Part shown: piece by piece, positions 1-64,000 of the stretch
How positions within the stretch are numbered: the first letter of the stretch is position 1
Layout: every line of letters starts with the position of its first letter
Assembly (NCBI GenBank): GCA_003176995.1
Contig: QHBN01000013.1
Location: 27,593-91,592, forward strand
Origin: Candidatus Nitrosopolaris wilkensis
GTDB lineage: Archaea > Thermoproteota > Nitrososphaeria > Nitrososphaerales > Nitrososphaeraceae
Length of the DNA: 64,000 nucleotides
Direction of reading: 5' to 3'
The notes under the pieces: generated by a model
Databases searched by the model: none
The model's input: the letters and a program-made list of their open reading frames with translations, nothing else
What the model was told of the DNA's origin: nothing
Program-made: the position numbers and the translations under genes

Positions 1-1118
1 ACATCATTTTGGCTGTATAACTATTGGGTCATTGCTGTTCACGCTCATAAACTCATTTCAAGCATACTAAGCGTTGATCCTTCCTCTCCGCGTTCGCTGC
101 GCTGGACTTTCGTAGTTATATGGGGATTCTTGAATGTCTTCTTATTTAGCAGAGTCAGTTCCATCTTCGTGTGTGCCATACAATCCCACATAGTGAAAGG
201 TGCTTACTGGCAATCTAGCGTGTTAGCTTCGTAAAAGGATTTCGATCCACAGTTACGATGGCTGCTTTTACGTATTCTGCTTTTTGTCTTGCGACTGAAT
301 TCCAATCATCACGGTCCATATCGTTGTACTATCCCGACAGTTAATTCACTGATCTGCTTTAACTCTAGACTCACTAGGAGTTACAAGAAACAGCAATTTT
401 CAGAAAGCAGTCGTTGACAATACAAAAATGACCCACAAAAGGTCGTGGTCGAAATCCATTCTAGCACTTTATCATAACAACAGCTTAGCGGAAGTTTTTA
501 GGATGGTCAACTATTATAACTAGTTCAATAATTTATTAGATCTATTAAAAATATTATAAAGTATCTTGGTTTAGGCATTTTCACAATGGATCCGATGCTG
601 TAAATATTCAAATGTTTATATTTACTGAAATGGTCTGAAAGTCAGAAATATAGCATGACCAACTGTGGTTATTATTTATAGTCTAAGCACGGTTAGAATA
701 TTTCTTTCATTGGGTCACCCATCTAATACATATCCAAGCCTCTGTCAGCCCTCTAATAAAAAATTCCATAAAGACCATACACGCCTTGACTTGCCAGAAT
801 ACAGTAGATAGAAAAATTGTGTTACCTAACTTCTATGAGCAGACATGCATAGCTATTGTCATTCTAGTTCGTATTCGGTTTAAACTAAAATCTTATAACA
901 CTGATCATGAATTATTCGATTTTTGCAGTAGCTGAATTGCTGCACTTGTGGCTGCAGTGGCTCCTTACAAGGCTGCTCTCCCACACTTACAGATTACGGC
1001 AGCAACGGCTTCTGTAACGACGGTGAGAAAATATTCGTCCTCACCTATATGCAGATGTGTCAACTTCACTTCTCTGAATATGAGTCACAATGACTGGTGG
1101 GACTTCTACCGACGGACG

Positions 1119-1271
1119 TCAATTCACTTTACCTTTGCGTTTATGTTCTTCAATAAGCAATTTAACAACCGCTTCTAGGGTCCTCTCCTTCCCGTCTTTT
1201 ACTGTATACTCGGCGCCTATCTTCAGAAGGGCTCTTTTAGAGCTGTCTGTAATCTTCATAGTTGAAGTCAT
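1119..1271 (-). CDS. short ORF (50 aa), putative ribbon-helix-helix / antitoxin-like DNA-binding protein
   Basis: Manual minus-strand translation MTSTMKITDSSKRALLKIGAEYTVKDGKERTLEAVVKLLIEEHKRKGKVN*. TATA-like box TTATATAA (1306-1313) lies just upstream. Below the 60-aa cutoff of the ORF track. Confidence 0.55.
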   Translation of the reverse strand: MTSTMKITDSSKRALLKIGAEYTVKDGKERTLEAVVKLLIEEHKRKGKVN

Positions 1272-1273
1272 CG

Positions 1274-1343
1274 TGGTATCTTCAGTATATCTGTAATACC
1301 AGAATTTATATAAGTTTATTGGTATATCAGAGATAGTTGGTAT
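1274..1343 (-). promoter_or_regulatory. promoter with repeated TGGTAT/ATACCA half-sites around a TATA box
   Basis: TGGTAT at 1274-1279, ATACCA at 1296-1301, TATA-like TTATATAA at 1306-1313, TGGTAT at 1320-1325 and 1338-1343, directly upstream of the 50-aa ORF. Confidence 0.45.
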
Positions 1344-1862
1344 ACATTATATACTCGACCAAAATCCCATTGTCCAATCCGCAAGAATCTTTCAGGGTCG
1401 AATTTTGAAAGGTGGAATCGTCTAAGATTGTCAAGCTGAACGGGCTTCATGATTTCCTTTAGCAAAATCAAATCATTCGCTGGTCTTAAACTTGGGTTTA
1501 GCTAGTAAACTATTGAGTAGCCTACACACAAAGCAATACCCTTCCTCTGAGGGCTAATTTCTATAATCCAAAAGTATCAAGCAGGAATCTCATGCTAATT
1601 TGGATTTGTGTCTGTGTTCTTCGATATCATGCCCCAGTTGGGATTTTTTTTCTAACATGCCCAGCGTACCCGCATCCAATGGATGCATTTTACAACCCTA
1701 AAAACTCCTAATTTAACGCAGCTTGTCCTGACTTTGACGAACCATAAATCCCCCTGATGCTGAATTAGACCCAGCTGCACAGCACGACATATTAAAACTC
1801 TGAATTATACTTAGCTATAATGAATACCCTTTTATTTCATACACGTACATATTTCGGGCTGT

Positions 1863-2102
1863 TTGAGGCTGGCGGCTTTAATCGCATTTATTACTATAAT
1901 ATGGCTAATGGTATTAGCAGTCGCAGCATTTCTCGTAACTCTTGTACCCTCAGTACAACTATTGTTTAAAGGAGGAGAAAGATCTGATAAGTTAATTATG
2001 TCATCAATACAGGCACTAATAGCAGTAGGAGTAGTGCTATTATTCATAATGGGACTAAGCAAGCTTAAAGAATTCTACGCAGCAAGAAAATTGCACCTAT
2101 AG
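1863..2102 (+). CDS. small membrane protein, two predicted TM segments
   Basis: 79-aa ORF with two hydrophobic stretches (AALIAFITIIWLMVLAVAAFLV; ALIAVGVVLLFIMGL). Confidence 0.55.
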   Translation: MRLAALIAFITIIWLMVLAVAAFLVTLVPSVQLLFKGGERSDKLIMSSIQALIAVGVVLLFIMGLSKLKEFYAARKLHL

Positions 2103-2278
2103 AGCCGGAAGATACGGGGTAGGCCCGATTTATGAAAGCTATGTCTTGAAATCCGGTTTCTTTCCATCGGCAATAGTTTCGAGTTCTTAATGTCAATCTC
2201 AGCTAACAAGATTTAACAAAAAAGACTCTAGGTTAGCTCTACATTTAATATTGTCCATTTTGTGTTTGTCAATATCCA

Positions 2279-3217
2279 TTGAAGCCCACCCAAATGGGGA
2301 TGATTGACGTCAGCAGTAAGCCAGATACGTTGCGCGTAGCTATTGCGGAAGCTACCGTAACTATGAGTAAACAAACCATTCGCTTGATTAAAGAGGGAAA
2401 ATCGCCGAAGGGTAATATCGTCGATGCAGCCTCTGTGTCGGCAACGATGGCGGCTAAGCGGACTTCAGATTTGATACCATATTGTCATCCAATTCCGATA
2501 GATGACGTAAAAGTAAGCGTAACAATTGGAACAGAATCTGTCAAAGTTATAACTCAAGTAAAAAGCATATGGAAAACTGGCGTCGAAATGGAAGCCCTGA
2601 CCTCTGCTGCAGTAGCAGCATTGACAATTTATGACATGTTAAAGTCTGTAGACGATTCGATTTCTATAGGATCGATAAGAGTCATGAAAAAAGAAGGAGG
2701 GCTCAAAAAAATGTACCAAATCCAGGACAGAAAGCTAAGAGCCGGAGTGCTCGTGACTAGTGATTCTCGACGGAAGAGACAAGACCAATCTGGAAGACTT
2801 CTTGTGGACAGGCTAAAAAAAGAAGGCTTCGATGTAACATATTATAAAGTGGTTCCGGACAATATTGGCACGATCAAAACAGAGCTGACAATGTTGTGCG
2901 ATGAGCTGAAGGTAGATCTGGTTTTAACTAGCGGCGGCACAGGCATTGGTTCACGTGACGTCACTCCCGATGCAACTTCGACCATACTAGAGAAAAACCT
3001 TCTCGGCGTGGCCGAAATACTCCGGGCTCATGGTCAACGGAGGACACCCTCATCGATGCTTTCAAGAGGTGTAGTAGGTGTTCGAGCCAAGACAATAATA
3101 GTAAATCTACCCGGGAATGTAAAGGGGGTTTCAGAATCCTTGGATTCCTTATTTCCAGGTATCAATCATACCTTTGAAGTTTTAGAGAATCACAAACATC
3201 CTGATCTGCAGGTCTAA
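2279..3217 (+). CDS. moaCB: bifunctional molybdenum cofactor biosynthesis protein, MoaC-MoaB fusion
   Basis: N-terminal MoaC motifs (MIDVSSKPDTLRVA; KGNIVDAASVSATMAAKRTSDLIPYCHPIPI; GVEMEALTSAAVAALTIYDM) joined in frame to a MoaB/MogA domain (LTSGGTGIGSRDVTPDAT; NLPGNVKGVSESL). Confidence 0.93.
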   Translation: MKPTQMGMIDVSSKPDTLRVAIAEATVTMSKQTIRLIKEGKSPKGNIVDAASVSATMAAKRTSDLIPYCHPIPIDDVKVSVTIGTESVKVITQVKSIWKTGVEMEALTSAAVAALTIYDMLKSVDDSISIGSIRVMKKEGGLKKMYQIQDRKLRAGVLVTSDSRRKRQDQSGRLLVDRLKKEGFDVTYYKVVPDNIGTIKTELTMLCDELKVDLVLTSGGTGIGSRDVTPDATSTILEKNLLGVAEILRAHGQRRTPSSMLSRGVVGVRAKTIIVNLPGNVKGVSESLDSLFPGINHTFEVLENHKHPDLQV

Positions 3218-3275
3218 ACCCCATATGGAAAAACTTTATGAATGTAGCTAGGGACTTTAGGAGCGGGTATGCTTG

Positions 3276-3827
3276 TCATTCTCCGTATTTTCTAGAATCT
3301 TCCCCTTTTACCCATATCTCTTTCCCTCCAACAATCTTTTCCTTCTTCCAGATCGGAACTTCGCGTTTTATTTTTTCAATCGCGTAACGACACGCGCTAA
3401 ATGCCTCAGATCTGTGAGGCGCCGAAACTGCCACTGCTATACTCACGTCCCCTACTGAAAGGTTTCCTATCCTATGAATCATCCTGACTCTTTTGATGTT
3501 CCATTTGTGCGAGAGAATGCTCTCGATCCTTTTCATTTTGTCTTCTGCCATTTCTAAATATGTTTCATAGGTCATCCCTATGATCTTGCCCATCTCACTG
3601 TGCTCTCGGACAGTTCCGAAGAATATAGCTGTAGCTCCAGCATTCTTATCTTTCACTGAATTTAGGATTTTAAGTGGATGTATCTTTGCAGCCGTGATCC
3701 TTTTCGCATGAATCTGTTTATCTTTAAATTCCCCACACAAGACCACTATTACCCTCCAGCTACAGGTGGGAAGACTGCAATTTGATCCCCTTCCTTCAAA
3801 GACAAATTCTTGCAACCTATATTGCAA
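3276..3827 (-). CDS. moaE: molybdopterin synthase catalytic subunit MoaE (true start likely internal; ORF 5' part overlaps moaD)
   Basis: GATAIFFGTVREHSEMGKIIGMTYETYLEMAEDKM; HRIGNLSVGDVSIAVAVSAPHRSEAFSACRYAIEKIKREVPIWKKE. Confidence 0.9.
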   Translation of the reverse strand: MQYRLQEFVFEGRGSNCSLPTCSWRVIVVLCGEFKDKQIHAKRITAAKIHPLKILNSVKDKNAGATAIFFGTVREHSEMGKIIGMTYETYLEMAEDKMKRIESILSHKWNIKRVRMIHRIGNLSVGDVSIAVAVSAPHRSEAFSACRYAIEKIKREVPIWKKEKIVGGKEIWVKGEDSRKYGE

Positions 3828-4045
3828 TTTACAGCTAACTGAATATTTTCCTTGAGCCGCAGAATACTGGGATGATTCTCCTCGATTTTTGAAATTAGGT
3901 TGTTTACGTTTGAATCCTTTACCAATATTACTTCCTCCGCGCCTATGCCAGTAGCTTCTCGTACTTGGGCGAAATATAGCACGTTAACCTTAATAGTTGA
4001 TATGGCCTTATTTTCGATTCGTGGGGCTCTTTTCATCGCGATCAA
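3749..4045 (-). CDS. moaD: molybdopterin synthase sulfur carrier subunit MoaD
   Basis: ThiS/MoaD-like fold sequence ending in FPPVAGG (C-terminal Gly-Gly), adjacent to moaE. Confidence 0.88.
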   Translation of the reverse strand: MIAMKRAPRIENKAISTIKVNVLYFAQVREATGIGAEEVILVKDSNVNNLISKIEENHPSILRLKENIQLAVNCNIGCKNLSLKEGDQIAVFPPVAGG

Positions 4046-4217
4046 AATCCACTTGTGTATTCTTCACATGGAATAGTTCGACCTGACTACATATGAAAGA
4101 ATTGTCGGGATCTGCTGGCATAAAGTAATATTCCAATCTAGCCAGTCCATGTACTTGTGTCACGTTAGTGTTTATTTTTGGTAGGATGTTTATAAAATTA
4201 TTTGCTTTCGCTTCCAA
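4008..4217 (-). CDS. hypothetical protein
   Basis: 69-aa ORF immediately upstream of and overlapping moaD; no family recognised. Confidence 0.3.
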   Translation of the reverse strand: MEAKANNFINILPKINTNVTQVHGLARLEYYFMPADPDNSFICSQVELFHVKNTQVDFDRDEKSPTNRK

Positions 4218-5310
4218 ATCTTTTTGTCTAGAGCGTGCATGCTAAAAGCTCCGATTCTAATACTGATCCAATAATTCTTAAATATTAAGGGCTAAGCAGC
4301 TTGATTGAGCGCCACCAATACCAAGCGATCAAAAAATATTAAGTTGCTTAAATAAGGCATTTAACGCTAAATTACTATTTTCGTTATAGGATGCCATTGT
4401 TTCAATTTCAAGTTACAGACGCTAAAAGGAAGTCTCTCCCACTCCTAGGATGAGCGAAATGGCCAGTTTACGGCGATTTGGAACTGCAAGTAACACTCCC
4501 TACCTTCACTAGTTAATGCGTCTGCACTTTTAAGGCTCGCCGAACTACCCGTGCAAGAAGACTTTCGTTTAATGATAGCCGCTAATCGACTCGAAGAAGT
4601 AGTTGAAAATGACAACGTCACCTGCCAGAACCAGAGAAACTGAGGAACCACTTGAAGATGAAGATAAAGCCATGAATTCAGCTTTCTGCTTCATTACGTT
4701 CTAGTTGAGCTTTACCATTGAACCAGTTGTCTAAATGTGTTAGAAATAAAGGTTACAATTTGGTAAGTCAGTGTTAAATTTATTTGCTATCTGCTCAGTC
4801 TTTTTTCAGATGACCTTATATCTTTCAATAGGTCTAAATTACATATGCTAAACGGTGTAACACACTGATCAGAGGACCACCACCGTCCACCAGCCTGTAG
4901 TTATCGTACTTGTAGCAATAGCGTTAGTAGCTGTAATAGGAGGATTCATTATTATATCAAATTATGTTATGCCAAATATACATCAAGTCTGTCAGAACAA
5001 GTTAGGTGCTCTACGTTGTTATAGAGTCCAGTATAATAAAGTCTTTTAGTTCAGATAACAATATTAGGTTGGCTGTAACATGAAAATTTTATATCTACGA
5101 TATTGCTGCATCTAGTCGGTCCCGCACCAAAACTAAGTAAATCTTTGGTCAGATTAAACGAAAAAGAACCTTTTTTTCAAATAAAATCAAAAAAAAGATA
5201 ATCAAAAGACAAAATTAAACGTCTCAGTAACAACATTCAGTATAAATTTACAAGATCCTTTTATCAATCTTTCGTGTTGGATAGCATATGAATAAACTCG
5301 GTTTGGCATA

Positions 5311-5397
5311 ATGATGATAATGTTAGGCATTACCATTTCTGTAGCAGCGTTGTTCTTAATTCTAAACGCAACGCCGAATGTCGCCAAAGCGCATTGA
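5311..5397 (+). pseudogene. remnant of a secreted/membrane protein gene (signal-peptide-like N-terminus then stop)
   Basis: MMIMLGITISVAALFLILNATPNVAKAH*: signal-peptide-like hydrophobic core cut by a stop; no intact downstream frame. Confidence 0.35.
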
Positions 5398-5913
5398 TGG
5401 CGCAGTAGTTCATCCGCAGCGCACAATCCTAGTACTTCGTCTGGCGTCACTGGCACGACGGCAGCTGCTCTACTACTTCGAGCAGTACATCTAATGGCAT
5501 GGGTCATTTCGCTGGTTTTTTATAAATCCAGCTTACATACCGAACACGTCAGCCACCCCGCCACAGCCAGGCCACAATAACAGTCGAGGTGTGACTATCT
5601 AGTTCTGGTGGCGATCAGTCAAGCTGTTCTTTTAGCTTTGCAGAGAATCATATTTCGAACTCGGTTCGCGAGTCAAAACAAGGTTCTTTCAGCGCACCCA
5701 ATCAATTGCAGGTATGGTATCGCAGCCCAATCAGCAAGTTATAACAGTCATAACCGAGCCAATTCACAACAAGGCAGTTGTAGTGCTCACGCCCTATAAA
5801 CCATGCCCTTAAACATTTGCAGAATCAACTGGACCAGTTTTTTATATTTTTCTGAAACAAATATTGATTAATTGATTGATATAGCAAAACATTCCCAAGA
5901 AGAATCATGGTAT

Positions 5914-6076
5914 ATGAGGTATTTGATGATATGCCCGAATTGTGATGTCAGTTTCCATCCAAAGAGGAGAAATCATATTATCGGTCAAAATGCAAACGGC
6001 TTTGGCGTCTGGTTTCCAGATGTGTGCTGAATGCAAACAATCTATCGTAGACCGTAGAGAAACAAAGTCCTACTAA
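5914..6076 (+). pseudogene. small zinc-ribbon protein gene with a frameshift
   Basis: Frame 1 MRYLMICPNCDVSFHPKRRNHIIGQNANGFGVWFPD..., then +1 frame MCAECKQSIVDRRETKSY*. Two CxxC knuckles in different frames. Confidence 0.5.
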
Positions 6077-6161
6077 CCAATAGTCGGCGATGTCGAGGAC
6101 CTTTTCAGATATATTAATGTCCATTATCAGCGTGCAGAATGATTAAGGAGGACGCGGTGGC

Positions 6162-6989
6162 GTGATCGTGCGGAGCATAGGAAAAAAACTGAAAACGAAA
6201 TTGATTGGAAGACAAATTTATTATTATGAGGAATTAGGCTCTACCCAGGAGCTTGCAATCTATCTGGCTGAAAACAATTCAGAAGCAGTAAATGGCACAG
6301 CAATATTGGCTGAACGTCAAGAAAGGGGAAGAGGCAGAATAAACAGTAAATGGATTTCTCCGAGTGGAGGAATATGGTTATCGATTATCTTAAAGCCCAA
6401 TATGCCTGCTAACAAGAGTCCGCTTCTGAAATTCATAGCTGCTTTGGCAGTATGTGACACGATAGCTCAAAATACAGGGCTGGAGTCCAAAGTAAAATGG
6501 CCCAACGACATTCTAATCAATCATAAGAAAGTTTGTGGAATACTTCTTGATATTGCTACCAAGGGCAGTAGTATTGAATATGCAGTGATAGGAATCGGAA
6601 TCAACGCAAATGTAAATATTCGAAAAATTCTTCCGTACATACCTGACCACAAAGGGAATGATGTGAGTGTCACCTCTCTCAAAAATGAACTATCTGGTAA
6701 ATACGTTAACAGACCATCTTTTTTGAAACTACTTTTCGAAAGACTTGAACATTACTATTGTTACTTGGAAAAAGAAGATCTGGGAGGGGTGGTTATATTG
6801 GATCAAATTAAAGATAGATTGGATATTTTAAACGCCGTTGTGACCATTCAGCAGAAAGATAAAACGATCGAAGGTCTAGTTGTGGGTTTAGGTTTAGATG
6901 GATCTCTCGTGCTAAAAAAGAATGACGGGTCTTTGATTGAGGTCCTCAGCGGCGATACCAGATCGAGGGTAATAAAACAACAGCACTAG
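6162..6989 (+). CDS. birA: biotin--[acetyl-CoA-carboxylase] ligase
   Basis: LGSTQELA; AERQERGRGRINSKWISPSGGIWLSIILKP; KVKWPNDILINHKKVCGILLD; IGIGINANV. Confidence 0.93.
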   Translation: MIVRSIGKKLKTKLIGRQIYYYEELGSTQELAIYLAENNSEAVNGTAILAERQERGRGRINSKWISPSGGIWLSIILKPNMPANKSPLLKFIAALAVCDTIAQNTGLESKVKWPNDILINHKKVCGILLDIATKGSSIEYAVIGIGINANVNIRKILPYIPDHKGNDVSVTSLKNELSGKYVNRPSFLKLLFERLEHYYCYLEKEDLGGVVILDQIKDRLDILNAVVTIQQKDKTIEGLVVGLGLDGSLVLKKNDGSLIEVLSGDTRSRVIKQQH

Positions 6990-7033
6990 CTAGAACTTTG
7001 TTGTTTTTTCATTCACTCGTTCGTACAAGAAAA

Positions 7034-8446
7034 TTATAATATTCTACATACGATTGCTATGTCATTTACATTTGTCCCGGTAGGGCCGGTCATGATTATT
7101 GACCTTAATTGTCTTAAAGCCCGGTAACTATCATGCCTCTCTAAATATTCTTTGACTTTCACGCCGCTCGCTTTGATTCTAGACATAGTTTCGGGGGTTA
7201 AAATCGCACCAGCCGCTTTTGAGTTCCCATCTACCCCATCGGTGCCCAAACACAAAATGGCAATATCAACTTTAGGGGGAAATCTACATTTTAGAGCGGC
7301 TGAGAGAACAGCCTCTTGATTGCGACCTCCCAATCCGTTTCTTTTAAAACGATTAAGTTTGACCGTAGTTTCCCCTCCCATTACAAATGCTACTGATTCA
7401 TGTGACCGGATTGCATCTTTACCCAAGTCCGCAAGATAATAGCCGAATTCTTGTGCTTCGCCAGCAAAGGTAGAGCCTAGGTTCATTACTGTGCTTACAT
7501 GTTTTCCAAGATATTTCGCTGCGTAGTCGCATAGAAGTGGGTTGTTGCCGATTAATATGTTATGTACCTTCCCAAAAATGGGATCGCCCTCTTTTGGTGT
7601 ATCTTCTATTTCGCCATTAATACCCTTCATTATCAGTCGTCTAACTGAGGTAAAAGGTTTCTGCCATAAACGATATTTTTTTAAGATCTCGGCTGCGTCT
7701 TGAAATGTCGACCTATCAGGTACCGTTGGTCCTGAAGCAACGATATCGATTTCGTCACCTATAACATCGGACAAGATCAATGTGACCACTGTACAACCGC
7801 TCTTGACATATCGCACAAGTCGGCCACCTTTAACAAGCGAGAGGTGTTTGCGGACTACATTGACCTCATTAATGGTCGCGCCTAAAGATAACATTGCGTC
7901 CGTAATTTTCTGCTTATCGTGAAGTGTGATACCCTTGAGTGGAAGTGGTAATAGCGCAGAGCCTCCACCGGAAACTAAACAAAATATCAAGTCACGTTCA
8001 GTAGCTTTTCTTACTAATTCAACAATTTTTATTGTGCCTCGGACACCTGCTTCGTCAGGTAAAGGATGGCCTGCCTCACTCACCTTTATTTGTCGAGTTT
8101 TTATAACACCACCGATTTTGTTTTTAACCGTGTCATGGGGAACATTAATCGCGCCACCAGAGAGTCTTTTCTTTAAAATCGTAGAAATTGCGTCTGACAT
8201 TATGCCTGCGGCCTTGCCCGCTCCGGCTACGTATATCGATTCGTAATCATCCAGATCTAACTTAATGATATTGTTACGAATGTCAGTTAACAATAACCTG
8301 GAGTTTCTTAATTTAACCGCATTGTCTACGAGTTTTTTTGGATCGGAATTTCGAAGACAGAATTCTAATGCCGAAAGAGAGATCTTCAATGATCGGCTAG
8401 GGTGGTGGTCTTTTTCCAAGTCCGCTCTATTCAAAATAAGCGCCAA
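7034..8446 (-). CDS. glycerate 2-kinase (MOFRL family)
   Basis: VAGAGKAAGIM; LVSGGGSALLPLPLKGITLHDK; ILSDVIGDEIDIVASGPTVPD; GGETTVKLNRFKRNGLGGRNQEAVL; GTDGVDGNSKAAGAI. Confidence 0.92.
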   Translation of the reverse strand: MALILNRADLEKDHHPSRSLKISLSALEFCLRNSDPKKLVDNAVKLRNSRLLLTDIRNNIIKLDLDDYESIYVAGAGKAAGIMSDAISTILKKRLSGGAINVPHDTVKNKIGGVIKTRQIKVSEAGHPLPDEAGVRGTIKIVELVRKATERDLIFCLVSGGGSALLPLPLKGITLHDKQKITDAMLSLGATINEVNVVRKHLSLVKGGRLVRYVKSGCTVVTLILSDVIGDEIDIVASGPTVPDRSTFQDAAEILKKYRLWQKPFTSVRRLIMKGINGEIEDTPKEGDPIFGKVHNILIGNNPLLCDYAAKYLGKHVSTVMNLGSTFAGEAQEFGYYLADLGKDAIRSHESVAFVMGGETTVKLNRFKRNGLGGRNQEAVLSAALKCRFPPKVDIAILCLGTDGVDGNSKAAGAILTPETMSRIKASGVKVKEYLERHDSYRALRQLRSIIMTGPTGTNVNDIAIVCRIL

Positions 8447-8875
8447 TACGACTGCCCATTTGTATATGCCTGATTGGAATTAAAACTGATCGGCGCTGAG
8501 CAAGCTGACAGGCTAAAACCTCATGGAATTAAGCAAGTAGCAATTACAATAACACCACACAGATTAAAGCCATCTCACCACAGAAACTTTAGAAAATGTT
8601 GCCGTTGCTTGATTTAAATCACATGGTAAGGTAAATTACATAAAAAATTTGTGTGTAGTAAAATTGTTCTATGAAATTTCATATCGGTTCTCCTAACATT
8701 GATGAGTTGCATATACTCCGTAATATTCAATAAACACTACCATAATGTACACTTTTGTCGTTTTCAAGTGGCCAGATGCATCTAAAACATGGAAGAGGCT
8801 AAAAATATTAGATATTTATTGTAAAGATAAGTTAATCAGACCAAAGTTGAGATAAACAAGCCAGGCTGAGGTTTA

Positions 8876-9250
8876 TTGGTAGTGGATCTAACGCTAAAAG
8901 GAATGGCCGGAAAACGAGGATTAATGTTTGTATCCTACTATGGAAGGTCACGTGCATTCATATCAAATTACAGGACTTGGCAACAATACCATAGTTACGG
9001 AAAAATTGTCGAAATCGCCTCTTCGCTACTAAGTCACGAATCTCTGCATTTAACCCTGAATAAGGTCTCCCTTTCGGCATCGGCAAAGTTAGACAACTTA
9101 TTTGGTCGATCTAATACATGGGAGAATTACCCGCACGGTTTGGGAGACTTCGATAGAATTAGACATGCTAATCATACATCATATAAAAACGCACAAAAAA
9201 TAACCAAAATTAGGGCGCAAAGGCGGGGAAGAATAAAGCCTCTTCCATAA
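8876..9250 (+). CDS. hypothetical protein with HESLH motif
   Basis: 124-aa ORF; SLLSHESLHLTLNKV is HExxH-like. Confidence 0.45.
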   Translation: MVVDLTLKGMAGKRGLMFVSYYGRSRAFISNYRTWQQYHSYGKIVEIASSLLSHESLHLTLNKVSLSASAKLDNLFGRSNTWENYPHGLGDFDRIRHANHTSYKNAQKITKIRAQRRGRIKPLP

Positions 9251-9271
9251 AGTAATACATAAATTATCTCG

Positions 9272-9718
9272 ATGTTAAAAAAACCATATTGGATGTTCAG
9301 GATATACACCCCTCAGGATGCAAACAAAGCCCTTCCTGAGGTTAAGCGAAGGTTTAACACTATACTTTCTCAAAAAAACAACGTCGTAGCATTACAGGAA
9401 GAAGTACAAAAAACAGTCGAATCGGGATCCTCGCTAGAAAGATTCATTAAAAAAAAACAGCAGTTGAACGGAGCAGTATCAAGTCTATACAAATCAATCG
9501 AGCAGCTCGAGGATATGGGAATTATGATCAAAAGTGTGGACGATGGTTTGCTTGATTTTCCCTGTATGAGGTTTGACCAAGAGGTCTGGCTTTGTTGGAA
9601 GCTTGGAGAAACAGAAATCAAATTCTGGCACGATAAGGAAGAGGGGTTTATGGGAAGGAAACCGTTGGCGCCCAAAGGTTTTCTAACAGGGGAAGATGAC
9701 TTGGCGGACTTAAGATAG
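9272..9718 (+). CDS. DUF2203-type conserved protein
   Basis: FRIYTPQDANKALPEVKRRF...IKSVDDGLLDFPCMR...EVWLCWKLGETEIKFWHDKEEGFMGRKPL. Confidence 0.8.
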   Translation: MLKKPYWMFRIYTPQDANKALPEVKRRFNTILSQKNNVVALQEEVQKTVESGSSLERFIKKKQQLNGAVSSLYKSIEQLEDMGIMIKSVDDGLLDFPCMRFDQEVWLCWKLGETEIKFWHDKEEGFMGRKPLAPKGFLTGEDDLADLR

Positions 9719-9781
9719 GAATCTAACAAAAAGACTTGAAGTATTTGGGGATTTTAATTTTTATTTGAACATTGAAAGATA

Positions 9782-11191
9782 ATGCCAAAGGCGGGAAATT
9801 TGGTCAGGTTCTTAAATAATAAACTTCATATAGAAAAAATCCAGTCGTTCGATGATCAGTTCGGAATCTTTAAAAGATTGTACCATCAGTATGACAAAGT
9901 TTTCATCTTTGAATCTCTTGTCGGTCCTAAAGAGTTATCTGAATTTTCTCTAATCGGATTTGACCCCGAATTAAAGATTACTTGTGACACCAACAAATTT
10001 AGCATATCAGACCGTTCAGGAGTGACGAAAGTGACCAAAGTTGTAGATCCACTGGTCCAGCTCCGAGAGGTTGTTCCGAAGGTGTCCGACAATCGGTTCA
10101 GATACCTGGGTGGTGCAGTGGGGTACGTTAGTTACGATGCCGTACGCTTCTGGGACCGCCTGCCGCTACAAAATACGAGAAAGCATCATTTCCCATTGTT
10201 AGAATTCGGAATATTCACAGACGGGATCCTGTACAATCACATAGAAAAGCAGGCTTATTATTTTTCGATCGGACCAAATTCTCGAATCAAAGAGGTAAAA
10301 GATCTCATATCTGAGAGTCGAGCTCTTCATGAAGAATCGACATTTTCGTATTCTACCCCTGAACGAAACGTTACTCGGAAGCAGTTTATAGAAAAGGTCA
10401 ATAAATCAAAAAAATATATATATGATGGTGATGTCTTTCAAGTTGTTCTTTCAAAACGTATGACTTTTAAGATATCTGGAGATCTTCTAACCGTATACGA
10501 AAAACTTAGAGACATAAATCCATCACCATACATGTACTTTTTCAGGATGGGTGGGAAACATATCATAGGCTCCAGTCCTGAAATGCTTCTTCGCGTCACG
10601 GGGGACCGTTTGGAGACATTTCCAATTGCCGGAACCAGGCCAGTGGCAGATGATGACAAGAGGAATCAACAGCTAAGCAGGGATCTTCTCAACGATGAAA
10701 AAGAGGTTGCAGAGCACACTATGTTGGTGGATTTAGCTCGCAACGACATCGGAAAAGTAAGCAAATATGGAACAGTTCAGGTTAAGGAGCTAATGAAAGT
10801 TAAGAGATTCAGTCATGTGCAGCACATGATATCGCATGTTACTGGCATTCTTCAAAGTGGTTTTGATTCATACGACGCATTTAGGGCAGTTTTTCCGGCA
10901 GGAACCGTATCCGGAGCCCCAAAACTGCGGGCTATGGAAATAATCGATGAGCTGGAGCCAAATTTTAGAGGGCCATATGCGGGCGCCCTTGGTTATTTTT
11001 CTGCAAACGGTTCATGTGATTTCGCGATTACCATCAGATCTATCTTTGCAAATAAAAGCGATGCTTTCATTCAATCAGGTGCAGGGATTGTCATGGACTC
11101 CATTCCTCAAATGGAATGGGCCGAAACTGAACAAAAGGCCGACGCTCTGCTTTCTGCTCTTGAGAAATCGAAAGCAACTAGCAAATCCTAA
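9782..11191 (+). CDS. trpE: anthranilate synthase component I
   Basis: [92 protein letters not shown]. Confidence 0.93.
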
Positions 11192-11235
11192 GCAGCAAAT
11201 CCTGCGTGCGTGTTTTCTTTGAGATACAATTCCGG

Positions 11236-12600
11236 CTAAAACTGATGATTATTTATCTCCCTGGCCGGTCTCGAATATCGGTTTGAACGATTATTATGGT
11301 ATTCTACTGGTAATTTGGCGTCCTTCTGCCTTCCTGTGAGGATTCCGACCACTACATCATCTTGTTTGATAATACCTTCAAGCCTGAGCTTTCGTACGCC
11401 GGCGGGCACAGCACCAGATGCCATCTCACAGTCGAATCCATTCAAGCCAACAATCGACATTCCGTCGGCCATGTCCTCGTCCTTGACTTGTGTAACCACA
11501 CCTTTAGTAATGTCAATCGCCCTTAACGCCTTTACCAAATTGGCCGGCTTTCCAATCTGTATAGCGGTTGCGCGAGTTTTCGGGAGTACACCTTGGTTTT
11601 GTTTATCCAGATAATATCGATCTACCATCTCTAGATCTGGTCTTCCATTATTCCAATCCAGTGTCTTGTTTTCAAACAAACCATTGACTAGCTCGTAGAA
11701 TGAATTGGCTCCTTCAGCATTGATCACCGCAATTCTTGGAACCTTTTTTATCCATCCCCATCCGTGTAATTCAATAAGACATTTACCGCAGCTGGAAGTA
11801 TTTCCCAACGCGCCTCCCGGATAGACGATCCAATCTGGCGGATTCCAACTTAAATGTTCCATCACTCTATACACTATTGCTTTTTGTCCTTCGAGACGGA
11901 ATGGGTTTACAGAGTTAACCGTATATCCTTGTCTTTCGTTTACTTCAACCAAGGAGGCCGCAAGTGCATCGTCGAAGTTGCCATCAACCTCAATAACCTG
12001 AGCTCCAAACTGGAACGCTTGACTCAATTTCCCTGCGGCCACTTCGCCTCTTGGGATGTAAACGTCACATTCCATATTTTCGTTTGCTGCATACATCGCC
12101 GCTGAAGCAGAAGTATTCCCTGTGGAGGCGCAAATCAATTTTTTTACCTTCAACATTTTTGCATGTGTAACGGCAGTTGACATGCCGTTGTCCTTGAATG
12201 ATCCACTCGGGTTGTAGCCCTCAGGTTGCAGTAAGAAATTGTCGTGATTCATAATAGCATAGTCAGCTGCTTTGCTCATTTTATATGGCTTAGAAAGCCT
12301 TCCCTCTGCACCGTCGAGAGAGACTAGTGCTCTTGCACACTCTTCGAAATTCTCCGTGTCTATCCCAAGAAAATTAATTAGATCTCTGAAGCGCCATACG
12401 CCACTTTCATTAAAAATGTTCCCTCCGTGGTTTGTCCGAGCATAAAACGCTTCGACTAGGTTTTTAGATGGTACTCTAGAATATATGATATCCAGAAGCG
12501 AGCCGCACGAACATTTGTAAATGTCGTTTTCAATATCAAACGATAAGCCGCATGAGGGATTAATGCACTTCTTAGTAGCTACACCTTGCATATATGACAT
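11236..12600 (-). CDS. thrC: threonine synthase
   Basis: N-terminal Cys-rich zinc-finger-like start, PLP lysine motif NPSGSFKDNGMS, ASTGNTSASAAMYAA. Confidence 0.92.
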   Translation of the reverse strand: MSYMQGVATKKCINPSCGLSFDIENDIYKCSCGSLLDIIYSRVPSKNLVEAFYARTNHGGNIFNESGVWRFRDLINFLGIDTENFEECARALVSLDGAEGRLSKPYKMSKAADYAIMNHDNFLLQPEGYNPSGSFKDNGMSTAVTHAKMLKVKKLICASTGNTSASAAMYAANENMECDVYIPRGEVAAGKLSQAFQFGAQVIEVDGNFDDALAASLVEVNERQGYTVNSVNPFRLEGQKAIVYRVMEHLSWNPPDWIVYPGGALGNTSSCGKCLIELHGWGWIKKVPRIAVINAEGANSFYELVNGLFENKTLDWNNGRPDLEMVDRYYLDKQNQGVLPKTRATAIQIGKPANLVKALRAIDITKGVVTQVKDEDMADGMSIVGLNGFDCEMASGAVPAGVRKLRLEGIIKQDDVVVGILTGRQKDAKLPVEYHNNRSNRYSRPAREINNHQF

Positions 12601-12705
12601 TTTTCTTGAAATCTTATTTAGACTTTTTTCCCGAAGATTTCGTGAGTCACGTTATCTGTTCGATCTACAGATTCAGATTAGGGTTTTAAGTATTTTTATA
12701 TGGTA

Positions 12706-12972
12706 TTATGGCTTTTGAAAAGCTTTCTCGTACATCTTTAAAAGCTGTTGTATTACACCGTCCATGTCATCTTCTTTGACCTCAGGAGATACCGCGTGCT
12801 TGAGGAGATTATTAACGGTTGTAGAAATTTCTGAACTGACTTCATCAAAACTGTCGACATCTGTATAAGTTTGTTGGTAGAGGCGACGAAGTCTCATGGC
12901 ATACATCTGAGTTTGGTCGTTAAGTGTTACGTTGTAAGCATTATTGTTTACTTTGATTTTTTCTTTTACCAT
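12706..12972 (-). CDS. conserved hypothetical protein
   Basis: 88-aa ORF of normal composition; divergent from the winged-helix gene at 13158. Confidence 0.5.
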   Translation of the reverse strand: MVKEKIKVNNNAYNVTLNDQTQMYAMRLRRLYQQTYTDVDSFDEVSSEISTTVNNLLKHAVSPEVKEDDMDGVIQQLLKMYEKAFQKP

Positions 12973-13157
12973 GTAGGTTCTTTCCTGTGCCTAGTCTTTA
13001 AAAACTTGCCTACGTCTCATTTCCACCCCTCGTTTGAGATCGAGTTATAACACAGAGTTCTGTTGTCAGCGTTCTGTAAACATTTTGGTCTTGATAATTT
13101 GTCTAACACTCTTTTATTGAAAATGCGAAAAAACTGGGGAGAGGTAGGTCATAAACA

Positions 13158-13457
13158 TTGAAGAATCGTTCTGAAATAGAAATAATGGCTTCTATTTTAC
13201 GTTCCGCTACGAAAGACTGGGAATACAAAACTACCATAATGAATAATGCGACGGTATCACATTCTCAATTGATTCGATACCTTGCGATTGCAGTAGAAAG
13301 AGGATTAGTAAACTACTCGGAGAATTCCGGTCTGTACAGAACCACGGAGGCAGGTCAAGTGTATCTTGGGAAGTATGAACAGCTCCTTCTCCTTCTACCA
13401 ACTATTCCGGAGCTGCCTGATTTGAGCGATTCAGAGGAGATCCAACAGGAAATATAG
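13158..13457 (+). CDS. winged-helix transcriptional regulator
   Basis: NRSEIEIMASILRSATKDWEYKTTIMNNATVSHSQLIRYLAIAVERGLVNYSENSGLYRTTEAGQVYLGKYEQL, archaeal ArnR1-like wHTH. Confidence 0.75.
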   Translation: MKNRSEIEIMASILRSATKDWEYKTTIMNNATVSHSQLIRYLAIAVERGLVNYSENSGLYRTTEAGQVYLGKYEQLLLLLPTIPELPDLSDSEEIQQEI

Positions 13458-13590
13458 AAGAGGACAGGGTCGCATAAGCGACTATTAATGAGGCCATACG
13501 TCAAGTCCATTTGTTCCTAGCCAGATTGGTACATACGAGGCCGATGTTCGGTGCAAAAAAATATGAGCTCTTCTAGAATAAAAGCGTGAT

Positions 13591-14550
13591 TTGATAGAAT
13601 CAGATTGTGCAGAATTGAAGTTTGCACTGAGGGAGGCCGTAGAAAGGAACCAGTGCAAGGCATTACTATTATCTGGGGGTCTAGATAGCAGTATTCTGGC
13701 CGATATCTCGAGACCGAAGCAAACTTTCACTGTTGCATGGGACAATCAGGCGCCAGATCTTCATTACGCTAGGATGGTGGCGCACAAATATAATACAAGT
13801 CATACAGAATTAACCCTAAATAATAAAAATAGTCTGTTTCATGTCTTACGAGCGGTAATCCTGGGCTTAAAGACGTTTAGCCCCATCGACATTAGAAATT
13901 CCTGTGTTGTTTACACAGGGATAATGAACGCAAAAAAACAAGGCTTCTCGGATATAATGACAGGCGACGGCGGCGACGAATTGTTTGCAGGTTACAACTA
14001 TCTTAATCGATATTTTATGGATGTCAATAGGTTGGATATTGAACTAAGGAGGCTGTGGGATATAATGCACTTCTCTTCAATAAGTCTTGCAAAAACACTC
14101 GATATCGAAGTCAAGGCGCCTTTTCTGGACGATATATTTCTCAACTATGCCAAATCCATCGCTCCGGCAAAAAAAATAGGCGAGTTCTCCGGGAAGATGT
14201 GGGGTAAATTTATCCTAAGAAAGTGCTTTCTAGGAGAGCTTGGAGGTGAAATAGTATGGAGACCGAAACTTGCCCAGGAGGAAGGAGCAGCCACCGTCAA
14301 TTTAAACCATTTTTTGGAAACCCAGTTTAACGACATTGCATTTCGTTCGAGAGCAGAGCAGGCCCGAGCAGAGGGCGTCATTGTCAAGGATAAAGAGCAT
14401 CTTTATTATTACGACGTTTTTAGAAGTTATTTTTGCCCCCCATACAAGGAATATTGTTCTGACGTTCGATGCCCTGGATGTAGCGGCTGTGTATCAGCTA
14501 AAACCAATTACTGTAGGACCTGCGGCGCTTTCCCAATCAGCCCAAATTGA
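13591..14550 (+). CDS. asparagine synthase (ATP-PPase domain) family protein lacking the glutaminase domain, with Cys-rich C-terminus
   Basis: LLLSGGLDSSILAD PP-loop; MTGDGGDELFAGYNYL; C-terminus CPPYKEYCSDVRCPGCSGCVSAKTNYCRTCGAF; TTG start. Confidence 0.8.
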   Translation: MIESDCAELKFALREAVERNQCKALLLSGGLDSSILADISRPKQTFTVAWDNQAPDLHYARMVAHKYNTSHTELTLNNKNSLFHVLRAVILGLKTFSPIDIRNSCVVYTGIMNAKKQGFSDIMTGDGGDELFAGYNYLNRYFMDVNRLDIELRRLWDIMHFSSISLAKTLDIEVKAPFLDDIFLNYAKSIAPAKKIGEFSGKMWGKFILRKCFLGELGGEIVWRPKLAQEEGAATVNLNHFLETQFNDIAFRSRAEQARAEGVIVKDKEHLYYYDVFRSYFCPPYKEYCSDVRCPGCSGCVSAKTNYCRTCGAFPISPN

Positions 14551-14707
14551 ACACTGTGGATGTAGGACCTGTGGATGTCTTTACCTCATTAAATTGACAC
14601 GTTTTTCACTTGTAACCGCTAATTGCAGTCGCCACGGTGACACAAGTTTGATACACATGTGGATTTTTAGTCTGTCTACGATAGTATCCGCAGGTGTCAA
14701 TTTAGAT

Positions 14708-15358
14708 ATGTCATTCGGTAACAAATGGATAAAACCACAAGGAGAAAGCGTGGGAAATAAACTCCTCGATGGCCTAAAGCCACAGCCACCACTTAAGCCG
14801 AGGATTGAAGAAGCGCAAAACAAATTACATCTTCAAATTTCGAAACTTGAAACTATATCAGCGAAGATGCAGGAAAAGGATCAGCTGATCTTTAAACGCA
14901 TTGTTCATTCGGTGCAAAACCATGACTCTCACTATGCGAGAGTATTGTCTAGCGAATTGTCTCAAGTACGGAAGATGAACAAGATGGTAACTTCAGCAAA
15001 ATTAGCCCTAGAACAAATACAACTGAGATTGAACACGATTACTGAGCTAGGTGATGTGGTTGTAACGCTGAGTCCAGCGATGTCAGTAATTAAGGGAATC
15101 CAAGGGAGGCTCTCATCGATGATGCCAGAAGCGGATCAATCACTAGGCCAGATCTCAGATTTACTGGGTAATATTATGACAGACTCTGGACATATCCCAA
15201 CTGCCGAGATAGCCGCTGGAAGCACAGGGATGAATGAAGATGCAATGAAAATCATCGAAGAAGCAAGTGCAATAGTAGAGGAAAACATGAAAGAAAAGTT
15301 CCCAGACTTACCTACAAACACGATGCAGACAAGAAAAACGGAAGCCTCACTTTTTTAG
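14708..15358 (+). CDS. ESCRT-III / CdvB-family (Snf7-like) protein
   Basis: Likely start MSFGNKWIKPQG at 14708, inside the longer ORF 14336-15358. KPRIEEAQNKLHLQISKLETISAKMQEKDQLIFKRIVHSVQNHDSHYARVLSSELSQVRKMNKMVTSAKLALEQIQLRLNTI. Confidence 0.82.
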   Translation: MSFGNKWIKPQGESVGNKLLDGLKPQPPLKPRIEEAQNKLHLQISKLETISAKMQEKDQLIFKRIVHSVQNHDSHYARVLSSELSQVRKMNKMVTSAKLALEQIQLRLNTITELGDVVVTLSPAMSVIKGIQGRLSSMMPEADQSLGQISDLLGNIMTDSGHIPTAEIAAGSTGMNEDAMKIIEEASAIVEENMKEKFPDLPTNTMQTRKTEASLF

Positions 15359-15383
15359 AGTTCACCAAAAATTTTTGCGCCCT

Positions 15384-15716
15384 TCATTTAGTAGCATAGG
15401 CAATTACCCTGATCTCTTTTTTTATTCGGGATATAGTAGGATAGCTGTATCCTTTGTCGCGATAGGACCGTATCATAGCCTTCCAGTTGTTTAATCGCCA
15501 CCCTGCCTGAGTATGATTAAGCATGACGGTCTCTTTTTTTACTATGCTTTTGCGACCTGGCAGAAGATATCCGCCAGAAATTGCTCTTTCGCGTTTGTAC
15601 GCAAATCGTAAGCCAAACAAAATCATACCTACAGAAAGCGACTCGAGATAAGTTTGTACTTCTTTTTGTTGTGTTTTCGTTAGCTGCAGCATAAATGTGA
15701 ACGGCTTTGAATCCAC
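15384..15716 (-). CDS. hypothetical protein
   Basis: 110-aa ORF, basic; HTH-like tail SYRDKGYSYPTISRIKKEI. Confidence 0.45.
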   Translation of the reverse strand: MDSKPFTFMLQLTKTQQKEVQTYLESLSVGMILFGLRFAYKRERAISGGYLLPGRKSIVKKETVMLNHTQAGWRLNNWKAMIRSYRDKGYSYPTISRIKKEIRVIAYATK

Positions 15717-15872
15717 AGCATCAAGGGACGGGTATCTTGTTAATATATATTTCTAAACTCGAGTTTAGCAATATGTGTTTTTTTATGTAGATTCAAAACC
15801 GACCGCGAGTGGGATATTTCGGGAAACGGCACAAGCCATTCTAAATGACTGTGTTTGTGCATCCATCATTAA

Positions 15873-17039
15873 TTAGATAATATTATTTTTTTTCCCAATG
15901 ATCTCGAAAGAGTCAGCCGCAGTGAGAAGGTCACTCTTAGTGTGCAAGGAGGTCACAGTCAGCCTGAGTCGAGCCTTTCCCTTCCCCACAGTAGGGTACC
16001 TAATAGGTTGAACGAAAACACCATCGAGCATTAACTCGTTAGAAAAATCGACCGCTAATTTTTCATCACCTATCATCAAAGGGATAATCTGGCTGGCGTT
16101 CTTGTTAATCGAAAAGCCTAGATCTGTCAATTTTTTGTAAAAAAATTCAACATTTCTAAATAGCCTATGTTGCAGATTTCCTTTTTCTGCAAAAGGAATG
16201 GCTGCCAGAGCTGCTGCAGACAAATGCTCTGGCAACGCGGAGGTATAAATGAATTGACGTGATTTATTGATCAAAAGTTCCCTAACCAACGTAGAGCTTG
16301 CGACATATCCACCGAAGCATCCTAACCCCTTGCTCAAACTGCTGACGTTAACGTCTATCATCCCTTTAACATCAAAGTACCCCGGTACGCCAGAATAGGA
16401 GCCAGGCGAGCCAAATATAAAATCCCCATGAGCATCATCTACTATCATCATGGCATTATACTCCTTCGCAAGGCAACAAATCTGATCTAGGGCGGAAAAG
16501 TCTCCATCCATACTGAAAACACCTTCAGTAATTACAATCTTATCGCCAGTAGTTGAGCGTAGTAGGATCTCTAGATCTTCGAGATCGTTATGACGGAAAA
16601 CCTTGATAATTGCACGACTTAGCCTACACGCATCTATTATGCTTGCATGGTTGAGTTCGTCGCTGATTATCGTTGTACGCTTGTTGGCGAGTGAAGTAAT
16701 GACCCCCAGATTTGCCATATAGCCATTCGGATAAAGGAGTGATGATTCTGTATCTCTGTGTTTTGCGATTTGCTCTTCGAGCTCTAATAACTTTGGAGCA
16801 TTTCCAGCTACTAACCTAGAACTGCACTGTGACATATGGCGTAACGAAAATCGAGCTTCCTTAAGGACTCGCGGATTCCTAGATAATCCGAGATAATCAT
16901 TTGAACATAAATGGATTTTTTCAATGCCATTGATTAATGCTCTAGCTCCGTAGACCTCAATCCTATGCGGTCTCCTATACAAGTTATATTTTTTAAGCTC
17001 AGCGAGCTCAAGTTTAATAGTATTACCTGTGAAGACCAA
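15873..17039 (-). CDS. bioF: 8-amino-7-oxononanoate synthase
   Basis: CSNDYLGLSRNPRV; GSSRLVAGN-like CSSRLVAGNAPKLLELE; VDDAHGDFIFG; SSLSKGLGCFGGYV. Confidence 0.92.
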   Translation of the reverse strand: MVFTGNTIKLELAELKKYNLYRRPHRIEVYGARALINGIEKIHLCSNDYLGLSRNPRVLKEARFSLRHMSQCSSRLVAGNAPKLLELEEQIAKHRDTESSLLYPNGYMANLGVITSLANKRTTIISDELNHASIIDACRLSRAIIKVFRHNDLEDLEILLRSTTGDKIVITEGVFSMDGDFSALDQICCLAKEYNAMMIVDDAHGDFIFGSPGSYSGVPGYFDVKGMIDVNVSSLSKGLGCFGGYVASSTLVRELLINKSRQFIYTSALPEHLSAAALAAIPFAEKGNLQHRLFRNVEFFYKKLTDLGFSINKNASQIIPLMIGDEKLAVDFSNELMLDGVFVQPIRYPTVGKGKARLRLTVTSLHTKSDLLTAADSFEIIGKKNNII

Positions 17040-17994
17040 TTTCGTGTATCATCTGAAGGTCCTTGTCCGGGCTATTTCCGCCGACCGTGAGATATCCACC
17101 GGTGATCAACCCGTTTGCGCCTGCTCTCAAAGCCAGTCTGCCATTATCCTTCAAATGCAGCTCTCTTCCGCCGGCTAGCTTCAGAATTGTCTTAGGCATT
17201 AAAAATCGCCAAACCGCAATTGTTCTTACAGCATCATCGACTGCGATCTGAGGAATTTGTGCTAGAGGAGTTCCCTGCTGGGACACTAAGATATTCACCG
17301 GAACCTCTTCTGGCCTAAGCGAAGCAATAGAAAAGCCCAGTTCTAGCCTCTGTTGAGGAGTTTCCCCCATTCCAATGATTCCTCCACAACATAGTTCCAG
17401 CCCCTCGTCTTTTACAATCTGCGCAGTCTTCATTCTGTCAGCGAAATCGTGTGTTTTACATATTTTTGAAAAGTAACTTTCGGCTGCCTCTAGATTATGA
17501 TTGTATCGTTTGACCCCAAGAGATTTTAGTTTACTAGCCATTGCATGCGTCATGAATCCCAGCGAGACATTAATATCAATGTCCACCTTGTTCTTTATTT
17601 CCACAATAGTTTTGCAAATCTGTTGAAAATCTTTTTCTGGTGGTGCCCTATAAGCACAAACAAGGCAAAAACTTGAAGCACCACCTTCTTTCGCTATCTG
17701 TGCTCGTTGTAATATTACTTCTGTGGGCAAAAGTGGATACTTATTTATCCTACTATCATAAAACGATGATTGTGAACAAAAGGAGCAGTTCTCGGGACAA
17801 GCGCCGGACTTTGCGTTTAGCAGCATTTCGACATCTACCTTATTCGCATTAAAAGCTCTTGTAATCGTGTTCGCGCATTGGGCTAGGGTTCCAATATCCT
17901 CTGTGAAAAGTAATCGCTCCGCTTCTTCAAAAGAAACAGCCAAGCCGGCGAGGACGTTATCGGTCTTATCATGGATGAAGTCATGATTCTGCAT
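17023..17994 (-). CDS. bioB: biotin synthase (radical SAM)
   Basis: GACPENCSFCSQSSFYDS (CxxxCxxC); YNHNLEAAESYFSKI; GGIIGMGE; ANGLITGGYLTVGG. Confidence 0.96.
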   Translation of the reverse strand: MQNHDFIHDKTDNVLAGLAVSFEEAERLLFTEDIGTLAQCANTITRAFNANKVDVEMLLNAKSGACPENCSFCSQSSFYDSRINKYPLLPTEVILQRAQIAKEGGASSFCLVCAYRAPPEKDFQQICKTIVEIKNKVDIDINVSLGFMTHAMASKLKSLGVKRYNHNLEAAESYFSKICKTHDFADRMKTAQIVKDEGLELCCGGIIGMGETPQQRLELGFSIASLRPEEVPVNILVSQQGTPLAQIPQIAVDDAVRTIAVWRFLMPKTILKLAGGRELHLKDNGRLALRAGANGLITGGYLTVGGNSPDKDLQMIHEIGLHR

Positions 17995-19042
17995 GGAATT
18001 GAAAATATATTGACCACATTTAACTTTTTGAATATTCGTAAATTATCTTGCAAATTATGACGGTTGGGATATTTCAGAATTCGAGTGTAGAAATGTGAGC
18101 GAGCGATTATGCGCTTTCCATCTAGTGTGAAACGGCATAAAACTAAGGGTTAGGTAGCATATTATCCTACAAAAAGCGTGAATATGAGCAGATGTTCTCG
18201 GGGAAGTGTATTGGTGGGAATAATCGCGGCTAACAGCTTATGTCGATGGGCCGTAGAACGAATTTCGTTACAGATACACATCTTGTAGAATGTTCAGATA
18301 CGGGTCCTTTTTTGGAAGGACTAAAAAATACTCCCATTTTTTTACCTTCGACTTTGTGTTCAACTAAATTTCGCCTGTACGCGCCTTTTTATACTTATTA
18401 TCGCACTTTATTGACACCAGTATAGTTAAGGGTAAAGTAACTGGTCCTTACTTGTGAAATGTGCTTTTGGATACCTGAGGGTAAGTACAGAAGAACAGAC
18501 GATTCTGAATCAGAAGATGGTACTACAGAAGTGGGCAGATGAACGTGGGTACCAAGTAATTGATTTTTTTGAAGATTCAGCAGTGAGTGGGAAAATCCCG
18601 GCAGTAAAAAGAAAGGCATTTCAAGAGATGCTAGAACTCGTGAGGATTGCATCGATAGATGCCATATTGGTGTATGAGCTCTCACGTGTTGGTAGAACTT
18701 TTTGGGACACCCTTGATGCAATCAAGGCAATTGAGGAATATGCACCGCTAATCTCATGTTCGCCAAGAGAGTCTTTTTTGCAAAACACCGAACCTAGTGT
18801 AAGAAGGCTGATGATCGGCATTCTCACATGGGTAGCAGAGAGGGAGCGCGAAATGTTAGTACAGCGGACTAAGGATGGCATGGCTAGAGCAAAAGCCTCA
18901 GGAAAGGCAATAGGGAGACCACACAAAACACTCGATAAAGACTACCTGATTAAGTTGTTATCAGCAAATACTCCTAGATCCAAAATAGCAAAAGCACTTG
19001 GGGTTTCGAAAGCAACGCTTTACAAGGAGTTACGAGAACTCA

Positions 19043-21152
<2,110 letters not shown>

Positions 21153-21418
21153 TCTGAAAGGGGAGGCGACTTAGCAGCATCCTTCCATCAACGTCGAACT
21201 GCAGGGATATCTTCAAACACTCGGCATGAAATGGATTAGGGGCTTGACATGACATGTCTAGAGTTTTTTCGTTTGGATTTGACTTCGCGAGTGTATCCGT
21301 AAGGTGGATGCAAATCTTAGAACTGGCAATCTCGGGATTTAAATAACTCTGTCTGGATGATTTTCAGGAACTAAGCGTCAAAATAAGTTTATTATATGTC
21401 ACTACTGGAACTATCATT

Positions 21419-21832
21419 ATGATAAAAGTCAAGGTGGCTACTGGATTGCTGGTGGCCTCTTTAATATTATTGATGATATACGGCGCCGATGTCGCAGTCT
21501 CCTCTAGCGGAGTGGGGCCGCCTAGTCACTCGGGGTTCTTGCCCATCAATAAGGCGGCTAGGGGTGGTGTGTTCGGCGGCGGTGCTGTAATAATGTCTAT
21601 AATAGGTTTCGTGATAACACGGCGAGATCCTTCTCGAGTAATCGTGATGCTTCTGATAATTAACGGTGGTATAATCATAGCTGGTATGATAATATTAATC
21701 GCCGAGGGTTCCGGAACCACGAGAAATGCAACGATCACCATTGGTTCTACCATCGGTACTGGTATAGTTTTAGTGGGTCTAGGCATCGCGAAAGTCAAGT
21801 CGGATAGGGCTCTAATCGAGAGAAAACATTAG
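21419..21832 (+). CDS. membrane protein, ~4 TM
   Basis: Four hydrophobic segments in a 137-aa ORF. Confidence 0.6.
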   Translation: MIKVKVATGLLVASLILLMIYGADVAVSSSGVGPPSHSGFLPINKAARGGVFGGGAVIMSIIGFVITRRDPSRVIVMLLIINGGIIIAGMIILIAEGSGTTRNATITIGSTIGTGIVLVGLGIAKVKSDRALIERKH

Positions 21833-21932
21833 ATCAAAAAATAATTTTTGCGTTCTCCTTTCACTCCGTTCTGCTAAAAAAAGGTTGCTGTTCTGCATAC
21901 TCTTTTATACAAAACAGTATGACTGCCAAACG

Positions 21933-22622
21933 ATGAAGGCGATTATTTTGGCTGGAGGGTTGGGCAAGAGATTGAGGCCCTTAACCGACGAAAGACCCAA
22001 ACCAATGATCGAAGTATTAAATATCCCAATTATAGAATGGCAAATCAAGTGGTTTAAGAAACACGGAACGAACGAGATGGTTATATGTGTTGGATATCTT
22101 AAAGAACAAATCATCGACTATATAGGAAGTGGAACTAGATTCGGAGTCAAAGTCGGCTATGCAGTAGAAGAAGAGCCTTTGGGGACAGGCGGTGCGCTTA
22201 AGAATGCTGAAAGCCTTTTAGGCGGGGTAAAAGAGGAAGGCTTCTTTATGGTAAATGGAGACATACTAACAGATCTTGATCCTAATAATTTGCTTAACAG
22301 CAATACCGCGTCCTTAGCACTAGTTCCATTAAGGAGTCCTTATGGGGTTGTCGAAGTCGATGATCATTCTAACGTACTTGGTTTCCTGGAAAAGCCTATA
22401 ATCAAAGATAAATGGATAAACGCTGGTGTTTATCATTTCACCAGAGAAGTGTTCCATTACCTGCCTGAAAATGGAAATATTGAAATCACAGCCTTACCCG
22501 AGATGGCGAAAAACAAAAAATTGCAGGGCATAAGATACGCAAAGTCATTCTGGCGTTCTATAGACTCTCACAAAGACATTGAAGAAGCAACAAAAGAATT
22601 GAAATCCGCGGTCAATGTTTAA
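21933..22622 (+). CDS. sugar-1-phosphate nucleotidyltransferase family protein
   Basis: MKAIILAGGLGKRLRPLTDERPKPMIEVLNIPIIEWQI; GTGGALKNAESLL; VNGDILTDLD. Confidence 0.9.
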   Translation: MKAIILAGGLGKRLRPLTDERPKPMIEVLNIPIIEWQIKWFKKHGTNEMVICVGYLKEQIIDYIGSGTRFGVKVGYAVEEEPLGTGGALKNAESLLGGVKEEGFFMVNGDILTDLDPNNLLNSNTASLALVPLRSPYGVVEVDDHSNVLGFLEKPIIKDKWINAGVYHFTREVFHYLPENGNIEITALPEMAKNKKLQGIRYAKSFWRSIDSHKDIEEATKELKSAVNV

Positions 22623-23617
22623 TGCAATCCGTTAGAATAGGTTATAACCCAGGTAGCTTGTTATCGATGAAAGAGGTTCTTTTATTCTCAAAACTTGCTG
22701 ATCGCAGCATGGATGTTGATTCCTTGTGGGTTCCAGAATCTTGGGGGCGTGAGGCATTTTCCACTCTAGGTGCCATATCACAGATAACTAATCGTGTAAG
22801 GATTGGGACATCCGTTGTCAGCGCATTTGCTAGGACGCCAGCGACTGTGGCAATGGCAGCAACTACGCTAGATTTGCTCTCAGAAAATCGGACAGTCATA
22901 GGTTTAGGCGTAAGCACCGAAGCTATTGTCGAAAAGTGGCATGGGATAACATTTTCGAAACCTCTTCAAAGAATGCAAGAATATGTTGAGTGCCTTCGTC
23001 AAATGATAACTGGGGAGAAGGTCAACTATTCCGGGACATTTTTTAATGTCCAGAATTTCAAACTCCTATACAAACCCCCACGACGCTTTATTCCTATCAT
23101 GATGGCAGCTCTAAACAAGAAAATGATAGCGCTGTCTTGTGCTATTGCCGATGGAGTCTTGTTATATTTACGGCCATTAGAAGAGCTGAGGAGAACCGTT
23201 GCGCATATAAAATCCGCTACAAAAAATCTAGATCGACGGTTTGAAATTGCATGTGTCTTTATTGGGGCCGTATCAAATAAAGAACCTGAAAAAGCGCGCC
23301 AACGAGCTGCGAAGACTCTCGCCTTCTACATCGCGATAGGCAAATACTACAATGAGTTTCTTTCTACCAATGGCTTTGCTTCAGAAGTCCACCGAATTAC
23401 AGAAGAGTACAGGTTCAATGGAGTGGACGCTGCTACGAAATATGTTTCTGAAGAAATGTTAGATTCGCTCACAATATCCGGTAATTCCGAGCAGTGCATA
23501 CATTCTATTCGAAGATTTTATTCATGTGGAATTTCTTTGCCCATTATACAGGTCAATCCCGTCGGCGATTCAGAAACTTCTTTTAGGGAGATGCTCTCAA
23601 CTTTTCCCAGTGCATAA
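22622..23617 (+). CDS. luciferase-like (LLM) F420-dependent oxidoreductase, methylene-H4MPT reductase-like
   Basis: DSLWVPESWGREAFSTLGAISQITNRVRIGTSVVSAFARTPATVAMAATTLDLLSENRTVIGLGVS. Confidence 0.87.
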   Translation: MQSVRIGYNPGSLLSMKEVLLFSKLADRSMDVDSLWVPESWGREAFSTLGAISQITNRVRIGTSVVSAFARTPATVAMAATTLDLLSENRTVIGLGVSTEAIVEKWHGITFSKPLQRMQEYVECLRQMITGEKVNYSGTFFNVQNFKLLYKPPRRFIPIMMAALNKKMIALSCAIADGVLLYLRPLEELRRTVAHIKSATKNLDRRFEIACVFIGAVSNKEPEKARQRAAKTLAFYIAIGKYYNEFLSTNGFASEVHRITEEYRFNGVDAATKYVSEEMLDSLTISGNSEQCIHSIRRFYSCGISLPIIQVNPVGDSETSFREMLSTFPSA

Positions 23618-24716
23618 AGTAGCGATAGCAGGTTATGCTACAACTAAATTCAGGCGAAAGTCAGAGACATCCTTGTTCGAGATCGCTTGTGAGCCGTGCC
23701 GGAACATCCTAGCAGAGTACGAGATCTTAAAAAAAGAAATCGACGCGGTACTGTTTTCAAGCTGTTCTGTGGAGCAATACAGTTCCTCTATTATTTCCGA
23801 GATGTTAGGATTGAGTCCAAAAATCTCTCACCGGATAGATAATTTGTGCAACTCTGGAACAAATGCTATTGCGTGTGCCTTTTCCTATATTGCTTCAGGT
23901 CTCTGTGATTCTGCGTTGGTGGTTGGAGCTGAAAAGATTGACACACCTGGTCGCAGGCTTACTTGGGACATTACTAGAGGAGAATATGGCCTTCCCGTAC
24001 ATTGGGCTGGACTCTTCGCCAAGGCACATATGAGAAAGTATGGCACTACGGAAGAACAGATGGCGATGGTCTCGGTAAGGAACCATTTGAAAGCTGCCAA
24101 AAACCCTGATGCTTTATTCGGTGAGCCAATAACATATGATGAAGTATTAAACTCGAGGCAGATAGTACCTCCGATAAAGCTGCTAGATTGTTCATCTCTT
24201 TGTACTGGGTCATCTGCGATACTACTAGTTTCGGATAAGAAGGCTAGGAAGATTTCGGAGAATCCTATCTGGATACGAGGAATCGGACAACAAACCAACT
24301 GTGCTAGTTTCAGCAAGGTTGCAAACGATCTTACTTCTATCCATGCTGCCAAACAGGCTTCAGCGGATGCCTATAGAATGGCAGCGACCGATCCTCTCAG
24401 TATCGACGTGGTCGAGCTACATGATGCCTTTACAATCCTTGAAATCCTAGCATATGAGGATCTTCATTTTGCAAAAAAAGGCGAAGGTGGAAAATTTGTG
24501 AATCAGGAGGAGATCTCGATAAATCCCCGCGGTGGAATCCTTGGTTGTGGTCACCCCATAGGTGCAACTGGCGTAGCGCAAGTGGCTGAAATAGCTATGC
24601 AGTTAGATGGAAATGCAGGCCTAAGACAAGTAAAAGGATGTAAAACAGGTCTAGTTCACAATCTCGCAGCAGCAGGCACATCTGCAACCGTCTTGATTCT
24701 AGGAATAGACCAATGA
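23610..24716 (+). CDS. thiolase family protein (acetyl-CoA acetyltransferase-like)
   Basis: GTG start at 23610 (VHKVAIAGYATTKFRRKSE); CNSGTNAIACAFSYIASGLCDSALVVGAEK; VVELHDAFTILE; NPRGGILGCGHPIGATGVAQ. Confidence 0.9.
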   Translation: MHKVAIAGYATTKFRRKSETSLFEIACEPCRNILAEYEILKKEIDAVLFSSCSVEQYSSSIISEMLGLSPKISHRIDNLCNSGTNAIACAFSYIASGLCDSALVVGAEKIDTPGRRLTWDITRGEYGLPVHWAGLFAKAHMRKYGTTEEQMAMVSVRNHLKAAKNPDALFGEPITYDEVLNSRQIVPPIKLLDCSSLCTGSSAILLVSDKKARKISENPIWIRGIGQQTNCASFSKVANDLTSIHAAKQASADAYRMAATDPLSIDVVELHDAFTILEILAYEDLHFAKKGEGGKFVNQEEISINPRGGILGCGHPIGATGVAQVAEIAMQLDGNAGLRQVKGCKTGLVHNLAAAGTSATVLILGIDQ

Positions 24717-25063
24717 GGAAATTTTATGATTTCATCAGGAGAGGGGAGTTTAGAGTCGCAGTTTGCAAAAACTGTAGAAAAAAAATATGGCCTCCAACAG
24801 AATTTTGTTGCGATTGTTTTTTCGAAACAAGCTTAGAGAAAATCGAAACGACAGGAACGTTAATCGAGTGTACAACCTCTCATATTTATGACCGTGAAGA
24901 TTTGTATGGCGTTGTGGATATGCAGGGCATTAAACTGATTGGATCGTTACCTGCTAATACACATCCTGGAACGAAAGTCCGAATGGTTGAATGCGGAATA
25001 CGAGAAAGTGGATGTCTTTTTTACCATTTCGACACATGCAAAAGAAGACAGTCGTCCTGTTAG
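24713..25063 (+). CDS. Zn-ribbon/OB-fold DUF35 protein (thiolase partner)
   Basis: CKNCRKKIWPPTEFCCDCF zinc ribbon; ATGA overlap with the thiolase gene. Confidence 0.88.
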   Translation: MRKFYDFIRRGEFRVAVCKNCRKKIWPPTEFCCDCFFETSLEKIETTGTLIECTTSHIYDREDLYGVVDMQGIKLIGSLPANTHPGTKVRMVECGIRESGCLFYHFDTCKRRQSSC

Positions 25064-25111
25064 AGTTTAAAAAGGCTTAATACAGGAAATATACCATGTG
25101 AGTGGTAAGAA

Positions 25112-25474
25112 ATGAGCTATGACAGGTTTGTTGATGAGAGGCTACTCTCAAGCCGTGATGCTCTAAACAAGTTCCAAATAAAGATGAAGGTATTGGACTT
25201 TGATGAAAACGCCAGAGACTTCTCTCAGAGGTTTGGACGGCGATTGTTGGTGAAGAAAACCCTGCTAACAATAAAACACATCCTAACGGAAGAAATTGAG
25301 GAAAGGGAATTGGATGTGGAAGAACTTGAAAAGCGAATGCGGAAAGAAAGACTTTTTTCATCTTCAAACAGATGGATTTCGCCGAGTGAAATCAAAAATG
25401 GGTATATATTGGCCAGCAGACATTTGGATTTGCTCTCAGACGCGATTGCACTTGACGTTGTAGTGTTCGAATAA
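25112..25474 (+). CDS. conserved hypothetical protein
   Basis: 120-aa charged ORF of normal composition. Confidence 0.5.
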   Translation: MSYDRFVDERLLSSRDALNKFQIKMKVLDFDENARDFSQRFGRRLLVKKTLLTIKHILTEEIEERELDVEELEKRMRKERLFSSSNRWISPSEIKNGYILASRHLDLLSDAIALDVVVFE

Positions 25475-25512
25475 TGGCCTGTGTGCATCTTTCATGCATT
25501 GTGATTGTAACG

Positions 25513-25616
25513 CGCCGCTGATCAGACTCGAACTGATGACCCACTGGTTAACAGCCAGCTGAACTCCAATGTGAAATCACATATGAATTTGCTCTACCAT
25601 GCTGAGCTACAGCGGC
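25513..25616 (-). tRNA. tRNA-Asn(GTT) with 30-nt intron (25559-25588) at position 27/28
   Basis: Acceptor GCCGCTG/CAGCGGC with G73; T-arm ATCAG-TTCGAGT-CTGAT; anticodon loop CTGTTAA. BHB: central helix GAGC/GTTC, bulges AAA and AGC. Splicing restores stem ACTGG/CCAGT. Confidence 0.9.
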
Positions 25617-25718
25617 GCACTATGCAGCAAATTCAAGCACAAAATAAATGTTATGATAGGTTGTACTATAAAGACCTATATTTCAGAACTCGAATATTGA
25701 ACGTTACAAAAGACAGAG

Positions 25719-26273
25719 CTAAATTCCTCTTTCTTTTGAATATATGTATAAACCGTCAAGAAAAACCCTTTGGTCTTTTCCTTTCATCTTTGTTGATTGC
25801 TCTATATTCGCAGCAGTCTGAGAGACGTCCTCCAAACTTGGACCTTGCACAAGCACATCCTCGCCAACGACTGTAACCTTTGTAGCTTCCCCTACTATTT
25901 GAGATGTACGCGGAGACCTTTCACCGAAATAGTTTTCTATATTGACTTTGTCTCCTCTGAGTTTCACTGACATCGGAAAATGAGCCGATACTATTTTTAA
26001 CTTGTATGTAAAGCCCTTCTCTACCCCAGTTAGCATATTTCGTATTATGCTTCTGACCGTATTTGTTATTGCAAGGTCTTTCTTTCTCCTGCCATAAGGT
26101 CGTATTACAATCTTCTTGTCTTGAACGAGTACAACAACCGGTATCCTCATAATGTTCTTTTTCAGTTTTCCGAGTCTGCCCTCGACAATAATTACATTGT
26201 CAAGAATTTCTGCCTTTATATTCTCAGGTATTTGAAGTTCTGCTCTAATTTCTTCTTCAGAAGATATAACCAA
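25719..26273 (-). CDS. rpl6: 50S ribosomal protein L6
   Basis: Sequence match by recognition and operon position. Confidence 0.93.
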   Translation of the reverse strand: MVISSEEEIRAELQIPENIKAEILDNVIIVEGRLGKLKKNIMRIPVVVLVQDKKIVIRPYGRRKKDLAITNTVRSIIRNMLTGVEKGFTYKLKIVSAHFPMSVKLRGDKVNIENYFGERSPRTSQIVGEATKVTVVGEDVLVQGPSLEDVSQTAANIEQSTKMKGKDQRVFLDGLYIYSKERGI

Positions 26274-26649
26274 TTAAGACCCCTCCTATCCCTTGTTCTT
26301 GGGCTTCGTGATGAGATAATATGCCCGCGCTAGTAGATACAAGAATTAAACCCATGTTATACGCAGGCAGAAATCGTCTTTCCCAATTTAGATAGCTGTT
26401 TTTCTTTACACTGAAACGGGGGGTTATGATTCCACACTTGTTAATCTTTGCCAGTAACTGAATTCTGAATTTTCCTGCCCTTCCGTCGTCGATTTGTTCG
26501 AATTCGCCAATATACTGATGCTTTTGCATTACACGCAGGATGTCGCTCGAAAACCTTGACGCGGGAATCACTATGCACTCCTTCTTTCTTCGAGATTCAT
26601 TGTTATATATCGTAGTAAACAGATTGGACAAAACATTTAGTGCTGGCAT
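26257..26649 (-). CDS. rps8: 30S ribosomal protein S8
   Basis: PALNVLSNLFTTIYNNESRRKKECIVIPASRF; GLILVSTSAGILSHHEAQEQGIGGVLIGYIF. Confidence 0.95.
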   Translation of the reverse strand: MPALNVLSNLFTTIYNNESRRKKECIVIPASRFSSDILRVMQKHQYIGEFEQIDDGRAGKFRIQLLAKINKCGIITPRFSVKKNSYLNWERRFLPAYNMGLILVSTSAGILSHHEAQEQGIGGVLIGYIF

Positions 26650-26665
26650 CTCTTAATCACCCGAC

Positions 26666-26851
26666 TTACTCAAATTTATTGAAGCCCAAGCTGAGAGCTA
26701 CTTCCCTAAAACATTGCCTGCAAAGCATTAGATCATACTGTTGAATAAGGCCCGTATATGAACCACATCTTTTACACCACCTAGTTCCTTTCCCATGCGC
26801 AAGTTTTTTCCTTCCCGTTTCCGAATAGTCTCGGGGTTTAGGTGTGATCAT
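26666..26851 (-). CDS. rps14: 30S ribosomal protein S14
   Basis: CKRCGSYTGLIQQYDLMLCRQCFREVALSLGFNKFE. Confidence 0.94.
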   Translation of the reverse strand: MITPKPRDYSETGRKKLAHGKGTRWCKRCGSYTGLIQQYDLMLCRQCFREVALSLGFNKFE

Positions 26852-27378
26852 ATTATCTCAGCCCCGAACTGTTTTTGAAAGAATTGAATCGCATCATCCT
26901 TTGTTATCCTGTGTCCCTTACCAATATTCCTATGAACTCTTTTCTTTGCAATAGTGTATCCTGGCCTAGTAAGTGCGATACTGACATCCATGCCAAAGAT
27001 ACCTATATCTGGATTGTATTTAGTGTCTGGGAGATCAATGTGTTCATGAATCCCCATAGACAAATTTCCGAAGTTATCGAAAGAAGACGCCTTGAGGCTA
27101 TTCCTCTTTGCCGCCATTGTACGTTGCAGGAACTGAAGAGCTGCGTCACGTCTAAGAGTCACCATGGCAGCAATAGGCTCACCCTTATGAATGCCAAAAT
27201 CTCGAACGCTATTTCTGGCTCCTCGGACTGTCGGCCTTTGCCCCGTTAACTCTTCTAGCCCACGTTTAGCTTTTTCTAAAGGTTCTCCTGATTTTCCTAC
27301 CCCAATATTGACGACTACCTTGCCAACGATAATCCTTGTCATGGGATTTGTATTTACTTCAGTTGAGCTTTGATTCAA
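26848..27378 (-). CDS. rpl5: 50S ribosomal protein L5
   Basis: VVNIGVGKSGEPLEKAKRGLEELTGQRPTVRGARNSVRDFGIHKGEPIAAMVTLR. Confidence 0.95.
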   Translation of the reverse strand: MNQSSTEVNTNPMTRIIVGKVVVNIGVGKSGEPLEKAKRGLEELTGQRPTVRGARNSVRDFGIHKGEPIAAMVTLRRDAALQFLQRTMAAKRNSLKASSFDNFGNLSMGIHEHIDLPDTKYNPDIGIFGMDVSIALTRPGYTIAKKRVHRNIGKGHRITKDDAIQFFQKQFGAEII

Positions 27379-27383
27379 ACTAA

Positions 27384-28100
27384 CTAATTCACCTTGATTA
27401 CCGGAGCTTCCAAGCCAACAGCCATGACGATATCAGTGGGTAGTTCGACTGATCTGCTCCCCAACGCCAGAATAACACGCTTTGGGAGTGAAAATAGTCC
27501 ATCTTTGATATCTTCTATTGTTCCAAAGCTACCTGCATTATCTCCGCTTGTGATCAGCCCTAAATTTCCTTTTTCGAATCTGACTGTGTTTTTGATTGTA
27601 AAATTCTGAAAGTCCAACAGACAGGTATCTCCTACCGATAGCGGTTGCTCACTAATCATGGTCTTTCCATCGTGAAAGCCGTATTGTAGCTTGCCGCCTT
27701 TCGTTGTGACCTTACTGGAAACTTTAACAAACTTTAACATTTTTTCGGCATCTTGTATCTCAACTGGAACCAACAATTTAGAACCCTTCGGAACAAACCG
27801 GTAGGATTGTCCTGTAGGGGTCAGTTCGATCACGTCCATCAGGCCCACGGGAAATTTTACATCCCTTCTCTGTATACCATCTACTTTTACTTTCCCTGCT
27901 GAGAGGATTGTTTTAGCTTCATGCATAGTGGTTGACACGCTTAGCACATCTCTAAGAATTATTCCAAGAGGGTATGACCAGTGTTTTCTGTGCGGACCGG
28001 GTGAAACCTTGAGCACGAATTGACTTTGCTTTCTCCGAATATTCCAGAATCTGGGTGCCAGTTGTCTCTTTAGTCTGGTGTCTCCTCCCTTCTTCCCCAT
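27384..28100 (-). CDS. rps4e: 30S ribosomal protein S4e
   Basis: MGKKGGDTRLKRQLAPRFWNIRRKQSQFVLKVSPGPHRKHWSYPLGIILRDVL. Confidence 0.95.
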   Translation of the reverse strand: MGKKGGDTRLKRQLAPRFWNIRRKQSQFVLKVSPGPHRKHWSYPLGIILRDVLSVSTTMHEAKTILSAGKVKVDGIQRRDVKFPVGLMDVIELTPTGQSYRFVPKGSKLLVPVEIQDAEKMLKFVKVSSKVTTKGGKLQYGFHDGKTMISEQPLSVGDTCLLDFQNFTIKNTVRFEKGNLGLITSGDNAGSFGTIEDIKDGLFSLPKRVILALGSRSVELPTDIVMAVGLEAPVIKVN

Positions 28101-28507
28101 TATGCTTTAGCCTCCCGTTTTTGCGTTTTCGGAGTATGCTTGGAATCTGTGCTCTCTTTGCTAAGGTTCGGATTGCGTTGGAGTTTATTCTTCCTGTATT
28201 TGTCATCCAGATTCAGTCCTGTTATAATCAGATTTGACGAATGGATCTGAACCTTCACATTTCCCCCTTTCACTTTCTCGCGTTGGATCCCTTCGATTGA
28301 TAATGTTCCTTTCTGCGTGTTAACTTTCTCCACTTTTCCTTCTATTCCGGAGTATTCACCACGGAGGACTCTAACACTGTCTCCCTTTACTAGTCTGCAA
28401 CTTCTACTACCATACTGTTCGCGCAGATTGTCTGAAAGCGTTGAACCTATCCTGGAGTCTCTTAAGTGACTCGGAACATGCAAAAGTTTTGGATTAATTT
28501 TTGCCAT
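28100..28507 (-). CDS. rpl24: 50S ribosomal protein L24
   Basis: KGDSVRVLRGEYSGIEGKVEKVNTQKGTLSIEGIQREKVKGGNVKVQIHSSNLIITGLNLDD (KOW). Confidence 0.94.
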   Translation of the reverse strand: MAKINPKLLHVPSHLRDSRIGSTLSDNLREQYGSRSCRLVKGDSVRVLRGEYSGIEGKVEKVNTQKGTLSIEGIQREKVKGGNVKVQIHSSNLIITGLNLDDKYRKNKLQRNPNLSKESTDSKHTPKTQKREAKA

Positions 28508-28520
28508 AATTCAATCGCGC

Positions 28521-28955
28521 TCAGACTATAAGCGACGCAAGGTTCGCTATCCTTGGCCATTTTTCAGCGGCTTCAGCAGCAACTGGACCCTTTATGTCGG
28601 TTCCCTTGATTTCGCCTTCGGGCGTTACTAAAACTGCAGCGTTATCTTCGAATGATAAGCGAACGCCGTTGAGCCTCTTGATGGCATATTTTTGCCTAAT
28701 AATCACAGCTCCGAATATCTGCTTGCGTAGTTCGGCGGCGCCCTTTTTGACAGTCACCGTGACCAAGTCGCCCACTGCGCCTGCAGGCAGTCTTGAATGT
28801 CTACCCTTGTATCTGCCAACTTGTGCTATACGCAAGACCTTCGCGCCTGTGTTATCCGCACAAACTAATTCTGCTGTTATTGGGAGAACCCTTGTGATGT
28901 ACGGCCGGAATTCTTCAACTCCTTTGGCTGAAACTGCCCTTGTCTTAGGTGCCAA
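28521..28955 (-). CDS. rpl14: 50S ribosomal protein L14
   Basis: CADNTGAKVLRIAQVGRYKGRHSRLPAGAVGDLVTVTVKKG. Confidence 0.95.
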   Translation of the reverse strand: MAPKTRAVSAKGVEEFRPYITRVLPITAELVCADNTGAKVLRIAQVGRYKGRHSRLPAGAVGDLVTVTVKKGAAELRKQIFGAVIIRQKYAIKRLNGVRLSFEDNAAVLVTPEGEIKGTDIKGPVAAEAAEKWPRIANLASLIV

Positions 28956-29280
28956 TTCCTTCGATTCCCTCGATTACGACAAACGAAACAGTCTTCGATA
29001 ATGGTCTGCATTCAGCAATTGTTATTTCGTCACCCTCTGTGACATCAATGCATTCTGGAAGATATGCATGTACTCTTGATCTGCTTCTTTCATAACGCTG
29101 ATATTTGGCCACTTGGTGTGGAAATTCTCTTGAAACAACAACCATATTCTTTGCCTTAGCACTAACAACTATTCCAGATAAAAGCTTCCCCCTTACAGAA
29201 AGTTTACCGTGAAAAGGACATAGGATGTCAGCACAAGCTTTCCGTGGAGGAGTAACTGCAATGCCAAAATTCCTAGCCAA
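28945..29280 (-). CDS. rps17: 30S ribosomal protein S17
   Basis: CPFHGKLSVRGKLLSGIVVSAKAKNMVVVSREF. Confidence 0.93.
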   Translation of the reverse strand: MARNFGIAVTPPRKACADILCPFHGKLSVRGKLLSGIVVSAKAKNMVVVSREFPHQVAKYQRYERSRSRVHAYLPECIDVTEGDEITIAECRPLSKTVSFVVIEGIEGIGT

Positions 29281-29291
29281 TTCTATTCAAC

Positions 29292-29585
29292 TCAGTGAGT
29301 ACGCGCGACACGATCTTCTGGTCTTCCGATAAGAGATGGACCCCTTATAAAGCAAGCGCTGGACGGGAGGAGCACTCTCATCTTCTCTGCTGAGATTTTT
29401 GATATCTTCTTCGGTCCTGCACTTGTCATTAAGGTAATCATATTTTTGGTTTCGAAGATAATAGTTCCGGATAAGCCAAGGATCGTGGGTTGGGGGCTGG
29501 TTATGATGGTTGCACCAAGACCGATGAGCTCGTGTGAGAGAATATTCTTAGGTGTTATCATGGTTTTTCTTAGAACCTCTTTCAT
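29292..29585 (-). CDS. rnp1: RNase P protein component 1 (Rpp29/Rnp1)
   Basis: ITPKNILSHELIGLGATIITSPQPTILGLSGTIIFETKNMITL; standard archaeal position between L29 and S17. Likely start MITPKN at 29561. Confidence 0.88.
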   Translation of the reverse strand: MKEVLRKTMITPKNILSHELIGLGATIITSPQPTILGLSGTIIFETKNMITLMTSAGPKKISKISAEKMRVLLPSSACFIRGPSLIGRPEDRVARTH

Positions 29586-29769
29586 TGAGAATAGTCATTA
29601 TCCGAGCAATATCCCTTCGAATCCAACGTATATCCCCAGTCTGTTTTTTTAGGGTGCCTTTCGCGCCTTCGGCCCTAAGTTTTGCCAAATCCGCGTTTAA
29701 TTCGGACAATTTGTCGGTCAAATCGGGATGGTTCATTTCCCGTAGGGTTTTTAGTCTAAGTCTGGCCAT
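29548..29769 (-). CDS. rpl29: 50S ribosomal protein L29
   Basis: LRLKTLREMNHPDLTDKLSELNADLAKLRAEGAKGTLKKQTGDIRWIRRDIARIMTILNE. Confidence 0.92.
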   Translation of the reverse strand: MARLRLKTLREMNHPDLTDKLSELNADLAKLRAEGAKGTLKKQTGDIRWIRRDIARIMTILNERGSKKNHDNT

Positions 29770-30505
29770 TTGTATTTCCCTGAGCTACTATTGTTCCCCT
29801 ATCTGTTTGTCTAGGCTTTAAGGCAACATCTCCAGCAGCCGTAGCAGGCGTCGTACTTTGTTCAGCACCTACGTCGGTAGGAATTTGAGATTGCGCTGAA
29901 TCAACCTGCGTGGAGGATTCTGAGAACTCGAACTCTTGCGGAAGCTCACCTTTCAACGCAATCCTTAATTGTATGCCCATCAGCCCCATTTTTGTCAAAA
30001 CCGAGGTAATTCCGATCCGAACAATTTGCTCAGCAAGATGGCCGCTTTTGGGCATCACTCCTGAGGAGTGTTTTTCAAAGTGAGCACGTTCGCTTCGAAG
30101 TTTTCCCGCAATCGATACCTCCACCCCTAGCGCTCCAGCATTCATAATCGTATTCATTGACCACATGGCTGCCCTTCTAAAGGCGGTACCCCTTTCTATT
30201 AATTGAGCAATCCTATTGCACATAATTTTTGGATTCAGTTCAGGAACAGACACTTCAAGGACAGATATTTGTGGATTCGTCAAACCAAATTTCTCCTCAA
30301 GTTTAGTCGTCAGGTCTTTAATACCTGTTCCCTTTCTACCAATAACTAGACCAGGTCTTGTAACATATAGCGTTATCCTAGTACCTATAGGTGTTTTCTG
30401 AACCTCTACGTCTCCGTAGCCTGCGTCCTTCAGCGTTGAGGCCAAGTATTCATCTAACTCTAGGTTGCGATAGTTATTTTTCATCACGTTCTTAACGGCG
30501 CTCAA
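29756..30505 (-). CDS. rps3: 30S ribosomal protein S3
   Basis: KH-domain motif VIGRKGTGIKDLT; GVEVSIAGKLRSERA. Confidence 0.95.
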   Translation of the reverse strand: MSAVKNVMKNNYRNLELDEYLASTLKDAGYGDVEVQKTPIGTRITLYVTRPGLVIGRKGTGIKDLTTKLEEKFGLTNPQISVLEVSVPELNPKIMCNRIAQLIERGTAFRRAAMWSMNTIMNAGALGVEVSIAGKLRSERAHFEKHSSGVMPKSGHLAEQIVRIGITSVLTKMGLMGIQLRIALKGELPQEFEFSESSTQVDSAQSQIPTDVGAEQSTTPATAAGDVALKPRQTDRGTIVAQGNTNGQT

Positions 30506-30507
30506 TA

Positions 30508-30978
30508 TTATGCTAAACCTTCCTTTGCTACCAATTCTATATGGACTAACATGCCGATTTTTGGGCTTGCTCTTCCCATTGCCCTCGGAGTAAATCGTTC
30601 AAGCTTTGTCCCTCTGTGAACGACGGCACTTACAATTCTGAGTCTATCAAGATCCATACCCTTGTATTCAGCATTGGATTCCAGATTATCAAGAAGTTTC
30701 AAGAATTCTTTAGCGGTTTTTTGAGGAAACCTACCTGCAAAAAAGCCATCTTGTATGTTTGATCTATGGGCCACCTCGTTGTTGTACCGCCTATATGGAA
30801 CTGCAAGCCTCTTAGCGATAACATTTTCTAAAAACTCCCGCGCTTTCTCGATTGAATATCCCTTAATTGCTATAGCGACTTCTCTTGAGTGTTTTGGGGA
30901 AATGTTTTTTTCTCTTAGAGCCGCCCTCACATGCTTGGTTTTGTCAAATTGCTGAAAGGCGTACGAATAATTTGGCAT
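30508..30978 (-). CDS. rpl22: 50S ribosomal protein L22
   Basis: Start MPNYSYAFQQ at 30978; GYSIEKAREFLENVIAKRLAVPYRRYNNEVAHR. Confidence 0.93.
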   Translation of the reverse strand: MPNYSYAFQQFDKTKHVRAALREKNISPKHSREVAIAIKGYSIEKAREFLENVIAKRLAVPYRRYNNEVAHRSNIQDGFFAGRFPQKTAKEFLKLLDNLESNAEYKGMDLDRLRIVSAVVHRGTKLERFTPRAMGRASPKIGMLVHIELVAKEGLA

Positions 30979-30985
30979 GTGAGAT

Positions 30986-31393
30986 TCACTTAAGTGGTAC
31001 GTAGAGCGAGGATCTGGATGCTCCGACGCCAGGAGCGCCATGTTGTACTCTTCTATTAGTTATCGCATATTCACCAAGATAATGTCCTATCATTTCCGCC
31101 TTTATATTAACTGCAAAAAATTCTTTCCCATTGTGAACTTTAACACTCAGCCCTATCATGTCAGGCAGAATAATCATATCACGGACATGGGTCTTTAATT
31201 CACCTTTGAGCTTACCTTCTCGTGCTAATTTTATCTCTTCACGTAATTTTCTCTTTGCATCGTTCATGTATTTTCCAACTCTCTTATCAAGGGATCTTCG
31301 AACACGTGCATTTAAAAGTGGAATTAATGCTTCAATAGATAACGTTTGTAATTGCTCAGGCGAATAGCCTTTGAATTTGAATTCCCGAACCAA
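30986..31393 (-). CDS. rps19: 30S ribosomal protein S19
   Basis: KTHVRDMIILPDMIGLSVKVHNGKEFFAVNIKAEMIGHYLGEYAITNRRVQHGAPGVGASRSSLYVPLK. Confidence 0.95.
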   Translation of the reverse strand: MVREFKFKGYSPEQLQTLSIEALIPLLNARVRRSLDKRVGKYMNDAKRKLREEIKLAREGKLKGELKTHVRDMIILPDMIGLSVKVHNGKEFFAVNIKAEMIGHYLGEYAITNRRVQHGAPGVGASRSSLYVPLK

Positions 31394-31444
31394 CTAATTC
31401 TGCCACTTGTCTGCTACTTTTAAATCTAACGAGACATGAAGATG

Positions 31445-31744
31445 TTACACAAGGCCCAAACTTGTTGCAAGGTCCCTTGCTCCTTCCGCTGTGGCGAATT
31501 TCACTATTGCTTTCTTGCCTCGAATACTCCTGAGTGTATTAACATCCTGTACCTCCACTTCGTAAAGACTTTTCAATGCAGCCTTGATGTGCTTCTTAGT
31601 TGCTTGATGATCCACTATGAATATTATCATATTCTGGCCTTCTATTAGATTGAATGCTTTTTCAGTGATGTAGGGTTTGATAATTATCCTCCTAGCTTCT
31701 TCGGCACTCATGTTTTCTAGCGGTTTCGCGCGATTACTACTCAT
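31445..31744 (-). CDS. rpl23: 50S ribosomal protein L23
   Basis: IIKPYITEKAFNLIEGQNMIIFIVDHQATKKHIKAALKSLYEVEVQDVNTL. Confidence 0.95.
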   Translation of the reverse strand: MSSNRAKPLENMSAEEARRIIIKPYITEKAFNLIEGQNMIIFIVDHQATKKHIKAALKSLYEVEVQDVNTLRSIRGKKAIVKFATAEGARDLATSLGLV

Positions 31745-32561
31745 GCAGACTCATCTCACTCACTCCAGACTTCACAGGTCTAGCGTCCTTCAGTTTTTCG
31801 ATAGCATTTTGAGAGAATATTGTCAGCCTAATTTGTTTGGACCCTGGAACTAAGTCTAGGACGCTTAATTGTCTCACACCCTTTATGTGGACCCCGGGGA
31901 GAGAACCTGATACCTGGCAAATCTTGTCTTTTTCGCTCCCCGTGACAACCAATGCACTATACCCCACACGGTTTTTGCGCCCCCTGCGTCTGGCTAAGCC
32001 TGATCTGACCTTGCGTGACGAAATTGCTCTGCGTAGGTCTTCAGTCAAGCCCAAAGTAATTAAGACCTTTTTTAGATCCTTTGCCTTTGAAACTGTTTCA
32101 ATATCGTTAGAGACAACAACAGGAAAATTTGAAACGTTTCCTACCTTGTGCCCCCGTTGCTCTATCAAGTCTTTTCTCGCAGTGGCTGCGATAGCCGAAC
32201 GCAGTGCCAGATTTTTCTCTTTCTTATTAACTTTTTTGTAGATTTTTTTCCAAGATTGCGGTGGATGCGCTACTCTGCCATGTCTCACCCCCGCGACTCC
32301 CGCTGCCTGTCCTGCTCTTGGAAAACCTTCGCCACGTGCTCTAGCAATTCTTGCCATTCCAAGACCTGTGTTACGGGACTCGGCACTAACAATCTCGCCT
32401 GCTGCCGGATAACGACCCTGTCTCTGAAAGCCGTGTGACAACATGTTCACATAGACCTTGTGTATGACATCGGGTCTGTAAGCGCTCTTAAAGACTTCTG
32501 GCAACAGGGTTGTATCCGTCTTGCGACCGTCAAGACCAAGTACCCCGACGTTCAAACTCAT
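31737..32561 (-). CDS. rpl4: 50S ribosomal protein L4
   Basis: GLGMARIARARGEGFPRAGQAAGVAGVRHGRVAHPPQSWKKIYKKVNKKEKNLALRSAIAATA. Confidence 0.95.
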   Translation of the reverse strand: MSLNVGVLGLDGRKTDTTLLPEVFKSAYRPDVIHKVYVNMLSHGFQRQGRYPAAGEIVSAESRNTGLGMARIARARGEGFPRAGQAAGVAGVRHGRVAHPPQSWKKIYKKVNKKEKNLALRSAIAATARKDLIEQRGHKVGNVSNFPVVVSNDIETVSKAKDLKKVLITLGLTEDLRRAISSRKVRSGLARRRGRKNRVGYSALVVTGSEKDKICQVSGSLPGVHIKGVRQLSVLDLVPGSKQIRLTIFSQNAIEKLKDARPVKSGVSEMSLHE

Positions 32562-33565
32562 TCGACGACTACCTCTAGTACTTTTGGTTCGAAGATCTTT
32601 TTCTGGAAGTTGCGTATCGGCTGTCTCATTTTGATAAGTCTCTTAGGGACACCCGGGATTGAACCTTTCACAACTATATAATCGCCATTTACCAGCCCGA
32701 AGTGCTTGAAACCGCCCCTTGGATTGATATGATCCGCGGCGTCGTTCTGAGTATTGGATATCGTAAGGATTCGTTTATTGTATTCTGTTCGCTGATGGAA
32801 ACCTCTTTGACCCTGTCTCGGAACTGTATACATTACGACTGCAGGCGAGATAGGACCTAACGTGCCTACAGCACGCACGCTCTTTCTAGACTTGTGTTGT
32901 TTTCTCTTTACGCCAAATCTCGTAATAGGACCTTCAATACCCTTGCCTCTAGTGATTGCAGAAACGTCGATGTACTGACCTACCTGGAAAATGTCACTCA
33001 CTCGAATTTCTTTGCCCAGTATGGTCTTTAAGTAATCGTATCTCGTTTTGGCATCTTTTCCTGTTACAGCAATTTCGAAGACAAATGGTTTCTTTTGTGA
33101 TAGATTGGCGTCACGCGGCAAAACCGAAACCAAAGCGACGACAGAGACAGCCTTATCAAGTTTCGATTCAGAGTCCACAAGTTTTTCTTCGTCAAATTTG
33201 GCAGTAAATTTGCGACGAAGATCTTTCGGTAGATCTTTTGAGTAAACATCAAAAATGACATCTTTTCCATTTTGATTCTCGCTATAAGCCCGAATACCAA
33301 TTATTCTAACAGGCGGGGTAACAACGACTGTACTAGGATTTAAAAAATGTTTGCCAAAGTTTGGAGTTTTCTCTCGATCGTCGATAGTTAGAACGTGTAT
33401 CACTCCCGCTTTAAAGCCAGCAAAACCGGCTAGTTTTGATTTCTCTTCTGCACTCTGAGGCCAGCTTCGGATCCTGGATTCGATGCTTTTAGCTCTAGCC
33501 CTCGGCCTGAAGGCAATGCTACCTCGTCTCGGAGCGCTGTACTTACGGTGGCCCATATAGACCAA
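32558..33565 (-). CDS. rpl3: 50S ribosomal protein L3 (likely start MGHRKYSAPRRG at 33556)
   Basis: MGHRKYSAPRRGSIAFRPRARAKS; VGQYIDVSAITRGKGIEGPITRFGVKRKQHKSRKSVRAVGTLGP. Confidence 0.95.
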   Translation of the reverse strand: MVYMGHRKYSAPRRGSIAFRPRARAKSIESRIRSWPQSAEEKSKLAGFAGFKAGVIHVLTIDDREKTPNFGKHFLNPSTVVVTPPVRIIGIRAYSENQNGKDVIFDVYSKDLPKDLRRKFTAKFDEEKLVDSESKLDKAVSVVALVSVLPRDANLSQKKPFVFEIAVTGKDAKTRYDYLKTILGKEIRVSDIFQVGQYIDVSAITRGKGIEGPITRFGVKRKQHKSRKSVRAVGTLGPISPAVVMYTVPRQGQRGFHQRTEYNKRILTISNTQNDAADHINPRGGFKHFGLVNGDYIVVKGSIPGVPKRLIKMRQPIRNFQKKIFEPKVLEVVVE

Positions 33566-33674
33566 GACTGCGCCTGCCCTTTAATAACCATATTCCCCTT
33601 CTCGAAACCCTGTCTAGCTTCACGCTCGCTCAAAAAGAAGAATAGCTGACAAAAACCTAATATCCGATAAACTA

Positions 33675-34526
33675 CTATGAAAGAAAATGATTGAAGATAG
33701 CAAGCGATCCCAATATTGCTTCTTCCAATCTAATTGTCTTAGTTCCCTGAAAAGGAAACATATTCAGTACAAATTCATATGCATCGATACGGCGACCTTC
33801 TACGGCTAGCATTTCGTCTACCCCTTTTTTTGGTGTACCGAATACTAGCAATAAATTCCTAGAAGATTTAAGGCATGCCATAATCTTAGCCTCCTTATCC
33901 TTGACATAATCGCCTTTTTTGGAGGTAATAATAATCTGAGTATTCGAGGTTGACTCTAATAATTTATTAAGACTGTATGTTTCCTGTATCTCATATCCCC
34001 AATACTTATCTTTCATGTCATAATCTGTGGCTTCCTTGCCTTTTAGCGATGGATGTGTGGAGACGATTTTTACATTAACCTTTTTACCATGAAAACCTGA
34101 TCCTTCGAAACTGACAAGACTGCTTAGACCTACATCCGCATGCAATTTGCCTCCGACCTTTAGAATTACTCCGACCCGCACATCTCCAAACTTTACATCT
34201 CTGATTCTTTCTAGCTCGCGATGGTGAGGTGCGTTGATTGGATGCAGAAGACCTGCATATTGTAACTGATCTGTGTGAGGATACAATAATTTTCTCAGGT
34301 ATTGTGGAGTATCGAGGTAACGTAAGACTGTCTTTAAGAGCGAAAAATCTTCTGAAGAGGTATTTGTTGTCTTGTCATGATATATGTAGACTTTTTTTAC
34401 ACGAAACATAGAACAGGCTCGGGCAAATTGGCATATTTTTATCGTCTTGTCCCTCTTTGTCTGCTCATCTGAAAGTGAAGAATCAGGAATGGCTATCCAA
34501 AGATTGGGAAAATTTAGATCACTCAT
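33675..34526 (-). CDS. SPOUT-family RNA methyltransferase-like protein (COG2106 type)
   Basis: LWIAIPDSSL; ACSMFRVKKVYIYHD; LRYLDTPQYLRKLLYP; LLLVFGTPKKGVDEML. Confidence 0.83.
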   Translation of the reverse strand: MSDLNFPNLWIAIPDSSLSDEQTKRDKTIKICQFARACSMFRVKKVYIYHDKTTNTSSEDFSLLKTVLRYLDTPQYLRKLLYPHTDQLQYAGLLHPINAPHHRELERIRDVKFGDVRVGVILKVGGKLHADVGLSSLVSFEGSGFHGKKVNVKIVSTHPSLKGKEATDYDMKDKYWGYEIQETYSLNKLLESTSNTQIIITSKKGDYVKDKEAKIMACLKSSRNLLLVFGTPKKGVDEMLAVEGRRIDAYEFVLNMFPFQGTKTIRLEEAILGSLAIFNHFLS

Positions 34527-35065
34527 TCAGCAACTGCTTTATTGAGCAGACTATACTCTTCAAAAGTTTTTGCTGAAAATTGCTCTGATTCTAGGTACTG
34601 TTTTGCTTGCTCAAAGATGGATTTCTTCTCTGTTTCGTTATAAGACCTGAAATCTGTAAGATTTGCTTCAATAAATTCCATAAGCTTGGCATCAGTCAAA
34701 GGGCTTTCCCTCATCAATCCATCCTGGAATGGAATCTTATAGCGTAATTTGATTCCTGCTTCTAAGTAGCCGTACTGCCCCAAAACCTTTCGTGTCTCGC
34801 CTACTACCTCGCCGGATGCTAGCAGCAAAAGGAGATTATTCCTCAAAAGCGCGGTAGCAATCCCTAAAACTCTCACTCCATGCTGGTAAGATTCACTATG
34901 CATCTCCACTACTTGCGGAATCCCGTGTATGAAACAGCCTGGACAATTGACCTGAAAGACTTCAACGAGCACTACATTTCCAGTTTCTCTATCGATGTTG
35001 GTAGGTTCCTGAACCCATTCGGATACAATTAGATTCGGAGCTTTGTCTCCTATGTGAACAGGCAT
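34523..35065 (-). CDS. thioredoxin-fold redoxin (AhpC/TSA-like)
   Basis: NVVLVEVFQVNCPGCFIHGIPQVVEMH; CxxC-like NCPGC. Confidence 0.8.
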   Translation of the reverse strand: MPVHIGDKAPNLIVSEWVQEPTNIDRETGNVVLVEVFQVNCPGCFIHGIPQVVEMHSESYQHGVRVLGIATALLRNNLLLLLASGEVVGETRKVLGQYGYLEAGIKLRYKIPFQDGLMRESPLTDAKLMEFIEANLTDFRSYNETEKKSIFEQAKQYLESEQFSAKTFEEYSLLNKAVAE

Positions 35066-35101
35066 GCATTTTCAACTTGAAGAAATTATCATTTAAACCG
35101 A

Positions 35102-35839
35102 CTAGGCACCCTTGTTGGCCAGTTTGCCTTTGGCCATTGCAGCATATTTTTCAATCTCTTCTTCTTCGACTTTTCTCATGGTTTTAGAATCATTAGCTAT
35201 TATTGCCATCTTAACGTGTCTCGTACCTGTTTTCTCTTCACTTACGAGAGAAATAGATTCCATTGCGAGAGCACCACCTTCTTCCATAGACATATTATCC
35301 TTGTAGCTTTTTTCTAGAAATTCAGTCACCTGGTCGCTGCCTGCACCGATTGCGACGGCGTCATAACCTATATAAGTTCCACTTGGATCGGTCAAATAAA
35401 GAGCGGCACCACTTTTGTCGACGCCGGCAAGGATGAGCGCAACGCCGAAGGGTCTAACCCCAGCGTACTGCGTGAACTGCTGCGCCATGTCCGCAATGTT
35501 TTTGGCTACACCTTCCACATCGACTGGCTCATCATATATCAGCCTGTTACTCTGCGCAAAAAACCTGGCGTGGTCGACCTGAGTCCTAGCATCAGGTATG
35601 TAACCCGCCGCAGCTACCCCTATATGATCGTCAACCTGAAATATTTTTTGAGTTACATCCGATATCTGTAGCTTTCTCGCCTTTTCTTCGACTGCCAAGA
35701 GGACCCCCTCTTTACTCTTTATTCCAATGGCTAGTGTCCCTCGTCTTACTGTCTCAATTGCATATTCAACTTGATAAAGTCTACCATCCGGTGAAAATAC
35801 TGTAATCGCCCTATCATAACCTGCTGCTGCTGGTAACAA
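35102..35839 (-). CDS. psmA: proteasome subunit alpha
   Basis: YDRAITVFSPDGRLYQVEYAIETVRRGTLAIGIKSKEGVLLAVEEK. Confidence 0.97.
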   Translation of the reverse strand: MLPAAAGYDRAITVFSPDGRLYQVEYAIETVRRGTLAIGIKSKEGVLLAVEEKARKLQISDVTQKIFQVDDHIGVAAAGYIPDARTQVDHARFFAQSNRLIYDEPVDVEGVAKNIADMAQQFTQYAGVRPFGVALILAGVDKSGAALYLTDPSGTYIGYDAVAIGAGSDQVTEFLEKSYKDNMSMEEGGALAMESISLVSEEKTGTRHVKMAIIANDSKTMRKVEEEEIEKYAAMAKGKLANKGA

Positions 35840-35922
35840 TTCATTTTTAACTACTTCGTAATGTTTAATTTAAATTTACCTTCAACATTTCTATTCTTAT
35901 CAGGGGTTAATTCCACGCCGGC

Positions 35923-36342
35923 ATGGTTCAAGACGAGATAATCTTTTATGGCCACCCCAATGTGCGCAGTACCCACACGAGGACAATTGAGATAACCAAA
36001 GCTCCAACCCTTAGCTTAAGGGGGGATTGCATCATAGGCGTCAACGCAAACAAAGCATGTAGAGATTTGAAACCAACGTTGAAGCGCTCGCTTCAACAAG
36101 CAGATTTGGTTGTAAAAATAGAGATTGAAGTGAGTGATTTATCCTTCGCAATTGACGCGAGGGGTGATTCGCGTCTGTCTCTTCTAAACCATCACGACAT
36201 AGTTATTCGTAAATCAGATTTTGTATGCCCTAGAACAGTTGCAATTACCTGCAATAAGGCTTCCTCAGATATCCCTGGCGACATAGTACAGTTATTAGGG
36301 AAACCGGGAGTGCAAGGATTATTGAGGATAAGAATAGAGTAA
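35923..36342 (+). CDS. DUF371-family protein
   Basis: IIFYGHPNVRSTHTRTIEITKAPTLSLRGDCIIGVNANKACRDL. Confidence 0.85.
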   Translation: MVQDEIIFYGHPNVRSTHTRTIEITKAPTLSLRGDCIIGVNANKACRDLKPTLKRSLQQADLVVKIEIEVSDLSFAIDARGDSRLSLLNHHDIVIRKSDFVCPRTVAITCNKASSDIPGDIVQLLGKPGVQGLLRIRIE

Positions 36343-36367
36343 TTAGGTACTAATCTCGATTGTAACC

Positions 36368-37237
36368 TCAGCAAACGGTATCCTCTAGTCTCAACTTATT
36401 ACCCGTGATCTGTTCGTAGGCCCATACATATCTTCTCGTTAGCTCGCTTAATAACTCAGAGGGTATTACAGGTGCTACAATTTTTCCCCCATCCCTTATG
36501 GAGTTATCAACATTATCCTTGAATCCAGTTCTTATAAGCCAGTCCCTCAGTAACTGCTTATCGAAGCTTTCCTGATCTCTCCCCGGCGAATAATCAGATC
36601 GCAACCATAAACGAAATTCATCCGGTCCTATGGAGTCGCCTAGTAGGATGTCACCGTGTGCTAAATCCCTGCCGAATTCAAACTTAACATCTGCAATGAT
36701 AAACCCCCTTTTTTCAGCTATGTCGCTCATCTTATTGTATATTGATATTGAAGTCTGCTCCAGATAGTCAAAATCGTTGTCGGAAATGAGTCCAGAACTT
36801 AGAGCATCTTCTCTTTTCACCGGGACATCGTGCTCTTCTGATTTTGTCGTTGGATCGAAAACAGGATTCGGTAGTCGAGATGCCTTGATTGGTGTGATAT
36901 TGTCGGAAAAAAAAGTACGATTGTCCGTGGATTTGCGAAGGCGTTCAAACAAACTTCCATACATATAACCTCTTACTACGCATTCTAATGGTATCATCTC
37001 CATTCGTTTTACTTCCATCTTGCTTTTGTTGTGAACTCTAACCATGTGATGTTCAGTGTTAAGTGAGTCAAACCAAAATTCGCCGAATTTGCATAAGACT
37101 TCCCCTTTCCTAGGTACTATGTTCGCCATTTGTATATCGAACGCTGAGACTCGATCTGAAAAATGGAACAGCAAATTACCATTGTCTAATTGATAAATAT
37201 CTTTAACTTTGCCTTTGCGAATTAATCTCATAATCAT
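36368..37237 (-). CDS. purC: phosphoribosylaminoimidazole-succinocarboxamide synthase
   Basis: GKVKDIYQLDNGNLLFHFSDRVSAFDIQMANIVPRKGEVL; ECVVRGYMYGSLFERL; DVKFEFGRD. Confidence 0.94.
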   Translation of the reverse strand: MIMRLIRKGKVKDIYQLDNGNLLFHFSDRVSAFDIQMANIVPRKGEVLCKFGEFWFDSLNTEHHMVRVHNKSKMEVKRMEMIPLECVVRGYMYGSLFERLRKSTDNRTFFSDNITPIKASRLPNPVFDPTTKSEEHDVPVKREDALSSGLISDNDFDYLEQTSISIYNKMSDIAEKRGFIIADVKFEFGRDLAHGDILLGDSIGPDEFRLWLRSDYSPGRDQESFDKQLLRDWLIRTGFKDNVDNSIRDGGKIVAPVIPSELLSELTRRYVWAYEQITGNKLRLEDTVC

Positions 37238-37330
37238 CTTTGTCGAGCTCGGAAATAAAACATAATCGGACGATACTGGGGGAAATTTTTTTAAAAATTT
37301 TATGGTTTCTGTACCTCTATTCTAATTATG

Positions 37331-37405
37331 AGGTCATGGTGGGATTCGAACCCACGACCTAAGGTTTACAAAACCTTCGCTCTAACCAGGCTGAGCTACA
37401 TGACC
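37331..37405 (-). tRNA. tRNA-Thr(TGT), no intron
   Basis: Acceptor GGTCATG/CATGACC; anticodon loop TTTGTAA in stem AAGGT/ACCTT; T-arm GTGGG-TTCGAAT-CCCAC. Confidence 0.95.
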
Positions 37406-37488
37406 GCAAGAACATTCGTAATCAGATTCGTTCAAATATTTAATTAATACTTTCGGTAATAACTCCTGCGTTTGCTTAAGGAACAAGT

Positions 37489-37791
37489 GTGCTCTTGACG
37501 AAATCTAATCTATCCGATTTTCTGGTTTTGGTCACTATCGAGAATAAACCATATGTAAGTGATCCTGAGGGCGAGACAATACTTCGAGACTTGGTTGTTA
37601 AAGGGGGATATTCGAATATTAAGTCGGTAAGGTCCACCAAAAACCTGAAAATGATTATCACGGCAAAATCCAAAAGTGTAGCTGAGGAGAGCGTTCGCAA
37701 AATGTGCAAAGAACTCCGAATTTTCAATCCGGTTATTAGTAACTGTTCAGTGAAGGCAATGTTAGGGAAGGCCGATAGCATGACCAAGTAG
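37489..37791 (+). CDS. purS: phosphoribosylformylglycinamidine synthase subunit PurS
   Basis: IENKPYVSDPEGETILRDLVVKGGYSNIKSVRSTKNLKMII; upstream of purQ/purL. Confidence 0.88.
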   Translation: MLLTKSNLSDFLVLVTIENKPYVSDPEGETILRDLVVKGGYSNIKSVRSTKNLKMIITAKSKSVAEESVRKMCKELRIFNPVISNCSVKAMLGKADSMTK

Positions 37792-37819
37792 GAACGAGGT
37801 TATTATTTGATTCAGTTAG

Positions 37820-38245
37820 CTATGAAAGGAGAGTTTGGCCTTCCAATCCGCCTCTAATTAGTAATATCGTTCTCAAGTGTTCTGCTAAATCAGTGACGGT
37901 GATAATGCCGATAACGTTTCCGCTGACCATAACAGGCAATCGGTGAATCTTATGATTTATCATGCGTTGGACGGCGACTTCGATGGGGGTCTCGGGATCT
38001 GCATAGGTTCTAATTTTTGACATAATATCCCCGACTATTACATTTGACGGTTGCAACTCTTTTATGCAAATCTTTTTAACGAAGTCGTTCTCCGTGAGAA
38101 TCCCGATGGGATAATCATCCTTTGTAACGATTAAAGAGCTGATAGCCTTCTCCGTCATAAGCTTAGCCGCTTCCAAGGCGGTACTTGCTTCGGCGATGCT
38201 AACAACATGCCTTGTCATTATGTCTCTGACAACTTCTTTCTTCAT
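37820..38245 (-). CDS. CBS-domain pair protein
   Basis: VRDIMTRHVVSIAEASTALEAAKLM...GILTENDFVKKI...GIITVTDLAEHL. Confidence 0.92.
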   Translation of the reverse strand: MKKEVVRDIMTRHVVSIAEASTALEAAKLMTEKAISSLIVTKDDYPIGILTENDFVKKICIKELQPSNVIVGDIMSKIRTYADPETPIEVAVQRMINHKIHRLPVMVSGNVIGIITVTDLAEHLRTILLIRGGLEGQTLLS

Positions 38246-38413
38246 AGCTTATTCGCTTGGCCTTAGAATAAAAACTTTGTAGAATGCATGATAGGACAGA
38301 TCCTGCGGGAAGAGCAATGGAAGAAGAGGCCTGCTGGCGCAAGGATAGCTACGAAACCTATCTCTAATGAGAATCTTAATAGGCCCCAGGAAGGCCCATA
38401 TTCATCTCAACGT

Positions 38414-39088
38414 ATGGCAAGAATTGGGATCGTTGTTTTCCCCGGCAGTAATTGCGATCGGGATGTTCACTATATCCTTAATAATGTGTTGAAGATCCCG
38501 GCCGACTTTGTTTGGTACACAGATAGCAAGCTGGGAGCATATGATTCCGTCATAATTCCAGGCGGTTTTGCATATGGTGATCGTCTTCGCGCAGGTGTCA
38601 TAGCTGCACATACTCCTGTTGCAATCGAATTGAAGAAGATGGCAAAGGGTGGACGAACAATCCTTGGCATCTGCAACGGTTTTCAAATTCTAGTTGAGTG
38701 TGGCCTGCTTCCAGGAGCGTTAGTCATGAATAATTCTCTTTCATTTGTATGCCGCTGGACAACCATACAGGTGGAAAACAACAATACACCATTCACATCG
38801 TTATTCAAGAGGAATCAAACGTTTAAGATTCCGATTGCCCATGGCGAGGGAAGGTATGTTGCAGATGGTCGACTTTTAAAATCCATTTTAAGGAATAACC
38901 AGGTTGTATTCCGATATTTTAAGGACGATCCGAATGGTTCCGTAGATCACATCGCAGCCGTCTGCAATGAAGAAGGCAACGTAATGGGGATCATGCCTCA
39001 TCCCGAAAGGGCACCTGTTAACCGATCTTTTGACGAAGCTTCGATGATCTTCCGATGCCTTTCGAATTATCTGCAGCAAGTAAATTGA
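38414..39088 (+). CDS. purQ: phosphoribosylformylglycinamidine synthase subunit PurQ
   Basis: MARIGIVVFPGSNCDRD; GGFAYGDRLRAGVIAA; LGICNGFQILVECGLLPGAL; PHPER. Confidence 0.95.
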   Translation: MARIGIVVFPGSNCDRDVHYILNNVLKIPADFVWYTDSKLGAYDSVIIPGGFAYGDRLRAGVIAAHTPVAIELKKMAKGGRTILGICNGFQILVECGLLPGALVMNNSLSFVCRWTTIQVENNNTPFTSLFKRNQTFKIPIAHGEGRYVADGRLLKSILRNNQVVFRYFKDDPNGSVDHIAAVCNEEGNVMGIMPHPERAPVNRSFDEASMIFRCLSNYLQQVN

Positions 39089-39100
39089 TTTGAGATCGTT

Positions 39101-41287
39101 ATGGCTGCCCTAACAAAAGAGGAGTCGAGATATCTTGCGTACAAATTAAATCGTGAACCAAACAAAATCGAAAAGGAAATTGTCGCAGCAGAGTGGTCCG
39201 AACATTGTTCATATAAATCGTCGAAGAGATTCATTAAAATGCTCCCTAGTAAAGGGAAGCACGTCGTAGTTGGTCCAGGCTACGATGCCGCTGTGCTAGA
39301 CGTAGGTGATGGTTACGTAATAACAGTACATATTGAGAGTCATAACCATCCCTCAGCGGTTGATCCTTACGGAGGTGCGGCGACTGGGGTGGGTGGCGTG
39401 ATACGAGACATAATTTCCACGGGAACTCGACCGATAGCACTCCTCGACGCCCTTAGATTTGCACCTCTACACAAAGAGAATAATGAAGACGGTAGCTCCA
39501 ACTCAGAATGGCTATTCAGACATGTTGTCCGAGGGATCGGCGACTATGGGAATTGCATTGGTGTCCCCACTGTCGCAGGAGAAATCGAATTTGACCCCTC
39601 TTTTATCAATTATTGTCTTGTAGACGTAGCCTCAATCGGCTTTGGTCGCCGCGACTCTATTGTTCGAAACAGGGCAAATTATGATGACTTGATTATTCTA
39701 GTAGGTGGCCCGACTGGAAGAGACGGAATTCGCGGAGCCGCTTTTGCTTCAAAGACATACCTCCATCATAATAGATCGGCAGTCCAAATTCCGGATCCCT
39801 TTCTAGAAAAATTGCTTATTGAGGCAATAACCGAGGCTGTCGAAGAGGGTGCTATTAAAGCGCTCAAAGATCTAGGAGGGGGAGGTTTGTCTTGTTGTTT
39901 GTCAGAAATGTCGGATAATTTAGAAAAAGGCTTTGATATCGAGCTAAGTGAGGTCCATGTCAAAGAGAAGGGAATGTCACCTCTAGAATTAATGTTGTCT
40001 GAATCTCAAGAACGAATGCTGATAATTACTGACCGTTTAAAAATCGATAATATACGGCGGATCTTTGATAAATATGAACTCAAGTATGTGATATTGGGGA
40101 AAATCAAGGACCATCACAACCTATTGATTAGATGTAACGAAAAAATTGTTGCGAATATGCCTTCAAACATAGTCGCGAACGCGCCTTTGGCTAGGAGATT
40201 TTCTAAACGCCCTGCCTACCTAACTACGTTAAGGCTTGATTTCACACCGCCAGTCACCCCCTCAAATTTAACAAGAGTGTTACTCACAATGTTATCCAAT
40301 CCGACTATTGCGAGCAAGGAGTGGATTTATCGTCAGTACGATCATGAGGTAGGACTGCGAACCATGCTAAAGCCTGGATACGCAGACGCATCCGTTCTCA
40401 GGTTGGATAATGGCAAGTTTATTTCAGTCAAACTAGATGGAAATTCTAAACAATGTTACATCGATCCTTATCATGGAACGCTGGGATGCCTTTCAGAAGC
40501 ATGTCGAAATGTGGCTTGTACAGGCGCGTATCCTATTGGAATAATTGATCACTTACAGTTCGGCAGTCCTGAGAACCCTGAAGTATTTTGGAGTTTCCGC
40601 AGGGCGGTGAGTGCAATAAATAACTATTGCAAATTCATGAAGATCCCAGTGGTCGGAGGCAAAGTGAGCTTTTATAACGAAACTTCTAAAGGACCCATTA
40701 AACCGACCCCAGTCATAGGCGCGATCGGCCTTATTGAAGAAAAACAATTGATTACGCAGTCCTCTTTAAAAGATGGAGATGCTATTTTTATTGTTGGAAC
40801 TACGGCTAACGAAACCGGTGGTTCAGAATATTACGAGTATGTGCACCGCATAACCGGCGGCAATGTTGCAAAGGTCGACATGAATATTGATAGGTTGAAT
40901 CTTAGAAGTACACTGCAACTCATCGGCAAGAACGCGGTGAGTTGTGTTCATGACTGCTCCAAGGGCGGAGTTGCAGTGGCTATTTCTGAAATGGCAATTT
41001 TGGGAGGAGTAGGTTTTAACATTTTTATCGATAAGATTCCAAATTCTTGCTCTAACATAGATAGTTTGCTTTTCTCGGAATCTCACTCCCGCTATGTAAT
41101 CGGGACACAGGAGCCGAAGACAGTCGAAAAAATATTATCCGGTATCGGTGGTTTAGTTTTTTCTCAAATTGGTGATGCCTACAATGAAAATGTCACATTC
41201 AAGATGAAAAGTAAAATTCTGATTGATACAGACCTTCGGGCTATAACAACAAATTTTAAGAGATTAGAACAAACTATGACGAGGTAA
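39101..41287 (+). CDS. purL: phosphoribosylformylglycinamidine synthase subunit PurL
   Basis: AAEWSEHCSYKSSKRF; VTVHIESHNHPSAVDPYGGAATGVGGVIRDI; KALKDLGGGGLSCCLSEM. Confidence 0.96.
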   Translation: MAALTKEESRYLAYKLNREPNKIEKEIVAAEWSEHCSYKSSKRFIKMLPSKGKHVVVGPGYDAAVLDVGDGYVITVHIESHNHPSAVDPYGGAATGVGGVIRDIISTGTRPIALLDALRFAPLHKENNEDGSSNSEWLFRHVVRGIGDYGNCIGVPTVAGEIEFDPSFINYCLVDVASIGFGRRDSIVRNRANYDDLIILVGGPTGRDGIRGAAFASKTYLHHNRSAVQIPDPFLEKLLIEAITEAVEEGAIKALKDLGGGGLSCCLSEMSDNLEKGFDIELSEVHVKEKGMSPLELMLSESQERMLIITDRLKIDNIRRIFDKYELKYVILGKIKDHHNLLIRCNEKIVANMPSNIVANAPLARRFSKRPAYLTTLRLDFTPPVTPSNLTRVLLTMLSNPTIASKEWIYRQYDHEVGLRTMLKPGYADASVLRLDNGKFISVKLDGNSKQCYIDPYHGTLGCLSEACRNVACTGAYPIGIIDHLQFGSPENPEVFWSFRRAVSAINNYCKFMKIPVVGGKVSFYNETSKGPIKPTPVIGAIGLIEEKQLITQSSLKDGDAIFIVGTTANETGGSEYYEYVHRITGGNVAKVDMNIDRLNLRSTLQLIGKNAVSCVHDCSKGGVAVAISEMAILGGVGFNIFIDKIPNSCSNIDSLLFSESHSRYVIGTQEPKTVEKILSGIGGLVFSQIGDAYNENVTFKMKSKILIDTDLRAITTNFKRLEQTMTR

Positions 41288-41788
41288 ATTCCTAGATTGG
41301 TGATAATGGTTATTGCTAGGATGTCGACACTCAGACTGATTTTTTTGAAATCCTGTAGTTAAGTAGATTCGGATATCAGGGATTCCTGTATATTTGAACT
41401 GTCAGTACTAACCGTCTAATTGGTTCTCCCTTATCTGTCCGTATGCATTTTTGTGTCTGTGTGGCAATGACACATTGAGTGACAATGTCAAGAGCTCATC
41501 AAGGAAAAAGAAGGGCCATTACAGGCTCGGATAACACCCTGATGCTCGAGATGACGAGACGATCTCCAAAGCATTCTGTTAGCTGGGATCAGACGTGTTA
41601 ACTCATGTACGATTGTAGAAACTCAGATCCAGCATATTTGTGTGTACCATGAGGACTAAATGTTTTCAGTACTGGCTCGATTTAAGAGTCGAAAAACTGC
41701 GAATTACAATATTTGGGATGTAGAATACTGGTGTCAACCGCTCTCCTGAACTGAAGCATAATAGTTTATTTAGCACCTCATCAACAGC

Positions 41789-43081
41789 TTGATCACGACC
41801 CCTCGATTTCGACTTTTTAATAAAACGGATGACTCTTCAGAATTAAAAATTACAAGTGATCAATTGCAAACATCCAAGAATGTGCTCATTTCAGAGGCGT
41901 TATCACTTATTGGAACCACTGAATCTAGAAGTGTCGAGGCGTTACGTAATGACCTATCTTCAGTTAGAGAGGCCGTTGCAAAATCGTTGAGGACGATAGA
42001 AAAGATTGCGAATGATTTGGAGAGAGAGAAGATCAAGGTCGAGGAAGCAAAATTTGAATCAATTGTAGAAATATCGAAGAGAACCGTTGTTGCGAGTTTG
42101 AGGAGGGAGTCATCAATAGAGTTGCCTTCGCCTGTATCTTACGGCGAGGCCACGAGGTTCAAACAAAGGTTGGAAGCCATTACTAATCGATTCAGAGAAG
42201 TTAGTGCATCTCACAACAGGGTTTTCAATGTTTTTATCAAAAAGTATGCAGGAAAGTTAAAGGGTGAGTTTGAAACACTTTCCTCGTTATCTAAAGAGGT
42301 GAATTCTATTCTCGCAGAATTCGATAACAAGCAAAGACCGTTCTTATACTGCACCGAGCGTTTGAATATGTTATCAGATAGGATTAATTCTATAGATCTA
42401 GACGAAAAGCGTATCGAACATACCCGTAAGGAAGTAATACAATTAGAAAAGAGGCTCCAGGAATCGAGCAACCGAATGCTAACAGTTGAGAACTCGGCAG
42501 AGTTCCACGAAGGGGCTAGGATCGGTAGAGAGATAAAACAGGTAGAACATGAGGAAGTAGAAGCTCAGAAGCAGTTGCTCGACCTTTTCAGTCCTATATC
42601 GAGGGCATTTACAAAGTATTCGTATGGCATTACGAAGCAGACATCCGAGCGGCTAAAAGTGTTAGAAGTAGAACCATGGAATATTTTCTCAGAAACAGAG
42701 ATAACGCCATATCTTGATATTCTAACCGAAATTCAAAAAGCACTTTCCAATGAGAAAATACGCCTCAAAGATGCTACCAAGGTAGAGCGTCACATAGACA
42801 ATCTCATTAAGACACTACCAGATTTTAAGAACAAGTTCGAAACTAGGCACCACTATCTCAAAACTCTCTATCAAACTAGAGAAGCAAAATTTGGGAGCAG
42901 CCATTTAGAATTGAAAGAAGAGATCAAGAATACCACGCAGGATATCGGAGACCAGAAAATCAGGTTGCATCAGCTAGAAAAGCAAATTGAAGAAAAAAGA
43001 CTTCAGCATAATAGATTGCGAAATGAATCAGAGGATTATCTTTCCAAAATATTTGGCAAAAAATATGAGCTAGCTGCGTAA
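41789..43081 (+). CDS. coiled-coil protein (430 aa)
   Basis: Extended heptad-like charged segments throughout; no family assigned. Confidence 0.65.
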   Translation: MITTPRFRLFNKTDDSSELKITSDQLQTSKNVLISEALSLIGTTESRSVEALRNDLSSVREAVAKSLRTIEKIANDLEREKIKVEEAKFESIVEISKRTVVASLRRESSIELPSPVSYGEATRFKQRLEAITNRFREVSASHNRVFNVFIKKYAGKLKGEFETLSSLSKEVNSILAEFDNKQRPFLYCTERLNMLSDRINSIDLDEKRIEHTRKEVIQLEKRLQESSNRMLTVENSAEFHEGARIGREIKQVEHEEVEAQKQLLDLFSPISRAFTKYSYGITKQTSERLKVLEVEPWNIFSETEITPYLDILTEIQKALSNEKIRLKDATKVERHIDNLIKTLPDFKNKFETRHHYLKTLYQTREAKFGSSHLELKEEIKNTTQDIGDQKIRLHQLEKQIEEKRLQHNRLRNESEDYLSKIFGKKYELAA

Positions 43082-43092
43082 CTCGCGCGCTT

Positions 43093-43242
43093 CTACCGCC
43101 AAAATATTGAAACCACTCCTAGCGATGCAATAGCTAGTCCTCCGTAAGATACAAAGAAGACGCCTAACACGTATCCAACAACAGTTATCCCAATCCCGCT
43201 AGCAATCATTAGTGTCTCCCCTATTCTCCTCTGATTCCGCAT
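43093..43242 (-). CDS. short membrane protein ORF (49 aa)
   Basis: Manual translation MRNQRRIGETLMIASGIGITVVGYVLGVFFVSYGGLAIASLGVVSIFWR*, two hydrophobic segments; TATA-like TTTTTATAAT upstream. Below the ORF-track cutoff. Confidence 0.55.
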   Translation of the reverse strand: MRNQRRIGETLMIASGIGITVVGYVLGVFFVSYGGLAIASLGVVSIFWR

Positions 43243-43341
43243 ATACAGACAATATGGATGGAAACAGATTATAAAAATATACTGAAGCCGCCTGAAAAGA
43301 AGGGCATTAATTCTAAAAAATAACTGTAAGTCACACCTGGA

Positions 43342-43923
43342 TTAGCTGCCGTGAGTTCCTGAGTGGGGAGACTGACCGACAAATTTTCTTCTAAAGTGCC
43401 CTGAAGGTCTTTTTGAGAGAAGCTCAATAAACCATGCTTCGTGCTCTATTTCCTCTTGCATTATCCCCTGTGCTATGTCATATGTCCTTGGATCTTTACC
43501 CGCCGTCATATCGCAAACCTCGCCCCAAGATCTTATTGCACATTGCTCAGCCTCCAAAAGCACTTTCAGTATGGAACTAAGATCTTGCCAGTTATCTGGC
43601 AGATACGCATCTGGACAACCGGATTGGTCTGCAAATTTCCTAATATCTCTTGGAAGGCTCCCGCCCAACTCATATAGCCTTGGAACCATCGCTTCAAAGT
43701 GATTTCTATCCTCGATCCTCGCATCTTCTACTATCTCCTTGACACCCTCACCTTCTAGTCCTGTACAATGCATTCTTAATATCGTATAGTAATAGTACGT
43801 TGCAAATTCTGCGCCTACGCCTTTCGTAATCAATTCTTTGAGCCTTTCTACATTCACACCGTTCTTTTGGAGAACTTCCAATGCAACAATTTTTAGAACT
43901 GATTCTTTCGGATTACTTGTCAT
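43342..43923 (-). CDS. ferritin-like / Dps-like (DPSL) protein
   Basis: [22 protein letters not shown]...[17 protein letters not shown]...[19 protein letters not shown]...[14 protein letters not shown]. Confidence 0.85.
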
Positions 43924-44004
43924 AACTCCGATCCCGTCTTAAAGTATAAAAGGTTTTTTTTCTTAAGGTGTAAAAAAAGTTATCATTATTAAGCGCGGCC
44001 GACG

Positions 44005-44412
44005 TTAGCTCTTGACCCGTGTTACTTTAATCCTATCGAGAACCTTCCAATATTCAACTTCTCCTCCTTGACGAACCTTATCAATGATATCTTGTTCTAC
44101 AGCAGATGTTTCAAAAACCTCGAAGGACTCGAGATCCATAATCTGCAGGATTTTTCCTGAAATGGAGATGATTTGACCGTTCCTCTTATCTATTAGCGGA
44201 ACCTCAACGCCTGCAGATACTGGCGAAACTAAGGTGTGCTTAGATCCGTCAAATACACTGATAGCTGCGACTCTAGCCTTAGCAGAACCATGTTTTCCAG
44301 GTTTACTGTGATCATATGAAACGATTCTACACGGTTCGCCGTCAATCACAATGTATGAGCCAACCTTAAGGCTCCCCAGGTCCATTGGCTTACTCAATGT
44401 AATTCCATGCAA
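44005..44412 (-). CDS. eif5A: translation initiation factor 5A
   Basis: GSLKVGSYIVIDGEPCRIVSYDHSKPGKHGSAKARVAAISVFDGSKHTLVSPV. Confidence 0.96.
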   Translation of the reverse strand: MHGITLSKPMDLGSLKVGSYIVIDGEPCRIVSYDHSKPGKHGSAKARVAAISVFDGSKHTLVSPVSAGVEVPLIDKRNGQIISISGKILQIMDLESFEVFETSAVEQDIIDKVRQGGEVEYWKVLDRIKVTRVKS

Positions 44413-44443
44413 TGAGGAAAAGAAGCATATTTAACGGTTCTGC

Positions 44444-45046
44444 TCACTTCAATTTATCCAAAATCGATAAACTGACGAGATTGGTTAATGGTATCCCTTT
44501 CCTGGCTACATCTCTTCGCGTTCGTTCGCAATATTTTTGATCGCTTTGGCGCGTCTTTTCACCCTCGACTTCGAGAACGACTACATTCCTTGAGTAGGGA
44601 AATGTGAACTTTGGCTGTGCTGTCGTTAGGAACTGCAAGTGCGCTAGACTCAGTTTTTTAACCCTCTCGCGTTTAGCTATGATATTTGCAATATCTATGA
44701 TCTCAGGATCTCCGTAGACATACTTGGTGAAATACATTGATATATACTTAAGATTCGTTGCCTCGCGTTGGAAGAGTGCGTCGCTCAGACTTAACATAAA
44801 TGACAATTTCCCAGGATTTTGCTTACATATCAATTCTGAAATATCATCGATATTTGAATATGATGCGAGAATGTAGTGATTCGCCCTGTTAGGAAAGTAT
44901 AACATGCTTTCATTCGAAAATGTCGCAGTTACAAAGTATATATTCAGTATGTTCAGGGAGTTCGACCATGTGTCTACAAGACTGCCAGATTCCCTTTCAT
45001 GAGGCGCACAAATGTAACCCTGTACGCTCTTGCATGTACCAGCCAA
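44444..45046 (-). CDS. hypothetical protein
   Basis: 200-aa ORF between eIF5A and a GT2 gene; no motif recognised. Confidence 0.55.
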   Translation of the reverse strand: MAGTCKSVQGYICAPHERESGSLVDTWSNSLNILNIYFVTATFSNESMLYFPNRANHYILASYSNIDDISELICKQNPGKLSFMLSLSDALFQREATNLKYISMYFTKYVYGDPEIIDIANIIAKRERVKKLSLAHLQFLTTAQPKFTFPYSRNVVVLEVEGEKTRQSDQKYCERTRRDVARKGIPLTNLVSLSILDKLK

Positions 45047-45176
45047 CCAAATTTTGATACTATGACCGCGATAAATATATTACCATACCACGTCCTCTTC
45101 GATCATTCTTTAAGACGTTTTTTAGGTACATGGATAATAATAATCCAAGCCAATCAGTAACTATAGCCTTAGTCAT

Positions 45177-46172
45177 TTACTTGAAACTTCGTTGACCTGG
45201 TCTCATATCTGTGTAGGAAGAAGGATTATGAATTGAAAGGTTGCTTGTGCTTTTAGTACTCTGCGCTATATACCATTTACTAGAATCCAGCCCTTTCAGC
45301 CTATGTTTGTGATAAGGCAACAATGAATAGCAAACTGCAACTGCAAGCGCGCCTAACGGGTCTGATAGGAATACTCGCACTGTCTGACGCAAGGCCACAT
45401 CAAGTGGAAGTCGAATGTTAAACTTTTCGATGCAGTGTCGTATTTGTTTATGGCCTTTGAGAGACCTCAGAACCTGTGAATTGAAATCTGCAATCGTCCC
45501 TGGGGGACAAAAGTAAACCACAGACCTGTCATTGTACGCTACATCGAACTTGAATTCCAGCACTTTGCACTCGAGGTATAGGTCCACTGCGATAATGTCA
45601 CTTGGTATTGCGATCTTCTTGGCAATGTTGGTTCGAATCGACAATCCTCGTCCTATCGCCGTGTATTGAGAAAGCCTCTTATTTCTAACAAATCTGAGCC
45701 ACGAGGATACACAAGTAGCTGCTCTTCCGGCCACCGAGACAGACCTCGTTGGCTCTGAATTAGATATGCTGAGTACTACTCGCCCGTCTAACGCTGACAG
45801 CATTTCTCGGATAGAATCCTTATGAGGAATCACATCACCGTCGTACAGCACAATCACATCACCTTTTGCTTTCTGAAAAATTTCGTTCCACGCATTTGCC
45901 ACGCCCATTCTAGATGAATGGTGCAGGCACCTTATAGCTGCTTCAGAATTATTGGTGGCAAATTCCTCAATCAATCTGATGGTATCGTCTGATGAATCGT
46001 CGGAGATGATTATCTCACAAATTGTGAAATGCTCAGACTTTTGTTTGATTAGTGATTGAAGAAGGTTTAGAATATTCTTCTCCTCGTTAAAACTAGGAAT
46101 ACCGACTGTTACTTTCAGCATCGTTACGTTTAGAACCAGCCTCTTCTTGCTTTTATGAAGTTTATGGGTCAA
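45177..46172 (-). CDS. family 2 glycosyltransferase
   Basis: VTVGIPSFNEEKNILNLLQSLIKQ; EIIISDDSSDDTIRLIEEF; GDVIVLYDGDVIP. Confidence 0.9.
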   Translation of the reverse strand: MTHKLHKSKKRLVLNVTMLKVTVGIPSFNEEKNILNLLQSLIKQKSEHFTICEIIISDDSSDDTIRLIEEFATNNSEAAIRCLHHSSRMGVANAWNEIFQKAKGDVIVLYDGDVIPHKDSIREMLSALDGRVVLSISNSEPTRSVSVAGRAATCVSSWLRFVRNKRLSQYTAIGRGLSIRTNIAKKIAIPSDIIAVDLYLECKVLEFKFDVAYNDRSVVYFCPPGTIADFNSQVLRSLKGHKQIRHCIEKFNIRLPLDVALRQTVRVFLSDPLGALAVAVCYSLLPYHKHRLKGLDSSKWYIAQSTKSTSNLSIHNPSSYTDMRPGQRSFK

Positions 46173-46198
46173 AACAAAAAAGTCAAAAAGATTCTTAT

Positions 46199-47227
46199 GT
46201 GCTTAGTCAATTTATCTTCAGGATTTTGCAGAAGGGCCAACGCAACAAAGGCGAATTAGGAAGGCTCCTCAATTCGGTAGGTCTTAATAAAAAACAGTTG
46301 GTGTGTCCCTTATTCGTGAAAGACCGTGCAAAAGAGTGGTACGAAATCGCTTCTATGCCAGATGTCACAGTCGTTCCCCTTGAGGAAACAACTACACAGA
46401 TCCTAGAACTGATCAATCTTGGAATATCTTCAATAATTGTATTTGGAGTACCTGCAGAAAGAGATACTGCAGGATCAAATGCGTCGGATCAGAACGGGAT
46501 CGTGCAGAAGACAGTGAGAAAACTCAAAATGGAATTCGGGGATGCTCTTAACATCATAACTGATGTATGCTTATGTCACTATAATTTATCAGGCCATTGT
46601 GGGTTATTATCTAGCCAGAGCAATCTTGTCGACAATGACAGTACGGTACGAGCACTCTGTGAAGTTGCGGTAAGTCACGCGCAAGCAGGTGCAGATGTGG
46701 TTTCTCCATCGTCGATGATGGATGGTCAAGTTAGTTCAATTAGAACCTCCCTCGACGATCATGGTTATGACAAAATCAAAATTCTGTCTGTTTCGGCCAA
46801 ACATTGTTCCTCTCTGTACTCGCCATTCCGGTCTTTGGCGTTCTCTGAACAAATACATGATTACAAGTCCTTGGACAAGTCTTCATATCAGGTGCCGTAT
46901 ACAAACCGAGGGGACTCTGTCAGAGAAATCGAAGACGACATCCGCGAAGGGGCAGATATGGTGATTGTCAAGCCTGCGATTCTGTATTTAGATGTAATCT
47001 CCATGATTAAAGAAAAGCTAAGATTTCCAATTGCCGCACAAAATGTCTCAGGTGAATACGCAATGATAAAATCTGCTGCCGCAAACAATTGGATTAATGA
47101 GGATGAATGGAAGGTTACTTCCATCTGTGCCATGAAACGAGCAGGGGCGGATAGCATTATTTCTTATTTTTGTAAGGATATAGCTGCTATCCTTAACTGC
47201 TGGTCGGGAAGCTCCACACGCATATGA
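46199..47227 (+). CDS. hemB: porphobilinogen synthase (delta-aminolevulinate dehydratase)
   Basis: LVCPLFVKD; DVCLCHYNLSGHCGLL; DVVSPSSMMDGQVSSIRTSLDDHGY; FRSLAFSEQIHDYKSLDKSSYQVPYTNRGDS. Confidence 0.92.
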   Translation: MLSQFIFRILQKGQRNKGELGRLLNSVGLNKKQLVCPLFVKDRAKEWYEIASMPDVTVVPLEETTTQILELINLGISSIIVFGVPAERDTAGSNASDQNGIVQKTVRKLKMEFGDALNIITDVCLCHYNLSGHCGLLSSQSNLVDNDSTVRALCEVAVSHAQAGADVVSPSSMMDGQVSSIRTSLDDHGYDKIKILSVSAKHCSSLYSPFRSLAFSEQIHDYKSLDKSSYQVPYTNRGDSVREIEDDIREGADMVIVKPAILYLDVISMIKEKLRFPIAAQNVSGEYAMIKSAAANNWINEDEWKVTSICAMKRAGADSIISYFCKDIAAILNCWSGSSTRI

Positions 47228-47307
47228 AGCATGGGAGCTGGGGATGATCAGTTGACTTTCGCAAATGCTAGTCACGGTTATATAGTGTTCTCGCGACACG
47301 AAAATGT

Positions 47308-47470
47308 CCCGCGGTAGCTCAGCCTGGTAGAGCTTTCGGCTGTAGATGTTGGCTGACTTAAGAGCTGACCACGTGAAACGGCCTATCGGGCTACAAAGAC
47401 AGAGACCGAAGAGTCGCAGGCTCAAACAAGCTAGTGACTAGCTAATTTGGAGTAAATCCTGCCCGCGGGA
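47308..47470 (+). tRNA. tRNA-Tyr(GTA) with two introns (47346-47404 at 37/38; 47426-47455 in the T-loop)
   Basis: Acceptor CCCGCGG/CCGCGGG with C1-G72 and A73 (archaeal Tyr identity). Anticodon stem TTCGG/CCGAA. BHB 1: helix CTGT/ACAG with AGA bulges. BHB 2: helix GCTC/GAGT with AAA bulges and inner helix CAA/TTG. T-stem GCAGG/CCTGC. Mature length 74 nt. Confidence 0.92.
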
Positions 47471-47889
47471 TTCTCCATAGCTACTAACCATTATTAGTAT
47501 AGTTCTTGTACCTGCCTGAATACATCAGTATGAAACACGATACAGGATTGATCCTATCAAGTAGCAAACGGAATAGGTATATCTGAATCATGAATAGGTT
47601 GTTCAAATGATGCGAGGGAGTTGCAGGTTTTTAATGTGCGATGTGTGCTAGAAAATCATAAATCATTGTCTAACTCGGGGCGATATGATAATATTGACTG
47701 TCACTTCGATCTGTATTTATACAGATGTAGCAAAGTTGGTCATGGGTGCTAATGAAGAATAGGAAGAGCCGGCTGATGTTTAATGTGACGTGTTTGGTAG
47801 TGATGAAGATTATGAGTGCTGAGGCATCCTAATGTCACGAGATAGAATATCTACATGATTGTGAATTTCAAATGGATGGTGTCAATACC

Positions 47890-48576
47890 ATGAGATTGCT
47901 ATCCCTTTATTCTGGAGGCAAAGACAGTACTTACGCGCTAGTTAAAGCAAAAGAAATGGGACACGATATATCTTGCTTGTTAACATTGCACCCGGAAACA
48001 GACGCAAGCTTATTGTTCCATTATCCCAATAGTTGGGTGACAAGCTATCTCGGGGAAGCGATGTGCATCCCGTCATTTGGATTTGCAGCACGATCTGGTA
48101 CAAAGGAAGATGAATTGAAATCACTGGAACAAGCGATAATTGCCGTCAAATCACTTCACGAAATTCATGGCGTTGTTCACGGCGGAATTTTCAGCACGTT
48201 TCAAAGTGACATAGTTCAGAGAATTTGCTGCAAACATAATTTAACTGTGATTGCTCCTCTCTGGCACATTCAGCAATCGGAGTATATGGATCTTTTACTT
48301 GAAAAGAACTTTGATGTCAAAATCGTGAGTGTGTCTGCGATGGGGTTGGACGAAGGGTGGTTGGGAGTTTCTCTGAATCGAGAGGCATTACACAGATTGA
48401 AGCATTTGAGCCAAAAATATTGTTTCAGCGTCAGTTTCGAAGGTGGCGAGGCGGAGACCTTGGTGATTGACTGCCCAATTTTCTACAAAAGATTGCAAGT
48501 TAGGAAAGCCAAAATCCGCTGGGACGGACAGCGGGGAATCTTTGAAATACTGGAAGTTGCCTTAGTAGAAAAGTAG
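47890..48576 (+). CDS. dph6: diphthine--ammonia ligase-like ATP-PPase
   Basis: MRLLSLYSGGKDSTYALVKAKEMGHDISCLLTL; VHGGIFSTFQ; FEGGEAETLVIDCPIF. Confidence 0.87.
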   Translation: MRLLSLYSGGKDSTYALVKAKEMGHDISCLLTLHPETDASLLFHYPNSWVTSYLGEAMCIPSFGFAARSGTKEDELKSLEQAIIAVKSLHEIHGVVHGGIFSTFQSDIVQRICCKHNLTVIAPLWHIQQSEYMDLLLEKNFDVKIVSVSAMGLDEGWLGVSLNREALHRLKHLSQKYCFSVSFEGGEAETLVIDCPIFYKRLQVRKAKIRWDGQRGIFEILEVALVEK

Positions 48577-48578
48577 TT

Positions 48579-49946
48579 ATGCTCGATAATTTACGTACGG
48601 GTCTTCGGAGCGCGTTGAAAAAGATTGTTGGAGCATCTGATATAAACGAGGAAATTATTGAATCTTTATGTAAAGATGTCCAAAGAGCCTTATTACAGTC
48701 AGATGTCAATGTTAGATTAGTTCTATCAATTACCAATAACCTGAAGCTTCGTGCGCTAAATGAACAGCCTGTGAAGGGACTTTCGAGGAAAGATCATATT
48801 ATTACGATTCTTTATGGCGAGCTAGCAAATTTGCTTGGCTATACAGGCGAAACGATCAAAAACATTGACAAAATCCAACGCCTACCGGATGATGGCCTAT
48901 CTTTCAAAGCTGGAGAGCAAAATATTGTGTTGATGCTTGGTATCCAAGGAAGCGGCAAAACGACCGTCACAGGCAAGCTTGCTAGGTGGTTGACAAGACA
49001 CGGCTACCGTGTAGCGGTTGTCGGGGCGGACACTTGGAGGCCTGGTGCGCTGACACAATTGAAAACGAACTGCGGCAAGGTAAACGTGGAGGTGTTCGGT
49101 GATGAAGAAGATAAGGATGCCGTGAGTATTGTAAAAAACGGACTAGCCCATTTCAAGAAGCAGGTTCTTGATGTAATAATCATAGACACGGCAGGTAGGC
49201 ACAAGGAAGAAAGAGGGCTATTGGAGGAAATGAAAACCATGTACGAAGTCTCCGAACCCGACGTTGTGCTCCTTGTAGTCGACGGGACAATTGGACAGCA
49301 GGCATATAGTCAGGCAAAAGCATTCCACGAGGCGGCACCTGTGGGAGGCATAGTCATATCCAAGCTCGACGGTACCGCAAAGGGTGGAGGCGTCATTGCG
49401 GCGTCGGCCGCAACCGGGGCTCGCGTGATGTTTATAGGAACTGGAGAACGCATCGATGACTTGGAACAGTTCTCCCCCACCCACTTCGTGGGAAGAATAT
49501 TGGGGATGGGAGACATCAAAGCCCTACTAGAAATGGCAAAAAGCCTAGAGTTGCAAGCGGACGAAGGACAGGCTAAACGACTTCTAGGTGGTAAAATGAC
49601 GATCGAAGACTTTTACGCGCAGATGGAAAACGTGGGAAAAATGGGCTTTAAGAATGTAATTGACAATTTGCCGGGATTGTCAGGAATGGTGAAAGATGAC
49701 CAGCTTGAGGCGTTACAGGAAAAAATGGAAAAATGGAGATTTATTATTCAATCCATGACAAAGATCGAAAAACGCAGCCCTGATATAATGAACGATTCGC
49801 GGAGGAAGCGCGTAGCAAGGGGTTCCGGTATGAGTGAACATGACGTCAAGGAGTTAGTAAAACAATATAACAATTCTAGGACCATGATGAAACAAGCAAA
49901 AGGTAGACAAATGCAGGGTATGCTAAGGAGATTCGGTATTGGTTAA
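48579..49946 (+). CDS. srp54: signal recognition particle GTPase SRP54
   Basis: MLGIQGSGKTTVTGKLARWL; VVGADTWRPGALTQL; IDTAGRHKEE; KLDGTAKGGG; methionine-rich M domain. Confidence 0.97.
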   Translation: MLDNLRTGLRSALKKIVGASDINEEIIESLCKDVQRALLQSDVNVRLVLSITNNLKLRALNEQPVKGLSRKDHIITILYGELANLLGYTGETIKNIDKIQRLPDDGLSFKAGEQNIVLMLGIQGSGKTTVTGKLARWLTRHGYRVAVVGADTWRPGALTQLKTNCGKVNVEVFGDEEDKDAVSIVKNGLAHFKKQVLDVIIIDTAGRHKEERGLLEEMKTMYEVSEPDVVLLVVDGTIGQQAYSQAKAFHEAAPVGGIVISKLDGTAKGGGVIAASAATGARVMFIGTGERIDDLEQFSPTHFVGRILGMGDIKALLEMAKSLELQADEGQAKRLLGGKMTIEDFYAQMENVGKMGFKNVIDNLPGLSGMVKDDQLEALQEKMEKWRFIIQSMTKIEKRSPDIMNDSRRKRVARGSGMSEHDVKELVKQYNNSRTMMKQAKGRQMQGMLRRFGIG

Positions 49947-51066
49947 TGCTCAACCGCGTCAGTCCCTTAAACTAGAATTAAGAAAGCATTACAACCTGTG
50001 CAGCCATTGTATTAGTCGTCACCTTAAAGTTGGCAGAAGCAGATTGCTTGATGACGATTTCGATAGATGCTATATCTGCTGCGGACTAATGAACAGATTA
50101 GACTTCATAATTGGACGCATCGAGGAGAAAGTAAAAGAGGTTTATGAATTTGACACTTTCATTATAGGGGCCATTCTTCCACCCGACATTTATGAACGGG
50201 AAGACCAAATTAGAGCTCGGCTTAAAATCAGAGGAAAAGAAAGCATAAAAAACCAGCTCTTAATCGAACTCAGACGTAAGTTCGAAATTATTACGAAGAA
50301 AAAAATCGACTATCTCTTACCAGACGTCTCGATAACCGTAGCTGTCGGAAACGGGATGGAAGTCAACGTGGCCGCAAAGGCACGTACGTTAACTCTTGCG
50401 GGCCACTATATTAAAAAACAGAGGGGCCTGCCTCAGAAGCAAACTAAGTGTACGTACTGTGAAGGCAGAGGATGCGGATTTTGTAGCAATTCAGGCCTCT
50501 CTGGGTACCGGAGTGTTGAAGGTATTATTGCACATCAACTTATGTGTCTCACGAAGAGCCACGCTCCAAGATTTTCATGGGTGGGGAGCGAAGATCAGGA
50601 TAGTCTTGTCTCAGGCGAGGGTAGGCCTTTTTTCGTGCGTCTATCCGATCCAAAAGTTAGGGTCTTAAGAAATAATCTGAATATTGATACTCCAGAGATC
50701 TATGCAGTTATAGAGGCAAAACCAAAATGCGTTCCCCGATCGCCAATCCGATTCCTCACCAAAACAAAAATCCTTGTGGAAAGTGCGAATACCATTACTG
50801 AAAATAATCTCCAAGACCTGAATCTATTAAATAACGCAACGGTACAATTTCAAAACAAAGATAAAATAATTACAAAAAAGATCTATTCCGTCGAAGCTCG
50901 AAAGATAAAAGATAATCGCTTTGAGCTTACTCTGTTGGCGGATGGCGGATTTGCGATAAAGAAATTTGTTAGCGGTCTACAAAACACGTCACCAAATGTT
51001 TCCAATATTGTGGGGAATAAATGCGAAAGTATATTGTTCGATATATCAGATATAAATATACAGTAA
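49939..51066 (+). CDS. pus10: tRNA pseudouridine synthase Pus10
   Basis: N-terminal CSHC/CYICC zinc sites; KARTLTLAGHYIKKQRGLPQ; CEGRGCGFCSNSGLSGYRSVEGIIA; EDQDSLVSGEGRPFFVRL. Confidence 0.9.
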   Translation: MVNAQPRQSLKLELRKHYNLCSHCISRHLKVGRSRLLDDDFDRCYICCGLMNRLDFIIGRIEEKVKEVYEFDTFIIGAILPPDIYEREDQIRARLKIRGKESIKNQLLIELRRKFEIITKKKIDYLLPDVSITVAVGNGMEVNVAAKARTLTLAGHYIKKQRGLPQKQTKCTYCEGRGCGFCSNSGLSGYRSVEGIIAHQLMCLTKSHAPRFSWVGSEDQDSLVSGEGRPFFVRLSDPKVRVLRNNLNIDTPEIYAVIEAKPKCVPRSPIRFLTKTKILVESANTITENNLQDLNLLNNATVQFQNKDKIITKKIYSVEARKIKDNRFELTLLADGGFAIKKFVSGLQNTSPNVSNIVGNKCESILFDISDINIQ

Positions 51067-51104
51067 CATTTTTTTGAGAGAACTTATGTTGTGAACATAG
51101 TTAA

Positions 51105-51815
51105 TTGGTTTTAGATCCATTACGAAGGATAGAAGATGCCCGCGGCTCATCTCGAATCCCGGAAAAAATATATCAGCGTATAGAAGAACGATTTCATATC
51201 GTTATGGATGGCATTAACCGGATTGAACACGCATCTGGTTTAAAATATCCCTATTATTATGTTCTACCAGAACTAGTACTCGTCTCCTCGTCCGTAGAAT
51301 ACGACCAGGTTGGTATTTTCTTTGCGAGGACCATCCCAACAATAGGGTTCAACAACACACTAAGGGTAGTGATACAAATTGCAGCCCCTTTAGTTGCTTA
51401 CGGACTTCTCGGAACAGTCCATGCAATTCTGGCGCACGAATTCTTACACTACCTGGAACTAGTAAGAAGGATTATCAAGGTGAATCTCGTCTCAGACGAA
51501 ATCTCCACCACGTTATTTGAAGAAAAATACTCAGACGATGACCGATTAATGAATGCCCGAGTAGTTTTTAGCTCTGACCCTACATTAATTCGACATATCT
51601 CGAACAGGTTTAATGATGGATTCCGAGATCCACGCTTGGAAAAAAGAGCAATTAATGAATGGATAGACAAAGGACTTCCGGTAACAAACGTGCCTATCGA
51701 TTGTAATATCATAAAAATACCATTTGAATCAATGGTTTCGCTTGAAGTTGATGCTGTAGTAAAAGAAAAAATCGCTACCTTTGAAACGGCTTCAAGAGCA
51801 ACGATGTCATCTTAG
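51105..51815 (+). CDS. hypothetical protein with HEFLH motif
   Basis: GTVHAILAHEFLHYLELVRRI HExxH-like motif in a 236-aa ORF. Confidence 0.6.
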   Translation: MVLDPLRRIEDARGSSRIPEKIYQRIEERFHIVMDGINRIEHASGLKYPYYYVLPELVLVSSSVEYDQVGIFFARTIPTIGFNNTLRVVIQIAAPLVAYGLLGTVHAILAHEFLHYLELVRRIIKVNLVSDEISTTLFEEKYSDDDRLMNARVVFSSDPTLIRHISNRFNDGFRDPRLEKRAINEWIDKGLPVTNVPIDCNIIKIPFESMVSLEVDAVVKEKIATFETASRATMSS

Positions 51816-51949
51816 ATCCTGGGATTGTAAGAATATTAGACACTTGTTCGAACCGAGAGGGAAAATAGAAACCATGATCAGGGTTTCAGCCCAAAGCACT
51901 ACAAGAAACGAATTCAAAAGGGTGGCAGGATAGCCACGACCAAGGATAC

Positions 51950-52186
51950 TCAGCGTTTTTTTGTTGCCTTTTTTGAGTGTTCTGTAAACTCAGTGAAACC
52001 ACATTTGCCACAGCTGTGCCTGTCACGATGTTCAGCCATGAACACACCTTTCCCGCACCTAGGGCAGTCGCGCTTATTCCTCGTTACGCTATTACCCTCT
52101 ATCATGTAAAACTTGTAAACTGCTACCTCCCCTTTCAGAGGTTTTTTCTTGTCAGCCGTGCTATCTCCTACCCCCGCTTTGCCCAC
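51950..52186 (-). CDS. rps27ae: 30S ribosomal protein S27ae
   Basis: YKFYMIEGNSVTRNKRDCPRCGKGVFMAEHRDRHSCGKCGFTEF. Confidence 0.94.
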   Translation of the reverse strand: MGKAGVGDSTADKKKPLKGEVAVYKFYMIEGNSVTRNKRDCPRCGKGVFMAEHRDRHSCGKCGFTEFTEHSKKATKKR

Positions 52187-52553
52187 GCACCTTCGACTGG
52201 GTAGCGCTTGCTTGTTTCGCCTTTAGCTTCGCAGCTTTCTCATCAGCAATAATTTTTTTTCTTTCTTCCTTCGGCAAATTCCTTAATAATCTATATCGAG
52301 GGAGATGCTTTATCGCCTCTTTTTCGTTTGAATAAATATAAAACACAGCGCGGATATCGGTCTTGCCTTTTCCGCATAACATGGAAATCGGAATAACCGC
52401 CTTCTTGTCGACATTATTCTGTTTCGCGATTATTTCAGTAGCCTCTGTTCTCTTGATTCTTCCTGCAGCATTCTTGAAAATTACGCTCATTTCATGCCTA
52501 TTTAATAAAGAATTCTTCCGATCTTCAATTGTAACAAGTTCAACACTGGCCAA
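52161..52553 (-). CDS. rps24e: 30S ribosomal protein S24e
   Basis: EDRKNSLLNRHEMSVIFKNAAGRIKRTEATEIIAKQNNVDKKAVIPISMLCGKGKTDIRAVFYIYSNEKEA. Confidence 0.92.
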   Translation of the reverse strand: MASVELVTIEDRKNSLLNRHEMSVIFKNAAGRIKRTEATEIIAKQNNVDKKAVIPISMLCGKGKTDIRAVFYIYSNEKEAIKHLPRYRLLRNLPKEERKKIIADEKAAKLKAKQASATQSKVRGQSGGRR

Positions 52554-52781
52554 ACTCTAGTCATACGATCAGCCTTGCGGAACTCATATAAATATTCCTA
52601 CATGGCTTTGGAAGGCAGGATTGGATAAAATTATGTCCTGATTAGAATTTGTGTTGTTGAAGGTTCGCCCACCTGATAGTAAGAGCATGTTAAGCGACGC
52701 CTCGAACTTAACTCTGGGATTAGACTGGTCCTAGACCATGATGTGAGTAGTCCATGATTTATCGTAGTCGTCAGTCTAATG

Positions 52782-52871
52782 CGGGCCCGGTGGGCTTCGA
52801 TCCCACGACAACTGGCTTCGGAGGCTTATGCTGCCGCGATTAGCACCCTATCCTGGCTGGGCCACGGGCCC
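52782..52871 (-). tRNA. tRNA-Arg(CCG) with 15-nt intron (52826-52840) at position 29/30
   Basis: Acceptor GGGCCCG/CGGGCCC with G73; T-arm GTGGG-ATCGAAG-CCCAC; anticodon loop CTCCGAA. BHB: outer AGG/CCT, bulges TAA and AAG, central helix GTGC/GCAT. Mature stem CTAGC/GCCAG has an A29-C41 mismatch. Confidence 0.82.
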
Positions 52872-53074
52872 CCGGTTCCTTTTTTTGATTACTATATAAG
52901 GGTACAGGAGACAAAATGACATCCATTGAAATACGGTTTACTCACGAAAAAGTAATATCTTTTAACCAAAATCCCTGAGAAATTCTCTAAATTCCCCTTG
53001 TTAAATGGATTACTTATCGACACCAGGAGTTATTTTAGAAAAGTTATATACCCAATTAGGTAGATTATGATCTG

Positions 53075-53446
53075 ATGTATGCGAAAATATGTGACCTGGA
53101 AATGTTGTCAAGTTACATTACAGACGTTGTCGTCGGCGATGTTCTGGTAGTTCAGGCATTAGTTGCAAACCCTTTGGATTGGCATCACTTCTACGAAAAG
53201 ATTTCAACGATAAAGAAAGGAGACCGAACGGACTTCACAATTGTCACGAAGGAAGGCGAAAGGCTGGTCGGGTCAGGAGATGTCAAAGACCTAGAGAAAT
53301 GGAATAATAATGGTAAGTTTGGGTTCAAAATCAAGATAACCATTAAAAAACAAAAGTCACTATCAGACCGACGCTTGAGACTACAGCGTCCAAATTGGCA
53401 AAAATCCACCCAACAAACTGATTTGATGGCTGTGTCGGTCAAGTAG
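53075..53446 (+). CDS. hypothetical protein
   Basis: 123-aa ORF; no family recognised. Confidence 0.5.
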   Translation: MYAKICDLEMLSSYITDVVVGDVLVVQALVANPLDWHHFYEKISTIKKGDRTDFTIVTKEGERLVGSGDVKDLEKWNNNGKFGFKIKITIKKQKSLSDRRLRLQRPNWQKSTQQTDLMAVSVK

Positions 53447-53574
53447 GTTGTGCGATAGGGTAATACGTAGGTTTTACATGAGTATCTGATCATTACACTT
53501 ATACCTGAGAAATATTTCTCCAGAACTGGTGGTTATTGAAGGAGCAACTGAAGGGTCCTTTTTAATATAGCGGA

Positions 53575-54318
53575 GTGTGCATCAGTCTGAAAGATGTTAA
53601 GGCTTTTGCAGTCGATATTGATGGCACGCTAACAGAAAATGGCTGTGGGATGGTTTACTTAAATGGGGTTGCCACTCTACGTTATCTCGAATATCTTGGC
53701 TGTCGAGTAGTTTATGTCACGGGAAGAGCGTCGATTGAAGCCTATGTTCTTGCAGTATTTAGCGGAACAACTCGGATTGCAGTCGGAGAAAATGGCGGAG
53801 CGATAACTACAGCTCCTGATAAACACATGCTTCTGGCTAACAAACAAAACTGCTTGAAAGGTTATGAAATATTGAAGGAGAACATTGAAGGTGTTCATAT
53901 GAAGCCTGTCTTTAACAGACTTACAGAGGTCGTGTTGTCCAGAACCTTTGACATGCGTGAGGGCAGCAAAATCCTGGAGGAAAATAACCTGAATCTAAGT
54001 CTTAGCGACAGTAAGTACGCATATCATATAAATGAAAAAGGTGTCAATAAGGGAGTAGGACTCCTGGAAGCTCTAAAGATCTTAAATCTAGATCCTCAGG
54101 AAACAGTCGCGATCGGTGATAGCGAAACAGATGTACCATTATTTGACCTCTGTGGGTGTAGCATTGCCTTGAACCATGCCGAAGATAATGTGAAGTCTAG
54201 GGCAACACACGTCGTCAAAGGCACAGAGGGTAGAGGTCTAGTAGACGCTATTGATCTTGTAGCCTTCAATTACCTGGATACAGGTACACAAAATGACTTT
54301 TCGCGCTCTATTAGATGA
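53575..54318 (+). CDS. HAD-family phosphatase (archaeal phosphoglycolate phosphatase-like)
   Basis: VKAFAVDIDGTLTENG; YVTGRASIEA; VAIGDSETDVPLFDLCGCSIALNHA. Confidence 0.88.
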   Translation: MCISLKDVKAFAVDIDGTLTENGCGMVYLNGVATLRYLEYLGCRVVYVTGRASIEAYVLAVFSGTTRIAVGENGGAITTAPDKHMLLANKQNCLKGYEILKENIEGVHMKPVFNRLTEVVLSRTFDMREGSKILEENNLNLSLSDSKYAYHINEKGVNKGVGLLEALKILNLDPQETVAIGDSETDVPLFDLCGCSIALNHAEDNVKSRATHVVKGTEGRGLVDAIDLVAFNYLDTGTQNDFSRSIR

Positions 54319-56224
54319 AATTCGTCAGGTCGTCTCTGCCGGTCTCACCGATCTAGGCTATCCTCAAGAGAGTTTCGACCTTTCGGAGCCTCCAAGACCA
54401 GAATTTGGAGACGTGAGTTCGAATGTGGCATTTCAGATAGGCAAGAAACTTAACAGGAAGCCATACGATGTCGCTAGGGATTTTGTTGAAAATCATCTAA
54501 AGCTAATCCTTGGGGACGGTGAGAAAGGTAGTCAGCGCTCGCTGATATTATCAGTCGAAGCCCATCCAGGCGGATATATCAACTTCAGGGCAAATTATGA
54601 AAATCTAGCAGAAATGACATTAATTCAAGCACTGGAAAACCCCTCCTACGGTTTTTATAACGTGGGAAATGGAACTCATGTCGTTATAGAACATACGAGT
54701 GTTAATCCAAACAAGGCTTTGCATGTTGGTCATTTGAGGAATGTTATCTTAGGTGATACGATATACAGGACTCTGAAAACCACCAATCACAACGTTACAG
54801 TTTTAAACTATGTAGATGATTCCGGTTTGCAGGTAGCAGATATAGTAGTTGCATTCAAGTTCGCCGGATTTCCTCTGGAACCGGCCGAAAAATCAATGAA
54901 ATTTGATCACTATTGTGGGGACCATGTGTACGTAAAAATAAATGAATTGTATAAAACGGACCCAGGCTTAGAAGAACGAAGAAGGCTCGTCATGAAAGAA
55001 TTGGAACACGGTACGTCCGAGCTGGCGCGATTTGCATCCACGATTGTCTCAAGGGTTCTGCACGAGCAATTGATGACATGTTGGAAAATGAAAGTTCATT
55101 ATGACCTACTGAATTTCGAATCCCAAATCGTTATTTCGAAATTATGGGAAAAATCATTCAATTGGTTAAAGGATAAACAAATTGTGCACCTGGCCTCTGA
55201 GGGGAAGAACAAGGGATGTTGGGTGATAAAGGGTGAAAGCGAATCAGCCGATGAAAAAGTAATCGTAAGAAGTGATTTTACTACTACGTACATTGCGAAG
55301 GACATACCGTATGGCGCTTGGAAATTGGGGCTAGTGCAAGATCCATTTTATTACTACAAGTTTTCCGACCAATGGGACAATACGTCGCTTTGGGCCACGA
55401 CATTGGATTCATCCAAGAGTAACAAAGACCATCCTAAATTCGGTTCTGCTGACAGAGCCATTACCATAATTGATTCAAGACAATCCAGGTTACAATCTAT
55501 AATATCTGGTATACTGTCACAATTCCAACTAATAGAAAATAGATACCACCATCTCGCCTATGAACCAGTGACACTAAGCTCTAAGACGGCAGATCTTCTA
55601 GGAGTAGACATCGGGGACAAACATTCGATGCATATGTCAGGCAGAAAAGGCGTGTATGTTAACGCTGACTATGTTATAGAAATGGCTCGGTCAAAAGCGT
55701 ATGATGAGGTCCGCTCCAGAAATCCAACATTTTCTGAGGAACAGCTTTGTAAAGTTGCTGAAGCAATATCCATCTCGGCTATTAGATATAATCTAGTAAA
55801 ATATGATCTTGACAAGATCATTAATTTTGACATTGTTGAATCACTCAGCTTAGAGGGCGATACTGGTCCGTATGTTCAATATGCATACGCAAGGTCTCAA
55901 AGGCTGTTGGAGAAATCAACAGAAGAGATATCGCAACTCTCGTTTTGCTTGCTGAACAAGGAACCTGAGACTATGCTTATCAAAGCAATCGCGAAGCTAG
56001 ACCTAGTTGTTGAAGAGGCAGCAAGAACTCTTAAACCAAAGTCCATTGCCAGATATGTGCATATGATGGCGACTGCTTTTAATTTATTCTACGAAACAGT
56101 TCCTGTCCTCAAGGAACCTGATAGGGAAAAGCGGGTTACCCGGCTTGCGCTTGTTGTAGCATTCTGCAGAACACTCAAAAATGCTTTCTATCTTCTGGGC
56201 ATAGAGCCTTTGAACGAAATGTAG
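54293..56224 (+). CDS. argS: arginyl-tRNA synthetase
   Basis: VIEHTSVNPNKALHVGHLRNVILGDTIYR; SGRKGVYVNADYVIE; EGDTGPYVQYAYARSQRLL. Confidence 0.96.
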   Translation: MTFRALLDEIRQVVSAGLTDLGYPQESFDLSEPPRPEFGDVSSNVAFQIGKKLNRKPYDVARDFVENHLKLILGDGEKGSQRSLILSVEAHPGGYINFRANYENLAEMTLIQALENPSYGFYNVGNGTHVVIEHTSVNPNKALHVGHLRNVILGDTIYRTLKTTNHNVTVLNYVDDSGLQVADIVVAFKFAGFPLEPAEKSMKFDHYCGDHVYVKINELYKTDPGLEERRRLVMKELEHGTSELARFASTIVSRVLHEQLMTCWKMKVHYDLLNFESQIVISKLWEKSFNWLKDKQIVHLASEGKNKGCWVIKGESESADEKVIVRSDFTTTYIAKDIPYGAWKLGLVQDPFYYYKFSDQWDNTSLWATTLDSSKSNKDHPKFGSADRAITIIDSRQSRLQSIISGILSQFQLIENRYHHLAYEPVTLSSKTADLLGVDIGDKHSMHMSGRKGVYVNADYVIEMARSKAYDEVRSRNPTFSEEQLCKVAEAISISAIRYNLVKYDLDKIINFDIVESLSLEGDTGPYVQYAYARSQRLLEKSTEEISQLSFCLLNKEPETMLIKAIAKLDLVVEEAARTLKPKSIARYVHMMATAFNLFYETVPVLKEPDREKRVTRLALVVAFCRTLKNAFYLLGIEPLNEM

Positions 56225-56275
56225 TACATAGACTAAGCTTAATCGAGTATACACTCCTTAGAAAAAGAGCGTTGT

Positions 56276-57539
56276 CTAGCTCTCTGGTGAGTCAACATGA
56301 TCTTTAGCTAATTCTAAGTGTTGGTTTGAGTCTTCCGCTAGTCTGTTCAAGCTCCCATGAGTTGTCGGACTGCCTACGTGTTCCTGCTTATGATTTGGCT
56401 TAGAGTGCAAAGACAATGCCAGATCTATAATCTGTTTGTCTTGAAGTCCGATAGAGACTAGTTGACCTAAAACTTGAGCCACTTCTTTCTTTGAATCTAG
56501 CGCCGTTGTGAGCACAATCAAGTCCGACTTCTTTTTCTCGATTTCTGATCTGAGTGCATGTCTTACGCTCGTAGCCCGACTTAGGCTCATAGTTTTCTAG
56601 AATGTCATTCAGAAACTTTTCGATAGCAAGATGATTCGATATATTATTTGCCCTAGCGACCTCGTGTATTGTGTCTTGCACGATCCCTAATTGCGGAAGC
56701 CCAAAACCCATATCCTCAAGTTCTCTGTATTTAAAAATACTCAGATTGTGAATTCTTAGTAGTGTCTCCAGACGATCACACTCGTCGGTGAGGTTCTTTA
56801 GCTTACTCATCTGGGAATTCACAGATACTTCAAGTTCAGCTTGCATCTTTGACGAAGCCTGAAAATTCGACATCAGCGTTGCCAACCTCTTTACGTCATG
56901 CCCAAATTTTTTTACACCCTCTACGGCTTTAACAAATGGCTTGATATCGTCCAGCGATATTCCGGTTTTTTCGAGGCTGGCTCTTAGTTCGCAATAGTCA
57001 TTCAATCGCTCTGATGATACGTTAGCCGTCATCAGAGCAAGTTCGAAGCTGCATCTTGCCTGAGATTCCCGCCGCTTCAACCGCAGTATATCTTCCTCCA
57101 GCTCTCGTGTCTCGCTTGTTTTATCAGATATATACTGCGGAATTTGCCAAAGCGGGATGGTCTCTGATAGCTCGAGCAATTGTTTCACGTTCTCAGCGAC
57201 TTTTTGCGGTCGAAGTCCAATTTCTGTGCAGTGCTGATAAATTTCGGAGATAAAGGTTCTGAAATATTCTTGGTCTATTCCCAGGGATTGCATGATATGC
57301 GCAATCCTGAGGCCCATAGCACATTGGGGCGCGGTCATGCCTGCGATCTTTAGCATGATTCCCAAATCTCTAAGATCGTCAGGCTGGGGGTATCCCAAAC
57401 CTGTCTTCCATCCCGTGGTTATGTTCGAGACAGATCCCTGACTAATCCCAGTCCTGGATGCTATCTCATGTCTAGACATACCTCGAAGGTAAAGTTGAAT
57501 GACTGTTCTCTTCAATGATTGCGATATTTCAGGTCGCAT
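56276..57539 (-). pseudogene. HTH/coiled-coil regulator with apparent +1 frameshift (ORFs 56400-57539 and 56276-56590)
   Basis: N-terminal HTH MSRHEIASRTGISQGSVSNITTGW and long coiled coil in one frame. Coding-like coiled-coil continuation LRSEIEKKKSDLIVLTTALDSKKEVAQVLGQLVSIGLQDKQIIDLALSL lies in the +1 frame. Confidence 0.6.
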
Positions 57540-57583
57540 CTTTTATCGTTACAATTACGTCGATGCATCGTAAATTGGTTGAG

Positions 57584-57628
57584 GTCACTTTGGGCAAAAA
57601 TATTGTCAATTTGGGCGTCAAATTGGTC
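57584..57628 (-). promoter_or_regulatory. three direct repeats (GTCAAWTTGGGC-like) upstream of the HTH gene
   Basis: GTCACTTTGGGC (57584-57595), GTCAATTTGGGC (57605-57616), GTCAAATTGGTC (57617-57628); AT-rich TATA-like spacer between the first two. Confidence 0.45.
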
Positions 57629-58024
57629 AAACCCACCTCTTGGTGGTAGCTTATTGCAAGACTAGGCGAGCATTGGGGAGACTTGTCGGAGAACTTCCAT
57701 CCTTATTGCGAGGCTGTGAAACTGAATTATAAATGTCGTATGCAGAATCGCAGTTTTCTCCTAGAGCCCTTTACCGTAACTTATTTCTTACCGGTTTCTC
57801 TAGCCCGTCTCTAAATGCCGCATCGCGGTCGACACACATATTCATTCCAATTTTTGAATTTTAGATGTGATCACATGGTGCTACCACTAGCACCAGTATT
57901 ACTAACAACATTCGAAATATTCTATGAATATGATCGTAGCCATCGTTCGCAACTAATTATTAGGTGTATATTCTACTGCATAACTCTCTGGCTCAATGTC
58001 TCCTATATCGAGGAGTTCGATTTT

Positions 58025-58560
58025 TCACATCGGTAGACTAACGGCAAGCGTTGCACCCTCAAAATGGTCATTATTTCTACACCATATCTGCCCACCATGA
58101 GCTTCCCCAATACTTTAGACATAAACAATCCTAAACCTGTTCCTTTTGAAGAATATGTTGAAACAATCTTGGAAAACAAACTTGGCACGATTTTAGTATC
58201 TATGCCCTCGCCTTCATCGCTTATACTGACAATGATTTCACGGTCGATTTTATTTGGTCCTCCTTCCTTAACTCTGTTCTCTATATTTAAAATTACAGTC
58301 CCACCTCTCCAGTTTTCTTTGATAGATTTGAAATAAGCTGGGCTATTCTTCCTATGTCCGCTCGGAACAAAATATCCTTGCAAATGTTGAGTTCGAAATA
58401 AGTAGCGAATAGGATGGAGGTTGTTCCTTCCTTGCAGCAATAGCGTCAATTCGAGAATGATTCTTAACCATCAAATTTTTCGATAACACCACCTTTCTTT
58501 CGCAGCGCCCATTTTTAGAATAGCTCGTCAGAGCTATCACACAAGTAGTCCTAGAGTCCA
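58025..58560 (-). pseudogene. decayed sensor histidine kinase (C-terminal part)
   Basis: Fragments in different frames: FRADIGRIAQLISNLSKKTGE; VILNIENRVKEGGPNKIDREIIVSISDEGEGIDTKIVPSLFSKIVSTYSSKGTGLGLFMSK; EAHGGQIWCRNNDHFEGATLAVSLPM*. Confidence 0.8.
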
Positions 58561-58564
58561 CGCT

Positions 58565-58946
58565 ATTTACTCCTAATTTGATTTATATGTGTTATTAGCT
58601 GTGCATTATCAATCGGTTTTCACATGAAATAAGCTACTGGTACCGAAGAGAATATGTCTGATTATACGTCATAGTACCCTCTCTCCTGCTGTTCGAAAGC
58701 AGATCTTGAGATTCTCGTCTACTTTCCTAATTTTTCTGTAATATCAGGTATTGCTAATTTGTAAAAATAAGGCTTAAAACTCTCCAAAGATGGAAGCGGT
58801 GATTCATAGGAATCAACTTTGAATTCATTTCGTTCTAGCTCTTCTCGTAATACTGCGTTAACGTCTGATTCATCGTCAGGTAGAAGAACCCTAGTTAACA
58901 TGGTTATTGAGTTAGCTGCTCCTGCTTTTGCAACTATTCGTTTCAT
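58565..58946 (-). pseudogene. decayed response regulator receiver domain
   Basis: RVLLPDDESDVNAVLREELERNEFKVDSYESPLPSLESFKPYFYKLAIPDI, then RKVDENLKICFRTAGERVL* and KPIDNAQLITHINQIRSK* in shifted frames. Confidence 0.75.
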
Positions 58947-59573
58947 CTTTTTTCCTCCCTTTTTCTATATTCAGATTAGATACTCGTCACTTGTCTATTA
59001 TACCGTCAGCGCCAAACTTACTTCCTTAAACATACAAGTTGTACCGCATCCCCTAAAGTGCCATCCCTACTTCGACTGCCCAGAGTCCCTACAAACCCAA
59101 TCAGTGGGTAGATTAGAGATTCAAGCCTACAAAGCCATTTCTAGCAGATACTAATTTCCTGCAAAGGCTGGATTCATGATAAATCATAGCTGCTTACAGA
59201 GTTCTAAACAGTGTAGTAGTCGCGGGGGGTGTGTGCTAATAGACATAACTCTAGTATAATGAAAAAAATTTTCATGTCATGCTTGTAAACAAATACAAAC
59301 CCAGCCAAATTCGCATTATCTATTCAATAGGTAATGCTTTGTAAATTGGGCTCGAAGTCTGCGTCGGATAAATAAACTAAAAATTTTTTTATTAGGAACG
59401 GCTTACCTTGCTTCAATCTCGAAATGCATTTGCTAAGCAATCTTCCGACTGTTTACCGCCGCCAACACGCATAGAAAATAGGATTTTGTCTCTCGTAATA
59501 TTAAGCATGGGTCGACTAAACTTGTTTTACATAAGTAATGCTTTAATTTTGGAGAATTCAGGACTAAATCGAA

Positions 59574-59661
59574 GGTGGGGTGGCAGAGCGGCCATGCGTT
59601 CGCCTGCAGAAAAAACCCTGTAGTGAGCGAATATATAAGGGTTCGAATCCCTTCCCCACCT
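59574..59661 (+). tRNA. tRNA-Cys(GCA) with 16-nt intron (59610-59625) at 37/38
   Basis: Acceptor GGTGGGG/CCCCACC with U73 (Cys identity); anticodon stem TTCGC/GCGAA; BHB helix CTGC/GTAG with bulges AGA and TGA; T-arm AAGGG-TTCGAAT-CCCTT. Confidence 0.92.
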
Positions 59662-59770
59662 TGCTAAATAAACTCTGATATGGCATTATTCCGTAGGTCC
59701 ATTGCGCTCCTTTGGCCGAACTAAATATTTCAGCAAGAACCAAATAACCCGTACCTGCATTTTGGACAAT

Positions 59771-59938
59771 ATGCCTATCAACATCTCCCAATGGATCGCC
59801 CTTATGATCCTCCCCCATGGAACGGTTAAGAATGAAGGAATTTTTTTTCTAATGCTCACAATCTTAATTGCGCTGATCATTTTAGCTATAGTTCTGCGAA
59901 AAAGGAGAAGCGAAAACGACGTAGCAGAGATGGATTAG
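59771..59938 (+). CDS. small single-TM protein
   Basis: MPINISQWIALMILPHGTVKNEGIFFLMLTILIALIILAIVLRKRRSENDVAEMD; strong TM then basic tail. Confidence 0.4.
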   Translation: MPINISQWIALMILPHGTVKNEGIFFLMLTILIALIILAIVLRKRRSENDVAEMD

Positions 59939-60095
59939 AGATCGATAGGCGGCTATCTGCTGGCTACGTGGATGGGCAAGCTATAGTATTAATCACATGC
60001 ATCAAGATGATTTTTCACGGAAATTCGGTGTTAGCGTCTCTGAGCTGAGCTAGATTGGTTTATTAACACTTCTTTGGCAATGCCACACACTGATT

Positions 60096-61484
60096 ATGTC
60101 TTTTAGAGTTGATAAAGACTCGCTTGGGGATGTCAAGGTTCCCTCTGAAGCGTTTTATGGTCCTTTTACGGTTAGAGCATCCTTGCAGTATACCGTTACA
60201 GGAGAAAAGGCCCATCCGGACCTGATCCACGCATACACGATGATAAAGAGATCGGCTGCGCTAGCGAACATGGAACTTAACGTCCTTGATAAAACTATAG
60301 GAAGTGCGATCATAAAGAGCTGTGATGAAATTCTGGAGAACAGATTGCACGATCAATTCATAATCGATGCAATTAACTCTGGCGCTGGAACCGCACTTAA
60401 TATGAATATCAATGAAGTCGTGGCTAACCGCGCTCTTGAGATCTTGGGAAGGATAAAGGGAGAATATGATGTCATTAGCCCCAACGATCACGTCAACATG
60501 TCCCAGTCAAGCAACGACACATTTCCTACAGCAATGCACGTTGCTATTATAGTTAATATTTTGGCAATGATCTCGGCGCTAGAGGGTCTAATTAGATCGT
60601 TGGAGAGGAAAGCAATCGAGTTCAAAGACGCAATAAAAATTGGCCGGACTCATTTGATGGACGCCCTTCCAGTTACTCTTGGGATAGAATTCGGAGAATA
60701 CGCATATTCGCTTGAAATCGCAAAGAAAAAATTCTATCAAGCTATTGATAACCTCCGATACATTGGCCTCGGTGGCACTGCCGTAGGTACCGGTGTCAAT
60801 TCCCCGAAAGGATTCAGCCAAATTGCAATCAGCCACCTTTCGGAAATATCTGGATTGGATTTAAAACCATCTCCCAATATCTATTATTGCTTGCAGAGTA
60901 AGTTCGAGGTGGCTAACTGTTCGTCCGCTCTCCGTAATCTCGCTTTGGAGTTAATTAAAATGGCCAATGACTTAAGGTTAATGGCCTCAGGTCCAAATGC
61001 AGGATTTGCGGAAATTGTTATCCCTGCCGTTCACGCTGGGTCTTCCATCATGCCCGGAAAGGTTAATCCCTCTCTTGCTGAATGTCTTAATATGATCTGC
61101 TTTAATATTGTCGGAAATGATGTATCAGTTGCCTTGGCTGCCCAGGCCGGGCAATTCGAGCTCAATGTGATGTTACCGGGAATGACAAAAAATGTTCTAG
61201 ATTCGGCCAAGATGCTAAAAAATTTCCTACCCACATTTGCAAAAAATATGGTAGATGGCGTGGTAGCAAATTGGCAAACAATATCATCCCATGTGGATAA
61301 GAGTCCGATTCTTGTCACTCTACTAAATCCGTATATTGGGTACTTGAAAGCAGCCGAGATCTACAAGGAATCCGTGAAAACAGGAATCACCGTTCGACAG
61401 CTTGTCTTGAGTAGAGGCCTAATGTCTAAACAAGACATAGACCGGGTATTGTCAAAAGATAATCTTTTAGGTAGCAGGGAGTAA
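60096..61484 (+). CDS. class II fumarase/aspartase family lyase
   Basis: NSGAGTALNMNINEVVANRALEILG; PNDHVNMSQSSNDTFPTAMHVA; GRTHLMDALPVTLG; GSSIMPGKVNP. Confidence 0.9.
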   Translation: MSFRVDKDSLGDVKVPSEAFYGPFTVRASLQYTVTGEKAHPDLIHAYTMIKRSAALANMELNVLDKTIGSAIIKSCDEILENRLHDQFIIDAINSGAGTALNMNINEVVANRALEILGRIKGEYDVISPNDHVNMSQSSNDTFPTAMHVAIIVNILAMISALEGLIRSLERKAIEFKDAIKIGRTHLMDALPVTLGIEFGEYAYSLEIAKKKFYQAIDNLRYIGLGGTAVGTGVNSPKGFSQIAISHLSEISGLDLKPSPNIYYCLQSKFEVANCSSALRNLALELIKMANDLRLMASGPNAGFAEIVIPAVHAGSSIMPGKVNPSLAECLNMICFNIVGNDVSVALAAQAGQFELNVMLPGMTKNVLDSAKMLKNFLPTFAKNMVDGVVANWQTISSHVDKSPILVTLLNPYIGYLKAAEIYKESVKTGITVRQLVLSRGLMSKQDIDRVLSKDNLLGSRE

Positions 61485-61507
61485 AGGATTGATGCATCTG
61501 GCGTCAT

Positions 61508-61756
61508 CTAAAATTCGCTGTGCCCTGTTTCGTTTCTATATCTTCGATTCTCCCAGATTGGTGTTTCGTGTGCCTCAGCTGTTACGGCGATTCGCCCGTT
61601 GATTGTACATTTGGCGCTCCCCAAGTTCTATCCGTCAGGTCCTACGGCCCTTGGGATATTAAAAGTGTAGGTCACAGGTGCCCCTTTTCCAGTTAATCTA
61701 TCAGAGTTCCCCCGCCAGTTCGGCCCAGTACCTATTTGATTTCTTGGCGACGTCAT
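61508..61756 (-). pseudogene. 82-codon ORF interrupted by in-frame TAG (codon 43)
   Basis: MTSPRNQIGTGPNWRGNSDRLTGKGAPVTYTFNIPRAVGPDG*NLGSAKCTINGRIAVTAEAHETPIWENRRYRNETGHSEF*; both halves are below the ORF-track cutoff. Confidence 0.45.
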
Positions 61757-61876
61757 TCTTTTGATTCATGGTAAGTCTCTGCACATCTTTGGATTTAAAA
61801 GGGCTAGCCGATATACCCCGTAGCAAATAGCAAGCACTACGTAACCTTCAATTAACAGTTTGACGATAGTTTTTTT

Positions 61877-62374
61877 ATGGGTGAAAGATTAAAGGACATA
61901 AGAGAAACAACATCTGATGCGGTATCGATAATTCGTGAACTTGGGGCACCGGGAGTACAAGACTCTCTAGCTAAAATCTTAGAAACAACAAAGGCTGCAA
62001 AAGAGATCGTAGATGCGCTCAAGGAACCTGAGTTTGTCAAGAACATTGAGAATATCCGACTGACTACTGAATCTATGCAGGATGCTTCAATCAAAATTGA
62101 AAACACTGTTCGTGAGATGAAGCAAACTGGAGTCCTCGAGCAGGCCAGAGAAGCAATCAGGACTGCAAACAATGTCCTAGATTCTGTCTCCAGCAACAAG
62201 GATTTCGGTGAGATGAACGAAATTTTGAAGGCAACGTTGAGCTCAATAAGAGAACTTGTTGATGAGCTAAAACTTATTGCAGTCTCTTCCAAAAAAACAG
62301 GTACGCTCAACAACGCCGCAGCGATTATGAAAGAATCATCAGATATCTATCGAAATATTGCTGGTTCAAAATAA
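61877..62374 (+). CDS. coiled-coil/helical hypothetical protein
   Basis: 165-aa helical, charged ORF (GERLKDIRETTSDAVSIIRELGAPGVQDSLAKILETTKAAKEIVDALKEPEFV). Confidence 0.6.
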   Translation: MGERLKDIRETTSDAVSIIRELGAPGVQDSLAKILETTKAAKEIVDALKEPEFVKNIENIRLTTESMQDASIKIENTVREMKQTGVLEQAREAIRTANNVLDSVSSNKDFGEMNEILKATLSSIRELVDELKLIAVSSKKTGTLNNAAAIMKESSDIYRNIAGSK

Positions 62375-62412
62375 GGACCACTCGAATGCCATTAGAATAG
62401 TATTAGCTTCTG

Positions 62413-63159
62413 TCACCCTCTTCCCACGTTAATTAGGCCAATCTTGACAAGTTCGGCTCCTATACCGTAGCCAACAAGCGCGACGCCAGTTCCTAGCCCT
62501 GCCATTTCAATTCCCCCTTTGAACCAGTTTTTCTTTGCCATGCGACCTTTTATAGCTCCTACTATAAACGAAGAAACTACGCTAACTCCTATTGCTATTG
62601 CTATTGAGACCCCTGACGAAATTAAGCCAGCTTTGACGGCAAAATATGGCAAGATAGGCAGAATGCCACCCAGCAAAAAAGCTCCGAACATGACCAGTGC
62701 ACCCCTGAAAGGGCTTCCCAATATTTCCAAGTTGAGGCCTAACTCTTCTGTTAACATCGTCTTGAGCCAGACATCCTTATTTGAGGTTATTTTATCGACG
62801 ACTTTTTGGAGTTCGTCTCCCTGAAAGCCTTTGGCCTTGTATATATCCACTATTTCCTGACGCTCCTTGTTAGGCAGATTTTCAATTTCGAACTCTTCGC
62901 GTCTTATTTCCGATTCTAATATCTCTCTCTGAGATTTGACTGCAAGGTAATTCTGGACCGCCATCGCTTTGGCCCCGGTAAACATCCCGACTAAAGCCGC
63001 CAAAATCACAACATCTGCCGAAATTTGTGCTCCTCCCACGCCGGCAACGATGCCTAAGGATGTGTTTATGCCATCACCAAATCCGAAGACTATATCCCGG
63101 ATGTAGCTGCTTGCCCTTATGTGGGGCTCGATATGCGTAGAACCTTTAATCAACTTCAA
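62413..63159 (-). CDS. VIT1/CCC1-family transporter
   Basis: YIRDIVFGFGDGINTSLGIVAGVGGA; GAKAMAVQNYLAVKSQREILESEIRREEFEIEN; multiple TM segments. Confidence 0.92.
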   Translation of the reverse strand: MKLIKGSTHIEPHIRASSYIRDIVFGFGDGINTSLGIVAGVGGAQISADVVILAALVGMFTGAKAMAVQNYLAVKSQREILESEIRREEFEIENLPNKERQEIVDIYKAKGFQGDELQKVVDKITSNKDVWLKTMLTEELGLNLEILGSPFRGALVMFGAFLLGGILPILPYFAVKAGLISSGVSIAIAIGVSVVSSFIVGAIKGRMAKKNWFKGGIEMAGLGTGVALVGYGIGAELVKIGLINVGRG

Positions 63160-63361
63160 TCCCGTTATTTTGTCATTTCAATATATATACGATAGCGCTG
63201 TATATAGATGGCTTCCAGCCGCTACCAGGGACAAAGACAAGAAATGACAATAAGTGGTAAGTTACGGTTTTTGATATCCCACACAAAACCTTAGGCCAGT
63301 AGAACCTGTTTATACAATTCTCCATTACTTCCGAAGTCTTTATGCCGGCAAACTCAAGTAC

Positions 63362-63700
63362 TCAGCTAGACAGATAATCCTGTAACTCGATTAGAGTGCG
63401 ACATATTAAAGATGCGTACCCAACATACTGAGACAGGAAGTCGGCTGCGGATTTCAATGCAGCGCTACCTCTATAACCTTCGTCATATTTCATTTCTACA
63501 ATTCCCTTATCTGTCTTAATTAGGACCGTGATCAATGAATACTGGCCCAGGTGTGGATCGCCTGATTCAATATATTGGCGTAATTCTATATGTTGTATAA
63601 TGAACCCTTGGTTTTCGCTCTTCCCATTTTCTAAAAGAACTATGACAGCGTCAGGTTCTTTGTTCGCTCGATTATCGGAAATGTCGATTTTTTTGATCAT
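63362..63700 (-). CDS. hypothetical protein
   Basis: 112-aa ORF; no family recognised. Confidence 0.5.
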   Translation of the reverse strand: MIKKIDISDNRANKEPDAVIVLLENGKSENQGFIIQHIELRQYIESGDPHLGQYSLITVLIKTDKGIVEMKYDEGYRGSAALKSAADFLSQYVGYASLICRTLIELQDYLSS

Positions 63701-63706
63701 TCCAGT

Positions 63707-64000
63707 CTACTTATTATAATCCAAGAATCTTACCCATTCTGGGAACCACAGATTATTTTCAGGTACGCCTATCCCACGCGCAAGTATTTCTGGACTATTG
63801 TAATATAGGGCATTGGCTCCTATTTCCCTGTTTACACTTTCGTTTAGTTCGTCTATGGATGACACTTTGCCAACGTACTTGTTTGCGATCAATTCCCTGT
63901 TTTGGGTATACAGACCAACCTGCCTACCATCAGCAGTAGGGACATAACTCACTAATATCATGACACAAGTCACGCCAGCCTTGCGCAAATAATAAATTGT
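63707..64000 (-). CDS. partial CDS at window edge, possible amidophosphoribosyltransferase (PurF)-like C-terminus
   Basis: Frame stays open to the window edge (TIYYLRKAGVTCVMILVSYVPTADGRQVGLYTQNRELIANKYVGK...EIGANALYYNSPEILARGIGVPENNLWFPEWVRF). Confidence 0.5.
   Translation of the reverse strand, partial: TIYYLRKAGVTCVMILVSYVPTADGRQVGLYTQNRELIANKYVGKVSSIDELNESVNREIGANALYYNSPEILARGIGVPENNLWFPEWVRFLDYNK

Follow-up and report, generated by a model that had tools for sequence, protein, structure and literature searches.

A conserved core in the anticodon intron of archaeal tRNA-Tyr points to a probable H/ACA-like guide for its own precursor

The window, i.e., the whole 64,000-nucleotide stretch of Candidatus Nitrosopolaris wilkensis DNA that was analysed, carries a tRNA-Tyr(GUA) gene that is interrupted by two introns, one in the anticodon loop and one in the T-loop (Table 1). 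A sequence-only reading of the locus had proposed introns of 59 and 30 nt and a 74-nt product, and these coordinates proved exact: removal of 47346-47404 and 47426-47455 yields an RNA of 74 nt that ARAGORN calls tRNA-Tyr (gta). The anticodon GUA and the Tyr identity elements C1-G72 and A73, the latter already pointed out in that reading, are all present in the host tRNA-Tyr. A putative TATA box precedes the gene at a distance that fits an archaeal tRNA promoter. The same reading had regarded another intact tRNA-Tyr gene as a possible objection; we found no second copy in the host genome (3.97 Mb, assembly 97% complete). In its unspliced form the gene was called in the window neither by ARAGORN nor by the Rfam tRNA model, so standard annotation can miss tRNA-Tyr.

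Table 1. Features of the tRNA-Tyr locus (positions within the window)
Feature	Position	Strand	Remarks
TATA-like box TTATATA	47278..47284	+	read from sequence, 24-30 nt upstream of tRNA
tRNA-Tyr(GUA) gene, precursor	47308..47470	+	single copy
Exon 1 (positions 1-37)	47308..47345	+	spliced product accepted by ARAGORN as tRNA-Tyr gta
Exon GGCTG (30-34), guide partner	47338..47342	+	complementarity; stepwise covariation at position 31
Intron 1 BHB helix CTGT/ACAG	47340-47343 / 47399-47402	+	
Anticodon G34 U35 A36	47342..47344	+	U35 = 47343, proposed pseudouridylation target
Intron 1 bulges AGA, AGA	47344-47346 and 47403-47405	+	
Intron 1, 59 nt, position 37/38	47346..47404	+	BHB helix and bulges
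Intron 1 hairpin, 5' strand GTTGGC	47348..47353	+	covariation, 41 sequences
Intron 1 hairpin, 3' strand GCTGAC	47364..47369	+	covariation, 41 sequences
Guide element CGGCC	47379..47383	+	pairs with exon 30-34, U33·G here; CAGCC in most relatives
ACA box	47393..47395	+	14 nt downstream of guide start (15 in most relatives)
Exon 2 (positions 38-58)	47405..47425	+	
Intron 2 helix GCTC/GAGT	47420-47423 / 47450-47453	+	BHB-type site
Intron 2 bulges AAA, AAA	47424-47426 and 47454-47456	+	BHB-type site
Intron 2, 30 nt, T-loop, 58/59 (or 59/60)	47426..47455	+	BHB-type helix and bulges
Exon 3 (positions 59-73)	47456..47470	+	

The host genome encodes two PF01974 splicing endonuclease proteins. One of them (L039) aligns along its length with crenarchaeal chains of known structure and retains the catalytic Tyr, His, and Lys, and the other (L040) lacks the histidine of the catalytic centre. 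Their sequences suggest an enzyme of the two-subunit heterotetramer type in which L039 would be the catalytic and L040 the structural subunit. The two-subunit heterotetramer, like the epsilon-2 form, is a type of endonuclease able to cut non-canonical sites. A review assigned the two-subunit enzyme to Thaumarchaeota and linked it to unusual introns (PMC4090602).

Intron 2 had been described as a bulge-helix-bulge (BHB) intron. The helix and the two AAA bulges are indeed there, but on the 3' side U60 and C61 lie between AAA and the T-stem, making the motif a relaxed one and not a strict 3+3 bulge-helix-bulge. The two-intron gene was found whole in 33 of 37 Nitrososphaeraceae genomes sampled by taxonomy, the host included, and the other four are incomplete assemblies (59-79% completeness). 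Fifty named records show the T-loop intron pattern under the labels Nitrososphaera, Nitrosocosmicus, Nitrososphaeraceae or similar; a few further labels (Nitrosopumilus sp., Nitrosopumilales, 'bacterium') are probably loose. In the 51 distinct Nitrososphaeraceae sequences, GCTC is invariant on the 5' side of the helix and the 3' strand reads GAGC, GAGT, GGGC or GGGT. Each of these variants pairs with GCTC, so that the helix is kept in 51/51 sequences and cannot be put down to chance. The bulges are AAA or AAT on the 5' side and AAA, AGA or ATA on the 3' side, and the variable bases are those that are intronic under the canonical cut. This favours cleavage at 58/59 over 59/60, an ambiguity of one nucleotide that leaves the mature RNA identical here.

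The sequence-only reading had seen the interest of intron 2 in its rarity outside Thermoproteales, which turned out to be a weak argument. The tRNAscan-SE 2.0 study already catalogued 107 non-canonical tRNA introns in Thaumarchaeota and uses a dedicated Thaumarchaeota intron model (PMC8450103). Beyond Nitrososphaeraceae, both other families of the order and families outside the class have members whose tRNA-Tyr is interrupted in the T-loop, at this site or a neighbouring one, and many relatives have no such intron. Intron 2 shares the BHB-type helix in the T-loop with the non-canonical introns of Thermoproteales and Thaumarchaeota (T-loop 59/60) but differs from them in its relaxed 3' side, in its likelier cut at 58/59, and in its conservation across an entire family of soil archaea. 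Position 59/60 is also the site at which permuted tRNAs of Thermofilum are joined (PMC3218864). The T-loop intron is thus a plain BHB-type intron of an already-known sort, ordinary for Nitrososphaeraceae, and taken alone it matters mainly for annotation, as an essential gene is missed by standard tRNA searches.

The C at position 54, which had been called unusual, is present but not special. Two more tRNAs of the host genome (L005, L063) have C54, as do relatives without a T-loop intron (L166, L176, L182), and C54 is therefore not tied to that intron. A gene for a Pus10-like tRNA pseudouridine(54/55) synthase lies 2.5 kb downstream of tRNA-Tyr (49939-51066, plus strand); it matches Pfam Pus10_C and falls just under the NCBIfam cut-off. 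C54 of the nearby tRNA-Tyr cannot become pseudouridine. Three host tRNAs (L003, L071, L193) have C55 in a T-loop of the form TCCAAAT or TCCGAAT and would be without pseudouridine 55.

What the sequence-only reading missed is the unusual part of the gene, a core of the anticodon intron that is conserved throughout the phylum; as a whole, its interpretation is partly supported. As a splice site, intron 1 is regular: the CTGT/ACAG helix of 4 bp and the two 3-nt AGA bulges are confirmed, and excision gives a good tRNA. At E values up to 10, the anticodon intron matched nothing relevant in Rfam. The core consists of a hairpin, a short linker, the motif CAGCC, about ten nucleotides (URYCARGC and two free bases), and ACA, in this order. 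In most introns only about 1-3 intron bases precede the hairpin, and the linker between hairpin and CAGCC varies, mostly from 2 to 10 nt. CAGCC, which we call the guide, is the complement of exon G30-G34, and this exon segment ends directly 5' of U35. In Nitrosopumilaceae the fifth position of the guide can be A or G, which suggests that four pairs are enough.

The guide followed by ACA at 14 or 15 nt was present in all 51 distinct Nitrososphaeraceae introns, as against 3.9% of dinucleotide shuffles. This set was collected by exon sequence alone, and frequencies were taken from it because the search pattern behind the phylum-wide table of guide variants allowed certain letters only. A covariance model of the core matches 230 of 250 genomes of the class. 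Across the phylum it matches 95 of 250 genomes, about 50 of them outside the class and from roughly 18 families; because the model used to find introns outside the order includes the core, the fit of these introns is partly by construction. Over 125 introns of the whole phylum, guide and ACA are 15 nt apart with few exceptions, which have 14 nt and include the host. In three introns (L044, L051, L057), insertions within this interval are offset by deletions and the spacing is kept. Among aligned relatives the core of intron 1 does not drift, unlike intron 2.

The hairpin is free in sequence and compensated in structure, with five of its six pairs changed on both sides among 41 diverse sequences. 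For a model of two helices, 31 cells were changed on both sides, a value reached by none of 500 shuffles; the alignment used (A2) has three sequences that are off by one in the guide (L044, L188, L257), which lowers the pair counts. At position 31, the exon-guide pair changes stepwise within one genus, being G-C in L242 and L243, G·U in L255, and A-U in L187 and L251-L253, and this covariation represents one lineage. Covariation in the guide duplex is rare because the exon side hardly varies. Several low-frequency guide changes preserve pairing through G·U, although the search pattern favoured such letters. An additional lower stem formed by exon GCUU with intron ARGC was considered but not supported, as the exon changes there without matching changes in the intron.

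The ACA box has two settings. Where the intron is compact (54 cases), the BHB strand is ACAG, invariably paired with CUGU, so that ACA belongs to the BHB helix and has a further cause to be conserved. In 71 introns, including all those of Nitrososphaeraceae, an insertion separates ACA from the BHB strand. Outside the helix, each position of ACA holds 2.0 bits in 50 Nitrososphaeraceae introns; for 21 introns from elsewhere the values are 2.0, 1.55, and 2.0 bits, and AAA is the only variant. AAA is a known box variant of H/ACA RNAs (PMC7991803). The neighbouring positions are near-random (0.02-0.6 bits), except for +6/+7 in introns from outside the family, which frequently coincide with the BHB bulge.

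Taken together, the complementarity, conservation, spacing, and covariation suggest that intron 1 is probably an H/ACA-like guide, with a 3' guide only, for making pseudouridine 35 (Ψ35) in its own pre-tRNA before splicing. CAGCC would pair with exon G30-G34 in the precursor and leave U35-A36 unpaired between the guide duplex and the intron hairpin. The ACA box 14-15 nt downstream may then recruit Cbf5-Nop10-Gar1, and U35 would be converted to pseudouridine. The precursor would subsequently refold into the BHB form and could then be spliced; both introns would be cut out by the archaeal splicing endonuclease. Modification should come before splicing because the guide duplex and the BHB motif use the same exon bases. 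A Nop10 gene is present in the host genome. When the precursor is folded by MFE, the cloverleaf and the guide form both fail to appear; a cloverleaf is not obtained for the mature tRNA-Tyr either, so energy folding is uninformative for this tRNA. In a wider form, the proposition is that canonical tRNA-Tyr introns throughout Thermoproteota guide their own modification in an H/ACA-like manner, with target and guide in a single RNA, and have been retained for making Ψ35 ahead of their excision; to this we give an even chance.

According to the published rule, archaeal H/ACA motifs carry an ANA box 14-15 nt from the pocket (PMC4652768). Intron 1 has an ANA box at this distance when it is counted from the guide start (it is longer from the intron hairpin), together with a guide complementary to the target 5' of the uridine. 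Other hallmarks are missing. The intron contains no second (5') guide arm and no partner strand for a lower stem of 7-9 bp, and inspection by eye revealed no K-turn or K-loop (L7Ae site), many hairpin loops being 3-5 nt long without tandem G-A. Many Pyrobaculum H/ACA-like sRNAs reportedly rely on the 3' guide only. Canonical H/ACA guides have no gap between upper stem and 3' guide, and the variable linker of intron 1 counts against a canonical pocket. Since K-turn, lower stem, and second guide arm are absent, we do not class the intron as a canonical H/ACA RNA; in our reading it would work like an H/ACA guide.

The conserved core could instead serve splicing only, with two intron hairpins and the BHB helix stacking into a fold that the endonuclease requires. 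The compact introns, in which ACAG is the BHB strand, speak for this explanation, as does a second hairpin GCCU/ARGC that can form in 89% of cells. However, this hairpin shows no covariation above shuffles, for which we rejected it as the reason for the conservation, and the first two bases of CAGCC lie outside it yet are nearly invariant. Moreover, ACA stays invariant even after it has left the BHB helix, and intron 2, in the same gene, combines a BHB-type site with no comparable core. We regard a pure splicing aid as unlikely. Still less likely, in our view, is that both introns are ordinary and functionless apart from being spliced out: the host genome has many intron-bearing tRNAs, as this explanation would have it, but a core kept over the phylum with fixed spacing and covariation makes it barely credible.

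Alternatively, the intron might present U35 to a stand-alone TruD/aPus7, as eukaryotic pre-tRNA-Tyr introns do to Pus7, and the ACA would be incidental. We take the UGUAG of tRNA-Tyr to fit the Pus7 target motif. A full-length TruD/Pus7 gene is present in the host genome and in most relatives (TruD in 49/61), with motifs that look intact in two of the relatives, so Ψ35 might arise independently of any guide. Eukaryotic Ψ35 depends on the intron and is introduced by Pus7 (PMC11408192). On the other hand, five genomes that are 91-96% complete and gave no TruD match (G043, G048, G052, G061, G269) have kept the core, and Pus7 has no known need of an ACA box or of a 14-15 nt ruler; we judge this alternative somewhat less probable than a splicing aid. 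Loss of TruD as a driver was rejected as well, given that TruD presence does not track the intron. The excised intron could also be an H/ACA-like guide in trans, acting on mature tRNA-Tyr or on another RNA, for which the trans-acting box C/D intron of tRNA-Trp, a guide of 2'-O-methylation, sets a precedent (PMC11408192, PMC4090602). Against this stand its single guide arm of 5 nt and the potential of the hairpin, in many species, to include exon base G37 as well, which favours action in cis. We consider a role in trans improbable, more so than presentation to TruD.

Action in cis as an H/ACA-like guide would place the intron close to several known systems. The intron of archaeal tRNA-Trp (Haloferax; Clouet d'Orval 2001, Singh 2004) likewise sits at the canonical position and guides modification of its own anticodon loop, but it is a box C/D guide of 2'-O-methylation, whereas here an ACA box and a single 3' guide would presumably direct pseudouridylation of U35. 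Target base, pre-tRNA, and presumed enzyme would be the same as for the Ψ35 H/ACA sRNA of Sulfolobus and Aeropyrum (Muller 2009). According to PMC7991803 and PMC6313347, which cite this work, Sulfolobus uses a separate H/ACA RNA to make Ψ35 of pre-tRNA-Tyr; there the guide acts in trans, and here its elements lie inside the tRNA-Tyr intron. The H/ACA-like sRNAs of Pyrobaculum (Bernick 2012; Toffano-Nioche 2015, PMC4652768) share a truncated or absent lower stem and an ANA box at a set distance but are free RNAs with a K-turn, whereas intron 1 has no visible K-turn and its target is in the same molecule. As in the eukaryotic Pus7 system, a tRNA-Tyr intron would be tied to the modification of U35, although Pus7 is a protein-only enzyme that uses no guide.

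In the literature searched, which was limited to papers available without subscription, we found no description of an H/ACA-type guide in a tRNA intron, and novelty is therefore provisional. The persistence of tRNA-Tyr introns in archaea and eukaryotes is a standing puzzle, and the eukaryotic intron is needed for Ψ35. If our reading is correct, intron 1 would be, as far as that literature shows, the first H/ACA-type guide in a tRNA intron and an archaeal counterpart of eukaryotic intron-dependent Ψ35. The intron would gain a function, the order of splicing would be linked to modification, and a very small H/ACA-type guide would operate with one arm and in cis. The question could be tested in culturable ammonia-oxidising archaea.

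Further tRNA genes appear to be interrupted in other ways. In L052, L059, and L168, and probably also in L053, L218, L222, and L224, tRNA-Tyr reads as a four-intron gene, with sites in the anticodon stem (about 30/31) and the anticodon loop (37/38) and a further two in the T-arm; the tRNAscan-SE 2.0 study gives a maximum of three introns per archaeal tRNA gene (PMC8450103). Six tRNA-Tyr genes (L057, L172, L173, L175, L188, L189) have an extra D-arm intron besides those of the anticodon and T-loops, and L220 carries an insertion of roughly 60 nt in the D-loop region, apparently another intron. The window holds three more tRNA genes, at 25513-25616 (minus strand), 52782-52871 (minus strand), and 59574-59661 (plus strand), which were found by Rfam and missed by ARAGORN and appear to bear introns. 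Only 35 tRNA model matches in addition to tRNA-Tyr were obtained for the host genome, and about ten expected tRNAs are missing; these may be split by non-canonical introns or fall into assembly gaps. Elsewhere in the window, as read from translations alone, biotin synthesis ORFs (bioF, bioB, bioA, and bioD-like) occupy 15873-21152, and a serine-recombinase-like ORF lies among them at 18454-19104 on the plus strand.
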